Below are positions 1-64,000 of a stretch of 64,000 nt of DNA, piece by piece. The notes under the pieces are model-generated. The model was not told the origin of the DNA. It made no database searches and saw nothing but the letters and a program-made list of their open reading frames with translations. A program made the position numbers and the translations under genes. The stretch covers positions 23,835-87,834 of the forward strand of contig MVIG01000021.1 in NCBI GenBank assembly GCA_002086835.1, in the 5' to 3' direction. The stretch comes from Mycolicibacterium porcinum. GTDB taxonomy: Bacteria; Actinomycetota; Actinomycetes; Mycobacteriales; Mycobacteriaceae. Within the stretch, counting starts at the first letter, position 1; each line of letters starts with the position of its first letter.

Positions 1-2
1 GC

Positions 3-233
3 TGGTTGTGGATGGGCGCCGGAGTGATCGCGCTCGGTGCCTACGGATTTGTCGCCGCGTTCCAGCCCGACGCCCACTTCGGCCGCGTCCTGGCCGCCTA
101 CGGCGGCGTGTTCATCGCCGGATCGTTGCTGTGGGGCATGGCCGCCGACGGTTTCCGCCCCGACCGATGGGACGTCTCCGGCGCACTGGTGGCTCTCGCC
201 GGCGTCGGGCTGATCATGTACGCCCCGCGCTGA
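3..233 (+). CDS. YnfA/UPF0060-type small membrane protein (5' truncated)
   Basis: The window opens inside this gene. The remaining 76 codons read in frame to a TGA stop. The tail contains two hydrophobic helices and the segments [27 protein letters not shown] and DGFRPDRWD, which are characteristic of the C-terminal half of the YnfA/UPF0060 family of four-helix inner-membrane proteins (about 110 residues when complete). That family resembles small multidrug resistance transporters, but its physiological substrate is not settled. The apparent TTG at position 6 is internal, because the family continues upstream of it. Identity is seen in the sequence; function is family knowledge only. Confidence 0.85.
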
Positions 234-236
234 CCC

Positions 237-1124
237 TCAGCCCAGATCGGCGCTGTCATCGTCGAGGTTGTCGCGATTCAGACCCATCGGTGTGGCAGCC
301 GGAACGTCACCGGCGGCCACCACCAGCCGGGTGATCGGCGTCAGCACCCGGAACAGGGTGGTGATCTCGTCGTCGCTCAGCTCACCCAGCGCACCGAGGG
401 CCAGGACATCGGTCCGGTCCTCGATCGCCTGCTTGATGTCGCGCCCAGCGTCGGTGAGTTCGCCCCGGGCGTCGAGCCAGCCGCGCGACCGCAATTGTTC
501 GACGTAGCCCGTCCATTGCTCGTCGTCGTAGTCGCGACTGCGCATGATCATCTCGCGTGGCACCCGGCCTGCCGCGGCGTGCAGCACATTGCTTTGTCTG
601 CCGCTGATCCCTTCGGCGACCAGCACCGCGATGTGGGCGTCGCCGCGTTGTTCGCGCAGCAGGGTGACGGCGTGCCAGAGCTTGGCGATCGGATCCTCCG
701 GCCACGGCAGGGCCCGGTTGGCGGCATACAGCGGTCGGCCGTCCAGAGGAGCCGTGCGTGCGGCCTTGGCGGTCAGCTCAGCGGCCAGTCGGGTGTCCTC
801 GGAGTCGGTCACCCCGGTCCGACGCAGCGCCGCAACGGCGGAATCGGACCGGACCTGCAGAAGGGTTGCCGGGCTTGCCTTGTCCCAGACTGCGGGGAGC
901 GCCTTGGCCACCCGCTCGGTGGTGAAGTTGTAGAACGCCGCGGCGACGACCTCGGCGGGCACGATGCCCAGCGGCGCCGAGCGGGCGGCGAAGTAGCCCA
1001 TCCAGAATCCGCGGTAGCCGAGCGCGTCGAGGGCCGCGCGCGGCTCGGGGGCGAAGTAGGTGACCGCGTGGACCGGCTCCAGCCGGTCGAAGAAACGACG
1101 TGCCAATGCCGGAGAGCGTCCCAT
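237..1124 (-). CDS. SCO6745-family (SalK-like) hypothetical protein
   Basis: A 295-residue soluble protein with no signal peptide or membrane helix. The N-terminal part (FFDRLEPVHAVTYFAPE, then LGYRGFWMGYFAARSAPLG) and the later MIMRSRDYDDEQW segment match the actinobacterial SCO6745/SalK-like family. Members look like helical proteins with a winged-helix-like C-terminal half, and I know of no firm biochemical function. The start is taken at the ATG at 1124, because the TTG one codon upstream adds nothing. It is convergent with the YnfA-like gene (3-nt gap) and lies 8 nt downstream of the GntR-type regulator on the same strand, so the two are probably co-transcribed. The family call is moderately firm; no function is assigned. 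Confidence 0.7.
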   Translation of the reverse strand: MGRSPALARRFFDRLEPVHAVTYFAPEPRAALDALGYRGFWMGYFAARSAPLGIVPAEVVAAAFYNFTTERVAKALPAVWDKASPATLLQVRSDSAVAALRRTGVTDSEDTRLAAELTAKAARTAPLDGRPLYAANRALPWPEDPIAKLWHAVTLLREQRGDAHIAVLVAEGISGRQSNVLHAAAGRVPREMIMRSRDYDDEQWTGYVEQLRSRGWLDARGELTDAGRDIKQAIEDRTDVLALGALGELSDDEITTLFRVLTPITRLVVAAGDVPAATPMGLNRDNLDDDSADLG

Positions 1125-1132
1125 CAAGCTAG

Positions 1133-1849
1133 TTAAGCACCGGGCCCGTCGCCGTCGGTCACCGCGGTGGCGGCCTCATCGATGATGGCGCGCATCGCTC
1201 GTTCGGCGGAGTCCTCGTCGCGCAGCCGGATGGCCCGGGCCACCTCGTCGTGCAACTCGATGGCCGCGGGGTTGGGGGTGTGAGGCATCAGGCCGTGCTG
1301 GGTGCGGCCGGCCAGGATCTCGGCCACCACGTCGTTGAGGGCGCGGAACATCTCGTTGCCGCTGGCGTCCAGGAGGGTCTGATGGAAGACCTTGTCCGCC
1401 AACAGGTATGCGTCGAGGTTGCCGGAGCGGCCGTGCACCACCATGTCCGAGACGGCGGCGGCCAGGATCCGGCATTGGTCGGGGTTGGCCCGCCGGGCGG
1501 CGAGCGCGGCGGCGGCCGGCTCGAAACCTCGCCGTAGCTCCGACAGCGACGCGAGAAGTGCGGCACGATCGCCGGCCTGCAGGCGCCAGCGAATCAGTCT
1601 GGGGTCGAACACATTCCATTTGCGCGAAGGCTGGACGGTGATGCCGACCCGGCGCCGCGATTCCACCATGCCCATCGACTCGAGCACCCGGATCACCTCG
1701 CGCGCGACGCTGCGGGACACCTCGTGCTCGGCGCTGAGCCGGTCCAGGGTCAGCACCTGGTCGGCCGCCAGCTCGCCGGACACGATGCCGGTGCCGAGCG
1801 AAGTCAGCAGGCTGTCATGCAGCGCGCCGACGTTTGAGGGCGAGGACAC
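1133..1849 (-). CDS. FadR-subfamily GntR transcriptional regulator, probably of gluconate genes
   Basis: A 238-residue regulator. Residues about 10-70 form a winged helix-turn-helix (LSAEHEVSRSVAREVIRVLE, then GMVESRRRVGITV) and residues about 90-225 an all-helical FCD ligand-binding domain. FCD domains typically sense carboxylic or sugar acids. The gene starts at GTG and is divergent from gntK-gntP across a 123-bp region. Divergence from a gluconate kinase/permease pair is the usual arrangement for a gluconate-responsive repressor, so gluconate or 6-phosphogluconate is the inferred ligand. A CGTA-N7-TACG inverted repeat sits inside the gntK promoter spacer and is the natural operator candidate. 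The family is clear; the ligand is inference from context. Confidence 0.85.
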   Translation of the reverse strand: MSSPSNVGALHDSLLTSLGTGIVSGELAADQVLTLDRLSAEHEVSRSVAREVIRVLESMGMVESRRRVGITVQPSRKWNVFDPRLIRWRLQAGDRAALLASLSELRRGFEPAAAALAARRANPDQCRILAAAVSDMVVHGRSGNLDAYLLADKVFHQTLLDASGNEMFRALNDVVAEILAGRTQHGLMPHTPNPAAIELHDEVARAIRLRDEDSAERAMRAIIDEAATAVTDGDGPGA

Positions 1850-1909
1850 GGTTACATCCTGTCATACCTCCTGGATGGTCAGGAAACAACAGATGTAATC
1901 GTGATGCCA

Positions 1910-1938
1910 TTGCAAACGTATGATTTTTACGCCATGAT
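1910..1938 (+). promoter_or_regulatory. Candidate gntK promoter with inverted-repeat operator in the spacer
   Basis: TTGCAA (1910-1915) and CATGAT (1933-1938) are separated by 17 nt and resemble -35/-10 hexamers (four of six matches each). The spacer is almost filled by CGTA-TGATTTT-TACG (1917-1931), an inverted repeat. A repressor bound there would block RNA polymerase, which fits the divergent FadR-type regulator. Pattern reading only. Confidence 0.4.
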
Positions 1939-1972
1939 ATGTGACGGCAGACACACATTGTGAGGCGGATGT

Positions 1973-2488
1973 ATGGGTTCACCAGTCGTGGTCATGGGCG
2001 TATCGGGTTCGGGAAAGTCGACCATCGGCGCGGCGCTGGCGCAGCGGATGCGGGTGCCGTTCGCCGACGCCGACGACTTCCATCCCGCCGCCAACATCGC
2101 CAAGATGTCCGCGGGCCACGCCCTCGACGACGCGGATCGGTATCCGTGGCTGGAATCGATCGGTGAATGGCTCGCCAAGCACCACGACGGCGGCGTGATG
2201 AGCTGCTCGGCGCTCAAACACAAGTACCGCGACCAACTGCGTCGGCACTGCGCCGAGGTCGTGTTCCTCTATCTGAGCGGGTCACCCGAGGTGATCCGCC
2301 GGCGCCAGGCCAGCCGGCCGGGGCATTTCATGCCGGCGGCCCTGCTGGACTCCCAATTTGCGACGCTTGAGCCGCTCGGCCCCGACGAGGCCGGTGTCGC
2401 CATCGACGTGGATCAGAGCGTCGACGCCATCGTCGACGAATACATGGCCGAATCCGACAACGCGACAACAGAACAGGAGAACCGATGA
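1973..2488 (+). CDS. gntK: Gluconokinase
   Basis: A 171-residue cytoplasmic kinase that phosphorylates D-gluconate to 6-phosphogluconate using ATP, feeding the pentose phosphate pathway. The Walker A loop GVSGSGKST is at residues about 9-17, followed by the family segment DADDFHPAANIAKMSAG and later CSALKHKYRD and the lid region RRRQASRPGHFMPAALLDSQ. Length is normal for GntK. The ATG at 1973 is preceded by a GAGGCGG ribosome-binding stretch. The stop overlaps the permease start by 4 bp (ATGA), so the two genes are translationally coupled. Regulation is probably by the divergent FadR-type regulator. Confidence 0.93.
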   Translation: MGSPVVVMGVSGSGKSTIGAALAQRMRVPFADADDFHPAANIAKMSAGHALDDADRYPWLESIGEWLAKHHDGGVMSCSALKHKYRDQLRRHCAEVVFLYLSGSPEVIRRRQASRPGHFMPAALLDSQFATLEPLGPDEAGVAIDVDQSVDAIVDEYMAESDNATTEQENR

Positions 2489-3927
2489 CCTCGGCGCTCA
2501 CCCACCTTGCGGCCGGCACCGAGCTGGTCGAACCGGTCGCAGGCGGAGCACAGCTGGTCCTGGCCGCACTGGCCGGTATCGGCCTGATCGTCGTGCTCAT
2601 CACGATCGTCAAGCTGCATCCCTTCCTGGCCTTGATCTTCGGCGCACTCACCGTCGGGATGGCCGCGGGGGAGAACATCAGCGACGTCCTCGCCTCGTTC
2701 TCCAGTGGGTTCGGCTCCACTGCCGCCAGCGTCGGGATACTGATCGCCCTTGGTGCGATGTTCGCCAAGCTGCTGGCCGACTCCGGGGGAGCGGACGAGA
2801 TCGTGGACACGATCGTCGGGCATGCGTCGCCGCGGGCGTTGCCGTGGGCAATGGCGTTGGTGGGCGCGATCATCGGCCTACCGATGTTCTTCGAGATCGG
2901 TCTGGTGCTGCTGATGCCGGTGATCTACCTGGTGGCCCGCCGTTCGCAACTGTCCTTGATCACGGTCGGCATTCCCGCACTGGCAGGCCTTTCGGCCATG
3001 CACGGATTCGTCCCACCGCATCCGGGACCCGTCGCCGCGATCTCACTGCTCAACGCCGACCTGGGTGTCACGCTGGCGCTTGGTGTGTTGGTGGCAATCC
3101 CGACGATCGTGGTGGCGGGACCGTTGTTCGGCAAGTTGGCCGGCCGCTGGGTGGTCCTCGAGGTTCCCGACCGGTTCGACGCCGCCGACCCCACGGGCGG
3201 GACCTCGAACGGCAGCGGCAGCGCCGGCACGACGGGAACGGCGACCGCTACGAAGACGCGACCGACGTTCGGCCTCACCATGTTCAGCGTGCTGCTACCG
3301 GTGGCATTGATGATGGGCAAGGCATTGGTCGACATCTTCGTCGACGACAAGTCGCACCTGCTGCGTCAGACGTTCGACATTCTCGGCCAGCCGTTGATGG
3401 CGCTGCTGATCGCGGTGGTGGTCGGAATGTTCACCCTCGGTGGCGGCGCGAAGATGACGCGCGACCAGATCGTGAAGTGCATTGAATCGTCACTGCCTCC
3501 GGTGGCCGGGATCATCCTGATCGTCGCGGCCGGTGGAGGGTTCAAGCAGGTGCTGGTCGACACCGGGATCGGCACCCTGCTCGCCGAATGGGCCAAGGGC
3601 GCCAACCTGTCGGTGGTCCTGCTGGCGTGGGTGCTGGCCGTACTGATCCGACTGGCGACAGGATCGGCCACCGTGGCCACCATCACCGCATCGTCGCTGA
3701 TGCTCGGCCTGGTCGAGGGAATGAGCACCGGCGAGGTCTCCCTGGTGGTGCTGGCCGTCGGCGCCGGCTCGTTGTTCTTCTCACACGTCAACGACGCCGG
3801 ATTCTGGCTCGTGAAGGAGTATTTCGGGATGACCGTCGGCCAGACGATCAAATCGTGGTCACTGATGGAGACGGCGCTGTCGGTGGCCGGTCTGGTTTTC
3901 GTCCTGCTGCTGGGGCTGGTGATCTGA
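2485..3927 (+). CDS. gntP: GntP-family gluconate/H+ symporter
   Basis: A 480-residue polytopic membrane protein with about twelve hydrophobic segments spread over its length. It has the family's conserved features: LHPFLALIFGALTVGMAAG near the N terminus, the GLSAMHGFVPPHPGPVAA motif near residue 170, and RLATGSATVATITASSLM in the C-terminal half. GntP proteins import gluconate or related sugar acids with protons. A Ser/Gly/Thr-rich hydrophilic loop at about residues 230-260 (TGGTSNGSGSAGTTG) is longer than in many relatives. It overlaps gntK by 4 bp and ends 18 nt before a perfect hairpin terminator. Gluconate is the likely substrate because of the adjacent kinase. Confidence 0.9.
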   Translation: MTSALTHLAAGTELVEPVAGGAQLVLAALAGIGLIVVLITIVKLHPFLALIFGALTVGMAAGENISDVLASFSSGFGSTAASVGILIALGAMFAKLLADSGGADEIVDTIVGHASPRALPWAMALVGAIIGLPMFFEIGLVLLMPVIYLVARRSQLSLITVGIPALAGLSAMHGFVPPHPGPVAAISLLNADLGVTLALGVLVAIPTIVVAGPLFGKLAGRWVVLEVPDRFDAADPTGGTSNGSGSAGTTGTATATKTRPTFGLTMFSVLLPVALMMGKALVDIFVDDKSHLLRQTFDILGQPLMALLIAVVVGMFTLGGGAKMTRDQIVKCIESSLPPVAGIILIVAAGGGFKQVLVDTGIGTLLAEWAKGANLSVVLLAWVLAVLIRLATGSATVATITASSLMLGLVEGMSTGEVSLVVLAVGAGSLFFSHVNDAGFWLVKEYFGMTVGQTIKSWSLMETALSVAGLVFVLLLGLVI

Positions 3928-3945
3928 GCGGGTAACCGAGGCCGC

Positions 3946-3979
3946 GCGTGCGGTGCCCGATCGAACGGGCACCGCACGC
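3946..3979. terminator. Perfect 14-bp hairpin between convergent genes
   Basis: Positions 3946-3959 (GCGTGCGGTGCCCG) pair perfectly with 3966-3979, with a 6-nt loop ATCGAA. It lies between the convergent gntP (ends 3927) and RDD gene (ends 3988), so it is best read as a bidirectional intrinsic terminator. There is no marked U-tract, which is common in high-GC actinobacteria. Confidence 0.75.
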
Positions 3980-3987
3980 AACGGGTT

Positions 3988-4518
3988 TCAGCCCCGGACC
4001 ACCTGGGTGCCGCCGGCGAGTTCGTCGTGCTTGCCCTGCTTGGTCGGGCTGGAACTGATGGTCACCGCGATCACGATCATCGCGATGATGCCCAGGAAGC
4101 CGCCCACGAACGGGATGATCGGCAGCAGGGTGAACGCGTTGCGGATCGCCGATTCTTTGGCCGTCGGCTTGGGTGTGTTGCCCGCACCGTGTACCGCCAG
4201 CCCGAGCAACTTCTTGCCGGGTGTCGCACCGGTCGCCACCTCGAGACCGACGAAGTAGACGAACATCAGCAATCCGCTGAACAGTCCGGTGACCCAGTAA
4301 CTCGACAGCGAATCGGTGAGGAACGACAGGAAGAACGCCACGATCCCGACGAGGATCCCGTCGATCACCCGGGCAAGCCAACGCCGGCCCAAGCCGCCAG
4401 GGGTCTGCGTGCCATAGGGCGGGGGATAACCACCCGGCACCTGCCCGCCGTAGGGCGGCGGATAGCCGCCCGGTTGTCCGTACTGCCCGAATTCCGGTTG
4501 ATAGTCACCCGTGCTCAT
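3988..4518 (-). CDS. RDD-family membrane protein with Pro/Gly/Tyr-rich N-terminus
   Basis: A 176-residue protein. Residues 1-43 are low-complexity, with two copies of a GGYPPPYG motif. Residues about 45-165 form an RDD domain with three hydrophobic segments, preceded by the hallmark RWLARVIDG (Arg-Asp pair) and containing GLEVATGATPGKKLLGLAV. RDD proteins are small integral membrane proteins of poorly defined transport function. Disordered Pro/Gly/Tyr-rich N-terminal tails are common in mycobacterial RDD proteins. The DoxX gene lies 9 nt upstream on the same strand, suggesting one operon. Confidence 0.85.
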   Translation of the reverse strand: MSTGDYQPEFGQYGQPGGYPPPYGGQVPGGYPPPYGTQTPGGLGRRWLARVIDGILVGIVAFFLSFLTDSLSSYWVTGLFSGLLMFVYFVGLEVATGATPGKKLLGLAVHGAGNTPKPTAKESAIRNAFTLLPIIPFVGGFLGIIAMIVIAVTISSSPTKQGKHDELAGGTQVVRG

Positions 4519-4527
4519 GCCACAACG

Positions 4528-5322
4528 CTACCGATCAAGGCGCTGGTCGAGTTGGGTTCGTGCGAGATCGGCCAGCGCAGCGGAGCGTTCACGAGCCGCC
4601 TCGGCCAGCTCAGGAGCGCGCTCGCGGGCCACGAGCGCCAATTCACCGGCGCGGGCACGGGCGGCATCGGCCACCTCGGGCCCGTGTTCACGCGCGAGCT
4701 GGGCCAGCTCGGTGGCCAATTCACTGGCCCGCTCGACCGCGGCGTCGGCCAGTTCGCGGCCGCGCTCGGCCCCGACGGCCAGGCCGTGCCCGATCTTCTC
4801 GGCGATCGCGCTGTCGGCGAGCGCGTCACCACCGGCCGACACACCGGGAACGGCAGCCGCGATGCTGGCCGAGACCTGCTGCGCGGCACGGCGTCCGCGC
4901 CAGGCCAGCGACGGTTTGCCCGCGGTGTCGGCGGCCGCGATGATCAGCCCGCCCAGCAGACTCACGTCGGTGAAGAACTCCCGGCGCTGTGCCGCGGCAC
5001 GTTCCGGGTCGGAATCCTTCAGGAAGGCCTGTGAGCCAATGCTTCTTGGCAGCATCGTCACGGCCAGTGCCGCCGCGGTCAGCCTGGGTGCGCGGCCGAG
5101 AGCCAGGAGCAGCCCACCTGCCACCTGAACGGCCGCGTTGACCCGTGCCACCGCCTCGGCGTTGTTCGGAACCCCGGATCCCACCGGACCGGGGAGGGCA
5201 CTGAGCGCACCGAGTGTTCGGCGGGTCGTCTCGGTGGAGGTGCTCGGATCGCGCAGGGTGTCGACACCTCGGGCGATGAAGGTCGCAGACAACATGGGAC
5301 GGGCGATTCGTCTGATCAACAT
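4528..5322 (-). CDS. DoxX-like membrane protein with long Ala/Glu/Arg helical tail
   Basis: A 264-residue protein. The first ~150 residues are DoxX-like: RPMLSATFIARGVDTLR, then three hydrophobic helices, with QAFLKDSDPERAAAQRREFF between the last two. From about residue 175 to the end there is a highly charged Ala-rich region built of degenerate repeats around ERAxELAxxAR (for example VERASELATELAQLAR and ARERAPELAEAARERS). It is predicted to be a long amphipathic helix or coiled coil. DoxX proteins are small membrane components linked to redox or thiol stress. The tail is unusual and suggests a scaffolding or membrane-surface role (inference). It is upstream of the RDD gene with a 9-nt gap. 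Confidence 0.8.
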   Translation of the reverse strand: MLIRRIARPMLSATFIARGVDTLRDPSTSTETTRRTLGALSALPGPVGSGVPNNAEAVARVNAAVQVAGGLLLALGRAPRLTAAALAVTMLPRSIGSQAFLKDSDPERAAAQRREFFTDVSLLGGLIIAAADTAGKPSLAWRGRRAAQQVSASIAAAVPGVSAGGDALADSAIAEKIGHGLAVGAERGRELADAAVERASELATELAQLAREHGPEVADAARARAGELALVARERAPELAEAARERSAALADLARTQLDQRLDR

Positions 5323-5369
5323 GGGCTAGGAGTTCCCGCAGCCCGCCGCGGCAAACCTCTGTGGTCAGG

Positions 5370-6191
5370 TCACCGGCGTCCGGCCAGCAGGACTTCGCTG
5401 AGGTGGGTGGTGGTCTGGACACCGTCGTCGTAGCCGCCCTCGTCGCCGAGCGCGTTCATGATCGCCAATGTGTAGCGCTGCTGTGGTCCGGCGAAGCCGA
5501 CGCTGTTGACCACCCAGCCGCCCTGCTCGAGCGACCAACCGTCCTTGTTGCCGGGATTCATCGCAGGTCCGGCACCCCAAACGCCCCACTGCTGATTGGT
5601 GTCCACGTGCCGAAGCGCATCCACGATGCCGGCCGTCTCGGAGGGGGTGAGGCCGGTCAGGGTGTAGTTGATCAGCCGGTCCAGATCCTCGGGCGTGGCC
5701 TTCTGGAAGCCCCAATAGGGGTAGGTCCGGCTGAATCCGCGCTGCGGTTGCAGCCCGGTCATCCCGTAGGCCGGGAAATCGGCGTTGAACGCCTGGTGAT
5801 CGGCACCGCTGTACCGGGTCCACAGGGTGTCGGCGGCATCATCGTCCGACGAGTGCAGCATCGCCGTCATCAGGGCCCGGTCGGAGTCGGTCAGCGTCAC
5901 GGTGCCGGCGCGTTGTCTGGTCAGCAGGTCGACCACCATGGCGAGTTTGATCGTGGACGCCGTCCACACCTGTTCGCCCGCGTGCGCATTTCGGTAGACG
6001 GCGCCCGTGGTGCGGTCCCGCAGGACGTAGCCGACCGTGCCCGGGCGGGAGGTCAGATAGGCGTCGGCGGCGGCGATGCGTTCGGCGACGTCGCAATCCG
6101 TTCCGGCCGTGCAGGCCGCGTGCGCCGATGGAGTGGTGATGCCGCAGGCGGTGACGACGAGCACACAAATGCAGAACAGGAGGCGGCGCAT
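5370..6191 (-). CDS. Exported class A beta-lactamase-like / serine hydrolase (LppW-like)
   Basis: A 273-residue protein with an N-terminal signal sequence (hydrophobic LLFCICVLVVTAC, then SAHA before the likely cleavage site). The mature part has a penicillin-recognising fold: Ser79-x-x-Lys82 in TASTIKLAM, an SDD triad (LHSSDDDAAD) where class A enzymes have SDN, and NKDGW in the place of the KTG box. Overall similarity is to the mycobacterial LppW-type proteins, not to true BlaC penicillinases, and the altered SDN and KTG boxes make efficient beta-lactam hydrolysis doubtful. VVTAC could also act as a lipobox, so lipidation is possible. It is divergent from the metallo-hydrolase gene across 50 bp. 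Confidence 0.75.
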   Translation of the reverse strand: MRRLLFCICVLVVTACGITTPSAHAACTAGTDCDVAERIAAADAYLTSRPGTVGYVLRDRTTGAVYRNAHAGEQVWTASTIKLAMVVDLLTRQRAGTVTLTDSDRALMTAMLHSSDDDAADTLWTRYSGADHQAFNADFPAYGMTGLQPQRGFSRTYPYWGFQKATPEDLDRLINYTLTGLTPSETAGIVDALRHVDTNQQWGVWGAGPAMNPGNKDGWSLEQGGWVVNSVGFAGPQQRYTLAIMNALGDEGGYDDGVQTTTHLSEVLLAGRR

Positions 6192-6241
6192 GAGAGTAGC
6201 TTCGCAGGCGTGCGTCGCATTGTCGGCATCGACGGTGGGCG

Positions 6242-6940
6242 ATGAACTACGACTGGGAAGAGTTGGGCGCGGGTGTATGGCGCACCCGCCTCCCGTTTTT
6301 GGATGTGACGGTCGGACTCGTCAGCGGCGGTGATCAAGCCCTGTTGGTCGATTCCGGCACCACCCTGGCCGAAGCCCGCGGGATCGAGTCCGACGTGGCG
6401 GCCCTCGCCGGTCAACCCGTCGGACATGTCGTCCTGACACACAATCACTTTGACCATGTGCTGGGCTGCTCATGGTTCGAAGACGCCCAAATCCTCTGCG
6501 CACCAGAGGTTGTCGATACCTTGGCATCCGGTCGCGCGCATCTGCGCGCAGACGCGATAGGACACGGGGCCGATGTCGACGAAGTCGATCAGGCGATCTC
6601 GGCGCTGCCGGTGCCGACGCACGCGGTGTCCGGCGGCGATCTCGATCTCGGTGACCGGACGGTGCGCATCTGCCGTCCCGGCCGAGGCCACACCAGCCAC
6701 GACCTGATCGTCACAGTGCCGGGCAAACACCCGGTGGTGTTCTGCGGCGATCTCGTCGAACAGTCCGGTGATCCGGTCATCGACGCCGATTCAGATCTCG
6801 AGGCATGGCCGGCGACGCTGGAGGCGGTGCTCGCCGAAGGTGGGCCGGACGGAGTGTTCGTTCCCGGCCACGGCGCTGTGGTCGACGCCCATTTCATCCG
6901 GCTGCAGCAGCGCTGGCTGAGCGCCAGGCGGACTTGCTGA
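6242..6940 (+). CDS. Metallo-beta-lactamase-fold hydrolase
   Basis: A 232-residue cytoplasmic protein with the canonical MBL metal-binding motif THNHFDH (about residues 66-72), a later GRGHTSHD histidine, the FCGDLVE aspartate and the C-terminal VPGHG histidine. All ligands for a binuclear zinc site are therefore present. It belongs to the broad hydrolase branch (glyoxalase II/lactonase-like), and the substrate cannot be deduced. The next gene, an acyl-CoA thioesterase-like protein on the same strand, starts 44 nt downstream. Confidence 0.85.
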   Translation: MNYDWEELGAGVWRTRLPFLDVTVGLVSGGDQALLVDSGTTLAEARGIESDVAALAGQPVGHVVLTHNHFDHVLGCSWFEDAQILCAPEVVDTLASGRAHLRADAIGHGADVDEVDQAISALPVPTHAVSGGDLDLGDRTVRICRPGRGHTSHDLIVTVPGKHPVVFCGDLVEQSGDPVIDADSDLEAWPATLEAVLAEGGPDGVFVPGHGAVVDAHFIRLQQRWLSARRTC

Positions 6941-6984
6941 TCCCCGCCGCCGGATTTACTTAGCCCATATGCGACGATTCGCCG

Positions 6985-7803
6985 ATGACCGAGGTTGACG
7001 CCCATTTCGTGCAGTCCGAGCAGGACAGATTCCAGCCGACCCGCTTCGCGCAGAGCCACTGGGGTGAGGACCACCTCAACGGCCCCGCGCTGGTCGGACT
7101 GGCGGCACGCGCCCTCGAGTCGGCCTTCGGACTGCCCGAATTTCTGCCGGCCCGCCTGACGGTGGACCTCTTCAAGGCCGCGCGTGGGCTTCCCACCACG
7201 ACGAAGGTGGCGTTGGTCCGGGATGGGCGGCGGGTCCGCAACTCCGAATGCGAGCTGGTGCAGGACGGCGTGACCGTGGCGCGGGCGACGTTGGTGCAAT
7301 ACCGGTTGAGCGCGCCTCCGCGTGGTGAGGAGTGGACTGCGCCCACCCGGTTCGAACCCCCGACCGCACTCGACGGGGACCGGACCACGTACATGGGCAG
7401 CGACGAGGGCGGTTGGAGTCGCGCCATCGCCGAGCACCAGAATGCGTCCCGCAAGCGGTTCATGAACCGCACCATCACGGTAGTGCACGGGCAGCCGAAC
7501 TCGCCGTTCGTGCGGGCGGCGATGGCCGCGGAGGGCACCAGCCTGGTGACGAATCTCGGCACCGCAGGCGTCGGCTACATCAACGGTGACCTGACCGTCG
7601 CATTGTCGCGGTTGCCCGGTGACGAGTGGATCGGCGTTCAGGCGGATTCGCACTGGGCCGCGGAGGGCGTCGCGGTAGGGGCCTCAACGCTGTTCGACAG
7701 TGCCGGAGCATTCGGTACCGGTCTCGTCACGGCCATCAGCAACCCCGCGGCTCAGATCGACTTCTCCGACGACCCGTTTCCGGAGCGCACCGCTCCGAGG
7801 TGA
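6985..7803 (+). CDS. Acyl-CoA thioesterase family protein (double hotdog)
   Basis: A 272-residue protein without a signal peptide. It reads as two hotdog halves: an N-terminal half with SHWGEDHLNGPALVGLAARALE and LTVDLFKAARGLPTTTKV, and a C-terminal half with GTAGVGYINGDLTVALSR and EGVAVGASTLFDSAGAFG. This is the arrangement of actinobacterial TesB-like or acyl-CoA thioesterase-like proteins. Cleavage of acyl-CoA thioesters is family knowledge; the chain length and pathway are unknown. It sits in a same-strand run between an MBL hydrolase and an M42-type peptidase. Confidence 0.75.
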   Translation: MTEVDAHFVQSEQDRFQPTRFAQSHWGEDHLNGPALVGLAARALESAFGLPEFLPARLTVDLFKAARGLPTTTKVALVRDGRRVRNSECELVQDGVTVARATLVQYRLSAPPRGEEWTAPTRFEPPTALDGDRTTYMGSDEGGWSRAIAEHQNASRKRFMNRTITVVHGQPNSPFVRAAMAAEGTSLVTNLGTAGVGYINGDLTVALSRLPGDEWIGVQADSHWAAEGVAVGASTLFDSAGAFGTGLVTAISNPAAQIDFSDDPFPERTAPR

Positions 7804-7853
7804 GCATCTGAGTTCGAGGTTTCCGGGCGGCCACCCGCGGCAATTCAGCAGAC

Positions 7854-8924
7854 ATGGCCGAGCTGGATGACGGGTTAGAACGTGCGCTGTTACAGGAACT
7901 CCTCTCGGCGTACGGTCCTTGCGGCCAGGAGGACGAGGTTCGCGAGATCTGCCGCCGGGAGCTGCAAGACCTCGTCGACGAACTGTCGACCGATGCCGCA
8001 GGCAACCTCGTCGCTCTGATCAAGGGGGCGAAGCCGGGCGCCGCAAGCACCCGGATACTGGCCCATCTCGACGAGCTGTCCATGCTCGTCAAGCGAATCG
8101 AGCCGGACGGCACGTTGCGGCTCACCCCGCTGGGCACGATGTACCCGGCCAACTTCGGGCTGGGCCCCGTCGCGATCCTCGGCGACGACGAAACCCTGTG
8201 CGGGGTACTCGCATTGGGTTCCGAGCACACCACCCAGGAAACCCCTCATGTCTGGCAGACCAAGCCCGACCAAGGTGACAAGGCGCTCGATTGGCCAGAC
8301 GTCTATGTGTTCACCGGTCTGGAGCCCGAACAGTTGGGAAAGGCCGGTATCGGGCCGGGCACCCGGGTGTGTGTCGACCGCAGCAAGCGTGAGCTCATCG
8401 AGATCGGCGACTACCTCGGGTGCTACTTCATGGACGACCGGGCCGCAGTGCTGGCGTTGTTACGCCTTGCCCGGCGGGTGCATGAAACCGGTCGACGACC
8501 GGCCGGGGACCTCTATCTGGTGTTCACGACGAACGAAGAGGTCGGCGGGGTGGGGGCGGCTCATGCGTGCCGGACATTGCCCGGTGATCTCACGCTTGCG
8601 GTGGAAGTCGGACCGACGGAGGCGGAGTACGGCACCACAGTGACGGGCGGGCCGATCGTTGCGTACAGCGATGCGCAATGCGTGTACGACAAGGGCGTTG
8701 CCGACCGCCTGTGTGAGGTAGCCCGAAACCTCGGATACTCGCCGCAGGCCGCGGTGCTCGGCGCCTTCGAGTCCGATGCGTCGCACACGAAAGCCTCCGG
8801 ACTGTCGCCCCGGGCCGGGTTGCTGTGTCTGCCGACCCTCAGCACCCACGGCTACGAAGTGATTTCGCGCACCGCGATCACAGAGGTGACGGACGTACTG
8901 GTCGATTTTGTAGTCCATTTTTGA
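7854..8924 (+). CDS. M42-family (M20/M42-like) metalloaminopeptidase
   Basis: A 356-residue cytoplasmic enzyme. Motifs follow the M42 glutamyl-aminopeptidase/cellulase-M family: ELLSAYGPCGQEDEVREIC at the N terminus, DAAGNLVALIKG, the first metal ligand in ILAHLDELSMLVK, the bridging Asp in YFMDDRAAVLALL, the catalytic Glu pair in FTTNEEVGGVGA, and a late STHGYE histidine. These di-zinc enzymes trim N-terminal residues from peptides, usually as large oligomers. It lies 179 nt upstream of an ABC importer of the oligopeptide type, but the intergap suggests separate transcription. Confidence 0.85.
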   Translation: MAELDDGLERALLQELLSAYGPCGQEDEVREICRRELQDLVDELSTDAAGNLVALIKGAKPGAASTRILAHLDELSMLVKRIEPDGTLRLTPLGTMYPANFGLGPVAILGDDETLCGVLALGSEHTTQETPHVWQTKPDQGDKALDWPDVYVFTGLEPEQLGKAGIGPGTRVCVDRSKRELIEIGDYLGCYFMDDRAAVLALLRLARRVHETGRRPAGDLYLVFTTNEEVGGVGAAHACRTLPGDLTLAVEVGPTEAEYGTTVTGGPIVAYSDAQCVYDKGVADRLCEVARNLGYSPQAAVLGAFESDASHTKASGLSPRAGLLCLPTLSTHGYEVISRTAITEVTDVLVDFVVHF

Positions 8925-9102
8925 TCGACCCGATTTGATCTCTTGTATCCGTCCGTCGGGTTGGGCATCGTGGCGAGGCTTCTGTACCACCCCTTGAACC
9001 CCTGATCAGCGCTCACTCACCACCGATCGGCACGGTCACGTCAACCGCACCCTCGGCCACCCGGTGCTCGACGCTCTTCGACCGACCGAAAGAACGCATG
9101 AC

Positions 9103-10767
9103 ATGCCTCGTACTGCCCTCCGCCATGTCCTGATGACGTCCGCCGCAACCTTGACGGTTGCGGCGGTGGCCGCCGGCTGCGGAAGCGGGGCGCAGAACGG
9201 ATCCTCGGGCGACGGCGGCACGCCGGTGAGCGGCGGGTCCATCGTGTACGGCGCCGACCGTGAGCCGACCTGCCTCGACCCGCACAATTTTGGTGACATG
9301 CCGCAGACGTACGTCGCCAGACAGTATCTGGACTCACTGGTCTCCGAACGTCCCGACGGCTCGGTCGTACCGTGGCTGGCCGATTCGTGGAAGGTGTCCC
9401 CGGACGGGCTGGTCTACACCTTTGTGATCCGTTCCGGGGTGAAATTCCACGATGGCACCCCACTGGATGCCGCTGCGGTACAGGCCAACTTCGAGCAGAT
9501 CCTGGATCCGGCCACGCAGTCACAGACCGATACGGGATACCTCCGGCCGTACTACAAGGCGTCTCGCGCGGTGGATCCGTCCACCTTCGAGCTCACCTTG
9601 TCCTCACCGTATTCCGCTCTGCTGCCGGTGCTTTCGCAGGCGTTCTTCGGCATCGAGTCACCCAAGGCGATGGCCCGCGGGTTGGAGGCCAACTGCCAGT
9701 CCCCGGTCGGCACCGGACCGTTCATCGTCAAGCAGTGGATCCGCGGCCAGAGCGTCGAACTGGACCGCAATCCTGACTACAACTCGGCGCCCCAGGACGC
9801 CAAGCATCAGGGACCGGCGTATCTCGAGCACGTCAGCTGGAAGTTCCTCGAAGACGGTTCGGTCCGGTTCGCGGCGGTGCAGGGTCGCGACGCCGACATC
9901 ATCTTCAACCCGCCGCCCCAGCAGAAAGCCGCACTGGAAGCCGATCGCAACCTGGTCCTGCAGTCCTTCACCCATACCGGGCTGCCCAACGGTATTGCGC
10001 TGAACACCAGCCACAAGCCGTTCGACGACAAGGCGGTGCGGCAGGCCTTCATCCACGGCGCCAACGCCGAAGCGGCCGTTCGCAGCGCTTATCTCGGTGT
10101 ATTCGACTGGGAGCCGGGCCCGCTGTCGTCAACGACGCCCTACCTGCGCGAAGATCTGCGCGACCACTACGCACACGACCCGGACAAGGCCAACGCGCTC
10201 CTGGATTCCGCGGGATGGACCCAGCGCGATGCCGACGGCTACCGCACCAAGGACGGCCGGCGGCTGACCGCACAACTGGTGTACTCGTCGGATCCGGGAG
10301 ACACGCCGCCCGCCGATGTCACCCTGTTCCAGAACATTCAGGCTGCCGAGAAGCAGATCGGGTTCGACGTCGTGCTCAAGCCGCTTCCGGCCGACCAGTA
10401 CTACGCGGCATTTACGAACAAGGATGCCTACGACGGACTGACCGGCGCGTACTGGAACAGCCCGACGCCCGCCGTGCTCTCGATCGTGTACTCCAGCGAT
10501 TCGCTGAAAGCTGCTCCGGGCAACAACATGTCGTGGGTTTCGGATCCCACGATCGACGATCTGCTGCACCAGGCAGCAGCGTCGATCGACGTGGAACAGC
10601 AGAAGAAACTCTATGGCGAGGTCGAGCAGATCGTTGCCGAGAACGCCTATCACCTCGGGCTGTATCCGCAGACCACGCGGCTGGTCACCAAGAAACGACT
10701 GAAGGACGTCTGGATCGAGCCTTCGGAGGGTGAGCCCGTGCTGCACGACGCCTGGCTGGCGCCGTGA
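9103..10767 (+). CDS. ABC transporter substrate-binding lipoprotein (SBP family 5, peptide/nickel type)
   Basis: A 554-residue extracytoplasmic solute receptor. The start is the ATG at 9103 (preceded by GAAAGAA), because it gives a typical lipoprotein signal: MPRTALRHVLMTSAATLTV, then the lipobox VAAGC. Mature features of SBP_bac_5 are clear: GADREPTCLDPHNFG, LADSWKVSPDGLVYTFVIR, GVKFHDGTPLDAAAV, GTGPFIVKQWIRG. It heads an operon with permeases, a fused double ATPase and two flavin-dependent oxygenase-like genes, so the ligand is probably a small organic (organosulfur or amine) compound rather than a peptide. The stop overlaps the permease GTG by 4 bp. Confidence 0.9.
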   Translation: MPRTALRHVLMTSAATLTVAAVAAGCGSGAQNGSSGDGGTPVSGGSIVYGADREPTCLDPHNFGDMPQTYVARQYLDSLVSERPDGSVVPWLADSWKVSPDGLVYTFVIRSGVKFHDGTPLDAAAVQANFEQILDPATQSQTDTGYLRPYYKASRAVDPSTFELTLSSPYSALLPVLSQAFFGIESPKAMARGLEANCQSPVGTGPFIVKQWIRGQSVELDRNPDYNSAPQDAKHQGPAYLEHVSWKFLEDGSVRFAAVQGRDADIIFNPPPQQKAALEADRNLVLQSFTHTGLPNGIALNTSHKPFDDKAVRQAFIHGANAEAAVRSAYLGVFDWEPGPLSSTTPYLREDLRDHYAHDPDKANALLDSAGWTQRDADGYRTKDGRRLTAQLVYSSDPGDTPPADVTLFQNIQAAEKQIGFDVVLKPLPADQYYAAFTNKDAYDGLTGAYWNSPTPAVLSIVYSSDSLKAAPGNNMSWVSDPTIDDLLHQAAASIDVEQQKKLYGEVEQIVAENAYHLGLYPQTTRLVTKKRLKDVWIEPSEGEPVLHDAWLAP

Positions 10768-11687
10768 GGCGCGCGCTCCTCCGGATCGCCGGGATGCTCG
10801 GAGTGCTTTGGGGTGCAGCGACTTTGACCTTCTTGGCGCAGCACCTGATGCCGGGTGATCCGGCGCAGACGATTCTCGGCGGCGCGGGCTCCAAACCCAG
10901 CCCCGAGCAACTGGCAGCGGTCAACGCGCAGTACGGGTTCGACCGGCCACTACTGGTGCAGTACGTCGACTATCTCGGTGGGCTGCTGCGTGGCGATCTG
11001 GGGACCTCGTATGTGCTCAAGCAACCGGTGGCCGACATCATCGGGCAACAGGTGGGACCCACCTTGGTGCTGACGATCACCGCACTGGTGGCCTCGTGGG
11101 CGATTGCGGTGGTGATCACGCTGCTCACCGCGCATCGCAGTCGGCTGCTGGCTGCGGTCGGTTCGGGTGTGGAGATCGTTTTGGCCGCGTTGCCGCAATA
11201 TTGGCTCGGCATCGTGCTGTTGGTGGTCTTCGCGTTCCAACTGCACCTGTTCCCGGTCGTCGGCGACGACGGGGTCGCCGGCCTGGTGCTGCCGGCGTTG
11301 ACTCTGGCGCTGCCGCTGGCAGGGTTCCTCGGCCAGGTGACCCGCGACGAGTTCTCCACCGCCATGGAGCAGCCATTCGCCGTGTCGGCACGCGCGCGCG
11401 GAATGAGCGACTGGGGTGTGCGCTGGCGACATGCGTTGCGGCACGCCGTGTTACCTGGTCTGTCCCTTTCCGGTTGGGCCCTGGGGTCGTTGTTCTCCAC
11501 GGCTGTGATCGTCGAGATCGTATTCGTGCGACCCGGTTTGGGGCGCATCCTGGTCGACGCCGTCTCCAAGCAGGACATGCCGGTGGTGGTGGGCGTGACG
11601 CTGCTGGTGGCGTTGGTCTACGTGGTGGCCAATCTCTTGGTGGACATCGCGTTCGTCCGGGTCGATCCCCGCCTCAGGAGGGCCTGA
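10764..11687 (+). CDS. ABC transporter permease, DppB type
   Basis: A 307-residue inner-membrane permease with six predicted helices. The GTG start overlaps the receptor gene's stop (GTGA). It shows the DppB/OppB signature: an N-terminal helix followed by MPGDPAQTILGG, the YGFDRPLLVQYVDYLGGLLRGDLGTSY segment, and the EAA-type cytoplasmic loop (FAVSARARGMSDWGVRWRHALRHAVLPG) that docks to the ATPase. It forms the channel with the following DppC-type protein. Confidence 0.9.
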   Translation: MRRALLRIAGMLGVLWGAATLTFLAQHLMPGDPAQTILGGAGSKPSPEQLAAVNAQYGFDRPLLVQYVDYLGGLLRGDLGTSYVLKQPVADIIGQQVGPTLVLTITALVASWAIAVVITLLTAHRSRLLAAVGSGVEIVLAALPQYWLGIVLLVVFAFQLHLFPVVGDDGVAGLVLPALTLALPLAGFLGQVTRDEFSTAMEQPFAVSARARGMSDWGVRWRHALRHAVLPGLSLSGWALGSLFSTAVIVEIVFVRPGLGRILVDAVSKQDMPVVVGVTLLVALVYVVANLLVDIAFVRVDPRLRRA

Positions 11688-11688
11688 C

Positions 11689-12555
11689 ATGGCAGTGCGG
11701 ATCATCGACCGGCCCACCCCAGGATCGGGGCAGAGCGTCTGGGCGGGCGGATGGTTTCGGCCGGCGGTGTGGATCGCCGGGGCTTACCTCGCGCTGATGC
11801 TGGCCTGGGCGCTGGCCCCGTCGCTGTTCACCAGTGAGTCGCCCTATGACACCGATATCGAGGCACCACTGCAGGTTCCGTCCTGGGAGCACTGGTTCGG
11901 TACCGATGCCTCCGGGCGCGACATCTACACCCGTGTCGTCTACGGCACGCAGAGCTCACTGGCCATCGGGGTAGGGGCCACCGCGTTGGCGCTGAGCGTC
12001 GCGATCGTGTTCGGCCTGGCTTCCGGGCTGGGTGGCCGACTCACCGACGGCACGATCAGCCGGCTCCTCGAAGTCGTGCTCGCCCTGCCCGGCATGCTGG
12101 TCGCGCTGCTGTTCATCGCGATGCTGGGCCCGGGTGCGGCCACCCAGATCGTGGCTGTCGCGATCGGTTCGGCCGCCGGGTACGCGCGGATGATCCGGGG
12201 GCAGGTGCTGGCAGTGAAGGACTCCGGATATGTCAGCGCGGCAGTCGCTCTCGGGCATCCACCACATCGCATCGTCAGCCGCCACATCTTCCCGAACGCG
12301 ATGCGCCCCCTGGTGGTGCTGGGAACCATGGGCGTGGGTCAGTCGATCGTATGGGCGTCCTCACTGAGCTTCCTGGGGCTGGGCGTCGCCCCACCGGCAC
12401 CCGAGTGGGGCGCCATGCTCAACGCCGGACGCGACTTCGTGTCCACCGCGTGGTGGCTGGAAGTGTTTCCGGGCCTGGCGATCGTCGGCTGCACCCTCGC
12501 AGTCACCGTCGTCGGCCGCTACCTGCAGCAACGTCTGGAAGGACGGCTGACATGA
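11689..12555 (+). CDS. ABC transporter permease, DppC type
   Basis: A 288-residue permease that starts one nucleotide after the DppB-type gene ends. An N-terminal helix is followed by the typical HWFGTDASGRDIYTRVVYG segment and an EAA loop (GYVSAAVALGHPPHRIVSRHIFPNAM), then LSFLGLGVAPPAPEWGAML, all standard for DppC/OppC proteins. The stop overlaps the ATPase ATG by 4 bp. It is the partner permease of the importer. Confidence 0.9.
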   Translation: MAVRIIDRPTPGSGQSVWAGGWFRPAVWIAGAYLALMLAWALAPSLFTSESPYDTDIEAPLQVPSWEHWFGTDASGRDIYTRVVYGTQSSLAIGVGATALALSVAIVFGLASGLGGRLTDGTISRLLEVVLALPGMLVALLFIAMLGPGAATQIVAVAIGSAAGYARMIRGQVLAVKDSGYVSAAVALGHPPHRIVSRHIFPNAMRPLVVLGTMGVGQSIVWASSLSFLGLGVAPPAPEWGAMLNAGRDFVSTAWWLEVFPGLAIVGCTLAVTVVGRYLQQRLEGRLT

Positions 12556-14258
12556 CCGAGGTATTGCCCGCTCGGGCTGCCGGCGGCGAGCAGCAGCCGA
12601 CTGACCGGCTGGTGGAAGTCTCCGGTCTCGAAGTCGCCTTCGGCGCCGGCCGCCACTGCCACCAGGTGGTCCACGGGATCTCCCTGCACGTCGATGCCGG
12701 GGAATGCCTGGCTCTGGTCGGCGAATCCGGGTCCGGCAAGAGCGTGACCGCACGCACCCTGCTGGGCCTGACCGGTGCGGGTCCGGCATCCTCGGTGCAG
12801 GTGCGCGCGGACCGCCTTGACGTCGGGGGCGAATCGGTACTGGGATACCGCGACCGCGACTGGCGTGCGGTGCGCGGCAAGAAGGTCGGTTTCGTGCTGC
12901 AGGACGCCCTGGTATCGCTGGATCCGCTGCGCAGCGTGGGCCGCGAGATCGCCGAGACGCTGCGACTGCACCGGTTCGGCAACCGCGCCCGACGCTCGGA
13001 GCGGGTGATCGAACTGCTTACCGCCGTGGGTGTTCCGGATCCATCGCTACGAGCCCGGCAGCTGCCGCACGAACTGTCCGGCGGCCAACGCCAACGTGCG
13101 TTGATCGCATCGGCGATCGCGCTGGATCCGCCGCTGCTCATCGCCGATGAGCCCACCACCGCGCTGGATGTCACCGTGCAGGCCCAGATCCTCGATCTGC
13201 TGTCGGACATGAAAGACCGTGGCACCGGCCTTCTCGTGATCAGCCATGACCTCGCTGTGGTGAGCCGATTGGCCGACCGGGTGGCGGTGATGCGCGACGG
13301 CCGTGTGGTGGAGCAGGGTCCCGTGGCCCAGGTGCTCTCGGCGCCGGCGCATCCTTATACGCAGTCACTGCTCGATGCGGTACCCGCGGCCCACCGCAAG
13401 GGCACTCGATTGTCGACCACGTCGCCGCGACCGGCGCATCCGGTGACCCGCAAAGCCCCGCCCGCCGACGGGATTCTTTTGCGGGCAGAGGGTTTGGTGA
13501 AGAGGTTCACCGGGCCCGACGGCGTGTCCCGCACCGCGGTGGACGAGGTGTCGTTCACTCTCGGGGTCGGCGAGACGTTGGGCATCGTCGGCGAGTCGGG
13601 ATCGGGTAAGACCACCACGGCGCGTCTGGCTCTGGCCCTGCTCGAGCCCGACGAAGGCAGCGTGCTCCTGGCAGGGGAGCCATGGAGTCAGGCACCTGAA
13701 TCTGAACGAAGGCCCCGGCGTCGCCGGATCTCAGTGGTGTACCAGGATCCGCTGGGTTCCTTCGACCCGCGCTGGACGGTGCGCCGGATCATCTCCGACG
13801 CGCTTCCCGCCGAACGGTTCTCGGACCCCGAAGCGCGTCGGCGTCGCACCGAGGAGCTGCTCACCGACGTGGGACTGGCTCCAGAGCATCTGGAGCGCCG
13901 GCCGCTGTCGCTGTCCGGCGGTCAGCGGCAGCGGGTTGCGATCGCCCGGGCGCTGGCTCCCGAGCCGGATGTGATCGTCTGCGACGAGCCGGTTTCCGCA
14001 CTCGACGTGACCATTCAGGCGCAAGTGCTGGATCTGCTGACCGACCTGCAGGACCGGCTTCGACTGTCCTACCTGTTCATCTCGCACGACCTCGGGGTCA
14101 TCCATCACATGGCCGACCGGGTTCTGGTGATGCGGCAGGGCCGCGTCGTCGAATCCGGGCCGGCCGCAGATATCTTCGCCGATCCGCAGGATCCCTACAC
14201 CCGTGAACTGCTCGCCAGTCTGCCGACCGGCGAGCCCGAACCCGTGGCCGGAGGCTGA
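12552..14258 (+). CDS. ABC importer ATPase, DppD-DppF fusion
   Basis: A 568-residue protein carrying two complete nucleotide-binding domains in one chain. Domain 1 has Walker A GESGSGKSV (residues about 57-65), signature LSGGQRQRA and Walker B LLIADEP. Domain 2 has Walker A GESGSGKTT, signature LSGGQRQRV and Walker B VIVCDEP, followed by ISHDLGVI. A Pro/Arg-rich linker of about 40 residues joins them. In most peptide importers these are separate proteins; fusion is known in actinobacteria and proteobacteria. The ATG at 12552 was chosen because it gives the coupled 4-bp overlap with the permease; upstream in-frame codons lie inside that gene. Confidence 0.92.
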   Translation: MTEVLPARAAGGEQQPTDRLVEVSGLEVAFGAGRHCHQVVHGISLHVDAGECLALVGESGSGKSVTARTLLGLTGAGPASSVQVRADRLDVGGESVLGYRDRDWRAVRGKKVGFVLQDALVSLDPLRSVGREIAETLRLHRFGNRARRSERVIELLTAVGVPDPSLRARQLPHELSGGQRQRALIASAIALDPPLLIADEPTTALDVTVQAQILDLLSDMKDRGTGLLVISHDLAVVSRLADRVAVMRDGRVVEQGPVAQVLSAPAHPYTQSLLDAVPAAHRKGTRLSTTSPRPAHPVTRKAPPADGILLRAEGLVKRFTGPDGVSRTAVDEVSFTLGVGETLGIVGESGSGKTTTARLALALLEPDEGSVLLAGEPWSQAPESERRPRRRRISVVYQDPLGSFDPRWTVRRIISDALPAERFSDPEARRRRTEELLTDVGLAPEHLERRPLSLSGGQRQRVAIARALAPEPDVIVCDEPVSALDVTIQAQVLDLLTDLQDRLRLSYLFISHDLGVIHHMADRVLVMRQGRVVESGPAADIFADPQDPYTRELLASLPTGEPEPVAGG

Positions 14259-14260
14259 CC

Positions 14261-15631
14261 ATGACCCGACAGATTGTGCTCAACGCGTTCGACATGAACT
14301 GTGTCGCCCACATCGTGGCAGGCACCTGGCGACACCCCGAATCGCAGGCAGTGCGCTACAAGGACATCGATTACTGGCTGGATCTGGCCAAAGTGCTCGA
14401 GCGCGGACTGTTCGACGGGTTGTTCATCGCCGACGTGCTCGGGATCTACGACGTGTACGGGGGTGGCCCGGCGGCGGCCCTGCGCTCGGGCGCCCAGGTG
14501 CCGGTGAACGACCCGCTGCTGGTGGTGCCCGCAATGGCCACTGTCACGAAGCACCTCGGCTTCGGCGTCACCGCCGCCACTTCCTTCGAACACCCGTATT
14601 CGTTTGCCCGCCGGATGTCGACCCTGGACCACCTCACGAAGGGCCGGGTGGGGTGGAACATCGTCACCGGGTATCTGGAGAGCGCCGCGCAGAATCACGG
14701 CCTCGACACGATCACCCCGCACGCCGATCGCTATGACATCGCCGATGAGTACACCGAGGTGTTGTACAAGCTGTGGGAGGGTTCGTGGGAGGACGACGCG
14801 GTCGGTGCCGCGCCGGACCGGGCCCACTACGCCGATCCGGCCAAGGTGCACCCGATCGCACATGACGGCAGGCATTTTCGAGTCCCAGGCATCCATCTGT
14901 GCGAGCCATCGCTGCAGCGGACGCCGGTGTTGTACCAGGCGGGGGCGTCGAGCCGCGGCCGGCAGTTCGGTGCCGAGAACGCCGAGGTGATCTTCATCGG
15001 CGCCCCCACCAAGGAGATCCTGCGCGAGGCAGTGGCCGACATCAGAGCCCGTGCCGCGGCGGCCGGACGCGACCCGTACGACGTGAAGATCGTCAACGGC
15101 CACGTGGTGGTCACCGGATCGAGCGAGCAGGCCGCACAGGCCCGCTATGACGAGTTCCGCCGCTACACAGATCCCGAAGGTGCCCTGGCACTGTGGTCCG
15201 GATGGCTGGGAACCGACCTGTCCCGCTTCGATCTCGATGATCCGGTCGCGGTCACCGACAACGAGTTCCTGAAGTCCTCGGTGGAGATGTTCGGCCAGGG
15301 GCAGTGGACTCTCCGCGACTTCATCGACGCGAAAGCCATCGACGCCGAGGGCGGCTTCACCGTCGGCTCGCCGAGCCAGGTGGCCGACGAGTTGCAGGAG
15401 TGGGTGGAGGAGACCGACGTCGACGGGTTCAACCTGACCAATGTGATCACCCCGGGCTCCTTCGTCGACTTCGTCGATCACGTGGTGCCGGAACTGCAGC
15501 GGCGCGGCGTGTACAAGACCGCGTATGACGAGGGGACCCTGCGCCACAAGCTGTTCGGGCGCGGGGCCCGACTGCCCGAGACCCACCGCGCCGCCCGCTA
15601 TCGCCACGCCAACCAGGAGGCAATCCGATGA
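14261..15631 (+). CDS. FMN-dependent LLM-class monooxygenase (NtaA/SnaA/DszA-like)
   Basis: A 456-residue TIM-barrel flavin monooxygenase. Family signatures include the start region LNAFDMNCVAHIVAGTWRHP, ERGLFDGLFIADVLGIYD, ATSFEHPYSFARRMSTLDHL, GRVGWNIVTGYLESAAQNHG, and TPVLYQAGASSRGRQFGAE. This branch uses reduced FMN to cleave C-N or C-S bonds (nitrilotriacetate, dibenzothiophene sulfone, pristinamycin precursors). No flavin reductase is present in the window, so FMNH2 must come from elsewhere. It starts 2 nt after the ATPase and overlaps the next gene by 4 bp. The substrate is unknown; organosulfur is favoured by the paired DszC-like gene. Confidence 0.9.
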   Translation: MTRQIVLNAFDMNCVAHIVAGTWRHPESQAVRYKDIDYWLDLAKVLERGLFDGLFIADVLGIYDVYGGGPAAALRSGAQVPVNDPLLVVPAMATVTKHLGFGVTAATSFEHPYSFARRMSTLDHLTKGRVGWNIVTGYLESAAQNHGLDTITPHADRYDIADEYTEVLYKLWEGSWEDDAVGAAPDRAHYADPAKVHPIAHDGRHFRVPGIHLCEPSLQRTPVLYQAGASSRGRQFGAENAEVIFIGAPTKEILREAVADIRARAAAAGRDPYDVKIVNGHVVVTGSSEQAAQARYDEFRRYTDPEGALALWSGWLGTDLSRFDLDDPVAVTDNEFLKSSVEMFGQGQWTLRDFIDAKAIDAEGGFTVGSPSQVADELQEWVEETDVDGFNLTNVITPGSFVDFVDHVVPELQRRGVYKTAYDEGTLRHKLFGRGARLPETHRAARYRHANQEAIR

Positions 15632-16845
15632 CATCGACCACTGTTCAGCCCGTCACATACGGATCCGAGCGGCTGGCCAAGCTGATCGCGGCGATCGGCG
15701 AGGGTGCGCTCGAGCGCGAGCGCACCGGTGAACGGCCCTTTGCCGCAATCGAACTCATCCGGGCCGAACGGCTGGGAGCCCTGCGGGTTCCCAGTGCCGA
15801 CGGTGGCGGCGGGGCGACACTGCGCGAATTGTTCGCTCTGGTGATCGAATTGGCGACCGCCGACGTGAACGTCGCCCACATCCTGCGCGGCCATTTCTCT
15901 CATGTGGAGGAGCGGCTGCGACTCGATGCCGAGCAGCGTCGCCGGGTGACCGAGCTGGCGCTGTCCGGTGCCATCGTGGGCAACGCGTCGACCGAACTGG
16001 GCTCCACTCCGGCCGGCGGATTCACCTGGCAGACCAAACTGACCCGCGACGGTGACGGGTACCGGCTCAACGGACGGAAGTTCTTCACCACGGGCACGCT
16101 GTACGCGGACTACGCCGAGGTGCTGGCCAGCAATCCGGAGGGCGCGTCGGTGATCGCCCTGATTCCCACCGACCGGCCCGGCTTCACGGTGATCGACGAC
16201 TGGGACGGCATGGGCCAGCGTGCCACCGGGACGGGGACCGCGACATTCCAGGACATCGCGGTGTCCGCCGATGAGGTACTGGAGTTCGCCCCGCCGAACG
16301 CCGACGACGAAGAACAGGCGCTGTACCTGTCCGGCGCGTTCTTCCAGCTGTACGTCACGGCGCTGGAAGTCGGTGTGCTGCACGCGCTCCGCGACGACGC
16401 GGTGGCGCATGTCCTGCAACGTCCACGCAGCTTCGCCTGGGCGCCCAACCCCACGGCGGCCGATGACCCGCTGCTGCAGCGGGAGATCGGTGAGATCGCG
16501 GCCGCGGCCTACGCCGGACAGGCCACGGTGCTGGCCGCCGCCGACGCACTCGCGACGGCCTTCGAAGCCGACACCGCGGGGACCGATCCGGGGCTCGAAC
16601 TGGCCCACGAGGCGTCCGCGCAGGCCGCGGCGGCGAAGATCGTCGTGGACGGGCTGGCGCAGAAGGCTGCGTCGCAGATCTTCGATGTCGGCGGCGCGTC
16701 GGTGGTGCGGCAGTCGTATCTGCTCGATCGGCACTGGCGCAACATCCGGACGCTAGCCTCACACAACCCGGCGTCATACAAGGCCCAGGCGCTCGGTGCT
16801 CTGCACGTGCGGGGCACCCGACTGCCGGGCAGCGGCTATTTCTGA
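15628..16845 (+). CDS. Acyl-CoA-dehydrogenase-fold flavin monooxygenase (SfnB/DszC-like)
   Basis: A 405-residue protein with the acyl-CoA dehydrogenase fold: helical N-terminal domain (ALRVPSADGGGGATLRELF), beta domain with GNASTELGSTPAGG and LNGRKFFTTGTLYADY, and a helical C-terminal domain ending RNIRTLASHNPASYKAQALG. This matches the SfnB/DszC group, which are FMNH2-dependent oxygenases or dehydrogenases of sulfones and thiophenes, rather than fatty-acid dehydrogenases. The start ATG overlaps the LLM monooxygenase stop by 4 bp. Paired with the DszA-like gene and an importer, it completes a probable sulfur-scavenging operon (inference). Confidence 0.85.
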   Translation: MTSTTVQPVTYGSERLAKLIAAIGEGALERERTGERPFAAIELIRAERLGALRVPSADGGGGATLRELFALVIELATADVNVAHILRGHFSHVEERLRLDAEQRRRVTELALSGAIVGNASTELGSTPAGGFTWQTKLTRDGDGYRLNGRKFFTTGTLYADYAEVLASNPEGASVIALIPTDRPGFTVIDDWDGMGQRATGTGTATFQDIAVSADEVLEFAPPNADDEEQALYLSGAFFQLYVTALEVGVLHALRDDAVAHVLQRPRSFAWAPNPTAADDPLLQREIGEIAAAAYAGQATVLAAADALATAFEADTAGTDPGLELAHEASAQAAAAKIVVDGLAQKAASQIFDVGGASVVRQSYLLDRHWRNIRTLASHNPASYKAQALGALHVRGTRLPGSGYF

Positions 16846-16869
16846 CCCGGCCGCGGTGTCGCGTCGGTG

Positions 16870-17337
16870 TCAGCGGCGAAACACCACCCAGCGCATCGCG
16901 CTGTACATGAAGAGCGCCTCGCAGCCACCGGCGACGATCCGGGCCAGGCGGTACTCGACCCCCAACGCCGCCAGCCCGCTGGAGACCCCGAGGATGAACG
17001 CCAGGTAGTTGATCACGACCGCCAGGACGTACACCGTCAGCTGGGGACCCACCGCGGCGTGCGAGCGGAAGTTCAAGGTCCGGTTCAGGTAGTACGCCAG
17101 GCCGAAGGCGACGGCGTATCCGACGGTCACCGCGACCGGTAGGGGTATCCGGAGCGCGCCGTGGAGGGCGGTCAGGATCGCCAGGTCGACGCCGAAGGTG
17201 AAGGTGTTGATCACCACGAAGCCGAGAAAGGTCGGGGCCACAAGAGAATCGAGCGGCGACGGCAGGCGCCGAACCACCTGGACGCAGATCCGGTGAAACC
17301 GGTCCGCCGTCGACACCCGGACGGGTTCGCTCCGCAC
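16870..17337 (-). CDS. GtrA-family membrane protein
   Basis: A 155-residue protein with four hydrophobic helices. Motifs typical of GtrA are visible: FLGFVVINTFTFGVDLAILTAL, VAVTVGYAVAFGLAYYLNRTLNFRS, and a C-terminal FMYSAMRWVVFRR. GtrA proteins are thought to help move polyprenyl-linked sugars across the membrane for wall polysaccharide decoration. It is convergent with the SfnB-like gene (24-nt gap). Confidence 0.85.
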   Translation of the reverse strand: MRSEPVRVSTADRFHRICVQVVRRLPSPLDSLVAPTFLGFVVINTFTFGVDLAILTALHGALRIPLPVAVTVGYAVAFGLAYYLNRTLNFRSHAAVGPQLTVYVLAVVINYLAFILGVSSGLAALGVEYRLARIVAGGCEALFMYSAMRWVVFRR

Positions 17338-17399
17338 CTGACCACCGTGCCATCGGAAGGTGTCAGAACCGTGAGCACAGAGCGAACGGCACTCGATGC

Positions 17400-17906
17400 T
17401 TACTCCGATATCTCGACTCCCTGGTAGCTGGTCAGCATGTCGGTGCTCGGCAACGCCATCTGCAGGTACAGGTCGATATGGCGGATCTTGTCGTCGGCGG
17501 TGAACTCGTATACCGAGATCGAGTTGACGACCGACTCCAAGTCGCCCATCTTGGTGCGTTCCTCCAGCTCGAGGTACACCACCCCGTCAACCTCGTTGAC
17601 GCGCTTGAACAATCCGTCCCATTCGGAGGCTGAAGCCCAGGTGGTCATGAAATCGAGGTACTGATCCCAGTTCATCACCTCTTTGAAGTTGCCGATCCGC
17701 TCGAACTCATCGGTAGCGACCAGTGATGCCAGAGGTGCCCAGTCCGCCACCCCGAACCCTGGCCGCTTGGCGCCGTCCACGAGTTGCTTGGTGGTGACTG
17801 CGTACTGGACCACCGCCCGACAGCGGCCGGTGTAATCGTCGACAACCTCGCTGACATGTCTCAACGGAAAACCTCTTCTGTAGTGGTTCGAGACGGGGTC
17901 GGTCAT
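17400..17906 (-). CDS. NTF2-like (SnoaL-type) protein, probable small partner of the Rieske oxygenase
   Basis: A 168-residue alpha+beta protein with no signal peptide. Its pattern (LRHVSEVVDDYTGRCRAVVQ, an alternating hydrophobic middle, then VVNSISVYEFTADDKIRHIDLYLQ) is that of an NTF2/SnoaL cone fold, the same fold as beta subunits of ring-hydroxylating oxygenases. It overlaps the stop of the Rieske alpha-subunit gene by 4 bp, so it is translated with it. A beta-subunit or accessory role is inferred from fold and coupling. It also resembles in kind the NTF2-like protein at 32.4 kb, whose promoter carries the same operator. Confidence 0.7.
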   Translation of the reverse strand: MTDPVSNHYRRGFPLRHVSEVVDDYTGRCRAVVQYAVTTKQLVDGAKRPGFGVADWAPLASLVATDEFERIGNFKEVMNWDQYLDFMTTWASASEWDGLFKRVNEVDGVVYLELEERTKMGDLESVVNSISVYEFTADDKIRHIDLYLQMALPSTDMLTSYQGVEISE

Positions 17907-19261
17907 GAGTTCAGGCCGGCCGATCCCAGATATTTGTCGACGACCGAGTGGAAGTGCGCGATCACGACTTCTTCCTTGACCAGCGCCATGTGGTCCAGCG
18001 CGGTGTTGCGCAACCCGATCTGCTGGCGTGGCATCTGTTCGTAATCTTGTTGCAGTGCTTCGAAATACTTGTAGCTGCCGGCCTCGTCGACCACAATCGG
18101 CTCGGCAGTGAACGCGGCCTTCATCTCATCGGGCAGCCACATGTAGCTGGCGACGTGCCAGATGCACCGGTTGGGGTCACCGTCGGGGTGGGGGAGCGCC
18201 ATGATGATGGTCGCCTCACCGGCGCGGATGGTCATGAAGAAGTTCGGGAACCACACCCACCCGTGGTTGTCGCTCATCTGGGCATCGGTCAGCCCACTGA
18301 CGTCAAGGCCCATGCCGGTCAACGTATCTCGCGTTGCCCTCTGGAGCAGCATGCGTGCCGTCACTCCCTCCGGGAAGTTCAACGAGCCGTCATCGGCGCG
18401 GTACTCGGCGACCAGTTCCTGGAACCGGGGGAGCACCGCGACGGTGGACGGGAAGGTCTCGGGCAGGTCCATGATTCCGTCGACTTGATGCTCCGGCGTG
18501 GCGCCCACGACATCGAAGGGCGCCATCGACACACTATGCCGCTCGAAGAACCGGTACCGGCTCGTGGCGGGGTCGATGTTGATCACCCGCAACAGCTGCG
18601 GGTGGATGCCGTCGATGTGGTAGCCCTCTTGGAAGGCATCGAGGACGACCTTCCAGTTGCAGTCGATGGCCTCGGTCACGTCCATCACGGTGACCATTTC
18701 TTCGAGGTGGTAGGGCGCGAGCATGTTCGCGACCTCCGCGCCGATGAAGTCGGCCAACGGCGCCGCATCCGGATCGGGATTGAGGAAGACGAAACCGGCG
18801 AACGTATCGACCGCGACCTCGATCAACCCGTGCGTTTGCTTGTCTATCGGCCCGGCCAGAGCCTCGCGGAGCATGCCCTTGAGGCGCCCGTCCAGGTCGT
18901 AGGACCACAGGTGGTACTGACACAGGAAGCCGCGCTTGGCATTTCCGCGCGCTTCTCGGCACAGCACGTTGCCGCGGTGCCGGCAGGCATTGACAAACGC
19001 GCGAAGCCTCTCGTCCTTGCCGCGCACGACGATGTAGGACTGATCGAAGATCCGGTACTGCTTCCAATCGCCCGCCTTGGTCAACTCGTCGACCCGGCCG
19101 ACCACCTGCCAGACCTTCTTCCAGATCGAATCACGTTCCTGGTCAACGAATTCCGGAGCGATATAGCGACTGGTCGGAATCTCCATCCGATACGCGTCGG
19201 GGGCGATGTCATCCAGGGCGGTGGCGTACTCGACCCAATCTCCGGGGCGTGCTGTCTGCAC
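17903..19261 (-). CDS. Rieske [2Fe-2S] aromatic ring-hydroxylating oxygenase, alpha subunit
   Basis: A 452-residue oxygenase. The Rieske cluster is ligated by Cys93-x-His95 (ACRHRGNVL) and Cys114-x2-His117 (CQYHLWSYDLDG). The catalytic domain has the mononuclear iron site: DAFQEGYHIDGIHPQ supplies two histidines, and a C-terminal Asp in LQQDYEQM the carboxylate. Enzymes of this type insert oxygen into aromatic or steroid rings using electrons from a separate reductase, which is not encoded nearby. It is first in an operon with the NTF2-like gene and is divergent from a TetR regulator. Two ATACA-N4-TGTAT boxes lie 63 and 82 nt upstream of the start. The substrate is unknown. Confidence 0.9.
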   Translation of the reverse strand: MQTARPGDWVEYATALDDIAPDAYRMEIPTSRYIAPEFVDQERDSIWKKVWQVVGRVDELTKAGDWKQYRIFDQSYIVVRGKDERLRAFVNACRHRGNVLCREARGNAKRGFLCQYHLWSYDLDGRLKGMLREALAGPIDKQTHGLIEVAVDTFAGFVFLNPDPDAAPLADFIGAEVANMLAPYHLEEMVTVMDVTEAIDCNWKVVLDAFQEGYHIDGIHPQLLRVINIDPATSRYRFFERHSVSMAPFDVVGATPEHQVDGIMDLPETFPSTVAVLPRFQELVAEYRADDGSLNFPEGVTARMLLQRATRDTLTGMGLDVSGLTDAQMSDNHGWVWFPNFFMTIRAGEATIIMALPHPDGDPNRCIWHVASYMWLPDEMKAAFTAEPIVVDEAGSYKYFEALQQDYEQMPRQQIGLRNTALDHMALVKEEVVIAHFHSVVDKYLGSAGLNS

Positions 19262-19323
19262 GGGCGGACCTCCTCGATCGAAATGTGGGCGGTGACGTGT
19301 CAGTTGTGACTGCGGTCACTACT

Positions 19324-19337
19324 ATACATATCTGTAT
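19324..19337. promoter_or_regulatory. TetR operator candidate, box 1 (ATACA-N4-TGTAT)
   Basis: ATACATATCTGTAT is a perfect 5-bp inverted repeat with a 4-nt spacer in the intergenic region between the divergent Rieske operon and tetR. A second copy lies 19 bp away, and a third occurs at 32996-33009 before an NTF2-like gene. Confidence 0.65.
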
Positions 19338-19342
19338 TTCCA

Positions 19343-19356
19343 ATACAACTATGTAT
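19343..19356. promoter_or_regulatory. TetR operator candidate, box 2 (ATACA-N4-TGTAT)
   Basis: ATACAACTATGTAT repeats the same arms with a different spacer, which argues that the arms rather than the AT content are what is conserved. It is spaced 19 bp start-to-start from box 1. Confidence 0.65.
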
Positions 19357-19425
19357 ATCGGCGCGGTGAGGCGCGCAGAAAGGCCATGTCAACACAAGCG
19401 CGCAGACCTTTGACAGGATGGATCC

Positions 19426-20043
19426 ATGGCCGAACGTTGGACCAAGCAACGCCGCTTGGAGCACACCCGGAACGTCCTGCTGGACGCCGCCGAGGAAGTG
19501 TTCGCACGCAAGGGGTTCGAAGGGGCCGCACTCGAAGACATCGCCGAGGTCGGGGGTTACACGCGCGGTGCCATCTACTCGCATTTCGGGAGCAAGGCCG
19601 AGCTGTTCCTCGCGGTGGTCGAACGGCAACGCGAGCAGTTCCTCGACGGATTCGCCGACGTCATCGCGACCTTTCACCGGCTTGAGGACCTCGACGCCGA
19701 CGAACTCGGTGACCGCTGGCGCGACCTGGTCGCCGCCGAAGGACCCGACCGGGCGGTACTGGGGTCCGAGTACACGCTGTTCCTGCTGCGCAATCCCGAC
19801 GCGCGTGAGCGCGTGGCCGCACAGCGGGAGGAGACGGTGCGAGCCCTGGCCGATTACATCTCCAAGGGCGCTGCACGGTTGGGCGGGCAGGTGAGCATCC
19901 CGGCGGTGGATCTGGCCCGGGTCATTCTGGCCGCCAACGACGGCGTCACTCTCAACAGCTTGCTCGACGATCAGGCGGTCTACCGGCCGTTCCTCCGGAT
20001 GGTTCTGGCCAATATCGTTGTCCCCAAGGGGAACAACTTGTGA
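19426..20043 (+). CDS. TetR-family transcriptional regulator of the Rieske operon
   Basis: A 205-residue repressor-type protein. Residues about 10-57 are the TetR helix-turn-helix: [20 protein letters not shown], then [26 protein letters not shown]. The remainder is a divergent all-helical ligand domain. The ATG at 19426 is 69 nt from the nearest ATACA-N4-TGTAT box and the gene is divergent from the Rieske operon, so autoregulation and control of that operon are expected. The ligand is probably the oxygenase substrate or a derivative. The stop overlaps the downstream exporter's GTG (GTGA). Confidence 0.9.
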
Positions 20044-20912
20044 CGAAGTCCGGACATCCCGCGCGCACCGGCGCGCTGATGGCCATGGCCTCGATGCTGT
20101 GCGTGCAGATCGGTCTGGCAGTGGCCGTCGGTCTGATCGACCAGGTGGGCGCCGAGGGCGCGGCGTGGCTGCGGCTGGCGTGGGCAGGCGTGCTGATGCT
20201 GCTGATCGTGCGGCCCCGCCCCTCGGCATTCACCAGGTCCGCGTTCTGGACCTGCGTCGCACTCGGTGTCGTCACCGCCGGGGTCACGATGCTCTTCATG
20301 GCGGCACTGTCGCGGATTCCGCTCGGCACGGCCAGCGCGCTGGAATTTCTCGGCCCGCTCGGGGTTGCCGTCGCACACGGGAAGGGCCGCAACCGGATTC
20401 TGTGGCCGGGGCTGGCGGCCGCGGGTGTCGTGCTGCTCACCGAGCCCTGGACCGGCGACGTCGACCTCATCGGCGTGCTCTACGCACTGAGCGCCGCGCT
20501 GTGCTGGGCCTGCTACATCCTGCTGACCCAGCGGGTCGGCGACGAGGTCGCCGGGATCAAAGGCCTAGGGGTGTCCATGCCCGTAGCCGGACTGGTCGGC
20601 ACCGCGGTTGTGGGGCCGTCGGTATTTCCGCAGTTGACCCCGCAGCTGCTGCTGATCGGGGTGGGATTGGCGATCCTGCTTCCGGTGGTGCCGTTCGCCC
20701 TGGAGATGTCCGCGCTGCGCTATCTGAGCACCGCGGCCTTCGGCACGCTGATGGCGCTCGAGCCGGCGTTCGCGATGCTGGTTGGTCTTGTCCTGCTGCA
20801 CCAGATTCCGGCGCCGGCCGCCGTGGTCGGCATCTGCCTCGTGGTGGCTGCCGGAATCGGCGCGGCGCGTACGGGGGCGAGGGCCACACCGATCCCGGCA
20901 GAGGTCGGCTGA
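20040..20912 (+). CDS. EamA/RhtA-type drug/metabolite exporter
   Basis: A 290-residue membrane protein with ten predicted helices in two EamA repeats. The first repeat contains [20 protein letters not shown] and [18 protein letters not shown]; the second contains [18 protein letters not shown] and [21 protein letters not shown]. The closest type is RhtA/YdcZ-like threonine/homoserine or metabolite efflux. Translation starts at GTG overlapping the tetR stop, so its expression follows the regulator. It may export an intermediate or the inducer itself (inference). Confidence 0.85.
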
Positions 20913-20931
20913 ACGAACTACGCTGGCGCCA

Positions 20932-21288
20932 ATGGCACGTGGAATCTTCAATTCACCGATCAGCCGGTGGTTCAATGCGGCCGCCGTGGGCCTCACCCGG
21001 GTCCCGGTGCTCGGCGGGTGGATCGGACACGGCGTGGTGGTCATCCGTTACACGGGTCGCCGGTCGGGCCGCACGTTCGAGACCCCGGTTTCCGTGACGC
21101 GCGACGGCAACGAGGTCACCATCAACGTGATGGCACCGGACAGCAAGAACTGGTGGCGCAATTTCCTCGGTGAGGGCGGTCAGCTCACCTTGCTGAACCT
21201 GGACGGCAGCGATGTGACCGGGCACGCCGTCGCGCACCGTGACGGCCAGGGCAAAGTGGCCGTCACGGTGCGCCTCGACGCGCCCTGA
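20932..21288 (+). CDS. Ddn-like deazaflavin (F420)-dependent nitroreductase/quinone reductase family protein
   Basis: A 118-residue protein. The start is the ATG at 20932, which gives the typical N terminus MARGIFNSPISRWFNAA. The core VVIRYTGRRSGRTFETPVS is the signature of the split-beta-barrel F420-binding family that includes Ddn, and KNWWRNFLGEGG follows where the family places its cofactor-contacting segment. Such proteins reduce quinones or nitro compounds with F420H2. It lies 19 nt after the EamA gene on the same strand. It is shorter than Ddn (about 150 residues), so catalysis is not certain. Confidence 0.75.
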   Translation: MARGIFNSPISRWFNAAAVGLTRVPVLGGWIGHGVVVIRYTGRRSGRTFETPVSVTRDGNEVTINVMAPDSKNWWRNFLGEGGQLTLLNLDGSDVTGHAVAHRDGQGKVAVTVRLDAP

Positions 21289-21290
21289 CG

Positions 21291-22136
21291 TCAGACGTCG
21301 ATGCGCTTGCGCCGGTAGAGCGTTCCGGCCATGAGCAGTAGCAGGCTCACCACCAGGATCGCCGTGGCCAGCACGTTGATCTGCGGCGGTACCGCAGCCT
21401 TGACCGCGGCGTTGACATACAACGGATAGGTGACCGTGGAGCCGCTGACGAAGTAGGTGATGATGAAGTCGTCGAGGGACAGCGCGAACGACAGCATCGC
21501 CGCGGCGACGATGCCCGGGACGATCAGTGGCAGAGTCACTTTGAAGAACGTCCTGGTCGGGCTGGCGCCCAGATCCATCGAGGCGTCCTCAAGCGTCCAG
21601 TCGAATCCGCGGACCCGGGCCCGCACCGTCATCGCGATGAAGCTGACCTGGAAGGCGATGTGGGCCAGCACGATCGTGGTGTAGCCGGTGGCCCAGCCCA
21701 GATCGAGGAACAGCGTCAGCAGCGAGGCACCCATGACCACCTCCGGGGCGGTCAGGGGCAACACGAGAAACGTGTCGACGGCTTTCTGACCCCGGAATCG
21801 CTGACGCACCAAGGCGATCGCCACCAACGTGCCCAGCACCAAGGCGACGGCGGTCGATACCGCGGCGACGTTGAGGCTCAGCTTCAACGCCTCGGTGAGC
21901 GCCGGGTACTTGAACGGGTTCGCCCAGTTGTCGAGGGTGAACCCCTGCCAGGTGTAGTTGAACTTGCCTGCCGGCTTGTTGAACGAGAACAGCACGATCA
22001 CGAAGATCGGCAGGAACAGGTACAACAGCACGAGCCCGGCCACGAGGCGGAGTACCAGGTCGCCCCACTTCGGACTGCCCTTGACGGACGTGGGCACCGG
22101 CTGGTCGAGCGCCTCGGTCATGGCCTGAGTGGTCAC
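21291..22136 (-). CDS. potC: Spermidine/putrescine-type ABC permease (PotC-like)
   Basis: A 281-residue permease with six helices and a GTG start overlapping the PotB-like stop by 4 bp. PotC-type features include YLFLPIFVIVLFSFN near the N terminus, LPLTAPEVVMGASLLTLF, and the EAA loop LEDASMDLGASPTRTFFKVTLPLIVPG. It forms the inner-membrane channel with the PotB-like protein. Polyamine specificity is by family and operon layout only. Confidence 0.85.
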   Translation of the reverse strand: MTTQAMTEALDQPVPTSVKGSPKWGDLVLRLVAGLVLLYLFLPIFVIVLFSFNKPAGKFNYTWQGFTLDNWANPFKYPALTEALKLSLNVAAVSTAVALVLGTLVAIALVRQRFRGQKAVDTFLVLPLTAPEVVMGASLLTLFLDLGWATGYTTIVLAHIAFQVSFIAMTVRARVRGFDWTLEDASMDLGASPTRTFFKVTLPLIVPGIVAAAMLSFALSLDDFIITYFVSGSTVTYPLYVNAAVKAAVPPQINVLATAILVVSLLLLMAGTLYRRKRIDV

Positions 22137-23008
22137 ACCAGATCCTCCGTCCCCAATGCGCGGGTGTACAGGAGCACGCCCACCAGGATGATGGCCATCA
22201 GCACCATGCTCAGCGCGGCGGCCGCCGGATAGTCCTTGACCACCAGGAACTGCTTCTGGATCACGTTGCCGATCATGCTGGTCTGCGTGCTGCCCAGATA
22301 GTCGGCATTGATGAAGTCGCCGACCGCCGGGATGAACACCAGCATGCTGCCGGCCAACACACCCGGCATCGACAGCGGCAGAATCACTTTGGTGAAGCTG
22401 CGCCGATTGGACGAATACAGGTCCTTGGATGCCTCGATCAGGCGCGGATCGATCTTCTCCAGGCTCACGTACAGCGGCAGGATCATGAAGATGATCCAGT
22501 TGTAGACCAGGCCGCCGATCACCGCCCAGCTCGTCGACAGCAGCCGTCCCTCGCTGGGCAGCAGGCCGATCGAGCCGAGCGCACTGACCACGATGCCGTC
22601 ATCCGCCAGGATCGTCTTCCAGGCGATGGTGCGGATCAGGAAGGTCACGAAGAACGGCAGGATGACCAGTCCGAGGATGAGGTTCTTGTATCGGCCTGCC
22701 TTGAAAGCGATCACGTACGCCAAGGGAAATGCCAGCATCGCGCACACGACGGTCGCCACCAGTGCGTAGCCGAAGGACCGGAGTATCTGATCCTGATACA
22801 CACTGAATGCGTGCGCGTAGTTGCCGAAGTTCCAATCGAACTCCAGCGTCGGTAAGTACACCGAGCCGCCTGATGTCGACAACGAGGTGCGCGCCAGGGA
22901 GAAGAACGGCACCACGAAGAAGATCCCGAGGTACACCAATGCCGGCAGGATCATCAGGTACGGAGCGATCTTGCTCCGCTGCCGGCTGCTGGTGGCCACA
23001 CCTGCCAT
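22133..23008 (-). CDS. potB: Spermidine/putrescine-type ABC permease (PotB-like)
   Basis: A 291-residue permease with six helices. PotB features: IAPYLMILPALVYLGIFFVVPFFSLARTSLS, then FAYVIAFKAGRYKNL-like region and the EAA loop LIEASKDLYSSNRRSFTKVILPLSMPGVLAGS. It starts 5 nt after the PotD-like receptor gene and overlaps the PotC-like gene, so the four genes form one operon in the order A-D-B-C. Confidence 0.85.
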   Translation of the reverse strand: MAGVATSSRQRSKIAPYLMILPALVYLGIFFVVPFFSLARTSLSTSGGSVYLPTLEFDWNFGNYAHAFSVYQDQILRSFGYALVATVVCAMLAFPLAYVIAFKAGRYKNLILGLVILPFFVTFLIRTIAWKTILADDGIVVSALGSIGLLPSEGRLLSTSWAVIGGLVYNWIIFMILPLYVSLEKIDPRLIEASKDLYSSNRRSFTKVILPLSMPGVLAGSMLVFIPAVGDFINADYLGSTQTSMIGNVIQKQFLVVKDYPAAAALSMVLMAIILVGVLLYTRALGTEDLV

Positions 23009-23013
23009 CGGCG

Positions 23014-24207
23014 TCAGCCCCCGGTCACTGCGGCGTAGAGAGTGTTGAACTCCTGGGTCTTCTCATCGGAGAGCGCCGGCCATGACTTCAGCTTTGCCAG
23101 CATGTCGGCGGGCGGGTTGATCAGGGGGTTGCTCGCGATCTTGGGGTCGATCTTGGCGAGCTCGTCGGTCATGTCCGACAACACGGGCACGAACTGGGTG
23201 AACGCGATGAGCTTGGCGTAGTTGGCCCGGTCGTAGACGTAGTCGATCCAGGCCTCTGCGGCCTTCTGGTTCTGTGTGGTGTAGGGGATCACCATGGTGT
23301 CGATGAACCAGTCGCCGCCGGTCTCCGGAACGATGAACTTCAGGTCCGGGTTGTCCGCCTGCAGCTGCACCACGTCACCCGAATACGCCTGGGCCACCGC
23401 GATGTTGCCGGCGGCGAGATCGTCGGCGTAGTCGTTGCCGGTGAAGCGGCGGATCTGGCCCTTCTCCTTCTGCTCGCGGATGAAATCGACCGCCTTCGTG
23501 ATGGATTCGGTGGTCGGGTCCTCGACCGAGTTGCCCTGCCACTGCATGATCATGCCGAGTCCGTCCTGGACATCGGACAGCAGGCTGACCCGGCCCTTGA
23601 AGGCGGGATCCCAGAGATCGTCGATCTTGGTGATATCGCGTCCGGTGGCGGCCCGGTTGTAGGCCAGACCGACCATGCCCGTCATGTACGGAGCGGTGTA
23701 CTTGCGTCCGGGATCGGCCTTCGAGTTCAGCAGGTCGTCGCGCAGGTTCTTCTTGTTGGGGACGCGCGATTCACGGATCTCGTTGAGCCAGTTGAGTCCG
23801 GCGAGCCGCACCGCCATGAACTCGGTGGGTACCACGAGGTCGGCACCGATGTCCTGCTTGCGCGACAGCGGTTCCTTCGCCTTGGCGAACCACTGCTCGT
23901 TGTCGTTGAAGTCTTCCTTGTAGTCGACAGTCAGACTGGATTTGGTCTGGAATCCCGCGACGAACCCGTCCGCCATGTACAGCGGCCAGTTCGAGATGCG
24001 GACGGTGCCGGTGGCAGGCGAACCGTCGTCGGGGGCAGCCGAGGTGGTTGGGGCACTGGACTTCTCACCCGAACTACAGGCAGCCAGGACCGAGGGTCCC
24101 AATGCCAGTGCGGCGGCGGCAGCGGCGCCGCCACCGAGGAATCGGCGGCGCGACGTGCGGTTCGCAGTCAGCCGGGCGAGCAGTCGGGGATCGAGGTTGT
24201 CGGGCAT
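23014..24207 (-). CDS. potD: Spermidine/putrescine-type ABC substrate-binding lipoprotein (PotD-like), Tat-exported
   Basis: A 397-residue receptor. The ATG at 24207 was chosen because it places a twin-arginine signal (TSRRRFLGGGAAAAAALAL) followed by the lipobox LAAC close to the N terminus; upstream in-frame codons lack any signal logic. The mature part has the PotD pattern: VRISNWPLYMADGFVAGFQ, IGADLVVPTEFMAVRLAG, APYMTGMVGLAYNR, DLAAGNIAVAQAYSGDVVQL. It would capture a polyamine or similar cation outside the membrane. Export in folded form by Tat is inferred from the RR motif. Confidence 0.87.
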   Translation of the reverse strand: MPDNLDPRLLARLTANRTSRRRFLGGGAAAAAALALGPSVLAACSSGEKSSAPTTSAAPDDGSPATGTVRISNWPLYMADGFVAGFQTKSSLTVDYKEDFNDNEQWFAKAKEPLSRKQDIGADLVVPTEFMAVRLAGLNWLNEIRESRVPNKKNLRDDLLNSKADPGRKYTAPYMTGMVGLAYNRAATGRDITKIDDLWDPAFKGRVSLLSDVQDGLGMIMQWQGNSVEDPTTESITKAVDFIREQKEKGQIRRFTGNDYADDLAAGNIAVAQAYSGDVVQLQADNPDLKFIVPETGGDWFIDTMVIPYTTQNQKAAEAWIDYVYDRANYAKLIAFTQFVPVLSDMTDELAKIDPKIASNPLINPPADMLAKLKSWPALSDEKTQEFNTLYAAVTGG

Positions 24208-24268
24208 GGGCGACCTTTCGGGGAATTCGGGCGCTTCCGTTACTGGGCGGGTGGCGGATCGAGACTGT

Positions 24269-25468
24269 CTAGGGGGTGTCGTCGTCGAGCATCTCTTCGA
24301 GGTCCTCGGCGGTGGGGATGTCCGCGGCCGGAAGAACCCGCGAAGCCTCCGGAGACCAGCTGACATGCACCGCGTCGCCCGGACGCAGCAGGGGCAGGTC
24401 CTGCTCGGGCCCGACGTGGGCGATGATCGTCGAATCATCCGGTGCGGCAAGGGAAAGCCGTAGCACCGGGCCCTGGAACGTCAGGTCCTTGACGGTGGCG
24501 GGCACCGTCGCGATGTCGCCCGACGGCTGGTCGAGCGAGACACGCACGCGCTCGGGCCGGATCATCAGGGTCGCATGTCCACCGGCTTCGATCGTGGTGT
24601 CACCGGGCTTGGCCTTGAGCGTGGTGCCGAGCACGTCGACCTCGACGAAGTCCCGGTTGGTGCGTCCCGTCTGCCGACCTGGCCAGAGATTGGCCTGACC
24701 GATGAAGCTGGCGACGAACACCGTTGCCGGACGGTCGTAGATCTCGGTGGGGCTACCGATCTGCTCGACATTGCCGTTGTTCATCACCGCGATCCGGTCG
24801 CTCATGGTGAGCGCCTCTTCCTGATCGTGGGTGACGTAGATGAACGTGATGCCGACCTCGCGCTGGATGCGTTTCAGCTCGAACTGCATCGCGTGGCGCA
24901 GTTTGAGGTCGAGGGCGCCGAGCGGTTCGTCGAGCAGGAGCGCGCTGGGGTAGTTGACCAGAGCACGGGCCAGCGCGACCCGCTGCTGCTGGCCGCCCGA
25001 GAGCTGGCCGGGCTTGCGCTTGGCGAAGTCGGTGAGCCGCACGATCTCCAGCAGCTCGTCGACGCTGCGTTTGATCTCCGCCTTGTCCTTCTTCTGGCTG
25101 CGCGGCCCGTAGGCGACGTTGTCCCACACGGTCATGTGTGGAAACAGCGCGTAGTGCTGGAAGACGGTGTTGACGTTGCGTTTGTGCGGTGGCACGCGCG
25201 AGACGTCGACGCCTTCGAGCCGGATCGCGCCTTCGGTGGGGCTCTCGAATCCGGCGATCATGCGCAGCGTGGTGGTCTTCCCACAGCCCGAGGGGCCGAG
25301 CATCGAGAAGAACTCTCCCGATGCGATGGAGAAGTCCGCGTCGGCCACGGCCACGTAGTCGGCGAACCGTTTCGTGACGTGGTCGATCTCGATGACGGGC
25401 TCGCCACTACGTGGTGTGCCGTCCTGTCCCGTCGACTTGTCGACGGCGGTGATATCTGGGCCGGTCAG
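24269..25468 (-). CDS. potA: Spermidine/putrescine-type ABC ATPase (PotA-like), probable CTG start
   Basis: Residues give a full ABC ATPase: Walker [12 protein letters not shown]-loop [15 protein letters not shown], signature [15 protein letters not shown], Walker [12 protein letters not shown], switch His [11 protein letters not shown], then a C-terminal TOBE domain. The first ordinary in-frame start (GTG at 25354) lies after the beta-strand preceding Walker A and lacks a ribosome-binding site. The reading frame continues upstream with family-like sequence ([20 protein letters not shown]), and at 25468 there is CTG ACC GGC preceded by a strong GGAGGAGGAG at 25482-25473. No ATG, GTG or TTG exists in frame between 25355 and the upstream stop at 25553-25555. 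A 399-residue product from CTG is therefore proposed. Confidence 0.85.
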
Positions 25469-25515
25469 CGGTCTCCTCCTCCGGTGCAGCCTGGAAGCTG
25501 TCGGTAAACAATCGC

Positions 25516-25606
25516 GGATTCCGGCGACCTTCGCAAGCGATTCCGCAATGAATTAACAATTTTTCAATGGAATCCTTTGTTTGAAGCGGCTTGACAGCGC
25601 GATTCC
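25516..25606. repeat. Repeated GATTCC hexamers upstream of the polyamine operon
   Basis: GATTCC occurs at 25517-25522, 25539-25544 and 25601-25606, and inverted (GGAATC) at 25569-25574, around an AT-rich patch (25546-25568). The copies at 25539 and 25569 form an inverted pair. This is the only AT-rich stretch before the operon, so it probably contains the promoter. A regulator site is a guess. Confidence 0.3.
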
Positions 25607-25671
25607 ATAGCGTGGCGGGCGAACGGCCACGGCGGGGTGTGGTCGGTCCACGGTCGGGAGGGCGGTGACTG

Positions 25672-25697
25672 GCTGAACTCAAGTTTCGCAGTTCAGC
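25672..25697 (-). terminator. Hairpin downstream of the MFS gene
   Basis: GCTGAACT (25672-25679) pairs with AGTTCAGC (25690-25697) with a 10-nt loop, 46 nt past the stop codon of the MFS gene. A plausible factor-independent terminator for that gene. Confidence 0.45.
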
Positions 25698-25742
25698 GGG
25701 CCATCCCGGCGGGAAAACCCGGGACTGGAGGAACTGGAGGAA

Positions 25743-27212
25743 TCAGCCCCACTCGTGATTCATCGCGCGGGACTCCGACATGGTGTGCACGGATTCGCCG
25801 TGGCGGTCCGGTGCGCGGGACACCGCGATGAGGACCATCGCCAGGGCAGCCGTCACCGCACCGGCGACGAAGATCGTCACGAAGCTGCCCTCCGAGGGGA
25901 CCATGCGATGCCCGAGCAGCACAGCGACGACGGCCGCTGCCACGGAGCTGCCGATGGTTCGAGCGATCGCGTTCATGCTCGTGGCGATGCCCGTCTCGCT
26001 GGTGTCCACCTCGCTGACGACCAGTGCGGGCAACGCCCCATAGCCCAGGCTGATGTAGGCGTTCGCCAGCACGCCGGCGAGGACCACCTGCCACGGACGG
26101 TCATGCGCGACGGCCAGCATCACGAACCCGGCGATACCGGCGACGGCGGCCACCACCAAGACTCTGCGGGCGCCGTAGCGGTCGATGTACCGGCCGCTCA
26201 TGAGCGCCACCAGAAATCCGGTGAGCGCACCGGGGAGCAAGAAGTAGACGCTGGCCTGCAGCACGGTCGCGCCGAATCCGTAACCGGCGGCCTGACGCGA
26301 CATCTGAACGAACTGGGTGAGGCCGAGGAACGCGAAGTACAGGCCCATTCCGACCAGGATCGTGGCGAGATTGGTCAGCAAGATGGGCCGCCGGGCCAGC
26401 ATCGCGGTCGAGACCAGGGGATCGGCGGCCCGGCGCTCCCACCACCACCAACCGATCAACACGCCGACGCCGCCGATGAAGAATCCGAGAGTGCCCGGGT
26501 GGCGCCAACCCCACGAATTGCCCTGAGTGATCGCCAGCAGCACCGCCGACAGGCCGATCGCCAGGCCCGCCGCACCCAGCCAGTCGATGGCACCGCTGGC
26601 GTCCGGTCTGCGATTCGGCACCACCGCCAACGCCACCACGATGACGACGGCGGTGAAGGCGGTCGTGAGCCAGAAGACGCGGTGATATCCGGCGTCGCCG
26701 GACATCAGGAGACCGGTGACGACGAGGCCGACGCCGCCGCCGAAGCCCAGCGTCCCGGACAGCACCGACATCGCGCCGACCAGGCGGTCCTCGGCGAGTT
26801 CCTCGCGCAGGATCGCGATGCTGATGGGGTAGAGCGCGTACGAGGCGCCCTGCAGGATGCGCGCCGCCACCAGCAGCGGCACCGACGCGGTGACCGCGGC
26901 CAGCACCGAACCCGCCAGCACGACCAGCAGCACACCCAGCAGGACGCGTTTCTTGCTGTACAGGTCGGCGAGGCGGCCGATCAGCGGCGTCGACGCGGCG
27001 GCCGCCAGCAGGTTCGCGGTGACGGCCCAGCTCACGGCGACCGAGGAGGTGTTCAGCTGGCGGGCGATGATGCCCAGGATCGGCACCACCGCGGTCTGCA
27101 GGATCGCCACGGTGAGAGCCACCAGGCTCAGGCCGGCGATCAGGACGCCGGGGCGACGGGCCATTCCGCGCCCGGCGGGGGAGGCGGACCGGTCGGTTTC
27201 GGTCCTGGCCAC
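25743..27212 (-). CDS. MFS transporter (DHA2-like multidrug efflux type)
   Basis: A 489-residue membrane protein with about fourteen hydrophobic segments, the DHA2 layout. It shows the first-loop motif PLIGRLADLYSKKRVLLGVL (motif A variant), AARILQGASYALYPISIAIL (motif B with Arg), and GYGALPALVVSEVDTSETGIATSMNAIARTIG in the C-terminal half. This group expels drugs or metabolites by proton antiport. The gene is divergent from an NCS1-type transporter across a 94-bp region. The substrate is not predictable. Confidence 0.85.
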   Translation of the reverse strand: MARTETDRSASPAGRGMARRPGVLIAGLSLVALTVAILQTAVVPILGIIARQLNTSSVAVSWAVTANLLAAAASTPLIGRLADLYSKKRVLLGVLLVVLAGSVLAAVTASVPLLVAARILQGASYALYPISIAILREELAEDRLVGAMSVLSGTLGFGGGVGLVVTGLLMSGDAGYHRVFWLTTAFTAVVIVVALAVVPNRRPDASGAIDWLGAAGLAIGLSAVLLAITQGNSWGWRHPGTLGFFIGGVGVLIGWWWWERRAADPLVSTAMLARRPILLTNLATILVGMGLYFAFLGLTQFVQMSRQAAGYGFGATVLQASVYFLLPGALTGFLVALMSGRYIDRYGARRVLVVAAVAGIAGFVMLAVAHDRPWQVVLAGVLANAYISLGYGALPALVVSEVDTSETGIATSMNAIARTIGSSVAAAVVAVLLGHRMVPSEGSFVTIFVAGAVTAALAMVLIAVSRAPDRHGESVHTMSESRAMNHEWG

Positions 27213-27306
27213 GTCCCGCTCCGATCCATAGGTAGTCTTTGTGTTTCTCGATTATGGCCATGGTGGGGCAGCTGCCCGCACACCGGGTGCGTGGTCGAAT
27301 AGGCGA

Positions 27307-28695
27307 ATGGCCTTCGGAGTCAGCGCGCTCAACGCGTCCACGTTCATCGGGCGTCGTCCCACCGGCTCAGGTGATCTGACCGTGGAGACGCACGGGATCG
27401 CCCCGCTGGCCGCCGATCAGAGATACGGACATCCTGCCCGGTTGTTCACGGTGTGGTTCGCCCCGCAGGTGAACATGACCGGTGTTTTCACCGGGACCTT
27501 GGCCATCACCCTGGGCCTGGGTTTCTGGCTGGGTCTGCTGGCCATGGTCATCGGTACCGTGTTGGGCTCGGCCGTGGTCGCCTACCTGTCGACGTGGGGC
27601 CCGCGCACCGGGGCGGGTCAGCTTCCCAACGCGCGCATGGCATTCGGTGGTCTGGTGGTGCTACCCGGCATCTTGCAGTGGGGATCGTCGATCGCCTGGG
27701 ACGCGTTGGTCGGATTGTTCGGCGGTGAGGCGCTCGCGGCCCTGCTGGGGATCCCGTTCTGGAGCGCCGTGATGATCGTGCTGGCGGTACAGGGGGTCGT
27801 CGGGTTCTTCGGCTACGAGTTGATCCACCGCCTGCAAGCGGTGTTGACAGTCGTCCTCTTGATCACGTTCGCGGTCTTCACCGTCAAACTCGTAGCGGGC
27901 CACGACATCGTGGTGGCACCGTCGGTGGCCGGGGCCGATCTGGCAGGTGCCTTCGTTTTCGAGATCACCATCGCTCTCAGCCTGGCGATCTCGTGGGCCA
28001 GTTACGCCGCCGATTTCAGCCGCTATCTCCCGAGCAACTCGTCGAGGCGGCAGGTGTTCGGGTACTCGTTCGCCGGGATCGTGTTGGGTTACGTGTTCGT
28101 TCAAGGCATCGGTATCGCGGCCGCATCGGTCATCGGTGAGCACACCGCAGACGGTGTGCACGCCGTCATGGGCGGCGGCGTCCTCGGCGGTCTGGCTTTG
28201 TTGGTGATCGCGCTCGCGGCGATCGGGTCGGGGGTGATGAACGACTACAGCGGCTCCCTGGCATTGCAGACCATCGGTGTGCGGGTGCGCCGGCCGGTGT
28301 CGGCGGTCATCGTGACGGCCCTGGCGTTCGGCTTGATCCTGTGGCTGCACGCCGCGGACACCGCGACCCGATTCACCGATGTCCTGTTGCTGGTCAGCTA
28401 CTGGATCCCGGCGTTTGTCGCAGTGGTCGTGGTCGATTGGGCGATCCGTATCCGCGGACGCGCCAGTATCGATCCGAGTGCCGAGATCACCCGGCGCCGC
28501 GACGCGGTGGCGGCGCTGATCACCTTCCTGCTGGCCTACGCCATCGCCGTGCCGTTCATGAACACCACCCTGATCCAGGGCGCGGTCGCGACCGCGTGGC
28601 ACGGAGCCGACATCGCCTACTTCGTCAATTTCGTTGTGGCTCTGGCGCTTTACGGCGGATACCGACTTGTGACTGAGCGGTCCACTCGACCGTAG
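27307..28695 (+). CDS. NCS1/cytosine-permease-family transporter
   Basis: A membrane protein with about twelve helices. The N-terminal GIAPLAADQRYGHPARLFTVWFAP and NMTGVFTGTLAITLGLGF segments, AQLPNARMAFGG-like helix 3, and SWASYAADFSRYLPSNSSRR in the middle are characteristic of NCS1 (purine/cytosine/allantoin) symporters. The start is uncertain. The ATG at 27307 is used here (462 residues); GTG at 27382 is an alternative that begins right at the conserved GIAP segment, and GTG at 27241 looks too far upstream. It ends 4 nt from the convergent isopropylmalate-dehydrogenase-like gene. The substrate is probably a nucleobase or related compound by family only. Confidence 0.82.
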   Translation: MAFGVSALNASTFIGRRPTGSGDLTVETHGIAPLAADQRYGHPARLFTVWFAPQVNMTGVFTGTLAITLGLGFWLGLLAMVIGTVLGSAVVAYLSTWGPRTGAGQLPNARMAFGGLVVLPGILQWGSSIAWDALVGLFGGEALAALLGIPFWSAVMIVLAVQGVVGFFGYELIHRLQAVLTVVLLITFAVFTVKLVAGHDIVVAPSVAGADLAGAFVFEITIALSLAISWASYAADFSRYLPSNSSRRQVFGYSFAGIVLGYVFVQGIGIAAASVIGEHTADGVHAVMGGGVLGGLALLVIALAAIGSGVMNDYSGSLALQTIGVRVRRPVSAVIVTALAFGLILWLHAADTATRFTDVLLLVSYWIPAFVAVVVVDWAIRIRGRASIDPSAEITRRRDAVAALITFLLAYAIAVPFMNTTLIQGAVATAWHGADIAYFVNFVVALALYGGYRLVTERSTRP

Positions 28696-28699
28696 CGGT

Positions 28700-29764
28700 T
28701 CAGCGCAGTGCTGAGAGCACCTGCTCGGTGAACGCCGATGTGGACGCGGTGCCGCCGATGTCGGCGGTACCCACACCCGCATCGAGGGTCCACCGGGTCG
28801 CGTCCTCGATGCGATCGGCAGCGGCGCCGAGCGCCGGTACGCCACGTTCCCGGGCCGCCAGCCAGCGCAACAACATCGCGGTGGACAGGATCATGGCGAC
28901 CGGGTTGGCGATGTCGCGTCCGGCGATGTCGGGCGCGGACCCGTGGGCTGCCTGCGCCATCGCGTGAGTGTGCGAGGCGTTGATCGACGGCGCCATCCCG
29001 AGCGAGCCGCTCAACTGGCCGGCGAGATCCGACAGAATGTCGCCGAACATGTTCTCGGCCACGATCACATCGAAATCGCGCGGGTGGCTCACCAACCGCG
29101 CGGCCAGTGCGTCGATGTGCTCACCGTGGACTTCGACGTCGGGGTAACCCTCCGAGACCGTCAGGCATACGTCGCGGAACAGGCCGGTGGTCTTGGCCAG
29201 GACATTGGCCTTGTGCGCGATGGTGACGGACCTGCGCCTGGTGGTCGCCAACTGGAACGCCTGATGGGCAATGCGCTCACAGGCGCTACGGGTGAACACG
29301 GCCACTGCCAGCGCGACGTCAGGTGTGGGCATGAATTCACCTGCGCCGTCATACATGTTGCGGTCGGCGTAGAAGCCCTCGGTGTTCTCCCTCACGATGA
29401 CCACGTCGAGGTCGGGGCATGCGGCGGATACGGAAGCACTCAGCGCACGCGCGGGCCGGATGTTGGCGAACAGGTTGAAGCGCTTACGGATTGCTCCACC
29501 AGGGGACAGCATGCCTCGGAACTGCTGAGGGTATCCGGCGTTGTCGTGGGGCCCGAGGATCCATCCGGGCAGCCCGTCCAGGTCGGCCAGCGTCGGTTCG
29601 GGCAGCGGGGTGCCGAACTCACCGATCGCCTCCAGCCCGAACGGCAGCTCGCGCCACTGCACTTCGACCGAAACGCTGGCCAACGCCCGTTCGGCGACCC
29701 TGGTCGCAGAGTCCACGATTTCCGGCCCGATTCCGTCGCCGAGGAGTACACCCAGGGTCAGCAT
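28700..29764 (-). CDS. Isocitrate/isopropylmalate dehydrogenase family enzyme
   Basis: A 354-residue NAD-dependent beta-decarboxylating dehydrogenase. ATG at 29764 gives the standard N terminus MLTLGVLLGDGIGPEIV. Family motifs: LFANIRPAR, VIVRENTEGFYADRNM (substrate loop), VTIAHKANVLAKTTGLFRD, ENMFGDILSDLAGQLSGSLG (Mg2+/substrate Asp residues), and HGSAPDIAGRDIANP (cofactor). It resembles tartrate/isopropylmalate/isocitrate-type enzymes but is not beside leucine or TCA genes, so it probably acts on an unusual 2-hydroxy (di)acid. The hydrolase gene upstream on the same strand ends 13 nt before this start. Confidence 0.88.
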   Translation of the reverse strand: MLTLGVLLGDGIGPEIVDSATRVAERALASVSVEVQWRELPFGLEAIGEFGTPLPEPTLADLDGLPGWILGPHDNAGYPQQFRGMLSPGGAIRKRFNLFANIRPARALSASVSAACPDLDVVIVRENTEGFYADRNMYDGAGEFMPTPDVALAVAVFTRSACERIAHQAFQLATTRRRSVTIAHKANVLAKTTGLFRDVCLTVSEGYPDVEVHGEHIDALAARLVSHPRDFDVIVAENMFGDILSDLAGQLSGSLGMAPSINASHTHAMAQAAHGSAPDIAGRDIANPVAMILSTAMLLRWLAARERGVPALGAAADRIEDATRWTLDAGVGTADIGGTASTSAFTEQVLSALR

Positions 29765-29777
29765 GCGTCTTCTCCGC

Positions 29778-30638
29778 TCAGATCGGATAGGTGGTGAACT
29801 GCTGCAGCAACATCTCCGCGACCTCTTCCGGTTTTTCCTCAGGGAGCCAGTGTGAGGCACCGCGCAGGGTTTCGAACCGGTAGGGACCGCTGACGTACTT
29901 CGCGGTGTCGTACGCGGGTTTGGCGGTGATCGCGATGTCGCGGTCGCTCCAGACGTACAGAGTCGGCACGGTGATCTTCTGGGCGGTGCCCCCGCCCGAG
30001 CCGCTCATCGGCATGGCCCGGTACCAGTTCAGCGCCGCGGTGAGGGCTCCTGCCTCGGTCATGGCCCGCGCATCACGTTCGGCCGCCTCGGCCGGCAACC
30101 CGCTGCGGATCAGGGATTTGGCGATGGCCCTGCCTGTGCCGTCGCGCCCGAGCATGAATCGTTCGGCCAGCCAAGGTAGTTGGTTGACGTACATGTACCA
30201 GGACGCCAGCCCCTGGCGGCTGGTGAGCATCGACCGCAGGAAGGCCCGCGGGTGCGGTACCGACAGCGCGGACAACGAGGCCAGCCGATCCGGCGCATGC
30301 TCGGCCACGCCCCACGCCACCGCGGCACCCCAGTCGTGGCCGACCAGATGCACTCGTTCGGCACCGCTGGCATCGATCAGCGCGAGGGTATCCTTCACCA
30401 GCTCCGATGCGCGGTAGTCCCGGCGGCGAGGCGGCCGTGCACCAGGGGAGTAACCGCGTTGGTTCGGGGTGAGGCACCGGTAGCCCGCGGCGGTCAGCCG
30501 CGACATGATCGGCATCCAGCTGCTGTTCTGCTGCGGGAAGCCGTGCAGCAGCACGACCACCGGGCCATCAGCGGGGCCGTCATCGATGACATCGAACACC
30601 AGGGCCCCTCGGCGATACTGATCCATACGTTGCATCAT
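29778..30638 (-). CDS. Alpha/beta-hydrolase (epoxide-hydrolase-like)
   Basis: A 286-residue alpha/beta hydrolase. VVVLLHGFPQQNSSW provides the oxyanion HGFP motif, LVGHDWGAAVAWG the nucleophile elbow (Asp nucleophile in GHDWG, as in epoxide hydrolases and haloalkane dehalogenases), and LRGASHWLPEEKPEE the catalytic His. An Asp in VWSDRDIAIT is the probable third member. Use of Asp instead of Ser as nucleophile favours ester-intermediate chemistry such as epoxide hydrolysis. The start could be any of three close ATG codons (30638, 30635, 30626). It is the first gene of a pair with the dehydrogenase. Confidence 0.85.
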   Translation of the reverse strand: MMQRMDQYRRGALVFDVIDDGPADGPVVVLLHGFPQQNSSWMPIMSRLTAAGYRCLTPNQRGYSPGARPPRRRDYRASELVKDTLALIDASGAERVHLVGHDWGAAVAWGVAEHAPDRLASLSALSVPHPRAFLRSMLTSRQGLASWYMYVNQLPWLAERFMLGRDGTGRAIAKSLIRSGLPAEAAERDARAMTEAGALTAALNWYRAMPMSGSGGGTAQKITVPTLYVWSDRDIAITAKPAYDTAKYVSGPYRFETLRGASHWLPEEKPEEVAEMLLQQFTTYPI

Positions 30639-31005
30639 GCCAAGCCCGGTGGTGCTGGCGGATCAGGCGTTGGTCTTTCCAGGAGATGTTGTTGAGCAGG
30701 GTCTGCGCCTGACGGTCCACCATTCCGGGGTGGTGACGCTCACCCCGTCCCCGGCGATGCCCGCCTTGAGTTCCGCACAAATCTGGGGCCCGGTCATGTG
30801 GTGCACTTCCCGCCGTACAGACTCCCGCATTGACGAGAGTGGTTGTTTGCCAGTCGATCCCGCCCGGCAACCCGCTTCAGCGCCCGTGATCTTCCGGTAG
30901 CCAAGTTGTGACAGCAACGTGGCGGCGGTCGGGCGCCTGACCGGTTGCAGCGCGTGGACAGATTGCTGTACCAATCTTCAGGTGGGCGCGGGAAGGATCA
31001 TCTGA
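30639..31005. other. 367-bp intergenic region without a convincing gene
   Basis: This divergent interval separates the hydrolase and the 31.0-kb membrane protein gene. Several open frames of 87-103 codons cross it on both strands, but they overlap one another, lack ribosome-binding sites and match no family I know. No strong inverted repeat was seen. It should contain two divergent promoters. Confidence 0.5.
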
Positions 31006-31893
31006 ATGACCGGTATTGGGGCAGAAGATGTTCCGGGACATTGGCTGACGGCGGCGGAAGTCGCGCGGTCGTCACGGCTACGCGAGGATCTGGTCGAACG
31101 GTTCCTGCCGGCTGCACAACCGCAGGAGAACCTCTACGGGCGCGATCTCGTGTCGGTGGCCCGGTTCGTCAAGGTGCTCACCGATCTCGGTACGCCGACC
31201 GCGGCCGTCGAGGTGGCTGTCGCCGAACTGCGGGCCCGTCCGGACGCGGCGTTCAACGTCGCGCTCCGAGGTGCCGGTCACGGCAGTCGTCGGCGTTTCG
31301 ATTCCAGGCTGAACACCGGACTGGTGCGGCGCCCCCGGACGCGAACGGTGATCGGCGTGACCACTGCCGCCGCGTTGCTCGTCGGTGGTGTCATGGCCAT
31401 CAACCTGTCGAGGCATGACGCTCCGGCTACCACTGCCGCACCGACGCCGCCCACACCTGCGAAACCCGTCCCCGCCGAGGTGGTTGCATCGTCCATCCGT
31501 GACGACCCGGGCGCCAAGTCGGCTCAGGCGTTTGCCGCGGCGAAACCGGATCCCGTGTGTGCCCAGTGGCAGCGGGTCAGCGCGGGGTATGACGGCAAGC
31601 AGCAGGCCTGGGCCAAGACGGATCACCGCGTGGCCGTCGCGCGCTGGTCGCCCAAACAGCGATCGGTGACGATGGCGGTCATCCCTGTGATGCGGCAGGA
31701 AGCCGTCGACTTGCGCCGCCTGGCAGACGAATCCAGCGATCCGTTGCTGACGGGCCTGCTCCGGGCCCAGTCGCGGTATGTGGACAACTATGCCGCCAAG
31801 CTCCCGAAGTTCCAGCCGGCAGACCATGCCGGCTGGACTGCCGCCACCGCGTTGGACGGTGCGGTGAAGGCGGTGTGCTCAACACCCCGTTGA
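31006..31893 (+). CDS. Single-pass membrane protein with MerR-like N-terminal helix-turn-helix
   Basis: A 295-residue protein I do not recognise by name. Residues about 12-80 look like a MerR-type winged helix (WLTAAEVARSSRLREDLVERF, then LYGRDLVSVARFVKVLTDLG). One hydrophobic helix follows at about 110-130 (VIGVTTAAALLVGGVMAI), then a Thr/Pro/Ala-rich linker. The presumably extracytoplasmic C-terminal domain is about 150 residues and has two cysteines (PVCAQW and the terminal AVCSTP), possibly a disulfide. A DNA-binding-like domain on the cytoplasmic side of a membrane anchor suggests a one-component sensor, or simply a degenerate partner-binding domain. It ends 10 nt before a strong bidirectional terminator. 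Confidence 0.7.
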   Translation: MTGIGAEDVPGHWLTAAEVARSSRLREDLVERFLPAAQPQENLYGRDLVSVARFVKVLTDLGTPTAAVEVAVAELRARPDAAFNVALRGAGHGSRRRFDSRLNTGLVRRPRTRTVIGVTTAAALLVGGVMAINLSRHDAPATTAAPTPPTPAKPVPAEVVASSIRDDPGAKSAQAFAAAKPDPVCAQWQRVSAGYDGKQQAWAKTDHRVAVARWSPKQRSVTMAVIPVMRQEAVDLRRLADESSDPLLTGLLRAQSRYVDNYAAKLPKFQPADHAGWTAATALDGAVKAVCSTPR

Positions 31894-31903
31894 GCATCTC
31901 GTC

Positions 31904-31951
31904 CCGATTTCTGGTGGGGCGCTAGGGGATGAGCGCCCCACCAGAAATCGG
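31904..31951. terminator. Perfect 20-bp hairpin between convergent genes
   Basis: Positions 31904-31923 pair perfectly with 31932-31951 around an 8-nt loop. It separates the convergent membrane-protein gene (ends 31893) and the small exported protein gene (ends 31957). The arm contains AT-rich ATTTCTGG on one side, giving each strand a partial U-tract. A bidirectional terminator is highly likely. Confidence 0.85.
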
Positions 31952-31956
31952 CTCGG

Positions 31957-32265
31957 CTACAGCGGAATCCAGGTGCCGAGGAACCAGAAACCCCAGCCGC
32001 GTCCGTCACCGGCGGGCATCGGGGTGACCCGTTGGCCATTCCATTCGAACGGCTGGTGATCACGGCGTCCCGCGTCGATGTCGCGACCGTGCCAATCGTC
32101 GGGCCGCGAACCCCGGTCGTCGTGGCGGTCACACTGCGGCGCCCCCGGGCGATCGCAGCCCGGGCCCGGATCGGCACTGGCCGTGCCGAGGCCGAGACCC
32201 AGCAAGCCGGCCATGCCGATTCCCGCCGCCAACGCAGACGCGCCCACGGATTTCTTGAAACCCAT
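31957..32265 (-). CDS. Small exported mycobacterial protein (Asp/Arg/His-rich)
   Basis: A 102-residue precursor. ATG at 32265 gives a clear signal peptide (MGFKKSVGASALAAGIGMAG, then LGLGTASA just before the mature N-terminal DPGPGCDRPG). The mature part of about 70 residues has two cysteines close together (GCDRPGAPQC), a charged Asp/Arg/His middle and an aromatic tail (GWGFWFLGTWIPL). Small secreted proteins of this design are abundant in mycobacteria and of unknown function. Its tail resembles that of the exported protein at 34.0 kb (GVWMNGVFVPTF). No function assigned. Confidence 0.75.
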   Translation of the reverse strand: MGFKKSVGASALAAGIGMAGLLGLGLGTASADPGPGCDRPGAPQCDRHDDRGSRPDDWHGRDIDAGRRDHQPFEWNGQRVTPMPAGDGRGWGFWFLGTWIPL

Positions 32266-32400
32266 TGCTTTACTCCGTTTCTGAACGGTGCGACGCCGGT
32301 GCCGCACGGAGAGCAAAGCTATTTCGGCCGGATATGTTTGCCCTGTGTCCCGCGTGGGGGCGGGCTGTGGGATCGGTAACGAGTTGAAACCGGGCCGTAG

Positions 32401-32922
32401 TTACCAGGTCAGGTTGTGCTTTTCGAAGTGGCGGGCAAGTGCCTCCATGTATTCGTCACCGTGGAAGGGCCCGCGGGCGCCGATCGCCTTCTCCAGAAAC
32501 GCCCCGTATTCCTCGTCGTTGACGTAGGTGGACCAGTGGGTTATCTGACCTTCGTCATTGGTGTCGATGAAGCTGATCGAATAGAAGCCCATCGTCTCGC
32601 CGTCGGCTGTGGTGCCCTCCCAGCGGTAGCGCATGACGAGGCCGTTCTCGGCGGGCCAGAACTTGTGGTCGACGGGTTTCCAGTCGGGGAAGACCACCGA
32701 ATAGGCCTTGGCCTCCACGGTGGCGGCCACGTCGAAGGAGGTCGCCACGTCCTTGAGGACGAGCTCCTGGCCGGCCACGAAGTAGGGCGAGGTGTATACG
32801 GCGTCGTCGGTGAATTCCCACTCGTCGTATGACTCGCCTTCCTGGACCTTCCGCAGCACGTACTTGTCGCGGTAGCTCTCCGCCATCCGGCGGTGTTTGG
32901 CGATTCGATCGACCAGATCCAT
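32401..32922 (-). CDS. NTF2-like (SnoaL-type) protein under the TetR-type box
   Basis: A 173-residue soluble protein. The N-terminal helix region (VDRIAKHRRMAESYRDKYVL) followed by a mixed strand-rich body (FTDDAVYTSPYF, GLVMRYRWEGTTADGETMGFY) and a final helical segment fits an NTF2/SnoaL cone fold, typical of small hydrolases, isomerases or oxygenase beta-like subunits. A perfect ATACA-N4-TGTAT box lies 74-87 nt upstream, the same box found twice before the Rieske operon. It probably belongs to the same regulon and catabolic pathway. The enzymatic role is not known. Confidence 0.65.
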   Translation of the reverse strand: MDLVDRIAKHRRMAESYRDKYVLRKVQEGESYDEWEFTDDAVYTSPYFVAGQELVLKDVATSFDVAATVEAKAYSVVFPDWKPVDHKFWPAENGLVMRYRWEGTTADGETMGFYSISFIDTNDEGQITHWSTYVNDEEYGAFLEKAIGARGPFHGDEYMEALARHFEKHNLTW

Positions 32923-32995
32923 TGCGGTCCTTATTCATTGAGGGAGCGACAGGGCCAGGCCGGGCGGATCATGTGGCGTGGCACACACGATCAAT

Positions 32996-33009
32996 ATACA
33001 TACCTGTAT
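32996..33009. promoter_or_regulatory. TetR operator candidate, box 3 (ATACA-N4-TGTAT)
   Basis: ATACATACCTGTAT differs from box 1 (19324-19337) only at one spacer base. It lies between the NTF2-like gene start (32922) and the 3' end of the hydrolase gene (33037), so it can only control the NTF2-like gene. Confidence 0.6.
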
Positions 33010-33036
33010 CTCGGATTCAAGACTGAATCCGAGCGT

Positions 33037-33882
33037 CTAGATCCGGGTCAAGAAGCCGAGCACGGTCTGCTCGAAGGCCTCCTTGGCCTCGATCATCGCC
33101 CAGTGTCCGCAGTTCGGGAACACGTGCAGTTCGGCATTGGGGATCGTCCGCATGGGGATCAGCGCCATGTCGAGTGGGCTGACGCGGTCATCGCGGCCCC
33201 AGGTCAGCAGAGTGGGAGCGGCCACCTTGTGCATCTGCGCCCACGGCAACGGCGCGTCCGACGCGCGCATGGCCGCCATCATCCCGGCGAACGCCGCCTT
33301 TCCGTACATCCGCTTGGCCGCGGCCAGCGTCGCCGGGTCGGTCGCCAGCTCCCACCGTTGTTCGATGAGTTCGTCGGTGACCAGTGCGGGATCGAACACC
33401 ATCGAGTTCAGCCAATCGATCAGGCGCTGGCGGGTCGGGTCCTCGGTGAACTCCTGCAGCAGCCGGATGCCTTCGCTGGGACCCGGGCTGAAGATATTGG
33501 TGCCGATGCCGCCGATGGTGACCAGCTTGCCGATTCGGTCCGGCTGGCGGATGGCGAAGTTGATGCCCACGCCGCCGCCCATCGAGTTTCCGACGATGTC
33601 CACGCGGTCGACACCCAAGGCATCGACGAACGGGCCTACCACACCCTGGGCGGTGACCATCGGATGCCCGCCGAGGTCGTCGGTGACGCCGAATCCCGGG
33701 AATTCCAGGATCAGGCAACGGAATTGCTGGGCGAAGGTGGGCAGTATGCCCCGGAAGTTGCGCCAGCCGGTCACCCCGGGCCCTGAGCCGTGCAGAAACA
33801 GCAGCGCCGGCCCCTCACCGGTGTCGTAGTACCGCAAGACGCCCGCGGATGTCTCGATCTCCCTCAGTTCCAGCTCGGTCAT
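33037..33882 (-). CDS. Alpha/beta-hydrolase of the meta-cleavage product hydrolase type
   Basis: A 281-residue hydrolase similar in layout to MhpC/BphD/HsaD C-C bond hydrolases. Visible elements are the oxyanion region LLFLHGSGPGVTGWRNF (SGPG is typical of this group), nucleophile elbow VGNSMGGGVG (Ser), acid WGRDDRVSP (Asp), and NCGHWAMIEA (His). Length matches the family. Such enzymes cleave vinylogous 1,5-diketones made by extradiol ring cleavage. Proximity to an NTF2-like gene sharing an operator with a Rieske oxygenase suggests an aromatic or steroid catabolic pathway, but no extradiol dioxygenase is encoded in the window. Confidence 0.82.
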   Translation of the reverse strand: MTELELREIETSAGVLRYYDTGEGPALLFLHGSGPGVTGWRNFRGILPTFAQQFRCLILEFPGFGVTDDLGGHPMVTAQGVVGPFVDALGVDRVDIVGNSMGGGVGINFAIRQPDRIGKLVTIGGIGTNIFSPGPSEGIRLLQEFTEDPTRQRLIDWLNSMVFDPALVTDELIEQRWELATDPATLAAAKRMYGKAAFAGMMAAMRASDAPLPWAQMHKVAAPTLLTWGRDDRVSPLDMALIPMRTIPNAELHVFPNCGHWAMIEAKEAFEQTVLGFLTRI

Positions 33883-33967
33883 GCCGACAAACCTACGGGT
33901 GTCCGATCGGCGACTCGTCTACAGTCCCGGCCCGCGGAACAACATCACGCGTAGAGCCGCGACCGCC

Positions 33968-33997
33968 CCGCCACCGCAGAAAAATCTGCGGTGGCGG
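33968..33997 (-). terminator. Perfect 13-bp hairpin after the exported protein gene
   Basis: CCGCCACCGCAGA (33968-33980) pairs with 33985-33997 around an AAAA loop. It begins 14 nt past the 3' end of the minus-strand gene at 34011. A strong intrinsic terminator shape, and it also faces the start region of the hydrolase gene. Confidence 0.75.
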
Positions 33998-34010
33998 AGG
34001 TTCGGTCAGC

Positions 34011-34301
34011 TCAGAATGTCGGCACGAACACGCCGTTCATCCAGACGCCCCAGTGATGCCAGCCCTCATCCCAGACCTGGGGATTACCGGCTCCCCACAT
34101 CGGTGGTGCCGGTGCGGGCGGTGCCCACGCAGGTGGCGAGCCCGGATTGGGCCCCCCTGGGATCGTCATCGCGATCATCGGCTGATTCGGTGCCGGCGCG
34201 TACGGTGGGGCGGCTCCGGCCGTGGCCGCGCTCATCGCGGCGGCGCCCGCCGCCATCCCGCCTGCAATCGCTGCACCGGCAATGATCTTGGCGATCTTCA
34301 T
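34011..34301 (-). CDS. Small exported Pro/Ala-rich mycobacterial protein
   Basis: A 96-residue precursor with a textbook signal peptide (MKIAKIIAGAAIAGGMAAG, ending ATAGAA) and a Pro/Gly/Ala-rich mature part (PPYAPAPNQPMIAM, PPAWAPPAPAPPMW) that ends in an aromatic tail HHWGVWMNGVFVPTF. GGAGG lies 9 nt before the ATG. No domain is recognisable. The mature part is probably disordered and wall-associated or secreted. The aromatic C-terminal tail resembles that of the 31.96-kb exported protein. Confidence 0.75.
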   Translation of the reverse strand: MKIAKIIAGAAIAGGMAAGAAAMSAATAGAAPPYAPAPNQPMIAMTIPGGPNPGSPPAWAPPAPAPPMWGAGNPQVWDEGWHHWGVWMNGVFVPTF

Positions 34302-34605
34302 AGTCGTAGACCTCCAATCCGTATACGAATGAATTTCGCCGGACCTACTGGCTATCCAGCCTGAAAGAGCCGTAAACCTGATCCCGCCGACAAAACACGC
34401 TCGCTGCCGGCCACGCGCTTCGGTGATTCAAAAATGTTGATGGCCAGTGGCATTAGCTGGCAGCAATAGACCTTGGGACTCGACTGTGCTGCCGCCGTTG
34501 GGATCCCGCCCCGTCGCCGCTGGGGGCACTCGCCGTGGCAAGCCGGTCTTTCACCGGCAGATGTCACGTTCCGTTCGTATCATTGGGTAGTAGAGCGGAC
34601 GGTCC
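34302..34605. other. 304-bp divergent intergenic region
   Basis: It separates the exported protein gene and the MprF-like gene. It contains an 8-bp palindrome CGTATACG near 34319 and a small perfect hairpin GCCGGT-CTTTC-ACCGGC at 34542-34558. I see no credible coding sequence. Promoters for both neighbours are expected here. Confidence 0.5.
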
Positions 34606-36054
34606 GTGCGCTCCGCCAACACTGGGAAGACCGTAGATGTGAGTCCGTCACCGGCGCCGTCATCACGCCCCCGTACCGGCGTGACGACGGACGCTGCCGG
34701 CGCCGCTCCCGGCCGCAAGCTGGCGCTGCGGATCTCACTGTGCGTGGTCGTGCTGATCCTCGCGGGCAGCGGTGCTGCGCTGGTGCTTGAGCACCACACG
34801 GGCCGCGTCGGTCACGAGTCGGTGTTGACGAGTCTGGTTGCGCTGTCGTTGGCGGCGACCATTCTGCTGCACGGTCTGCTCCTCGGACGCCCACTGACTT
34901 TCGCTCATGCAGCCACCGCCGCGGCAGCCCTGGTGCTGGCATCGTTCGCCGTGATACTCGGACATCCGGCAGATGCGTGGATCTGCCTCGTTCTGTCCGC
35001 TGCGATGTTGATCAGACCACGAGGGTCGACAGCTCAGCCAAATGCCTTGCGCGCGGTGGCATCTCTGGTCAACGACACCCGGGGCGACCCGCTCGCGCCC
35101 TTCGCCATGGCGGCGGGCAAGAGCTACGTGTTCTCCACGGATGGCAGAGCCGCACTGGCCTATCGCACCGTCGGCGGCTTCGCGGTGGCCAGCGGTGATC
35201 CGATCGGAGACCAGGCTCGCTATCCGGAGGTGGTCGTTGCCTTCGCTGCCCTCTGCCGGAAACAGGGCTGGCGCATTCTGGTGCTGGGTGCGTCGGCGCG
35301 CAGCCTGGCACTGTGGCGCGATCGTTCGGTCGTCGGGACTGCGCTGCGTGCCATCCCGATCGGACGCGACGTGGTGGTGGAGGTGGACCGATTCGATCTG
35401 GCGGGCAGGTCCAGACGTAATCTTCGGCAAGCTGTCCAGCGGACCCGCAACGCCGGCGTGACGACCGCCGTGATCGCTGAGTCCGACGTAGACGATGCGC
35501 TCCGGGACGAGCTGCTCGACGTGATGCGCGCGTCGGGAAAGACGGTGGGCGCGGAGCGCGGGTTCTCGATGATGCTCGGGGACACCTTGTCCGGCCGGTA
35601 TCCCGGGGTGTGGCTGGTCTATGGACGCGACCGTGCCGGACGGATACAAGCGTTCCAGCGCTTCGCCGGCGCGGGTGGCGGGACCGAACTGAGTCTCGAC
35701 CTGCCGTGGCGCCGGGCCGACGCACCCAACGGAATCGACGAGCGGCTCACCGTGGACATGATCGATTGGGCCCGGTCACGGGGCGCAGAACGCGTCTCGC
35801 TGGCTTTCGCCCCATTTCCCGACCTCTTCGACAGTGACCGCAGCGGCGAGGCCGCCGTCCGAGCGCTGCGAACACTGGCGCACATCGGGGATCGGCTGAT
35901 CAAGCTGGAGTCGCTGTATCGATATGTGCGCAAGTTCGGCGCGATGGCTGAGTACCGGTACGTGCTACTGCCGATGATCGACGTGCTGCCGGCGGCGGTC
36001 GTGCTCTTGATCCTCGAGCTCGCCCCGCACCGCAGGACTTCCGCGGGCAATTGA
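34606..36054 (+). CDS. MprF-like phosphatidylglycerol lysyltransferase-domain membrane protein (DUF2156)
   Basis: A protein of up to 482 residues. Four hydrophobic segments occupy about residues 40-145, then a cytoplasmic GNAT-like DUF2156 domain runs from about 155 to 455. Hallmarks are FAMAAGKSYVFSTDGRAALAYR, GFAVASGDPIGD, RSRRNLRQAVQRTRNAGV, FSMMLGDTLSGRYPGVWLVYG and VSLAFAPFPDLFDS. In MprF/LysX this domain transfers an aminoacyl group from tRNA to phosphatidylglycerol, reducing negative surface charge and cationic peptide sensitivity. It lacks the large flippase domain of full MprF and has no lysyl-tRNA synthetase domain. The GTG at 34606 or the in-frame GTG at 34639 (with GGAAG upstream) may be the start. 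Confidence 0.82.
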   Translation: MRSANTGKTVDVSPSPAPSSRPRTGVTTDAAGAAPGRKLALRISLCVVVLILAGSGAALVLEHHTGRVGHESVLTSLVALSLAATILLHGLLLGRPLTFAHAATAAAALVLASFAVILGHPADAWICLVLSAAMLIRPRGSTAQPNALRAVASLVNDTRGDPLAPFAMAAGKSYVFSTDGRAALAYRTVGGFAVASGDPIGDQARYPEVVVAFAALCRKQGWRILVLGASARSLALWRDRSVVGTALRAIPIGRDVVVEVDRFDLAGRSRRNLRQAVQRTRNAGVTTAVIAESDVDDALRDELLDVMRASGKTVGAERGFSMMLGDTLSGRYPGVWLVYGRDRAGRIQAFQRFAGAGGGTELSLDLPWRRADAPNGIDERLTVDMIDWARSRGAERVSLAFAPFPDLFDSDRSGEAAVRALRTLAHIGDRLIKLESLYRYVRKFGAMAEYRYVLLPMIDVLPAAVVLLILELAPHRRTSAGN

Positions 36055-36097
36055 CCAGCACATTTGAGTGCAGAATGGGTCGGTATGCTGGATCGCG

Positions 36098-36889
36098 ATG
36101 TTGTCGCGGGTATTGACCGGTCTGGGTCGGGTGCGGGTCACCCTGGCCTACGCGGCAGCACTGTTCACCGTGGCGTCGCTACTTCTGATCCTGGGGCCCA
36201 CGGTGCAGGACCGGGTAGTCAGCCATCTGAGCACCAACCTGCAGAACCTGGGGCAAGGGCGGCTGGGAACGCTGCTGGGCAGCGCCTTCGTCACCGCCGA
36301 GGGATACACGTACCTCCTGCTGCCCGGACTGGTGTGTCTACTGGCGTTGGCCGAGCTGCTCTGGTGCGGCAGGCGCCTGATCCAGGCCTTCACCTTCGGC
36401 CACGTCGGCGCCACCCTGATCGTGGCGGCCGGATTGGCCGCCGCGGTCCAGCTCGGTTGGCTGCCCCTCTCGGTCGCATACGCCAAAGACGTCGGGTTGA
36501 GCTACGGCGCCATCGCCGTTCTCGGCACCCTGAGCGCAGCCATCCCGACGCGGTGGCGCCCCGCCTGGATCGGCGGATGGGTGACGACCGCCCTGGTGGT
36601 CGCGGTGTCAGGGGCAGATTTCACTGCCACCGGGCACGCCATTGCGTTGATCATCGGCATCGTGTTGTCCACCCGGTTCAGCTCTGACTCGACCTGGACC
36701 CCGGCCAAGCTGGTGCTCCTGGGCGTAGGCATCGGTTTTGGTCTGCTGCTCCTCGTGGGGGTGGCGCTGCCGGTGGCGCCGATTGCGGTGCCCGCGGGAC
36801 TCGCGGTGGCCACGATTGTGACCTGGGCCGGGCGGCGGCTCCGTACGTCGAAGGCCGGCGAAGCGAGCCTGACTACAGTGTCGGCATGA
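36098..36889 (+). CDS. Rhomboid-like integral membrane protein
   Basis: A 263-residue protein with about seven hydrophobic helices. The ATG at 36098 gives MLSRVLTGLGRVRVTLAYAA. The segment GSAFVTAEGYTYLLLPGLV followed by TFGHVGATLIVAAGLAAAVQ resembles the rhomboid-like fold (GHVGAT takes the place of rhomboid His regions). The usual rhomboid GxSG catalytic serine motif is not visible, so I treat it as a non-proteolytic relative. It overlaps the trpB2 start by 4 bp (ATGA) and follows the MprF-like gene by 43 nt, forming a three-gene operon. Confidence 0.7.
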   Translation: MLSRVLTGLGRVRVTLAYAAALFTVASLLLILGPTVQDRVVSHLSTNLQNLGQGRLGTLLGSAFVTAEGYTYLLLPGLVCLLALAELLWCGRRLIQAFTFGHVGATLIVAAGLAAAVQLGWLPLSVAYAKDVGLSYGAIAVLGTLSAAIPTRWRPAWIGGWVTTALVVAVSGADFTATGHAIALIIGIVLSTRFSSDSTWTPAKLVLLGVGIGFGLLLLVGVALPVAPIAVPAGLAVATIVTWAGRRLRTSKAGEASLTTVSA

Positions 36890-38187
36890 CGCTGCACGCC
36901 GACACCGCCCACCCGGATCTGGTTACCGTCGGGGTGCCGACGCACTGGTACAACCTGGCGGCCGAGCTGGACCAGCCGATCCCTCCCCATCTGCACCCGG
37001 CCACCAAGGAACCGGTTGGCCCCGACGACCTCGCGGCGCTCTTCCCGAGCGGGCTGATCGCGCAGGAAGTATCGACCGAGCCGTACATCGAGATACCGCA
37101 GGCAGTGCGCGACATCTACGCGATGTGGCGTCCGTCGCCGCTGATCCGGGCGCGCCGGTTCGAGCAGGCGCTCAACACGGGTGCCCACATCTACGTCAAG
37201 TACGAAGGCGTCAGCCCTGTCGGCAGCCACAAGACCAATTCAGCTGTGGCGCAGGCGTATTACAACAGCATCGACGGCGTCCGGAAGTTGACCACCGAGA
37301 CGGGTGCCGGGCAGTGGGGTAGTGCACTGTCGTTCGCCGGAGCGCAATTCGGCCTCGAAATCGAGGTATGGCAGGTCCGCGCGTCCTACGAGTCGAAGCC
37401 CTACCGCGGTCATCTGATTCGCACGTACGGCGGCACCGTACACTCGAGCCCGTCGAACCTCACCGCGGCGGGTCGCGCCATTCTCGCCACGACTCCGGAC
37501 ACCACGGGCAGCCTCGGGATGGCGGTGAGTGAGGCCGTCGAGGTGGCCGCCGCCGATGCGGACACCCGGTACGCCCTCGGCAGCGTGCTCAACCACGTCG
37601 TGCTGCACCAGAGCGTGATCGGTCTGGAAGCCGTTGCTCAGCTTGCCGCCGTCGAGCCGGACGGTGCCGACGTGGTCTTCGGCTGCGCCGGTGGCGGATC
37701 CAATCTTGCGGGCCTGGCATTCCCGTTTCTGCGCGAGAAGATCCATGGACGATCGAATCCGAAGGTGATCGCCGCGGAGCCGGCCGCGTGCCCATCGATC
37801 ACGCAGGGCGAGTACCGCTACGACCACGGCGACGTGGCGGGCCTTACCCCGCTGCTCAAGATGCACACCCTGGGGATGGACTTCGTACCCGACCCGATTC
37901 ATGCGGGCGGGCTGCGCTACCACGGGATGGCGCCGGCGCTGAGCCACACCGTCGAGCTGGGCCTGGTCGAGGGCATTGCCGTCGGTCAGCACGACGCATT
38001 CTCTGCCGGGGTCCTGTTCGCCCGGACCCAGGGCATCGTGCCGGCGCCCGAGTCCACGCACGCGATCGCGGCTGCCGCTGCGCATGTCGCCGACGATCCG
38101 GCCGAGCGGGTGGTCGTGATCGGGCTCTCGGGACACGGCCAACTCGACCTGCCGGCCTACGCGGAATTCCTGGACGGGAACTTCTGA
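36886..38187 (+). CDS. TrpB-like pyridoxal-phosphate-dependent tryptophan synthase beta (type 2)
   Basis: A 433-residue PLP enzyme. The lysine Schiff-base motif is SPVGSHKTNSA, followed by LTTETGAGQWG and the phosphate-binding loop CAGGGSNLAG. The longer N terminus (YNLAAELDQPIPPHLHPATKEP) and LIRARRFEQAL are typical of TrpB2 proteins, which make tryptophan from indole and serine (or phosphoserine) and usually work without TrpA. No trpA is adjacent. Why it is coupled to rhomboid-like and MprF-like genes is not explained by known pathways; indole salvage is a possible role. The start overlaps the preceding stop by 4 bp. Confidence 0.9.
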   Translation: MTLHADTAHPDLVTVGVPTHWYNLAAELDQPIPPHLHPATKEPVGPDDLAALFPSGLIAQEVSTEPYIEIPQAVRDIYAMWRPSPLIRARRFEQALNTGAHIYVKYEGVSPVGSHKTNSAVAQAYYNSIDGVRKLTTETGAGQWGSALSFAGAQFGLEIEVWQVRASYESKPYRGHLIRTYGGTVHSSPSNLTAAGRAILATTPDTTGSLGMAVSEAVEVAAADADTRYALGSVLNHVVLHQSVIGLEAVAQLAAVEPDGADVVFGCAGGGSNLAGLAFPFLREKIHGRSNPKVIAAEPAACPSITQGEYRYDHGDVAGLTPLLKMHTLGMDFVPDPIHAGGLRYHGMAPALSHTVELGLVEGIAVGQHDAFSAGVLFARTQGIVPAPESTHAIAAAAAHVADDPAERVVVIGLSGHGQLDLPAYAEFLDGNF

Positions 38188-38305
38188 GCCCGGCCTACGA
38201 CCGGACGGCGATGAAGGACGCGACGAATCCGGCCTCGGCCTGACCGTTGGAGTCAAATCGGGTACAGCAAACTGGCCTGGCGGATTACGCTCCAATCATC
38301 CACTG

Positions 38306-40936
38306 GTGACCAACTGTGGGGGCAGCATCGATACGGTGACCGCGGGCCAGGCCGCATCAGCCCCGTTGTCGGAGCTGATGTCGACGCTGCGTACGCAATG
38401 TGAGGGTCTGTCGTCGGCGGAGGCATCCGCACGCCTGTCCCAGCACGGGCCCAACGTCATCCGCACGCATCGTGTCAGTGCCTGGGCAGTGCTCAAACGG
38501 CAACTGAACAATGCTGTGCTGATCCTGCTGGCCGTGACCGCCGTGGCCTCGGCCTTTCTCGGCGACGCCACGCAGTCGGTCATCATCGGAATCATCCTGG
38601 CGATCAGCATTGGGCTGGGGTTCGTCAATGAGTACCGGGCAGAACGGGCCACCGAAGCCTTGCATTCGCGGGTGCAGCACACCGCGGTCGCGCGCCGTGA
38701 CGGCAAGGCCGTCAAGGTTGGTGTGACCGAGCTGGTGCCCGGCGACGTCATCCAACTCGCGCTGGGCGAGGCGGTACCCGCTGACGTACGGCTGTTCGAC
38801 GTCAACGGTCTCGAGTGCAACGAAGGCATACTGACCGGTGAGTCGATGACCGCGGAGAAGTCGGCCGATGTGGTGGCAATGGACACCGCACTGGCCGATG
38901 CGACCGACCTTGCCTTCATGGGCACCATCGTGAGCGCGGGCACCGGAATCGGTGTCGTGTACGCGACCGGCGCTGACGCCGAGTTCGGCCGGATCGCGGT
39001 CGGACTGAGCCGGAGTGCGCCGGAGACCGACTTCCAAGTGGGTCTGCGGAAGTTCTCCTATCTGCTGCTCTGCGTGGCGTTGACCCTGACCGTGTTCATC
39101 CTGCTGGCCAACGTGATGCTGCGCCGGCCGGTCATCGACTCCATACTGTTCGCGCTGGCCATCGCGGTCGGCATCACTCCGCAGCTGCTGCCGGCCGTGG
39201 TCAGCAGCAGCCTCGCGTCTGGGTCGCGGGAACTGGCCAAACGCAAGGTCCTGGTCAAGCGGTTGGTCAGCATCGAGGATCTGGGTGACATCGATGTCCT
39301 GATCACCGACAAGACCGGAACTCTGACCGACGGCCGGATCAGCTTCATCGATGCCGTTGACGCCACGGGGGTCCATTCCGAGGATGTCCTGCGTGATGGG
39401 TTGCTGGCGACCGATGTGGACCCGGCGACCGGGGGAACCAGCGGCAACGAGATGGATGCTGCGCTATGGCGGGCGGACGGTGTGGACGCCGGGGCGTTGA
39501 CCGCGGGCGTCCGCCAGATCGCGGTTCTGCCGTTCGATCACACGCGACGGTCCACCACGACGCTTGTCGACGACCCTGGGAGCGACCAGCGGACGCTGAT
39601 CACCAAGGGGGCACCCGAGCAGGTGCTGGCGAGGTGCGCCCAGGTGCCGGAATCGGCTCACGACACGCTCGATCGGCTGTTCGCCGAAGGCCGGCGGGTC
39701 GTCGCGGTCGCGGTCAAGTCCGCGTCCGGACTCGAGGCCTTGACCCCATCCGATGAGGCCGACCTCGGCCTGGCCGGGTTTCTGTCATTTTCCGACAACC
39801 CGAAGTCGGCCGCGCGAGAGTCGCTGGCCAAATTGGCCGAACTGGAAATCGACGTGAAAGTTGCCACCGGAGACAATCCGCGGGTGGCCGAAAAAGTCTG
39901 TACCGAACTCGGTTTGGCGTCGAAAGGCACGATCACCGGTGTCGAGATGGACAAACTCGACGACCACGAATTCGATCGGATGGTCACCCAAACGACCATT
40001 TTCGCCCGGGTCAGCCCCGAGCAGAAGGCGCGGGTGATCGCTTCGGCACGCAAGCAGGGCCGTTCGGTCGGTTTCCTCGGCGACGGTGTGAACGACGCGC
40101 TGGCCCTACACGCGGCCGATGTCGGCATCTCGGTGGACTCGGCGACCGACGTCGCCAAAGACGCCGCCGATGTCGTGCTGCTGGAGAAGGACCTCGGCGT
40201 CCTCGCCGATGGTGTATCGGAAGGGCGACGAATCTTCGCCAACACGATCAAGTACGTATTGATGGGCACGTCGAGCAATTTCGGCAATATGTTCAGCGCC
40301 GCAGCGGCATCCGCGGTGCTGCCGTTCCTCCCGATGCTGCCCGGGCAGATCCTGCTGAACAACCTGCTATACGACAGTTCCCAGCTGGCCATCCCCACCG
40401 ACCGCGCCGATCCGGAGCAACTACACGCGCCGTCGCACTGGAACATCGCCTTCATCAGGCGGTTCATGCTGACGTTCGGTCCGATCAGTTCGTTGTTCGA
40501 CTTCCTGACCTTCGGATTGATGCTCGGTGTGCTGCACGCGGCGCCCGCCGAGTTTCGCACCGGGTGGTTCGTGGAGTCATTGGCCACCCAGACCCTGATC
40601 ATCTTCGTCATCCGGACCCGGCGTGTTCCGTTCTTCCGCAGCGCGCCGAGCGGTCCGCTGGTCGCGACGACCTTCGGTGCGATCGCGATCGGGATCGCGC
40701 TGACCTTGTCGCCCTTGGCGTCTCGCCTGGGTTTCGCACCGTTGCCGTGGCAGTTCTTTGCCGCCTTGGTGCTACTGACGGTGGGCTACCTGGTCTTGGT
40801 CGAGGTTACGAAGAAGGTGTTCTACGCCGACCCGATGCATCTGGCGGGTGCGCCGGTTCGTACCCGCGGGCGTCTTCACCGCATCGAACGCCGAGCCTCC
40901 AGGTTCGTGCACCATCCGAGTTCGGCCACCCGATGA
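38306..40936 (+). CDS. mgtA: Magnesium-translocating P-type ATPase (MgtA/MgtB type)
   Basis: An 876-residue P3B-type ATPase. Visible in order: actuator motif LTGESM, phosphorylation site DKTGTLTDG with Asp, nucleotide-domain KGAPEQV, hinge GDGVNDALAL, and a C-terminal membrane region with NNLLYDSSQLAIPTD, characteristic of MgtA/B. About ten membrane helices are expected. It imports Mg2+ down its gradient at the cost of ATP. The GTG start at 38306 has no clear ribosome-binding site, and GTG at 38336 is a possible alternative. The 118-bp upstream region shows no recognisable M-box riboswitch to my reading. Confidence 0.92.
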   Translation: MTNCGGSIDTVTAGQAASAPLSELMSTLRTQCEGLSSAEASARLSQHGPNVIRTHRVSAWAVLKRQLNNAVLILLAVTAVASAFLGDATQSVIIGIILAISIGLGFVNEYRAERATEALHSRVQHTAVARRDGKAVKVGVTELVPGDVIQLALGEAVPADVRLFDVNGLECNEGILTGESMTAEKSADVVAMDTALADATDLAFMGTIVSAGTGIGVVYATGADAEFGRIAVGLSRSAPETDFQVGLRKFSYLLLCVALTLTVFILLANVMLRRPVIDSILFALAIAVGITPQLLPAVVSSSLASGSRELAKRKVLVKRLVSIEDLGDIDVLITDKTGTLTDGRISFIDAVDATGVHSEDVLRDGLLATDVDPATGGTSGNEMDAALWRADGVDAGALTAGVRQIAVLPFDHTRRSTTTLVDDPGSDQRTLITKGAPEQVLARCAQVPESAHDTLDRLFAEGRRVVAVAVKSASGLEALTPSDEADLGLAGFLSFSDNPKSAARESLAKLAELEIDVKVATGDNPRVAEKVCTELGLASKGTITGVEMDKLDDHEFDRMVTQTTIFARVSPEQKARVIASARKQGRSVGFLGDGVNDALALHAADVGISVDSATDVAKDAADVVLLEKDLGVLADGVSEGRRIFANTIKYVLMGTSSNFGNMFSAAAASAVLPFLPMLPGQILLNNLLYDSSQLAIPTDRADPEQLHAPSHWNIAFIRRFMLTFGPISSLFDFLTFGLMLGVLHAAPAEFRTGWFVESLATQTLIIFVIRTRRVPFFRSAPSGPLVATTFGAIAIGIALTLSPLASRLGFAPLPWQFFAALVLLTVGYLVLVEVTKKVFYADPMHLAGAPVRTRGRLHRIERRASRFVHHPSSATR

Positions 40937-40966
40937 GAGGCGGCCGCCTCGGGGTCGGCAGACGGA

Positions 40967-41899
40967 TCAGATCTGCCAGTCTTGCGCGCCATCCGGCTGG
41001 TTGTAGAGGCCGACGGAGTTCTTGACGACGACAGGGTCGCCTGCGCCGAAGTGGTCGAAGAACCATTGCGCGTTCGCAGGGCTGAGGTTGGGGCAGCCGT
41101 GGCTGACATTGCGCTTGCCCTGAGCGCCGACCGACCATGGCGCGCTGTGCGCGAAAATGCCCGTGTTGCTGAGGCGGACCGCGTTCTGGACCTTGAGCTT
41201 GTAGCCTTCTGCCGAGTTCACCGGAACTCCGTAGGTGGACGAGTCCATGATGATGTCAGCGAACTTCTCGAGCACGTAATACGTGCCGTTGGGGGTTTCA
41301 TAGCCCGGCTTTCCCAGGGAGACGGGGAAGGTCTTCTCCAGCGTGCCGTTGCGGTGGATCTGCATCTGATGGGTGTTGTTGTCGATGGTCGCCACCAACG
41401 AATCGCCGACCTGGAAGCTGGACTTGGTGCCTGCGGCGTCGATGTTCACGATGGTGCCCGACGGCCAGAAATCTATTGGCCGCCAACGTACTTGACTGTC
41501 GTTCATCCAGTAGAACTTGCCGGGAACCGGAGGGTTCGAGGAGATGCGAATGGCGTCCTCGGCCATCTGACGGTCGGCGATCGGCCGCTGGAACGTGATG
41601 GAGATCGGCTTGGCGACACCGACTGTCGACCCGTTGGAAGGATTGAACGCGGGTGGCAGAAACGGCGGCTCGCCGCTGAACGGCACGGGATTCTGTCCCG
41701 GCGGGGGCGCCACGTTCGCCGCCGCGCCGAACGGGTTGAGCCAGGGCATCGGCGCCGCGTCGAGTTGTGGTGCCGGTTCGACGGGCTGCGGCGGACCCGC
41801 GGGCTCTGCCAGCGCGACCGAGCCGGCGACTGTTGATGCGGTGACCATGACGGTTGCCGCGATCGCGGGGATCCACAGGTGTCTGGTGCGGTGCAGCAC
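40967..41899 (-). CDS. Exported L,D-transpeptidase (YkuD/ErfK, LdtMt-type)
   Basis: A 310-residue precursor. The GTG at 41899 is preceded by GGAGG and gives an N-terminal hydrophobic anchor ([19 protein letters not shown]) followed by a Pro-rich segment. An Ig-like domain (about residues 80-165, [18 protein letters not shown]) is followed by the catalytic YkuD domain with His in IFAHSAPWS and the active-site motif [15 protein letters not shown] (Cys). These enzymes form 3-to-3 meso-DAP cross-links and are inhibited by carbapenems. It is divergent from the multicopper oxidase gene, and a TACTA-type box shared with the blaI promoter lies 68-97 nt upstream. Confidence 0.9.
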
Positions 41900-41966
41900 T
41901 AGGCCTCCATCGACGGTGTGTCCTTGACGATCACGCCCGGTTGGGCGGATGCATGACATTGCTCAG

Positions 41967-41996
41967 TCTACTAGTTACGTACGGGGATAGTAGATA
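41967..41996. promoter_or_regulatory. Box A: BlaI-type operator candidate before the L,D-transpeptidase
   Basis: TCTACTA (41967-41973) and TAGTAGA (41988-41994) are perfect inverted arms separated by 14 nt. Aligned without gaps with 43802-43831 before blaI, 18 of 30 positions match, including TACTA-N2-TAC and a complete TAGTAGATA. That shared spacing makes a common regulator likely. Confidence 0.6.
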
Positions 41997-42097
41997 GCGT
42001 CAGCGGGCGAGCGGTCTTTTGCCGTCGGATATCTTGTGGAAGAGTCCGAATAGCACTGCGCGTAACTGCCATCGCTCTGACCTGCTAGATCTGACCG

Positions 42098-42129
42098 TAC
42101 GTAGTCACCTCATACGTGGATACCACGTA
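42098..42129. promoter_or_regulatory. Box B: TACGTAGT element and 17-bp palindrome before the multicopper oxidase
   Basis: TACGTAGT at 42098-42105 is followed by TACGTGG-ATA-CCACGTA (42113-42129), a perfect palindrome. The element lies 122 nt upstream of the oxidase ATG. TACGTAGT also occurs in the NlpC/P60 promoter. The palindrome differs from copper-responsive sites I know for mycobacteria (TACCC-N5-GGGTA). Confidence 0.5.
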
Positions 42130-42250
42130 GGTTGTTGTGCGTTCGATATGAGTTTCGGCTCCCGGACCACAGGTGCGAGGACGGATTTCTTCAACGAACC
42201 TTCACACAACTCATACCGATTCGCTGAACTGCGTGCCCAGTGTGGAGGGC

Positions 42251-43783
42251 ATGCCAGACATCGCCAACCCGCCACGGGTCGGTCGCCGGGGATTCCTTGT
42301 GGCGTCGGCTGCACTGAGCGCCACAGCTGTCGCGGGGTGTCAGCGCGACACCGTCGCCCCGTCGACCGATGTGAGTGCCCGCGATGCGATTGCCGCGGCC
42401 GAAGCCCGTCGCCCGCACAGCGGCAGGACGGTTTCGACCACCTTGACCGCCCAGCGCACGCGGGTCGACCTCGGCGGCAGGATCGCCGACACGATCGCCT
42501 ACAACGACATCGTGCCCGGGCCACTGCTGCGGGCATCGGTCGGTGATGAACTGGAGGTCACGGTCCGTAACAGGCTCGGCCATGCGACCTCGGTGCACTG
42601 GCACGGCCTTGCCCTGCGGAACGACATGGACGGTGCATCGCCGGCAACCCGTGACATCGCCGACGGGCGCGACTTCACCTACCGGTTCTCGGTGCCTCAC
42701 CCGGGAACGTACTGGGCCCATCCGCACACCGGGCTGGATGCGGACACCGGCCTGTACTTCCCGGTGATCGTCGACGACCCGAACGACCCGGGCCGCTACG
42801 ACGCCGAATGGGTGGTGATGCTCGACGATTGGACCGATGGCGTCGGTCCTAGCCCTGCTCAGATCTACGACCGGCTGCGCATGCCGTCGGTCGACGAGCC
42901 CGGCATGCCCGGGATGGGCGATATGCCGGGCATGCACGGCGGCGGGATGGGCTCGATGGGAAGTCGCGACAGCTCACCGCTGGGAGGCGACGGCGGTGAC
43001 GTCGACTACCCGTTTTACGTGGTCAATGGCCGCGATGCCCAGAACCCCAGCAGCTTGCGGGTACGCCCTGGCCAGCGGGTGCGGATCCGGTTGATCAACG
43101 CGGGCTCCGACACCGCGTTCCGGGTCGCGCTGGCCGGGCACCGGATGACGGTCACCCACACCGATGGATTCCCCGTCGTTCCCACCGACGTGGACGCGGT
43201 GCTGATCGGGATGGGCGAGCGCTATGACATGGTGGTCACCGCGCGTGGCGGGGTATTTCCGCTGGTGGCGGCTGCCGAGGGGAAGAACGCGTCGACGCGC
43301 GCGCTACTGGTGACCGCCGGCGGCTCGCCTCCGGCGCCCGACTACGCGCCGCCGGAACTGAAGGGCCGACTCGGCACGGTCAGCTCGTTCACCGCCCCGC
43401 CGGAGGCCACCTTCGACGCCACGCCCGCTGACGCCGAGTTGCCGGTCGAACTGGGCGGTTCGATGGCGAGCTATGACTGGACGATCAACGGCCGCTCGTT
43501 CACCAAGGCTCAGCCGCTGACCGTGCGCGAAGGACAGCGCGTAGCAATGACTTTCCGGAACTCGTCGATGATGTGGCATCCGATGCATCTGCATGGGCAC
43601 ACTTTTCAGGTTCTGGATGACGATGGCCGCCCGGGTGCCCGCAAGGACACGCTCATCGTGCTGCCGATGCAGCAACAGCGGGTGATATTCGCCGCTGACA
43701 ATCCTGGGGAATGGATGCTGCACTGCCACAACACATATCACCAGGAGGGCGGCATGATGACCACCGTCGCCTACACCGGCTGA
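42251..43783 (+). CDS. mmcO: Multicopper oxidase (mycobacterial MmcO type), Tat-exported lipoprotein
   Basis: A 510-residue precursor. ATG at 42251 (GGAGGGC upstream) gives a twin-arginine signal (VGRRGFLVASAALSATAVAG) ending in a lipobox AGC. Three cupredoxin domains carry all copper ligands: TSVHWHGLALR, GTYWAHPHTG, HPMHLHGHTF and LHCHNTYHQEGGM. The last two hold the type 1 and trinuclear sites. A Met/Gly-rich insert at residues about 217-238 (MPGMGDMPGMHGGGMGSMG) resembles copper-binding Met-rich loops of CueO-type cuprous oxidases. The expected role is oxidation of toxic Cu(I) outside the membrane. It stands between the L,D-transpeptidase and blaI. Confidence 0.93.
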   Translation: MPDIANPPRVGRRGFLVASAALSATAVAGCQRDTVAPSTDVSARDAIAAAEARRPHSGRTVSTTLTAQRTRVDLGGRIADTIAYNDIVPGPLLRASVGDELEVTVRNRLGHATSVHWHGLALRNDMDGASPATRDIADGRDFTYRFSVPHPGTYWAHPHTGLDADTGLYFPVIVDDPNDPGRYDAEWVVMLDDWTDGVGPSPAQIYDRLRMPSVDEPGMPGMGDMPGMHGGGMGSMGSRDSSPLGGDGGDVDYPFYVVNGRDAQNPSSLRVRPGQRVRIRLINAGSDTAFRVALAGHRMTVTHTDGFPVVPTDVDAVLIGMGERYDMVVTARGGVFPLVAAAEGKNASTRALLVTAGGSPPAPDYAPPELKGRLGTVSSFTAPPEATFDATPADAELPVELGGSMASYDWTINGRSFTKAQPLTVREGQRVAMTFRNSSMMWHPMHLHGHTFQVLDDDGRPGARKDTLIVLPMQQQRVIFAADNPGEWMLHCHNTYHQEGGMMTTVAYTG

Positions 43784-43801
43784 CGGGCGGTGAATCGGGG
43801 G

Positions 43802-43831
43802 AGTACTACGTACTAGCCTAAGTAGTAGATA
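43802..43831. promoter_or_regulatory. Box C: BlaI-type operator candidate before blaI
   Basis: TACTAC (43804-43809) and GTAGTA (43822-43827) form an inverted pair separated by 12 nt, followed by TAGATA. The same arrangement is seen in box A before the L,D-transpeptidase. Its place 74 nt upstream of the blaI start fits autorepression. Confidence 0.6.
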
Positions 43832-43904
43832 CGGAGCCCGCGTCGAGGCGCATCACGAGCCCCATCGCGAGGTACGCTCACACCACCGATCGTGGAGGGG
43901 TGCA

Positions 43905-44294
43905 GTGCGCGTACGAGGATTCGGCGAACTCGAAGCCGACATCATGGATCGCATCTGGAATCGCGGAGATGCGGCCGTCACGGTCCGCGAGGTTTTCGAC
44001 GAGATCGCCGAGGAGCGCCGGATCGCTTACACCACAGTCATGTCGACGATGGACAATCTGCATACGAAGGGCTGGCTGGAACGCGACCGCGACGGGCGGG
44101 CCTATCGATACTGGCCGACGTTGAGCCGCGAGCAGCACACCGCCCAGTTGATGCGCGAGGCGCTCGACGGTGGCGGTCGTTCCGATCTGGTGCTCAGTTA
44201 CTTCATCGAGCAGATGGACCCACAGGACTCCGACCGATTGCGTGCCGCGCTCCGTACGCTGGCCCGGCGCTCCGGACGGGCGAAGAAGCGGTGA
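43905..44294 (+). CDS. blaI: BlaI/MecI/CopY-family winged-helix repressor
   Basis: A 129-residue dimeric repressor. The winged helix lies in residues about 5-75 (LEADIMDRIWNRGDAAVTVR, IAYTTVMSTMDNLHTKGWLE, GRAYRYWP), and a short C-terminal helical dimerisation segment follows (SYFIEQMDPQDSDRL). The GTG is preceded by GGAGGGG. The next gene, an M56 peptidase, overlaps its stop by 4 bp, the classic blaI-blaR arrangement in which the membrane peptidase triggers repressor cleavage. In M. tuberculosis BlaI responds to beta-lactams and also controls respiratory genes. Here the nearest targets appear to be cell-wall enzymes and a copper oxidase. Confidence 0.9.
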   Translation: MRVRGFGELEADIMDRIWNRGDAAVTVREVFDEIAEERRIAYTTVMSTMDNLHTKGWLERDRDGRAYRYWPTLSREQHTAQLMREALDGGGRSDLVLSYFIEQMDPQDSDRLRAALRTLARRSGRAKKR

Positions 44295-45229
44295 ATGTCG
44301 CCGCGGGGCTGCTGATCTACAGCGTGGCGATGGTGGCGCTGGCTCCGACACTGCTCAGCGCTCTCACCCGCGGTGGCTCGGCTCCCAGATTTGGCGTGGC
44401 GGCGTGGTTGACGTCCGTGGTCAGCGTCTTGGCGACCTGGATCGCCATTCCGATACTGGTCATCCTCGATGTGGCCTTCCACGGCGGGCAGAGGCAGTCC
44501 TTGTTGGCGTCGTGTGTGCAGTTCCTCTGTGACATCGCGTCTGGGCGGGCGGGACTTGCAGCACAGGCGACGATGATCGTCGTCGCAGCCGTGCTGGCCG
44601 TGGCGGTGGTCGCCGCCGGGATGAAAGCGACACGGACCATCAGCCGGCTGCAGTCCCGCGCTCACAAGCACGCACAGGCGGTGAGGATGGTGGGACGCCC
44701 GACGGCCCAACGCGACGTCTTCATCGTCGACACCGACGAGTGCACCGCATACTGCGTCGCGGGGGCGCCACCCGCGATCGTGGTCACCACCGGTGCCATT
44801 GCCGCGCTCGGTGGCGATGAATTACAGGCGGTCCTCGCGCACGAACGGGCGCACCTGGATGGGCATCACCTCAAGATCGTGACGTTCCTTCGCGGGCTGG
44901 CAATGGTTTTCCCATGGGTGAGGCTGATGACCCGGGCGGCCACCGATGTCGGTCGTCTGCTGGAAATGTGTGCCGACGACGCCGCCGTTCGCCGCCATGG
45001 ACAGCACTCGCTTCTCGCCGGACTGATGGCCCTGGCCGGGACCACGCCGGCCCAGGCGCTCGGCGCCGCCGATGTGGCATTGCTGAACCGTGCTGAGCGC
45101 CTTGCCCTTCCACCTGCGCCCTGGATGCGGGTTGGTGCGGGTGCCGGTTTGTTCAGCGCTACGACCGTGATCGCGCTGGCCCCGGTGGCGACCTTCGCGC
45201 TGGGGGTGTCGGGCCTGCTCTGCCGTTGA
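44291..45229 (+). CDS. M56-family membrane metallopeptidase (BlaR1-like, without sensor domain)
   Basis: A 312-residue protein with three or four N-terminal helices, a cytoplasmic zinc-peptidase domain and a final helix. The gluzincin motif is LAHERAHLDGHH (HExxH), with ECADD-like LEMCADDAAVRRHG downstream holding the third ligand (Glu). The GTG start overlaps blaI. Unlike staphylococcal BlaR1 it has no C-terminal penicillin-binding sensor domain, so any signal must be sensed by its membrane segments, an extracellular loop or a partner protein. That matches mycobacterial BlaR-type proteins. It ends 2 nt from a convergent gene. Confidence 0.87.
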   Translation: MNVAAGLLIYSVAMVALAPTLLSALTRGGSAPRFGVAAWLTSVVSVLATWIAIPILVILDVAFHGGQRQSLLASCVQFLCDIASGRAGLAAQATMIVVAAVLAVAVVAAGMKATRTISRLQSRAHKHAQAVRMVGRPTAQRDVFIVDTDECTAYCVAGAPPAIVVTTGAIAALGGDELQAVLAHERAHLDGHHLKIVTFLRGLAMVFPWVRLMTRAATDVGRLLEMCADDAAVRRHGQHSLLAGLMALAGTTPAQALGAADVALLNRAERLALPPAPWMRVGAGAGLFSATTVIALAPVATFALGVSGLLCR

Positions 45230-45231
45230 AG

Positions 45232-45666
45232 TCAGTGCTCGCGCTCGAATACAACGAGTGTGTCCGCCAGGTGGCCGTCGACGAAGTATGCCCGGCAGAC
45301 GAACGGGTCGTGAATGGTGCTGCCGGATTCGGTCTGGGCGTCGACCGTTCCTGACACGTTCCATACGGTGATACGTGAGTGCTCGACGCCCTTCAACGGC
45401 TCGTCGGTGGTCAACGGGAACAAGTCCCGACTCTCGGGCTCGAGGTCACTGAGCTTCGACTCCACATCGATGAGCTGTGCGGTCGCGGGAGCCACCAGCT
45501 TGGCGCGCACATCGGTCTCGCACCGATTCTGAGCCTCGCGCTCCGCCGTGCCCACGAGACCAAAGCCATGTGTTCTCACGGCAATCACGGCAATCACGGC
45601 AACGGCGCCCACAACGAGTGCACACGCCAGCAGCCACAACGGGACACGTCGACCGCTCATGCTCAC
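45232..45666 (-). CDS. Single-pass membrane protein downstream of NlpC/P60
   Basis: A 144-residue protein I do not recognise. One N-terminal helix (LWLLACALVVGAVAVIAVIAV) is followed by an extracytoplasmic domain of about 115 residues. The domain has two cysteines (AQNRCETDVRAKL and DPFVCRAYF) and alternating strands (ITVWNVSGTVDAQTESG), somewhat like anchored NTF2-like or Mce-associated proteins. It starts at GTG 45666 or ATG 45660, 15 nt after the NlpC/P60 gene, so it is probably in the same operon and the same BlaI-type regulon. No function assigned. Confidence 0.65.
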   Translation of the reverse strand: MSMSGRRVPLWLLACALVVGAVAVIAVIAVRTHGFGLVGTAEREAQNRCETDVRAKLVAPATAQLIDVESKLSDLEPESRDLFPLTTDEPLKGVEHSRITVWNVSGTVDAQTESGSTIHDPFVCRAYFVDGHLADTLVVFEREH

Positions 45667-45681
45667 CCGGCGATTATCGCG

Positions 45682-46416
45682 TCAGTATTCAATGATCCGG
45701 GTGACGTTGGGCGTCATCCCTGATTTGCGGACAGGCGAGATCTTGACAGGAACACCCGTCTGCTGAGCCTCGATCATCTGACCGTTACCGAGGTAGAGCG
45801 CCTCGTGCTGTCCACCGCCGGGTCCCCAGAACAGGAGGTCGCCCCGCTTGGCCTGTGACGGCGGGAGTTGGCGCCCCGCGGTGTATTGATCACCCGAATA
45901 GCGGGGGAGCAGCACGCCGACACCGGCGAACGCGTAACGGGTTAGTCCGGAACAGTCGAAGCCGACAGTGCCGGCGCCAGAATCCACCCCTCGACTGGGC
46001 CCGGTCAAGCTGCCACCTCCCCAGGAATACGGGACCCCGATTTGGGTGCCGGCCCTCCGGATGACGTACTCGACCGCCTGTCTGCCGTAAACGCGGTTGC
46101 CGCGGAGTACGGGGGCGGCGCCGCTGTTGTCGACCGGCACAAGTCCCAGGCCGCCGAGGAACTTTCGCCCCATGTCAAAGGTTGTCTGTGCCGCATAAGC
46201 GCTTGCCTGCAAGGATGCATTGGCGATGGCCACCGGATCGCCGGGCGCACCCGCGCTGAGCAGGTTGGGCAGAGTGGGATCCCACTGGCCTGCGTTGGGT
46301 TCGGCGTGGGCGGGCGGCGCTCCTATCAATGCGAACGAGGCTGCAGCCAAAAGCACTGTGCGCAAAAGTGTTCGACGTTCCCAGAAGATCTGATCCGAGC
46401 GCGGATTTGAAGGCAT
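45682..46416 (-). CDS. Exported NlpC/P60 peptidoglycan endopeptidase (RipB-like)
   Basis: A 244-residue precursor. The signal peptide (LLRTVLLAAASFALIG, cleavage after PAHA) precedes a helical linker and the NlpC/P60 domain from about residue 115. Catalytic Cys is in GFDCSGLTRYAF, His in GGGQHEALYLG. The approach region IGVPYSWGGGSLTGPSRGVD and the end PVRKSGMTPNVTRIIEY closely match RipA/RipB of M. tuberculosis, which cut D-Glu-mDAP bonds in stem peptides during division. The inhibitory long N-terminal domain of RipA is absent. The promoter contains a tandem GTAACTACGTA repeat related to the other BlaI-type boxes here. Confidence 0.9.
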   Translation of the reverse strand: MPSNPRSDQIFWERRTLLRTVLLAAASFALIGAPPAHAEPNAGQWDPTLPNLLSAGAPGDPVAIANASLQASAYAAQTTFDMGRKFLGGLGLVPVDNSGAAPVLRGNRVYGRQAVEYVIRRAGTQIGVPYSWGGGSLTGPSRGVDSGAGTVGFDCSGLTRYAFAGVGVLLPRYSGDQYTAGRQLPPSQAKRGDLLFWGPGGGQHEALYLGNGQMIEAQQTGVPVKISPVRKSGMTPNVTRIIEY

Positions 46417-46475
46417 GGTCCCGCAGTTCCTTTCCGCCCTGGTCAGCCGTAGCCAATCCGGTATCGGACCAGTGA

Positions 46476-46497
46476 GTAACTACGTAGTAACTACGTA
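46476..46497. promoter_or_regulatory. Box D: tandem GTAACTACGTA repeats before NlpC/P60
   Basis: GTAACTACGTA occurs twice back to back (46476-46486 and 46487-46497), followed by a CGTACGTAC run to 46506. The first copy contains the 10-bp palindrome ACTACGTAGT (46479-46488). It is 60 nt upstream of the start. The ACTACGTA core recurs in boxes B and C. Confidence 0.5.
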
Positions 46498-46667
46498 CGT
46501 ACGTACTCTACATCACAAAAATCACCTGAGTCCCACTCGCAACATAATTGCACTTCTGTAATTCCTTGTAGAGGTTGCGATTTGGTATCAGGCCCGGCGA
46601 TAGCTGCGTATCCGAGTGGCGTAGTCGACTACGGGGGAAGGCTGGCCACAAAGATGGAAAAGAGGCG

Positions 46668-47786
46668 TCAGGGCTGGTAGCCGTCCAGGAATCCGGTCAG
46701 GCCCGACGGTGCGTGCGGGCCGATGGCGATCTGTTCGACGACACCGATACCGGTGCGCTCGCCCATCGTGGCTCTGACGACGTTCTGCAGATGGATCGAG
46801 GCGAAATCGGTGGGGTCGAAGTCATCGAGACGGATTGACTCCCGGCCGATCTCGAACTGCCCGTGGTTGGAGCCGTGCCCCCAGTGCGGATGCCAGTAAC
46901 CGATCCCGCGCATCCGGAAGGTGAAGAGCTTCTCCACCTCGATGTGGGTCTCGCCTTCCACCGGATCGGTGAACCATAGGTGCGCCCGACTGATTTCGCG
47001 TCGACCGGGCTCCCATTCGAGTTCGTACCCGAGGTCGTAGCACTCGCGCACACCGATCCGGCTACACGGGGATGCGCCGGCTGGCAGTGGATCCAGAACC
47101 TGCGCGGTCTGCAGCCACCGACGTCCGTCCTCGTGCTCGTGGAAGGCGTAGTGCGTGAACCGATCTCCGAAATGCAAAGGCGCCCAGAGCCAGAAGACCT
47201 GGAACGGCATCGGCTGGCGCAGCACCGGCACCTGTTCACCGACAGGCCGAACTCCCCAGGAGCGGTCACGGGTTCCCGGCGCGGAGCCGGCGTCGACGGC
47301 GGTGTCCTCGCCGTCGACGCTGATGGTTCCCTCCCAGCTGCCCCATTGGGTCAGCCGAGTGTGGTCGGTCAGCACGATGCCCTCGGCGGTTCGGCGCGTC
47401 TGCCGGGGTTCCTCGATCGCCACGGTGGTGGCTCGGAACGTCAGGTCGCAGGCGATGCCGTGCTCGTTCGAGTCGACGATGTAGCGGATGGTGCGCATCG
47501 GTTCGACGACCTCGATCCGGAATGGACCGATGATCGCCGACCGGTCCAGAGGCATGGCCCCGGAGGCGAAGATCGAATGTTCCACACCGTCTTTGACCAG
47601 ACTGAACGCCGCGTCGATGACTCCGCGCACGGGGTAGTGGCCCATCGCCGCGCCGAAGTAGAACTCCCCGTCGCGCTGATGCCCGTTGAACCAGTAGCGA
47701 TCGTAATGGTTGGGGTCGGCGCTGGCCGGCGTCGCGACCGGCTCGGCGGTCGCATGGATGGGGTAGTCGTCAAACGGAGTGAGCAT
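46668..47786 (-). CDS. Uncharacterised beta-rich protein (CrtC-like layout)
   Basis: A 372-residue soluble protein without a signal peptide. The start at ATG 47786 gives MLTPFDDYPIHATAEPV. The body is rich in aromatic residues and predicted strands (HYDRYWFNGHQRDGEFYFG, WGSWEGTISVDGEDT), with the segment GTRDRSWGVRPVG. Such a DRSWG motif occurs in carotenoid 1,2-hydratase/tocopherol-cyclase-like lipocalin-dimer proteins, but I cannot establish the relationship. Mycobacteria have many paralogs beside lipid or steroid genes. It is 34 nt downstream of the MDR reductase on the same strand. Confidence 0.6.
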   Translation of the reverse strand: MLTPFDDYPIHATAEPVATPASADPNHYDRYWFNGHQRDGEFYFGAAMGHYPVRGVIDAAFSLVKDGVEHSIFASGAMPLDRSAIIGPFRIEVVEPMRTIRYIVDSNEHGIACDLTFRATTVAIEEPRQTRRTAEGIVLTDHTRLTQWGSWEGTISVDGEDTAVDAGSAPGTRDRSWGVRPVGEQVPVLRQPMPFQVFWLWAPLHFGDRFTHYAFHEHEDGRRWLQTAQVLDPLPAGASPCSRIGVRECYDLGYELEWEPGRREISRAHLWFTDPVEGETHIEVEKLFTFRMRGIGYWHPHWGHGSNHGQFEIGRESIRLDDFDPTDFASIHLQNVVRATMGERTGIGVVEQIAIGPHAPSGLTGFLDGYQP

Positions 47787-47820
47787 CAGTTCTGCTTCTG
47801 CCTCACCGCACCCGCTGCCG

Positions 47821-48849
47821 TCACGCTCCACCGGGCTCGTTGATCTTCACCAGCATCTTGCCGATGTTGGCCCCGTTGAACAGACCGTTGAGCGCGTCGA
47901 TGCTGGATTCCAGTCCCTCGTACACGGTTTCGCGGTGCACCAGCAGGCCTTCCTTCTCCCAACCCTGAAGTGCGGCGAAGGCCTCGTCGAAGCGGGCCCA
48001 CTCTTCGAGGGCGATGAAGCCCTGCATCGTCGAGGCCGTGGCGAGCAGATTCACGTAATTCGACGGCCCCGGATGCTCGCCGTTCAAGTAGCTCGAGATG
48101 ATGCCGCACATCACCACGCGCGCCTTGTGCGCGAGGTTGGCCAGCACGGCATTCAAAACATCGCCGCCCACGTTGTCGAAATAGACGTTGATGCCGCCCG
48201 GGCACGCCTCCTTCAGCGCGGCAGTCAGGTCGCCGGCCTTGTAGTCGACACACGCGTCGAATCCGAATTCCTCCACCACGACCCGACATTTCTCGGGGCC
48301 GCCCGCGATACCGACCACCCGGGCACCGGCGATCTTGGCGATCTGGCCGGCCACCGATCCAGTGGCACCGGCGGCCGCCGAGACGACCACGGTCTCGCCG
48401 GCCTGCGGGTTGCCGACGCCCTTCATCCCGAAGTAGGCCGTCGCGCCCGTCGGCCCGTAGATCGACATCACGGCCAGCGGATCGGTGTACCCGACCACCG
48501 GCGTGCTGAACAGGTCGTCACGGATGATCGCGTAATCCTGAAGTCCGGTCAGAGTGGTCACGAGATCACCGACCTGGTAGGCGTCACAACGAGATTCGAC
48601 GACCTCGCCGATCCCCGCCACGCGCACCACCTCGCCCAGCTCGAGGGGAGGGAGGTAGCCGGGCTCGCCGTCCAGCCATGTGCGAGCGGCCGCGTCGATG
48701 CCGACATAGGTGGTCCGTAGCAGCGCCTCGCCGTCAGCCGGTACCGGCGCCGGCGCGGTGACCATCTCGGTGTCAGCGGGGGAGACCAGCCCATCCGGGC
48801 GGCGGCGCAACAGGATCTGGCGGTTCTGGCGATGCGCGGCGTCAGTCAA
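47821..48849 (-). CDS. NADP-dependent MDR-family reductase (CurA/LTB4DH-like)
   Basis: A 342-residue zinc-independent medium-chain reductase. TTG at 48849 is the preferred start, because GGGAG lies 7 nt upstream and the sequence matches the family beginning (RQILLRRRPDGLVSPAD). Features: YVGIDAAARTWLDGEPGYLPP, GPTGATAYFGM, VVSAAAGATGSVAGQIAKIAG (Rossmann loop), VYFDNVGGDVLNAVL, and VCGIIS-type end of the cofactor domain. These enzymes reduce the double bond of alpha,beta-unsaturated ketones. It is divergent from a TetR regulator that likely controls it. Confidence 0.85.
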   Translation of the reverse strand: MTDAAHRQNRQILLRRRPDGLVSPADTEMVTAPAPVPADGEALLRTTYVGIDAAARTWLDGEPGYLPPLELGEVVRVAGIGEVVESRCDAYQVGDLVTTLTGLQDYAIIRDDLFSTPVVGYTDPLAVMSIYGPTGATAYFGMKGVGNPQAGETVVVSAAAGATGSVAGQIAKIAGARVVGIAGGPEKCRVVVEEFGFDACVDYKAGDLTAALKEACPGGINVYFDNVGGDVLNAVLANLAHKARVVMCGIISSYLNGEHPGPSNYVNLLATASTMQGFIALEEWARFDEAFAALQGWEKEGLLVHRETVYEGLESSIDALNGLFNGANIGKMLVKINEPGGA

Positions 48850-48954
48850 TTCATGTCTCCCGTGGTCATCGGAATTTTCATATTGATTCTTAGAACTCGC
48901 ATCGATTAGCGTCAACCCCCGGATCGAGAATGTCCCGCTTGGTAGGAGGATTCC

Positions 48955-49635
48955 GTGACCTCCAACGATGTTGCGCCGCGCCGTGGCCGGCCGCCCCGCA
49001 TCGACAAGAGCGCCATCGTCGCCGCGGTACGCGAGATCGGCAGCGAGAACGTCACCATGCGGCGGGTTGCCGAGCATCTCGGCGTCAGCCTGCCCGGGCT
49101 GTACCACCACGTCAAGAATCAAGACGACCTGCTGCGCCTGGTCACCGAGAGCGCACTGGTGAACTCACCGCCGCCTCGGTACACCGGTCAGCACTGGGCC
49201 ACCTGGATGCGCAGTTACGCCTCCTACATTCGCACGGTGCTGGCGTCGGAGCCGGCGCTGGTCGAGAAGTTCGTCACGGGCGGGGTACGCGACGAGATGG
49301 AGATGTCGTGCAACGGTGATGCGGTCGAGGCGCTCGCCGAGCACGGCTTGGCGCCCGACGACGCGATGGCCGTATGGGCGGCGGTGAGTGCCATGGCGAT
49401 CGGCAGCGTCACCGAAGCGCACCGCGAACACCTTCACGCCGAAAGCGGACAGCCGTGGCTGGCGCGGATCTTCAAACTCCTCGCCAAACGCCCCGCCACC
49501 GACTATCCAACTCTGCGCGCGGTCGCCCAGTCCGGTTATGACCCGTTCGGTGAGGACAGCTTCCAGCAGCGAATGACGATGTTGCTCAACGGCATTGCGG
49601 TGCAGTACGGACTGCCGCCTGAGCCCGCGAACTAG
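48955..49635 (+). CDS. TetR-family regulator divergent from the MDR reductase
   Basis: A 226-residue regulator. The helix-turn-helix spans residues about 15-60 (KSAIVAAVREIGSENVTMRR, VAEHLGVSLPGLYHHVKNQDDLL). The ligand domain is divergent, with a TetR_C-like end. GTG 48955 has a perfect AGGAGG 7 nt upstream. The 105-bp divergent region includes a small TTCT-T-AGAA palindrome near 48887. Autorepression plus control of the reductase is inferred from layout. Its stop overlaps the convergent reductase gene by 4 bp. Confidence 0.88.
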   Translation: MTSNDVAPRRGRPPRIDKSAIVAAVREIGSENVTMRRVAEHLGVSLPGLYHHVKNQDDLLRLVTESALVNSPPPRYTGQHWATWMRSYASYIRTVLASEPALVEKFVTGGVRDEMEMSCNGDAVEALAEHGLAPDDAMAVWAAVSAMAIGSVTEAHREHLHAESGQPWLARIFKLLAKRPATDYPTLRAVAQSGYDPFGEDSFQQRMTMLLNGIAVQYGLPPEPAN

Positions 49636-50714
49636 CTCCCGGGCATTCGGCGGACGACCCCGTCGTCAAGCATCTGCTGGAAGTGATCGGTGATGGTCTG
49701 CGCGGCGGGACGGTACGACAGCCCCAGCTCGTCGCGGCTGCGGCTGTTGTCGAACACCAACGGGTATCCGATATTTCGCTCGACGAACTCCCGGGTCAGC
49801 CCCGCAAGCGGAGCGATCGCCTTCACCACCACCTTGGGTGCCGTCATCCTCGGGATCGGGTAGAACGGGCCGAACCGGCGGCGCAGGATCTTGCCGATCT
49901 CCAGAAGCGTCAGCGAATCGGCGTTGACGATGTAGCGGCCGTGCGCCTCCGGGGTGTACCCGGCGCGCACGTGGGCTTCCGCGACATCACGCACATCCAC
50001 CACGCCCATGGTCAACGCCGGCGCTCCGGCCAGCAGGGTGCCGTCGGTGAACTGCTTCATCGTGCTCAGGCTGGCCGAGTCGCTGGCGCTGGTCAAGGCA
50101 GGTCCGAGCACCAGGCCCGGGTGGATGGTGACCATGTCCCAGCGGTCCTGCGCCTTTTGGTATTTCCACGCCTCCTGCTCAGCCACGGTCTTGGAGTAGG
50201 GGTACGGCTGGTGGTCGGTACTGCTGGTGGTGTTCCAGTGCTCGTCGGTGAACACGCCACCGGGGACGTCGCGGGATTCACGGGCATCGCCGTAGATCGC
50301 CACCACGCTGCTGGTCAGCACCACGCGTTTGACGCTCTCGGTGCGGTTGACCGCGTCCAGCACGTTGCGGGTGCCTTCCAGCGCGGGGCGGATCAGCGCC
50401 TCCTGCGCATCCGTGTAGCCCGAGAGCAGGAATGGTGAGGCCGTGTGCATCACCAGCTCACACCCGGCCATGGCCTCGTCGAAGCTGCCAGGCTCGAGCA
50501 GGTCCGCTTTGAACAGCTTCAGCCGGCCCGGATGATCGGCCGTGAGCTTGTGCAGATGCTCCAGCCCGGAAGCCTTCTCGGGGTTCCGGACTGTGCCGTG
50601 GACCGTGTGTCCGGCTTCGAGGAGCGCGCGGACGATCCAGCTGCCGATGTACCCGTTGGCGCCCGTCACGAGCACTGGCGCGTCCGGATCGATCGGGGTG
50701 CGGGACGTGCTCAT
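49632..50714 (-). CDS. NAD(P)-dependent epimerase/dehydratase (dihydroflavonol-reductase-like SDR)
   Basis: A 360-residue extended short-chain dehydrogenase. VLVTGANGYIGSWIVRALLE is the glycine-rich cofactor loop (GxxGxxG), VVLTSSVVAIYGD carries the catalytic Ser, and QPYPYSKTVAEQEAW the Tyr-x3-Lys pair. NPEKASGLEHLHKL and VHTASPFLLSG-like regions are typical of aldehyde or ketone reductases of the dihydroflavonol-4-reductase group (including yeast Gre2). It probably reduces a carbonyl substrate; identity unknown. It is convergent with tetR. Confidence 0.87.
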   Translation of the reverse strand: MSTSRTPIDPDAPVLVTGANGYIGSWIVRALLEAGHTVHGTVRNPEKASGLEHLHKLTADHPGRLKLFKADLLEPGSFDEAMAGCELVMHTASPFLLSGYTDAQEALIRPALEGTRNVLDAVNRTESVKRVVLTSSVVAIYGDARESRDVPGGVFTDEHWNTTSSTDHQPYPYSKTVAEQEAWKYQKAQDRWDMVTIHPGLVLGPALTSASDSASLSTMKQFTDGTLLAGAPALTMGVVDVRDVAEAHVRAGYTPEAHGRYIVNADSLTLLEIGKILRRRFGPFYPIPRMTAPKVVVKAIAPLAGLTREFVERNIGYPLVFDNSRSRDELGLSYRPAAQTITDHFQQMLDDGVVRRMPGS

Positions 50715-50883
50715 TGCTGGATCCTCTCGTACGGGCCGTCGGGCCGGGTTACGTCTGCGTGGCCACTAGCATTCGGTGTCCGCCATTGACAGCTTGCCCT
50801 CACGCGGTCGCCCGGCGACAGGCACCGGTCGATTTTGCTGGATATCGCAACGGTGCGGCCGATGTGGGGGGACAGTTGCCACC

Positions 50884-51270
50884 ATGAGTAGCCAGAAAGT
50901 CCCCAAACCGAGCGACCTCAAATCGGCCGCTCAAGCAGCGGTCGAGACGGCGCAGTCCGCGGTCGGAGCTGCGCAGGCGGTGGCGAGCGGCGCGATGCGT
51001 ATTCCACCGGCATCAGCTCAGCTCGCCGCGCAGTTGCCCGATCTGCTGGAGAATCTCGCCGTCGCGACCGAACGTCTCAACACCACGATCGACCGGACCG
51101 AACGATATATGGCCATGGCCGACCCCATGTTCCGGACGTTGGACCGGCTCCTTCCGCAACTCGAATCGTTGATCAACACCGGCAACGACGTTTTCCGGAT
51201 GCTGACCAATCTGCCGGGCGTCTCCACCCTGAACCGGATCACCGGACGCGGTCGCGAGGAACGGGACTGA
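50884..51270 (+). CDS. Small helical phasin-like hypothetical protein
   Basis: A 128-residue protein. ATG at 50884 gives MSSQKVPKPSDLKSAAQAAV. It is almost entirely helical: an Ala/Gln-rich first half (VETAQSAVGAAQAVASGAM) and an amphipathic second half (LLENLAVATERLNTTIDRTE, RTLDRLLPQLESL). It has no signal peptide or membrane helix. Similar short proteins in mycobacteria occur near lipid genes and look like phasins or helical scaffold proteins, but the function is not known. Confidence 0.65.
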   Translation: MSSQKVPKPSDLKSAAQAAVETAQSAVGAAQAVASGAMRIPPASAQLAAQLPDLLENLAVATERLNTTIDRTERYMAMADPMFRTLDRLLPQLESLINTGNDVFRMLTNLPGVSTLNRITGRGREERD

Positions 51271-51300
51271 CCGCTTGGAAGGAAGTCCAGCCTTGTCGGC

Positions 51301-51876
51301 CTAGGCGATGCAGAGAACGGCAGCGGTGAAGCGCCAGAGTTTTTGTGTGGCTTGATCGGCACTCGGGGTCGGGGTGACTCGGAGTTGTTGGGCAATGCCG
51401 TGGCGTAGGCCACCGATGACGTAGGCGCCCGCGCTGTCGGCGTCCAAATCAATTGGCAGTTCGCCGAGTTGCTGTCCGTGTCGGATATTCGCGGCGGCGT
51501 TGTCGATGAGGTCGTGGATGTAAGCCGCTTCGAGCTCGGTCAGCTGCGGGTCGCCGGCGGTGCGGTTGAGCAGGATCGGCGCCAGCGGATCGGCGAGGTG
51601 ATAGGCGACGAAGCGGTGGGTCCGGTCGTGTTCGCGCGTGGCCCAGTCGCCGTGGGGAAGGTGGCCATCGGCGATCGCGTGGCGCAGTCCGTCGTAGAAG
51701 CCGTCATAGATCGCGGTCAGCAGTCCGCTTTTCGATCCGAAGTGGTGGTAGAGCGCCCCGGTGCTGAGCCCGGTGCGGCGAGTCAGCCCGCTGAGTTCGA
51801 AAGCGCCGTTTCCGTCGACGAGTTCGGCCCGCGCGGCATCGATCAGTTGTTGACGACCGACCGGGGCGCGTGCCAT
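51301..51876 (-). CDS. TetR-family regulator divergent from the PhyH dioxygenase
   Basis: A 191-residue regulator. Residues about 5-55 contain the helix-turn-helix (RQQLIDAARAELVDGNGAFE, LSTGALYHHFGSKSGLL). The ligand domain contains DPLAPILLNRTAGDPQLTELE. An upstream ATG at 51888 overlaps a perfect inverted repeat (CATAAC-N8-GTTATG, 51886-51905), so the ATG at 51876 (MARAPVG) is preferred: the operator would then lie in the leader. It is divergent from the PhyH-type gene, which the operator should control as well. Confidence 0.85.
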   Translation of the reverse strand: MARAPVGRQQLIDAARAELVDGNGAFELSGLTRRTGLSTGALYHHFGSKSGLLTAIYDGFYDGLRHAIADGHLPHGDWATREHDRTHRFVAYHLADPLAPILLNRTAGDPQLTELEAAYIHDLIDNAAANIRHGQQLGELPIDLDADSAGAYVIGGLRHGIAQQLRVTPTPSADQATQKLWRFTAAVLCIA

Positions 51877-51885
51877 AGTCCGAAC

Positions 51886-51905
51886 CATAACAGAAGTCAG
51901 TTATG
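51886..51905. promoter_or_regulatory. Operator candidate CATAAC-N8-GTTATG between tetR and phyH-like genes
   Basis: A perfect 6-bp inverted repeat with an 8-nt centre in the 45-bp gap between the revised tetR start (51876) and the PhyH-type ATG (51922). The geometry suits a TetR dimer repressing both divergent genes. Confidence 0.65.
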
Positions 51906-51921
51906 TTTCGGTGAGGCGATC

Positions 51922-52767
51922 ATGGGCACTGAAGTGACATCGTTGGCGGAGTTGACCGGCGATCTGGCCGGGACCTATCGGCGCACCCGCAGCAGCGGGG
52001 ACCAGGTCGACCCCGCGGTTGCCGAGGCCGACCTGGCGGCGGTGCTGCGCGACGGCTACGTGATCCTGCCCGATCTGCTCTCCGAGGCCGAACTCGACGC
52101 GATTCGCGGTTCAGTCGATCCGCTGCTGGATCGCCTGGGCCGCAACGGGTTCGAGGGCCACGCCACCCAGCGGGTATACAGCGTGTTGAACAAGACGCGC
52201 AGCTGCGATCGGATCGCCGACCATCCCCGCGTGCTGGCGCTGCTGGATCGGCTGTTCATGCCGAACTACCTGTTGTCGATGTTGCAGGTCATCAAGATCC
52301 TTCCGGGGGAGCAGGCACAGATGCTGCACACCGACGACGGCTTCTATCCGCTGCCCCGACCTCGAAAGGCGCTGGGCGCAGCCACGATCTGGGCGATCGA
52401 TGATTTCACTCCCGACAACGGCGCCACCGACATCGTCGCGGGCAGCCATGAGTGGGGCGTTCGGCAGCCCGAGCCCGCCGAACGCGCACCGGTGATCATG
52501 AGCGCCGGCTCATGCGTGTTCTTCCTCGGGACCTTGTGGCACGGCGGTGGCGCCAATCGATCCTCGAATGCCCGTCTGGCGCTCACCGCGCAGTATTGCG
52601 AGCCGTGGTTGCGCCCGCAGGAGGCGTTCACCCTGTCGATGACGCGTGACACCGTCCGCGCCGTGTCCGAAGACATCCGCCGCATGCTGGGCTACAGCAT
52701 CCACCCGCCGTTCATCGGCCAGGTCGACGGTATGCATCCCAAGCGCCTGCTGGAAGCGGGCGACTGA
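51922..52767 (+). CDS. Phytanoyl-CoA dioxygenase (PhyH) family Fe(II)/2-oxoglutarate enzyme
   Basis: A 281-residue oxygenase. The iron triad appears as MLHTDDGFYPLP (His-x-Asp) and a distal His in GTLWHGGGANRSSN; the Arg in NARLALTAQYCEPW is the likely 2-oxoglutarate anchor. DFTPDNGATDIVAGSHEWG is a signature of PhyH-like proteins. The start is the ATG at 51922 rather than an earlier frame through the tetR gene. It hydroxylates an unactivated carbon at the cost of 2-oxoglutarate; the substrate is unknown. Induction by ligand release of the divergent TetR is likely. Confidence 0.88.
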   Translation: MGTEVTSLAELTGDLAGTYRRTRSSGDQVDPAVAEADLAAVLRDGYVILPDLLSEAELDAIRGSVDPLLDRLGRNGFEGHATQRVYSVLNKTRSCDRIADHPRVLALLDRLFMPNYLLSMLQVIKILPGEQAQMLHTDDGFYPLPRPRKALGAATIWAIDDFTPDNGATDIVAGSHEWGVRQPEPAERAPVIMSAGSCVFFLGTLWHGGGANRSSNARLALTAQYCEPWLRPQEAFTLSMTRDTVRAVSEDIRRMLGYSIHPPFIGQVDGMHPKRLLEAGD

Positions 52768-52798
52768 TCACGCTCATCCACGTGAATGGGGTGGCCGA

Positions 52799-54646
52799 TC
52801 AGCTGCCGGCGGCCCGCAGAGTGATCTCTGAGATGTAGGTGCGGCTCTGCCCGTCGAGGGTGCCCAGCTTCGAAATCCACACCAGCACATTGGATGTTTT
52901 CGTCTGGTTGTCGACGGTGATGGTGTTCTCGCCCGGCTGCAACGCCACACTCCGTGTCAGCTCGGCGGTATCGGACAGCCTGCTCGGGTGGGCGGTGTCG
53001 GCTGCACGAACCTGCACTTCCGTGCCCGTGCTGGGCACGTCGATCGTGATCTCGCTCAAGGCAGTCGGCGACGGGAGCTGAAGCATCAGGCCGACGCCCT
53101 CTTTGAAGGCCGGGAACGGCGCGGCATCTTGGTAGATGTCGGTGGGCCACGATGTGTCCGGGTTGCCGTCGATGGCCAGACCCGCCTGGTCTGGATGGTC
53201 CGGCGACCCGCCGGGCGAGAACACCGTCGCGCTTTTCGGCGTCACGATCGGTCCCGGACCGCTGTGCGACGGCGAGCCCGAACCGCGGATGAGGAAGAGG
53301 GACGCCGCAACGATCGTTGCGATGACGGCCAGAATCAAGACGATGCGGACCGGGCGCGACGTCAACGCACCGCGGCGCTTACCTGGCCGCACTTCGACCG
53401 AGCCGCGTCGACGCCTTCTCCGGGTCCCCGTCGAATGATTCACCACCGAGTCGCCGAACAGCGTCCGGTCATCCCAGAAGCCGCTGACCTCGACCACATC
53501 TCCGTCGGAGAGTTCGCCCGTGATGGACTGGCCACGGAGCTCGACCGGCACGACGGTGTGTGCTTCACCGGTCGACTCGTACCGCTCCACGCGGAAGGTC
53601 CAGACCTCTTCCTCACCGTCCGGCCCGGATGTGCGCTTCTGCACGTCACGAGCGGTGCCCAGGATCGTGAGCATGGCCAACCGCTTGGTCTCCGTCGAGC
53701 TGCTCCGCTCGAGCTCGTCTGAGATTTCCAGCGGCGCGGTGTGGACGCCCACAGCACGCGGGGTCGGCTCCGGTTCCTGTTCCGGTATCGGCTCGGGTGC
53801 GGTCGATGCGTTCGTGCTCCCGCTCAGGGCACGCGCGAAGTCGAGGCACCGCTCGTAGCGCTTGTCGGGCTGCTTGGCCAGTGCCTTCGCCATCACGGCG
53901 TCCAGGTGCGCACGGTCGGGACGGCGCTCGGACAGTCGGGGCGGCGGCGTATAGAGGTGGTGGCCGGCCAGGACGATGCGATTGACCTCCTCGAAGAGAG
54001 GTGCGCCCGTCAGTAGATGGAAGGCGGTGGCGGCCAGGGCGTACTGATCTGCGCGGCCATCGAGGGCCTTCCCGCTGAGCTGCTCGGGCGCGACATACGT
54101 GACAGTGCCGATGGCCATGTCTGTCTGTGTCAGACCGCTCACGTCGTCGGCCTCCCGGGCGATGCCGAAATCGGTCAGCAGTATGCGTCGCCGAGCACTT
54201 CCCGACGGCGTGGTGATCAAGATGTTCGCCGGTTTGACGTCGCGATGCAGCAGGTTGCGCTCGTGCGCGACGTCGAGCGCTTCGGCGACCGCCGTCACGA
54301 TCTCCACCACATCCTGAAAGGGCATCCCGGACGGGTACTGCTCGATCAAGCGGTTGGCGTCGGTGCCCTCGACATAGTCCATCGAGATCCACAGCCGACC
54401 GTCGAACTCGCCGCGGTCGTGCACACCGACGATGTGCGGATGCCACAGCGCCGCGGCCAGCTCGGCCTCCCGGTTGAACCGGGCGCGGAACTCCTCATCG
54501 CGCGTGGTGTGCGTCGAAAGGATCTTGAGCGCGTCCAGACGGGGCAAGCGGGGATGTTCGGCCAGGTAGACCTCACCCATGCCACCGGCACCGAGGAGCC
54601 GATTGATGGTGTACCCGGCAAAGACGTCACCGGCATTCAACGGCAT
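52799..54646 (-). CDS. Membrane Ser/Thr protein kinase with extracytoplasmic discoidin-like domain
   Basis: A 615-residue eukaryote-like kinase. The kinase domain covers residues about 11-275: [13 protein letters not shown] loop, ALKIL lysine, [11 protein letters not shown] catalytic loop, DFGIAREAD activation segment, and [21 protein letters not shown] cytoplasmic juxtamembrane region follows with a strand-rich, OB-like block ([10 protein letters not shown] to [20 protein letters not shown]) and an Arg-rich stretch. One helix ([18 protein letters not shown], about 435-455) precedes an ecto-domain whose [15 protein letters not shown] and later strands resemble galactose-binding/F5-8-type modules of wall-sensing proteins. 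No PASTA repeats. An extracellular ligand probably controls the kinase. Confidence 0.88.
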
Positions 54647-54818
54647 GTTCGAAGCCTACAAACCAGGGCAAATCGAGTCCGGACACGCGTTGGGGCGGCT
54701 CCACAGGTGTGAAGTCACCCTCGCCCACCACCAGAGCGTCCAGGGCCCGTCGCCACCGCGGCATTTAGCAATCCGGTCAGAAATCCATATGAATGTGGTC
54801 AGCATCTTCCATGCGGAT

Positions 54819-54833
54819 ATATGCGTCGCATAT
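54819..54833. promoter_or_regulatory. Perfect 15-bp palindrome ATATGCG-T-CGCATAT
   Basis: A perfect 7-bp inverted repeat around one base in the divergent region between the kinase and the small exported protein. It is flanked by a direct repeat CATATGAAT (54786-54794 and 54829-54837). Probably a regulator site; no matching regulator is adjacent. Confidence 0.45.
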
Positions 54834-54929
54834 GAATTCCTCGCCTTTTATTTCACCACAACTAGACTCGATACAAAGTCCCCGCGCAAAACTCAGCATT
54901 CACTAATCGAAAGCCGGAAGGGAAAACCA

Positions 54930-55247
54930 TTGTCGAGCGGCAGGCTCGTAGGAAGTATCGCGGTCGCCGCCGCTGCGGCCCTGTCGGGACTGTGCTCATC
55001 GGCGCCGGCGGCAGCAGCGCCAACCGGCCAGACGTCAGCTCAAGCCACGATCGCCGAGCTTGAGGCCCAGGGCTTCCGGGTGATCCTGAACAAGGTCGGT
55101 AACGCACCCATGGATCAGTGCACGGTGACCGCGGTGCGCCAGGGCACTGACGTCAAGCATTCCTGGGTGCAGCGAGGGCCGACCGGCAGGGTGAACAATC
55201 TGGTGCGCTACACAACCGCGTACGTCGATCTGATGTGCACGCGGTAA
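54930..55247 (+). CDS. Small exported protein with two cysteines
   Basis: A 105-residue precursor starting at TTG 54930, preceded by GGAAGGG 8 nt upstream. The signal peptide GRLVGSIAVAAAAALSGLCS leads to a cleavage site near PAAAA-APTG. The mature domain of about 70 residues (QATIAELEAQGFRVILNKVG, then MDQCTVTAVRQGTD and VDLMCTR at the C terminus) has two cysteines that could form a disulfide. The pattern of a helix followed by strands with GF-V--NK-G and C-V--V- is common to a family of short secreted mycobacterial proteins of unknown role. It is divergent from the kinase, whose ecto-domain also faces the wall. Confidence 0.7.
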   Translation: MSSGRLVGSIAVAAAAALSGLCSSAPAAAAPTGQTSAQATIAELEAQGFRVILNKVGNAPMDQCTVTAVRQGTDVKHSWVQRGPTGRVNNLVRYTTAYVDLMCTR

Positions 55248-55398
55248 TTGATTCGCGTGAACTGAATTCACCGATTTCGGGTTGCCGATACCTTTGGCAT
55301 GAATTCGTGCCCAGGCACTGCATAGGTCCCGATAGGGCCCTCACGGAGCCGAATTTATTGCATGGACGGGACCCGAGAACGAGCGATAGGTTGCAGCC

Positions 55399-56106
55399 GT
55401 GTCGAACCAGGTCGCTGCGCTCGAGTCGCTCGCCGCAGAGATCGAGGTGGTGTGGGGACCCCACAGCGTCGGTGCGGAACCGATGCCGCCCGTTGTGATC
55501 GCGCGGGCCGGCAGCCAGTGGTCTACCCACGTTGCGCCCACCCTTCCGAATGACATCAGGCACGCCGTGTGCGCGGTCACCGCAGGACTGTCCGACGACT
55601 TCGCAGAGTCCTTGTTCGACACGTTGGATCCGGTGCTGGCGCCCGTAACAGGTACGCTTCGCCGCGAGGTAACCCTGAGCTATGACTGTTCCCGCCCGGC
55701 GAGCGTCATTCCACCGGTTGGCGTTCGCCTGATCACCCGCGCCGACGCCGACACGCGGAGGTTGCGGATCGCGCCGGATTGGGGCACTCAATCTGACTGG
55801 GAACAGATACTGGACAACGAGTTCCCTTGGGCGGCAGCAACTGAAGGTAATCAGGTGTTGTCGATATGCGAAACGGCACGATGGTCGGCACACGGCGCCG
55901 AGGCCGGTGTGTGGACGCTGCCCGGAGCGCGGGGGCGTGGCCTGGCAGGCGCAGTGGTCGGCGCCTGGTCGTCCCAGTGTGCGGGGCGGGTTCCGCGGCT
56001 GTACTACAGCACCTCCGTGCACAACTTGTCCTCGCAGCGTGTTGCCGAGCGCCTAGGGCTATCTCGCATCGGGGAACTCTGGTTCCTGACCCCCGACTAC
56101 CATTAA
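55399..56106 (+). CDS. GNAT-like N-acetyltransferase family protein
   Basis: A 235-residue soluble protein. The C-terminal third has a degenerate GNAT acetyl-CoA site (TLPGARGRGLAGAVVGAW, matching R/Q-x-x-G-x-G/A) followed by YYSTSVHNLSSQRVAERLGL, where the final helix and strand of GNAT folds lie. The N-terminal half is less conserved and probably a second, degenerate repeat. The acceptor substrate is not predictable. GTG start at 55399. It ends 18 nt before a 7-bp perfect hairpin. Confidence 0.7.
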   Translation: MSNQVAALESLAAEIEVVWGPHSVGAEPMPPVVIARAGSQWSTHVAPTLPNDIRHAVCAVTAGLSDDFAESLFDTLDPVLAPVTGTLRREVTLSYDCSRPASVIPPVGVRLITRADADTRRLRIAPDWGTQSDWEQILDNEFPWAAATEGNQVLSICETARWSAHGAEAGVWTLPGARGRGLAGAVVGAWSSQCAGRVPRLYYSTSVHNLSSQRVAERLGLSRIGELWFLTPDYH

Positions 56107-56124
56107 TCGATCGCTGTCAAGAGT

Positions 56125-56141
56125 TCCGTTGCTTCAACGGA
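56125..56141. terminator. Short perfect hairpin after the GNAT-like gene
   Basis: TCCGTTG-CTT-CAACGGA: a 7-bp stem with a 3-nt loop 18 nt past the GNAT-like stop. Either a terminator or, lying 22 nt before the next tetR start, an operator. Confidence 0.45.
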
Positions 56142-56163
56142 GTCGGGGAGTGGGGATTGCGAC

Positions 56164-56910
56164 GTGGATACCGGGCCCGCTGCCTCTGCTGATGACTTCT
56201 CCGGCCAGCCGCATCGTGTCCACGATGCGCGATGGTTCGAGCACAACTCCGCACGCCGTGCGCATCTTGTCGAGGCTGCTGTTGCCCTGTTGGACGAGCA
56301 GCCGGTAGGCCGCGACGTGAGCGTCGAGGAGATCGCAAACCGGGCAGGCTTCGCCAGGTCGGTCTTCTACCGGCAGTTTGACAGTCGAGACGCCTTCGAT
56401 TGCCGGGTCCGCGCAGTCATCCTCGATCAGTGCTTCGAGATGTACGCGACGAACCTGGATTTCTCGACGGGATCGATCGACGAGATCGTCACCAGAACCG
56501 CGGGTGCCCTGCTTGCTTGGCGGATTGACCACCCTGCCTGGTATGCCTTTCTCGGCACTGGGCCGACTGATTACGACAATCCGGACCTGGACGCGGTACA
56601 GAGCCTCAGCCGCCGCTTCGAGACGCTCATCGATGTGCTCCTGTCCGAGATCGCGCAGTTGGTCGGCGTCGATTACGAACCATTGCGGACGCTGCCGTGT
56701 GCGGTGGTCACCATGGTCGATGGCACCTTCACCCGATGGCTGTCGGATCCGTCGCCGGTTCGCGGCAGGGACCAGCTCGTGCGGGACGTTGCCGACTACG
56801 CCTGGTACCTGCTCGATGGTGCGGCTCAGCGCAGTGGATTGTGCGCCGATCGCCATCAGACCGTTGACGAACTGATCGCTGAGGTGTCTGGCTCCGCAAG
56901 TCGGCAATAG
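56164..56910 (+). CDS. TetR-family regulator upstream of the diiron oxygenase
   Basis: A 248-residue regulator with a long N-terminal extension of about 25 residues before the helix-turn-helix (RRAHLVEAAVALLDEQPVGR, VSVEEIANRAGFARSVFYRQFDSRDAF). The large C-terminal domain contains WRIDHPAWYAFLGTGPTDYD and VVTMVDGTFTRWL, similar to regulators of mycobacterial monooxygenase genes. GTG start at 56164. The next gene on the same strand is the first AurF-like oxygenase, and the 228-bp gap between them carries two identical-arm palindromes, the obvious operator candidates. Confidence 0.85.
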   Translation: MDTGPAASADDFSGQPHRVHDARWFEHNSARRAHLVEAAVALLDEQPVGRDVSVEEIANRAGFARSVFYRQFDSRDAFDCRVRAVILDQCFEMYATNLDFSTGSIDEIVTRTAGALLAWRIDHPAWYAFLGTGPTDYDNPDLDAVQSLSRRFETLIDVLLSEIAQLVGVDYEPLRTLPCAVVTMVDGTFTRWLSDPSPVRGRDQLVRDVADYAWYLLDGAAQRSGLCADRHQTVDELIAEVSGSASRQ

Positions 56911-57036
56911 ATGCAATAGATATCGAGACATATTGTGGCAGCGCACATTCGCAGCAGGCCGCTCCGGGGCGAACCCGGCCACCACGGGTTATCTAATCAG
57001 CGCGCCGCCGCCGCGCTGATACCGCCGGCGGCACCC

Positions 57037-57042
57037 TTGACA
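57037..57042 (+). promoter_or_regulatory. Perfect -35 hexamer TTGACA before the first AurF-like gene
   Basis: TTGACA matches the -35 consensus exactly. A -10 element would fall in or next to operator 1 (57049-57065), where CCATAG/CATAGA is the best candidate at a somewhat long spacing. Repressor binding would therefore occlude the promoter. Confidence 0.4.
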
Positions 57043-57048
57043 GGCGTA

Positions 57049-57065
57049 TGGGACAGGGTGTCCCA
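57049..57065. promoter_or_regulatory. Operator 1 candidate TGGGAC-N5-GTCCCA
   Basis: TGGGACAGGGTGTCCCA, a perfect 6-bp inverted repeat with a 5-nt centre, 74-90 nt before the AurF-like ATG. Confidence 0.6.
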
Positions 57066-57078
57066 TAGAGACAACGTG

Positions 57079-57095
57079 TGGGACCAGCGGTCCCA
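57079..57095. promoter_or_regulatory. Operator 2 candidate TGGGAC-N5-GTCCCA
   Basis: TGGGACCAGCGGTCCCA repeats the arms of operator 1 exactly with a different centre. The copies are 30 bp apart (about three helical turns), suitable for cooperative binding on one face. The 5-nt centre separates them from the 4-nt-centred DosR-type boxes farther on. Confidence 0.6.
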
Positions 57096-57138
57096 CTAAG
57101 TGAGTTCGGGTACTCGACTGCCTAGGAGAAATGACGTC

Positions 57139-58155
57139 ATGGCATTAACGAAGGCATTCCGCCGCTGGCGGGACGGAATGCAGGTCAGCGGTGACGCGGA
57201 GTACTGCACAAGGCTGGAGACTCTCTCGGGCGGATCGGTGCGCCGGAACTTCAATCCTTACCTGGACATCCCGTGGGACTCGCCCGAGTTCGAGGTGACC
57301 GAGAACGATCCGCGCTGGGTACTGGCCACCGAAAGCGACCCCATCGGAAGTAGCGCGTGGTATCAGGCGCAGCCGCTGGAGAAGCAGATTGCGATCGGTA
57401 TGTGGCGTCAGGCGAATGTCGCGAAGGCCGGCCTGCAATTCGAGAACATGCTCATCCGGGGAATCCTCAACTACACATTCTGGGTGCCCAACGGCAGCCC
57501 CGAATACCGGTACTGCCTGCACGAGGCGGTCGAAGAGTGCAACCACACCCTGATGTTCCAAGAGATGGTGAATCACGCGGGCGTGGATGTTCCGGGTTTG
57601 GCGCGGTGGCTCAGATGGATGCACTCACTGCCCCCGCTGTTCGCCAGTCCCATGCCGGTGTTCTTCTTCATGATGGTGCTCTGCGGCGAAGAGCCGATCG
57701 ACCACATGCAGAAGTCCATTCTGCGTGAGGGCAAACCGATACACCCCATCATGGAGCGCGTGATGGCGATCCACGTCGCCGAGGAAGCCCGGCACATCTC
57801 GTTTGCCCACGAATTTCTGCGTCGGCGGATCCCGGAGATGCGGCGGCTCAACCGATTCGGGTTGTCGATCATCTATCCGCTCAGCTTCCGCCTGGCAGCC
57901 ACGCTCATCGCCAAGCCGCCACGCTCCTTCTGGCGTGAATTCGACATTCCTCGATCGGTGAAGAAGGAGATCTACTGGCGAGCACCGGAATCCAGGGCGA
58001 TGTTGCGTGAGATCTACGGCGATGTACGGATGCTTGCCGAGGACACCGGTCTGATGAACCCGGTTGCCAAGATCCTCTGGCGCATTCTGCGCATCGACGG
58101 TCCCGCGTCCCGCTACCGCAGCGAACCCGCGCGCCAGGCGGTCGCCGTCGCCTGA
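57139..58155 (+). CDS. AurF-like diiron oxygenase, paralog 1
   Basis: A 338-residue helical protein starting at ATG 57139 (AGGAG upstream). Metal ligands expected for AurF-type arylamine N-oxygenases are in place: Glu102 (LQFENML), Glu133/His136 (VEECNHTLMF), Glu184 or 185 (CGEEPIDH), and His212/Glu216/His219 (IHVAEEARHISF), including the extra third histidine spacing of AurF. AurF oxidises aryl amines to nitro compounds. The substrate here is unknown, and mycobacterial members may act on lipids or other amines. A second protein of exactly the same length, about two thirds identical by eye, is encoded at 60.1 kb. Control is probably by the upstream TetR through the twin palindromes. Confidence 0.82.
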   Translation: MALTKAFRRWRDGMQVSGDAEYCTRLETLSGGSVRRNFNPYLDIPWDSPEFEVTENDPRWVLATESDPIGSSAWYQAQPLEKQIAIGMWRQANVAKAGLQFENMLIRGILNYTFWVPNGSPEYRYCLHEAVEECNHTLMFQEMVNHAGVDVPGLARWLRWMHSLPPLFASPMPVFFFMMVLCGEEPIDHMQKSILREGKPIHPIMERVMAIHVAEEARHISFAHEFLRRRIPEMRRLNRFGLSIIYPLSFRLAATLIAKPPRSFWREFDIPRSVKKEIYWRAPESRAMLREIYGDVRMLAEDTGLMNPVAKILWRILRIDGPASRYRSEPARQAVAVA

Positions 58156-58307
58156 ACGTTCTCGACGAACGACGTGCGTGAGGGTCGCGGAGAGCGGCTT
58201 CGAGCTGCGGACGCAGCGTGCCTGCCCTTGATGCACGCCCACGTGAGCAAGTGGCTCGCCACGTCCGCAGCAATATCCACGCTAGGCGGGACGGTCGCCG
58301 CGCCCTA

Positions 58308-58321
58308 GGGTCTCTTGGCCC
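58308..58321. promoter_or_regulatory. DosR-type box (GGGTCTCTTGGCCC)
   Basis: Fits GGGnC-N4-GnCCC, with flanking TA on both sides extending the symmetry. A second, imperfect site starts 20 nt later, resembling the paired boxes of DosR promoters. Confidence 0.45.
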
Positions 58322-58505
58322 TACTTGAGAACTTTCGTCCCGAAACAGGGGACGCCCCGCTGCGGAAGTTCAGCGGGGCGGCTGCGGCGGCGCGACCGAC
58401 TACTAGGGAGGTCGAGGCTGTCGGGCCCTCGGCCCAGTCGCGCTCCCTTTGACCAATTCGAACCGCAGCAATACCAAACTAACTCACTGATGCATGAGTT
58501 GCGTA

Positions 58506-58519
58506 GGGACTTTCGTCCC
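58506..58519. promoter_or_regulatory. DosR-type box, perfect (GGGACTTTCGTCCC)
   Basis: Identical to the core of the mycobacterial dormancy box (GGGACTTTnGTCCC). It lies in DNA with no annotated gene immediately downstream on the plus strand until the 48-residue membrane protein at 58705. Confidence 0.75.
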
Positions 58520-58631
58520 CAAGACGATCGCTGAAAGACCCTATGTCGGTGCGTGTTTCGGAACCTCAGCCAGGGTCCCCTCGGGCACCAGATCGCCTTC
58601 GGCGCATACACAGATCGCGAACGCAGATATA

Positions 58632-58645
58632 GGGCCTTGTGGCCC
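58632..58645. promoter_or_regulatory. DosR-type box before the 48-residue membrane protein (GGGCCTTGTGGCCC)
   Basis: Fits the spaced pattern, 60-73 nt upstream of the ATG at 58705, the distance expected for an activator site above a -35 region. Confidence 0.45.
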
Positions 58646-58704
58646 TTTCGGCACACCACTGCAGTAGGCCAAACTGGGTCTCCCGTTATCGAGAGGCCCA
58701 TCTG

Positions 58705-58851
58705 ATGGCTCAATACCGCGCACCGATGTGGACGTGGTTGCTACTTGTCGTGGCGCTGCTCCTCATCTTCGGGCGGTGCAGCGACGGTGACCGTGAACTT
58801 TCGAACCACGGACAGATCGCGGTGTTGAGATCGACAGGTGCCGCGTCGTAG
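58705..58851 (+). CDS. 48-residue single-pass membrane protein
   Basis: A very short gene with good support: ATG 58705, GAGAGG 8 nt upstream, TAG stop. The product has a short polar N terminus (MAQYRAPM), one strongly hydrophobic helix (WTWLLLVVALLLIFG) and a polar tail with one cysteine. A DosR-type box lies about 60 nt upstream. Small membrane proteins often modulate transporters or respiratory complexes. I do not recognise this one. Confidence 0.6.
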   Translation: MAQYRAPMWTWLLLVVALLLIFGRCSDGDRELSNHGQIAVLRSTGAAS

Positions 58852-58905
58852 CGAGCGGGCAAGCCTGGGGCTCCGTCAACGAGGATCAGTTTTGGTTTTC
58901 GACGC

Positions 58906-59838
58906 CTAGGGCTGACCACTGCGGTTCGCCGACGCACTCGACGGCACGATCATCACCGGGCACGGCGCATGATGAATGAGGGCGTGACTCGTCGAGCCCA
59001 GGACTGCACCCACAAATTCACTGCGGCCCCGACTTCCAACGACAATCAGTTGCGCTTCATGCGCGTAACGCATCAATGCCCAGGCCGTCCGGCCGGTAGT
59101 CACCGCGCAATGAGCGACAACCTGGGGATGGCGTGCGCTCCACCGTGCGATGCGCTCATTCAGCAGTTCCTGCTGCTGCGCTTGGTATTCCGGCCACCAC
59201 TGTGGTTGGGCTGCCGGATCCGCGAGGCTGCCGGGCAATTCACCACAACTGAAGACGGCGGTGAGATCGGCGCCGCGTAATGCCGCTTCCTCGAATGCCC
59301 ACTCGGTGGCGTTGTCGGCGGCCTCGGAGCTGTCGACTCCTACCACGACCGTCCGTCGCTGTTGTAGTTGAGAATCGTTGCGGGCCCCACGCACGACGAC
59401 GACCGGTCCGTACCCGTGCGCACTCACAGATACCGCCACCGACCCGGCATGAACGGCTCCCTTCGATTGGGTGCGGCTCGATCCCACCACCGTCAGCAGT
59501 GCCTGGCGAGACAATGCAATCAGCGTCGGCAGAGGTCGGCCCGTGACCCACGTTGTCTCAACCGCTACCTCCGGGCAGGCTGCGGCGACCTCCAGTTGAG
59601 CCTCGGCCAGAAGGTCAACAGCCCTGGACTCTCGGTACTTCAGTATTCGGCGCTGAGACCAAGGACCCAACTCGATCTCTGCCTCGCCGGGATCCACGAT
59701 GTGGACCAGTCGCACCGGGACGCTGCGTCGTTCGGCCTCGCGAGCCGCCCACACCGCCGCGTCGAGGGCGGACATCGATCCGTCAACGCCGACAAGTAGG
59801 TTGGCGGCGCTGACTGCCATGTTCGCCATCCCGGGCAA
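58906..59838 (-). CDS. Universal stress protein with two USP domains
   Basis: A 310-residue tandem USP protein. Domain 1 begins LLVGVDGSMSALDAAVWAAR and has the ATP-type segment VVGSSRTQSKGAVHAGSV; domain 2 begins TVVVGVDSSEAADNATEWAF and has VVGSRGRSEFVGAVLGSTS, the G-x2-G-x9-G-S/T nucleotide motif. The TTG at 59838, with GAGGAGG 5 nt upstream, is the best start (earlier ATG at 59874 has no ribosome-binding site). In mycobacteria two-domain USPs of this type are typical DosR-regulon members. It is divergent from the second AurF-like gene across a region holding two DosR-type boxes. Confidence 0.9.
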   Translation of the reverse strand: MPGMANMAVSAANLLVGVDGSMSALDAAVWAAREAERRSVPVRLVHIVDPGEAEIELGPWSQRRILKYRESRAVDLLAEAQLEVAAACPEVAVETTWVTGRPLPTLIALSRQALLTVVGSSRTQSKGAVHAGSVAVSVSAHGYGPVVVVRGARNDSQLQQRRTVVVGVDSSEAADNATEWAFEEAALRGADLTAVFSCGELPGSLADPAAQPQWWPEYQAQQQELLNERIARWSARHPQVVAHCAVTTGRTAWALMRYAHEAQLIVVGSRGRSEFVGAVLGSTSHALIHHAPCPVMIVPSSASANRSGQP

Positions 59839-59962
59839 GTGAACCTCCTCGATCTCGTTGCGGCGCTGTGACATCGCGATGGAACCGAGTCGGCTCGCTG
59901 CTCCTCGCGTTCAATCAGCCCCCGTCACACCCAGACTGGAGCACCTAGGTAGACCGGGTGAA

Positions 59963-59976
59963 GGGTCATTGGTCCT
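59963..59976. promoter_or_regulatory. DosR-type box, one mismatch (GGGTCATTGGTCCT)
   Basis: Matches GGGnC-N4-GnCCC except for the final base. It lies in the divergent region between the USP and the second AurF-like gene. Confidence 0.4.
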
Positions 59977-60042
59977 CAACGCAAGCAACCGCTCGTCGAC
60001 AGCACCTCGGCCGCCGTCCGAGCGTGATCGTCCCCGCCAATA

Positions 60043-60056
60043 GGGTCTTTCGACCC
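60043..60056. promoter_or_regulatory. DosR-type box before AurF paralog 2 (GGGTCTTTCGACCC)
   Basis: A perfect inverted repeat; with flanks the arms extend to 8 bp (ATAGGGTC-TTTC-GACCCTAT). It lies 82-95 nt before the ATG at 60138 and shares the TTTC centre with the perfect box at 58506. Confidence 0.65.
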
Positions 60057-60137
60057 TATCCGCTGATGGGGATACCGCCGGTACCGTTTGTGTACACGAA
60101 GCGGGTGAATGTAAACCCCACATGGGAGGTTGGACCG

Positions 60138-61154
60138 ATGGCTCGGACCAGAATGATCAGGCGCTGGCGCAAGAACATGGACGTCAGCGATGACACCCAG
60201 TACGCCGACATGCTCGCGACCTTGTCGGAGGGGTCGGTGCGTCGAAGTTTCAATCCGTACACAGACATCGATTGGGACGCAAAGGCGTTCGCAGTCAAGG
60301 CAGACGATCCGCGCTGGATCCTGCCCGAATCGGACCCGATCGGCGCTCACGCGTGGTACCAGGCCCAGCCGGTGGAGCGGCAGATCGAGATCGGCATGTG
60401 GCGCCAGGCCAACGTCGCCAAGGTCGGTGAGCAGTTCGAGAACATCCTGATCCGCGGCCTGATGGAGTACTCGTTCTGGGTGCCCAACGGCTCGCCGGAG
60501 TACCGGTACTGCCTGCACGAATCGATTGAGGAGTGCAACCACAATCTGATGTTCCAGGAGATGGTGAACCGGATCGGCATGGATGTGCCGGGCATGCCGC
60601 GGCTGCTCAAGTGGCTGCAGCCGCTCATCCCGTTGACCGCGGGCCCGCTGCCGATTCCGTTCTTCTTCGGCATTCTCGCCGGTGAAGAGCCCATCGATCA
60701 CACGCAGAAGAACGTGCTGCGCGAGGGTAAGGCCCTGCATCCGATCATGGAGCGGGTGATGGCGATCCACGTCGCCGAGGAGGCCCGCCACATGTCATTC
60801 GCGCACCAGTACCTGCACAAGCGGGTGCCCAACCTGCGTCGCCGGCAGCGCTGGATCCTGTCGCTGTTCGTGCCGCTGACCATGCGCATCCTGTGCTCGG
60901 CCATCATCGTGCCGCCGCGGGCGTTCTGGAAGGAATTCGACATCCCGCGCTCGGTGCGCAAGGACCTGTTTTTCGGTTCGCCCGAATCGCGCAAGATTCT
61001 TCGGGACATGTTCGGCGACGTCCGGATGCTGTGCCACGACACCGGCCTGATGAACCCGATCGCCAAGCTGATGTGGCGGATCTGCAAGATCGACGGGCCG
61101 CCGAGCCGCTACCGTAGCGAGCCGCAACGCCAGCACCTACTTTCGGCCGTGTAG
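60138..61154 (+). CDS. AurF-like diiron oxygenase, paralog 2
   Basis: A 338-residue protein, same length as paralog 1 and about two thirds identical by eye. ATG 60138 is preceded by GGGAGG. All AurF-type ligands are kept: EQFENIL, IEECNHNLMF, AGEEPIDH and IHVAEEARHMSF. Conserved blocks around them (FWVPNGSPEYRYCLHE, ESDPIGAHAWYQAQP, FDIPRSVRKDL) are shared with paralog 1. Upstream control differs: a DosR-type box here, twin N5 palindromes there. This suggests the same chemistry deployed under different signals. The physiological substrate is unknown. The flavin monooxygenase gene follows 110 nt downstream. Confidence 0.82.
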   Translation: MARTRMIRRWRKNMDVSDDTQYADMLATLSEGSVRRSFNPYTDIDWDAKAFAVKADDPRWILPESDPIGAHAWYQAQPVERQIEIGMWRQANVAKVGEQFENILIRGLMEYSFWVPNGSPEYRYCLHESIEECNHNLMFQEMVNRIGMDVPGMPRLLKWLQPLIPLTAGPLPIPFFFGILAGEEPIDHTQKNVLREGKALHPIMERVMAIHVAEEARHMSFAHQYLHKRVPNLRRRQRWILSLFVPLTMRILCSAIIVPPRAFWKEFDIPRSVRKDLFFGSPESRKILRDMFGDVRMLCHDTGLMNPIAKLMWRICKIDGPPSRYRSEPQRQHLLSAV

Positions 61155-61264
61155 CCGCCGTCCGCTGCGGAACCCGGCTGGGACTCTGGCCATTCCGGCA
61201 GCGTCGACGACCCGACAGGAAATACAGCACCGATAATCCCGTGCATCGAAAGGCTTGGTTGGCT

Positions 61265-62773
61265 GTGATTGATATCGAACACCTCGACGTGCTGATCATC
61301 GGTGCCGGTATCTCCGGCATCGGTGCCGCCTACTACCTGCAGCGCGAACACCCCGGGCGCAGCTACGCGATCCTGGAGGCCCGCGGTGCAACCGGCGGCA
61401 CCTGGGACCTGTTCCGCTATCCGGGCATTCGGTCGGACTCCGACCTGCACACCTTCGGCTACGAGTTCAAGCCGTGGCGTGATGAGTACGCGATCGCCAC
61501 GGCCGACAAGATCCTGGCCTACCTCCGCGAGACCGCCTCGGAGAACGGCATCGACCGCCACATCCGGTTCCACCACAAGGTGCTCGGCGCAGCCTGGGAT
61601 ACCGCGCAGGCGCGCTGGACAGTGGTCATCGAGCGGACCGAGGGCGAGGGAGCAGACCCAGAGCTGGTACAGGTTTCGGCGAGCTGGCTGTTCTGTGGTG
61701 GTGGGTACTACCGCTACGACCAGGGCTACACCCCGCACTTCGAGGGACAGGAGCGGTTCGCCGGCCAGATCGTGCACCCCCAGCACTGGCCCGAGGACCT
61801 CGACTACGCAGGCAAGAAGGTCGTGGTGATCGGCAGTGGTGCCACCGCGGTCACGCTGGTCCCGTCGATGGCGGGCACCGCGGCTCACGTCACCATGTTG
61901 CAGCGCTCACCCACCTATGTGATGCCGGTGCCGGCCAAGGACAAGTTTGCCAACACCGCCAAGCGGCTGCGGGGCGACGAGCGTGGCTATGCGCTGACTC
62001 GGCGCAAGAACATCGTCAAACAACGTGGTGTCTACACGTTCTGCCAGACGTTTCCGAAGGCTGCGCGGGCCTTGATCCGCTGGGTCAATGCAGCCAAGTT
62101 GCCCGCCGGGTATCCGGTGAACGAGCATTTCGGCCCTCGCTACAACCCGTGGGATCAGCGGCTATGTGCGGTGCCCGACGGTGATCTGTTCGCCGTGCTC
62201 GGTGCGGGCAGCGCCTCGGTGGTCACCGACCGCATCGCGACATTTACCGAGACGGGCATCCTGCTGGAGTCCGGACGCGAGCTCGACGCCGACATCATCG
62301 TCACCGCAACGGGTCTGAACATCCAGTTGCTCGGCGGAATGACGCTCACGGTAGACGGTGAGCCGATCGACCTGTCGAAAACCGTGGCCTACAAGGGAAT
62401 GATGCTGTCCGGCGTTCCCAACTTCGTGCTCGCGTTCGGCTACACGAACTCGTCATGGACGCTCAAGATCGACCTGTTGTGCGAGCATTTCTGCCGGCTG
62501 CTGAGCCATATGGACAGCAACGGCTACGACATGGCGTGGCCGGTCGCCGATCCTGAGATGGAAACTCTTCCGCTGCTGGACTTTTCGGCAGGATACGTGC
62601 AGCGGGCTCTGGGCGAGCTGCCGCGCCGCGGCGTCGACGGTCCGTGGGTGATGTCGATGAACTACTTCCATGACGTGGCGATGCTCCGAAACGGGCCCGT
62701 GGTCGACCCGAATCTCGCGTTCGAGAAGGTTGCGACGAAGACCCGCTCGGAGACGGCCGGTGGACTGAACTGA
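61265..62773 (+). CDS. Flavin-containing (Baeyer-Villiger-type) monooxygenase
   Basis: About 502 residues. The FAD-binding loop is VLIIGAGISGIGAAYYLQ, followed by GGTWDLFRYPGIRSDSD typical of this group. The BVMO fingerprint F-x-G-x3-H-x3-W-P is exact (FAGQIVHPQHWP), and the NADPH loop is VVVIGSGATAVTLVP. These enzymes insert oxygen next to ketones or oxidise N/S atoms; EthA and MymA of M. tuberculosis are relatives that activate thioamide drugs. GTG 61265 is used as start, with TTG 61259 (GAAAGG 5 nt upstream) equally possible. It probably belongs to the same transcriptional neighbourhood as AurF paralog 2 and is followed by a lipoprotein gene 5 nt later. Confidence 0.88.
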   Translation: MIDIEHLDVLIIGAGISGIGAAYYLQREHPGRSYAILEARGATGGTWDLFRYPGIRSDSDLHTFGYEFKPWRDEYAIATADKILAYLRETASENGIDRHIRFHHKVLGAAWDTAQARWTVVIERTEGEGADPELVQVSASWLFCGGGYYRYDQGYTPHFEGQERFAGQIVHPQHWPEDLDYAGKKVVVIGSGATAVTLVPSMAGTAAHVTMLQRSPTYVMPVPAKDKFANTAKRLRGDERGYALTRRKNIVKQRGVYTFCQTFPKAARALIRWVNAAKLPAGYPVNEHFGPRYNPWDQRLCAVPDGDLFAVLGAGSASVVTDRIATFTETGILLESGRELDADIIVTATGLNIQLLGGMTLTVDGEPIDLSKTVAYKGMMLSGVPNFVLAFGYTNSSWTLKIDLLCEHFCRLLSHMDSNGYDMAWPVADPEMETLPLLDFSAGYVQRALGELPRRGVDGPWVMSMNYFHDVAMLRNGPVVDPNLAFEKVATKTRSETAGGLN

Positions 62774-62778
62774 TTCCC

Positions 62779-63399
62779 GTGGACAGACTCATTGTGGTCG
62801 CCGTCGCCGCCGCGCTGTTGGCCGCTTGCAGCAGCACAGAGGAAAACAAGCAAGCGACCTCGGCAGCCGCCCAACGCGCCATGGGAACACCGACGCCGGC
62901 GCCCGCGGCCGCACACTGCGCAGATGTGAGGGCTGACCGGTGGATCGATGTTCCCCTGGCCGCCGGGCAACCGACCATGCGGATTCCGCAGCCACCCAAT
63001 TGGGAATCAGAACCCGAGTTCATCAAGCCGCCGATGAAGCTCGTGCTGCGCAACAATGCACTGGCCGACGGAAACGGAGTGCCTGCGATCACCGTTGCCA
63101 CCGGTGAGGCGATCAAGCCGGACCAGACAGCTGAAGAGATGTTGAACGACAGCATTGCGGGGTTCGCGAACATCGGCGCCCAGAACATCGTGCAGCGGCC
63201 GGTGACCGTGTGCGGATACTCCGCCCGCAGAGTCACCTATAGCGCGGACACAGTGGGTGCCACTGTAGTCGCTGTCGCTGTTCCCCTCGAAGGCAAGATG
63301 TCCGTCGTCATCGTGGCCGCACAGAGCGTGACACCGCAGAACCGCACATTCCGACTGGACTCGGAGCGCGTCTTGTCCGGGATACGTATCGGGTCCTGA
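62779..63399 (+). CDS. LpqN/LpqT-family lipoprotein
   Basis: A 206-residue precursor. A short signal (LIVVAVAAALLAAC) ends in a lipobox LAAC, followed by a Ser/Thr/Ala/Pro-rich linker. The mature domain matches LpqN/LpqT: WIDVPLAAGQPTMRIPQPPNWE, then MKLVLRNNALADGNGVPAITV and late MSVVIVAAQSVTPQNRTF. LpqN-type proteins are anchored outside the cytoplasmic membrane and have been linked to envelope biogenesis and host interaction. GTG start, 5 nt after the monooxygenase. Confidence 0.85.
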   Translation: MDRLIVVAVAAALLAACSSTEENKQATSAAAQRAMGTPTPAPAAAHCADVRADRWIDVPLAAGQPTMRIPQPPNWESEPEFIKPPMKLVLRNNALADGNGVPAITVATGEAIKPDQTAEEMLNDSIAGFANIGAQNIVQRPVTVCGYSARRVTYSADTVGATVVAVAVPLEGKMSVVIVAAQSVTPQNRTFRLDSERVLSGIRIGS

Positions 63400-63417
63400 C
63401 AAATGCCCTTACCGGCC

Positions 63418-63431
63418 GGGACTTCCGCCCC
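63418..63431. promoter_or_regulatory. DosR-type box before whiB (GGGACTTCCGCCCC)
   Basis: Fits GGGnC-N4-GnCCC with the favoured GGGACTT left half. It is 67-80 nt upstream of the whiB ATG. Confidence 0.55.
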
Positions 63432-63497
63432 TAGTGGCAGCAAAGTGCGCGGTGGTCGAATCGTTGTATCTGATCGGTAACTGCGAAAGGAGCATAG

Positions 63498-63842
63498 ATG
63501 GCCCGCCTTCCCGCACCTCACCGTGCTGGTCCGATGGACACCTGCCAGCTGCCGATTCCCGAGTCGGCCTCACAGGATTGGCGTTCACGGGGCAGCTGCC
63601 GCGACGTTGACCCGATGGTGTTCTATGGTCCCGATCGCGAAAGGGCCGCGGCCCGACGACGACGTGTGGCCAGTGCCAAAGCGATCTGCCAGACGTGTCC
63701 GGTAAAGCGCGCCTGCCTCAGACAGTCGCTGAGATTCCCTGAACCGCACGGGGTCTGGGGAGGCCTCACCGCCGATGAACGCAGCAACATACTGATGGAA
63801 CGTGCGCTCGCGGGCAGAGAAGTAGGCAGTGCGGCAACGTAG
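63498..63842 (+). CDS. WhiB-family iron-sulfur regulator
   Basis: A 114-residue protein. The four cysteines for the [4Fe-4S] cluster are Cys34 (GSCRDVDP), Cys64 and Cys67 (ICQTCPV), and Cys73 (RACLRQ), the C-x29-C-x2-C-x5-C pattern of WhiB proteins. GVWGG at residues 85-89 is the beta-turn needed to contact sigma factor. The extended N terminus (about 12 residues before MDTCQ) may reflect a later real start at 63534, but AAGGAG 5 nt before the ATG at 63498 supports the longer form. WhiB proteins sense NO, O2 or redox state. No AT-hook tail is visible, so it is not WhiB7. A DosR-type box lies upstream. Confidence 0.88.
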   Translation: MARLPAPHRAGPMDTCQLPIPESASQDWRSRGSCRDVDPMVFYGPDRERAAARRRRVASAKAICQTCPVKRACLRQSLRFPEPHGVWGGLTADERSNILMERALAGREVGSAAT

Positions 63843-63895
63843 TGGGGCGAGCCGGGGGAGCGGCACCGCGTGATCTGGTGAGTGCCGGCCATGCA

Positions 63896-64000
63896 TCAGA
63901 CCATCGTGTCGGCCGGGGGCAGACCGAACTCGTTGTTGCCGAAGATCAGGTAGGCACGCTCGGGATCGTTGGCGGCGTGCACGCGGCCGGCGTGCGCGTC
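63896..64000 (-). CDS. C-terminal end of an unidentified protein (partial)
   Basis: The last 34 codons of a minus-strand gene read in frame from the window edge to TGA at 63896-63898. They contain HAGRVHAANDPERAYLIFG and end NEFGLPPADTMV. Codon usage and composition are normal for the surrounding DNA. The fragment is too short for me to name a family. It is convergent with the whiB gene. Confidence 0.5.
   Translation of the reverse strand, partial: DAHAGRVHAANDPERAYLIFGNNEFGLPPADTMV

Follow-up and report, generated by a model that had tools for sequence, protein, structure and literature searches.

The window analyzed here, a stretch of DNA of 64,000 nucleotides, contains a group of genes in which two AurF-type diiron oxygenases are accompanied by a universal stress protein (USP), a flavin monooxygenase and two regulators:

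56164..56910, plus strand: TetR-family regulator, neighbour of AurF1 (Pfam TetR_N, 1.1e-07)
57139..58155, plus strand: AurF1, an AurF-type diiron oxygenase without a DosR box (Pfam AurF, 6.8e-105)
58705..58851, plus strand: 48-residue protein with one membrane span, by eye (the 70-residue frame containing it matches no Pfam family)
58906..59874, minus strand: two-domain USP (Pfam Usp, 4.2e-46; PDB TB31.7, 5.2e-36)
60138..61154, plus strand: AurF2, an AurF-type diiron oxygenase (Pfam AurF, 8.6e-112)
61265..62773, plus strand: flavin monooxygenase, Baeyer-Villiger-like (Pfam FMO-like; steroid and phenylacetone monooxygenases in the PDB, first half)
62779..63399, plus strand: putative lipoprotein (N-terminus read by eye; no Pfam family)
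63498..63842, plus strand: WhiB-family regulator (Pfam Whib, 3.2e-21; nearest solved relative WhiB3, 8cyf, 6.5e-20)

WhiB proteins are marked by a C-X29-C-X2-C-X5-C motif with GVWGG, and the product of the last gene combines the family profile with this motif, identified by eye in its translated sequence. AurF2 matches PF11583 over its full length (profile positions 1-282 of 282), and no solved relative of it was found by sequence at E 0.001.

Between these genes lie seven DosR-type boxes, listed here without strand and with their alignment in the five relatives that have the island in common (L018, G348, G327, G230 and G238); five of the seven align in four or five of these relatives.

58308..58321: box of candidate RNA B, GGGTCTCTTGGCCC; aligned in one of five relatives (G238)
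58328..58341: weaker box, 20-mer at 58325; aligned in one of five (G348), score within chance
58506..58519: box, likely the RNA A promoter, GGGACTTTCGTCCC; aligned in four of five
58632..58645: box of the small membrane protein; aligned in all five, with an extra mismatch in G348
59963..59976: box of the USP, GGGTCATTGGTCCT; aligned in four of five
60043..60056: box of AurF2, GGGTCTTTCGACCC; aligned in all five
63418..63431: box of WhiB, GGGACTTCCGCCCC; aligned in four of five, absent in G327

An earlier note on this DNA had reported five 14-mers of the form GGGnC-N4-GnCCC (58308, 58506, 58632, 60043 and 63418) and a one-mismatch copy at 59963. All are present: 59963 carries a single mismatch, 58506 has the sequence claimed for it, and 60043 reads ATAGGGTC-TTTC-GACCCTAT, with perfect 8-bp arms about the TTTC centre. 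The five 14-mers are also non-coding, as had been said, all of them within the 910 non-coding bases counted, as against none in 5478 bases of coding sequence from six genes (a count that excludes the 48-residue gene). Overlooked at that time was the 20-mer at 58325, whose box at 58328 is spaced 20 bp from box 58308.

The pattern GGGNC-N4-GNCCC occurs 220 times in the 6.96-Mb genome, so that 0.16 copies are expected per 5.1 kb, as against the five seen in 58308..63431. The Poisson probability of at least five boxes in 5.1 kb is ~8e-7, or ~1e-3 when multiplied by the number of such bins, figures that serve as a rough guide given that the stretch was picked via its own matches. Four of the 12 genomic copies of GGGNCTTNNGNCCC fall inside the island stretch. 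When the non-coding DNA of the stretch was shuffled 10,000 times, five boxes were never attained. The DosR 20-mer is TTSGGGACTWWAGTCCCSAA, and with up to three mismatches it is found at two places genome-wide, 58503 and 58325, both in the island. A matrix built from the relatives' sites, which is partly circular in that its training sites are mostly orthologues, ranks 60043, 58506, 58632, 58308 and 59963 as the top five places in the 64 kb, four of them exceeding 15.06, the highest score among 60 Markov sequences, and 59963 coming just short of it (14.73). By the same matrix the WhiB box 63418 (7.95) and 58325 (7.63) are within chance; 58325 may be a chance match, as may 63418 by matrix score alone.

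The genome encodes the machinery that such boxes would call for. Its DosR matches 3c3w at E 2e-111 and contains in the DNA-binding domain a 31-residue stretch identical to that of M. tuberculosis; a DosS-like kinase matches the DevS/DosT domains. Two marks of a DosR regulon are thus found, namely a genomic dosR together with a heme-GAF sensor kinase, and a box upstream of the gene; boxes of similar type adjoin the genome's own dosR. Compared with the published stringent DosR consensus GGGACTTNNGNCCCT (PMC6448022), box 63418 is exact, 58506, 58632 and 60043 have one mismatch each, 58308 has two and 59963 four.

In known DosR targets the proximal site overlies the -35 position, according to excerpts of PMC3029386 and PMC5360333. 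Hexamers at a suitable distance for this arrangement were found as follows:

58279..58284, minus strand: -10 hexamer TAGCGT of candidate RNA B, 33 bp off the centre of box 58308
58476..58481, minus strand: -10 hexamer TAGTTT of candidate RNA A, 34 bp off the centre of box 58506
58670..58675, plus strand: -10-like CAAACT of the small membrane protein, 34 bp off the box centre; absent in G327
59933..59938, minus strand: -10-like CAGTCT of the USP, 34 bp off the centre of box 59963
60082..60087, plus strand: -10 TACCGT of AurF2, 35 bp off the box centre; identical in six of six genomes

Among 43 boxes (a count that omitted L018 boxes 3126 and 9289 and L234 boxes 1069 and 2698, and to which five degenerate orthologous boxes were added by hand), 19 of the 23 TANNNT hexamers within 25-44 bp fall at 33-35 bp. 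A [TC]ANNNT at 33-35 bp is absent for 12 of the 43, including two of the three boxes near dosR and all five WhiB boxes, none of the five genomes carrying the latter having one at the standard distance. AurF2, the small protein, the USP, RNA A and RNA B accordingly pair a box in the -35 place with a fixed-distance -10, and WhiB does not. Published DosR targets often have two close boxes, whereas most island promoters have one clear box; 58308 and the weaker 58328 would be a closely packed pair.

The earlier placement of boxes 60-95 nt before starts proved accurate, counting from box starts, for 58632 (73 nt to the ATG at 58705), 59963 (89 to the USP start at 59874), 60043 (95 to the ATG at 60138) and 63418 (80 to the ATG at 63498); it does not apply to 58308 or 58506. 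Because the boxes are rare genome-wide, conserved, matched by a resident DosR/DosS with similar boxes of its own and, WhiB excepted, set in a promoter-like geometry, DosR control is supported for AurF2, the USP and the small membrane protein, with weaker support for WhiB. Of the earlier proposal that an AurF-like oxygenase and a WhiB are under DosR, the first part is thus retained for AurF2 alone, AurF1 having no box. The TetR-family regulator is probably outside the DosR circuit.

The 58506 box, singled out earlier as a dormancy core in a protein-gene island, most likely drives not a protein gene but a structured RNA on the minus strand, and box 58308 may drive a second:

58354..58469, minus strand: candidate small RNA A, with closing stem GCUGCGG/CCGCAGC, an inner stem and a 3' GC-rich terminator-like hairpin
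58204..58271, minus strand: candidate small RNA B, a single long stem-loop starting GCUGCGG, its fold found in the window and G238, two sequences only

In the RNA A alignment 97.5% of cells are paired, as against at most 57.6% in slid controls, and four pairs show two-sided compensatory changes, a number as high in 2 of 500 shuffles; the controls are weak for further pair types, which 359 of 500 shuffles attained, and for the covariation score, attained by 34 of 500. The RNA A model, six related rows with an effective number of 1.02, finds matches in 4 of the 396 genomes of the genus, each an island carrier, and always beside a box, five of the six genome matches being training rows. A short paralogue (G238 copy 2), misaligned and kept out of the model, was then recovered by it. 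Paralogues in two relatives adjoin boxes, with the box on the same side in both. Short matches of the element occur in 19 of the 396 genomes, most without a nearby box. Rfam returned nothing above threshold over 56000-64000; one snoRNA match below it (18.9 bits, gathering 50) was taken as chance. The conserved block 58344-58472 is judged not to be coding because its alignment gaps are not multiples of three. Looked for more widely, the promoter design of the RNA, CCGCAGCA-N32-38-GGGNC-N4-GNCCC, turned up 80 times in 71 of 396 genomes, most of these matches being attributable to chance because the reversed control yields more (about 190 by hand count); with a TAGGGNC box, by eye, there are only seven, in G000, G348, G230 and G238.

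The island is present in 5 of the 396 sampled genus genomes, this one included. G327, though a carrier, is without boxes 58506 and 63418 and without RNA A. A plasmid origin was rejected, megablast of 56100-64000 against plasmids giving four records, each of which covers 8% of the query and is 72-74% identical to it. In relatives, the genes found behind boxes are those of a Rieske oxygenase of KshA type and its HsaA-like partner, of FeoAB and of cytochrome oxidase subunit I.

In a tree of 52 of 89 AurF rows, AurF1 belongs to a clade apart from AurF2; the scan listed no box upstream of it, and two TetR-type palindromes of other spacing are found there. AurF2 is 91% identical to a core paralogue in the same genome (L213:4646-5662), for which no box was found in L213, and the 400 bp upstream of non-island AurF homologues is devoid of a box in all 78 cases fetched. 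By the tree, AurF2 is a duplicate of the core gene; because other copies of the core oxygenase have no box, we infer that the duplicate was re-wired to low oxygen.

Taken together, the locus is probably an accessory hypoxia/NO island under DosR control in fortuitum-type mycobacteria that includes minus-strand RNAs and a re-wired AurF2. The boxes and their rarity, the resident DosR/DosS, conservation, -10 spacing, RNA covariation and the gene tree are the observations on which this proposal is built; its predictions concern transcription, the binding of DosR, the inducing signal and what the enzymes and RNAs do. Falling oxygen would lead the DosS-like heme kinase to phosphorylate DosR, which would bind the palindromic boxes at the -35 place of a SigA-type promoter. 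DosR would then turn on AurF2, the flavin monooxygenase and the lipoprotein, likely as an operon, together with the USP and the 48-residue membrane protein and probably WhiB; it would also turn on RNA A, by way of box 58506, and, with less certainty, RNA B, by way of box 58308. The core oxygenase would be the ancestor of AurF2.

A serious, if doubtful, alternative accepts the protein-gene boxes as DosR sites and takes block 58344-58472 as a terminator plus regulatory DNA, or as a plus-strand leader of the small membrane protein. Its 3' hairpin indeed does not vary and looks like a terminator, folding is better than in shuffles for the plus strand (z -2.27) and not for the minus (z -0.76), and a plus-strand consensus fold works too, with three two-sided changes. 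Against it stand the minus-strand TANNNT 34 bp from the centre of box 58506 in all five genomes having the main copy, the same-side boxes of the paralogues, the non-coding gaps of the block, and one G348 helix pair that is G-U on the minus strand and A-C on the plus, which disfavours a plus-strand RNA.

That the boxes serve another NarL/LuxR-type or an unrelated dyad-binding regulator is quite unlikely: the genome has 28 GerE-domain matches from which to choose, but the boxes agree with the published stringent consensus, similar ones adjoin dosR, and the DosR DNA-binding stretch is that of M. tuberculosis. Chance matching in GC-rich DNA, with which the lack of enrichment of the relaxed 14-mer across the whole window agrees (six seen against a shuffle mean of 4.76; 36 of 100 shuffles reach six), is highly improbable and is rejected for the set in view of the non-coding shuffles, the clustering of GGGNCTTNNGNCCC and the conservation of the boxes in relatives.

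Returning to the DosR-controlled island, one may go further and see in it a DosR-driven family of structured small RNAs, spread by duplication within an accessory island that collects re-wired oxygen-using isozymes (here AurF2 and the flavin monooxygenase; in relatives, the products named above of genes behind boxes), a low-oxygen substitute set for oxygen-dependent metabolism with its own RNA regulators; this is about as likely as not. The island would be a small-scale example from nature of a growing regulon, with a DosR promoter on the duplicated oxygenase and none on the core copies fetched, and hints at how bacteria re-wire copied genes for low-oxygen life. Oxygen-consuming enzymes induced at low oxygen present a testable paradox, and a candidate RNA family whose several copies lie next to DosR boxes in non-tuberculous species would make DosR-RNA roles amenable to study in fast-growing laboratory mycobacteria.

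Among known systems, the DosR-regulated small RNA DrrS (MTS1338) of M. tuberculosis (PMC5360333) resembles RNA A in its DosR site just upstream of the start, predicted for RNA A, GC-rich 5' stem and similar size (109 nt); the -10 at 33-34 bp from the box centre of RNAs A and B, whose starts are predicted, agrees with the same paper. RNA A differs in that its closing stem joins the ends of the body ahead of a terminator-like hairpin, and in having paralogues. The M. abscessus DosRS regulon (PMC10034137) illustrates how widely DosR regulons vary among species; its main text contains no word starting with "oxygenase", a search that "monooxygenase" would escape. The core mycobacterial aurF paralogue is like AurF2 in sequence and unlike it in lacking a detected box. 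A further parallel is the DosR (DevR) dormancy regulon itself, with which the island shares the regulator, heme sensor kinase, box sequence, -35 box position and a TB31.7-related two-domain USP, and from which it departs in being accessory and in its cargo: an AurF-type oxygenase, a Baeyer-Villiger-like monooxygenase, a WhiB and candidate structured RNAs.

We consider it fairly probable that the boxed genes and non-coding elements at the end of the window together form an accessory, DosR-controlled hypoxia island that includes structured minus-strand RNAs. The earlier note, which had proposed a hypoxia island with DosR-type boxes at 58308-63431, was sound on the whole, and the region is richer than it stated. 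Judged from sequence, DosR control is likely for the second AurF gene (AurF2), the universal stress protein (USP) and the small protein, and less firm, if plausible, as a prediction for WhiB; two further boxes, 58506 and 58308, probably serve new candidate small RNAs (RNA A and RNA B, respectively). No prior report of the island or of these RNAs was found in the open-access literature, to which the search was confined. The features, in window positions, are:

56164-56910, TetR
57139-58155, first AurF gene (AurF1)
58271-58204, minus strand, candidate RNA B (box 58308)
58469-58354, minus strand, candidate RNA A (box 58506)
58705-58851, 48-aa small protein with one membrane span, judged by eye (box 58632)
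58906-59874, minus strand, two-domain USP similar to TB31.7 (box 59963)
60138-61154, AurF2 (box 60043)
61265-62773, flavin monooxygenase, its first half similar to steroid and phenylacetone monooxygenases
62779-63399, putative lipoprotein
63498-63842, WhiB similar to WhiB3 (box 63418)

The window is the terminal part of its contig in a genome of 6.96 Mb, and since the contig stops with it (64000), the view of the island here closes at WhiB. Upstream of AurF1, at 57048-57097, lie the palindromes GGGAC-AGGGT-GTCCC and GGGACC-AGC-GGTCCC, whose spacing is unlike that of DosR boxes and which are perhaps operators of the adjacent TetR.

Re-searching the window placed every previously listed box correctly; the list had overlooked 58325, found with a 20-mer that we take to be the DosR consensus and that, at up to three mismatches, has two sites in the genome, both in the island. 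The relaxed pattern GGGNC-N4-GNCCC occurs six times in the 64 kb window against a shuffle mean of 4.76, which is chance level, and it is therefore the position of the boxes that matters. Five of the six fall within 5.1 kb, all inside 910 non-coding bases; dinucleotide shuffling of these bases, repeated 10,000 times, averaged 0.053 matches and never reached five. Genome-wide, the relaxed pattern occurs 220 times, GGGNCTTTNGNCCC at four sites (two within the island), GGGNCTTTNGNCCC with at most one mismatch in 74 entries (five in the island) and GGGNCTTNNGNCCC at 12 sites (four in the island). Against the stringent DosR consensus GGGACTTNNGNCCCT, as published in PMC6448022, 63418 is exact, 58506, 58632 and 60043 have one mismatch, 58308 two and 59963 four.

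Long island matches were found in this genome and in G348, G327, G230 and G238 among 396 sampled genomes of the genus, weaker ones being known only among the matches listed; a survey of 80 AurF2-related loci placed the island in M. senegalense (L018) and M. houstonense (L023). Boxes 60043 and 58632 align in all five relatives (the G348 copy of 58632 with an extra mismatch), 58506, 59963 and 63418 in four of five, and 58308 and 58328 (the core of the 58325 site) in one each. The small protein gene of M. houstonense has an altered start codon.

AurF2 has its closest named relatives in fortuitum-type Mycolicibacterium species, and a sequence search of solved structures returned no relative for it. 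A tree built from 52 of the 89 rows unites all six AurF2 proteins of the island in a single clade (SH-aLRT 100), nested within a fortuitum-type core AurF group (SH-aLRT 91), and none of 78 non-island homologues has a box in its upstream 400 bp, nor was one seen at this genome's own core aurF locus. Because of this nesting and the boxless non-island copies, the sequences fit one duplication, with a box on the new copy only. Downstream of the AurF2 box, 30 bases (60069-60098) are invariant in six of six genomes, exceeding the needs of a -10 element and possibly constituting a second regulatory signal. At L213:2958-5662, the core aurF precedes a gene with a ferredoxin-like N-terminus (by eye), a possible electron donor, where AurF2 instead has the flavin monooxygenase behind it.

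The non-coding block 58344-58472, which separates AurF1 from the small protein, shares 90-96% identity with its counterparts in G348, G230 and G238, as against 76% for the surrounding DNA in G230 and G238; it also occurs in M. senegalense and is missing from G327. The putative RNA A would start on the minus strand six bases past a TANNNT hexamer sited 34 bp from box 58506, opening with GCUGCGG, closing with CCGCAGC and ending in a ten-pair GC hairpin. Across six rows, 97.5% of cells are paired and four pairs are changed on both sides, a count equalled in 2 of 500 shuffles and falling to 0 or 1 in slid versions; neither the covariation score (reached by 34 of 500 shuffles) nor the tally of further pair types (359 of 500) stands out. 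The closing stem reads GCUGCAG/CUGCAGC in M. senegalense and GCACGAC/GUCGUGC in G238, and one G348 pair is G-U solely in the minus-strand reading. Single-sequence folding, with z of -0.76 for the minus strand against -2.27 for the plus, counts against that choice of strand. A covariance model gave six matches, confined to four island-carrying genomes among the 396 of the genus, five being training rows and the sixth, a short G238 copy, new; it gave none in the carrier G327, and an Rfam search returned nothing above threshold. The additional copies found in M. houstonense (L234) and in G238 (L235, L212) likewise have a box on the same side. Box 58308 is likewise followed, 33 bp away on the minus strand, by TAGCGT and then GCUGCGG and one long stem (RNA B), a design repeated in G238; 58328, 20 bp further upstream, is a possible second site.

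Boxes also mark other genes. In M. senegalense (L018:3126-5419), where 59963 has no aligned counterpart, feoA and feoB, with boxes upstream of them, are inserted between AurF2 and USP; a DosR-type box at 3126 lies upstream of USP, and a further L018 box lies near a fatty-acid desaturase, on its 3' side. The islands of relatives are extended at L209, L211 and L212. At L209 a box stands between a metallo-beta-lactamase/SCP2/Rieske protein and a KshA-type Rieske oxygenase, behind which comes an acyl-CoA-dehydrogenase-like gene (presumably HsaA-like); L211 and L212, judged from N-termini, resemble this arrangement and have boxes upstream of cytochrome oxidase subunit I and a VKOR protein, respectively. 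Because many of these enzymes use oxygen, the island suggests, without proving, a low-oxygen isozyme set. In the genome studied here, at L141:5929-7755, a one-mismatch box (5929) likewise precedes a cytochrome oxidase subunit I gene (6025). The same genome has two box-like sites (L136:5045 and 5273) close to a ThiF/nitroreductase-like gene and a GAF-GGDEF-EAL protein.

The genome encodes a response regulator (L135:8556-9203, ORF from 8373) matching DevR (3c3w) at E 2e-111, the two sharing an identical 31-residue stretch that we take to contain the recognition helix, while adjoining residues of the DNA-binding domain differ. For a kinase at L135:9756-11480, the matches are to solved DevS/DosT structures of the GAF and ATPase domains. 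Three L135 boxes differ from GGGNCTTTNGNCCC at a single position: 7060 stands ahead of a nitroreductase-like gene that precedes dosR, and 9213 and 9235 fall in the interval separating dosR from the gene after it.

Promoter geometry was assessed for 43 boxes, taken from the dosR locus and the genomes with the island, a set in which orthologues are counted repeatedly, so that the events are not independent. For 31 of the 43, a [TC]ANNNT hexamer lies 33-35 bp away from the centre of the box on at least one side, and for 12 it is absent; 19 of the 23 TANNNT hexamers at 25-44 bp lie at 33-35 bp. The predicted -10 elements are TACCGT for AurF2 (35 bp), CAAACT for the small protein (34 bp; absent in G327) and CAGTCT for USP (34 bp); the WhiB box has no such hexamer at 33-35 bp in any of five genomes. 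In published work, ANNNT dominates M. smegmatis promoters (PMC6448022), the proximal DosR site of DosR targets lies over the -35 (PMC3029386), and the start of DrrS is preceded, at 34 bp, by its DosR site (PMC5360333).
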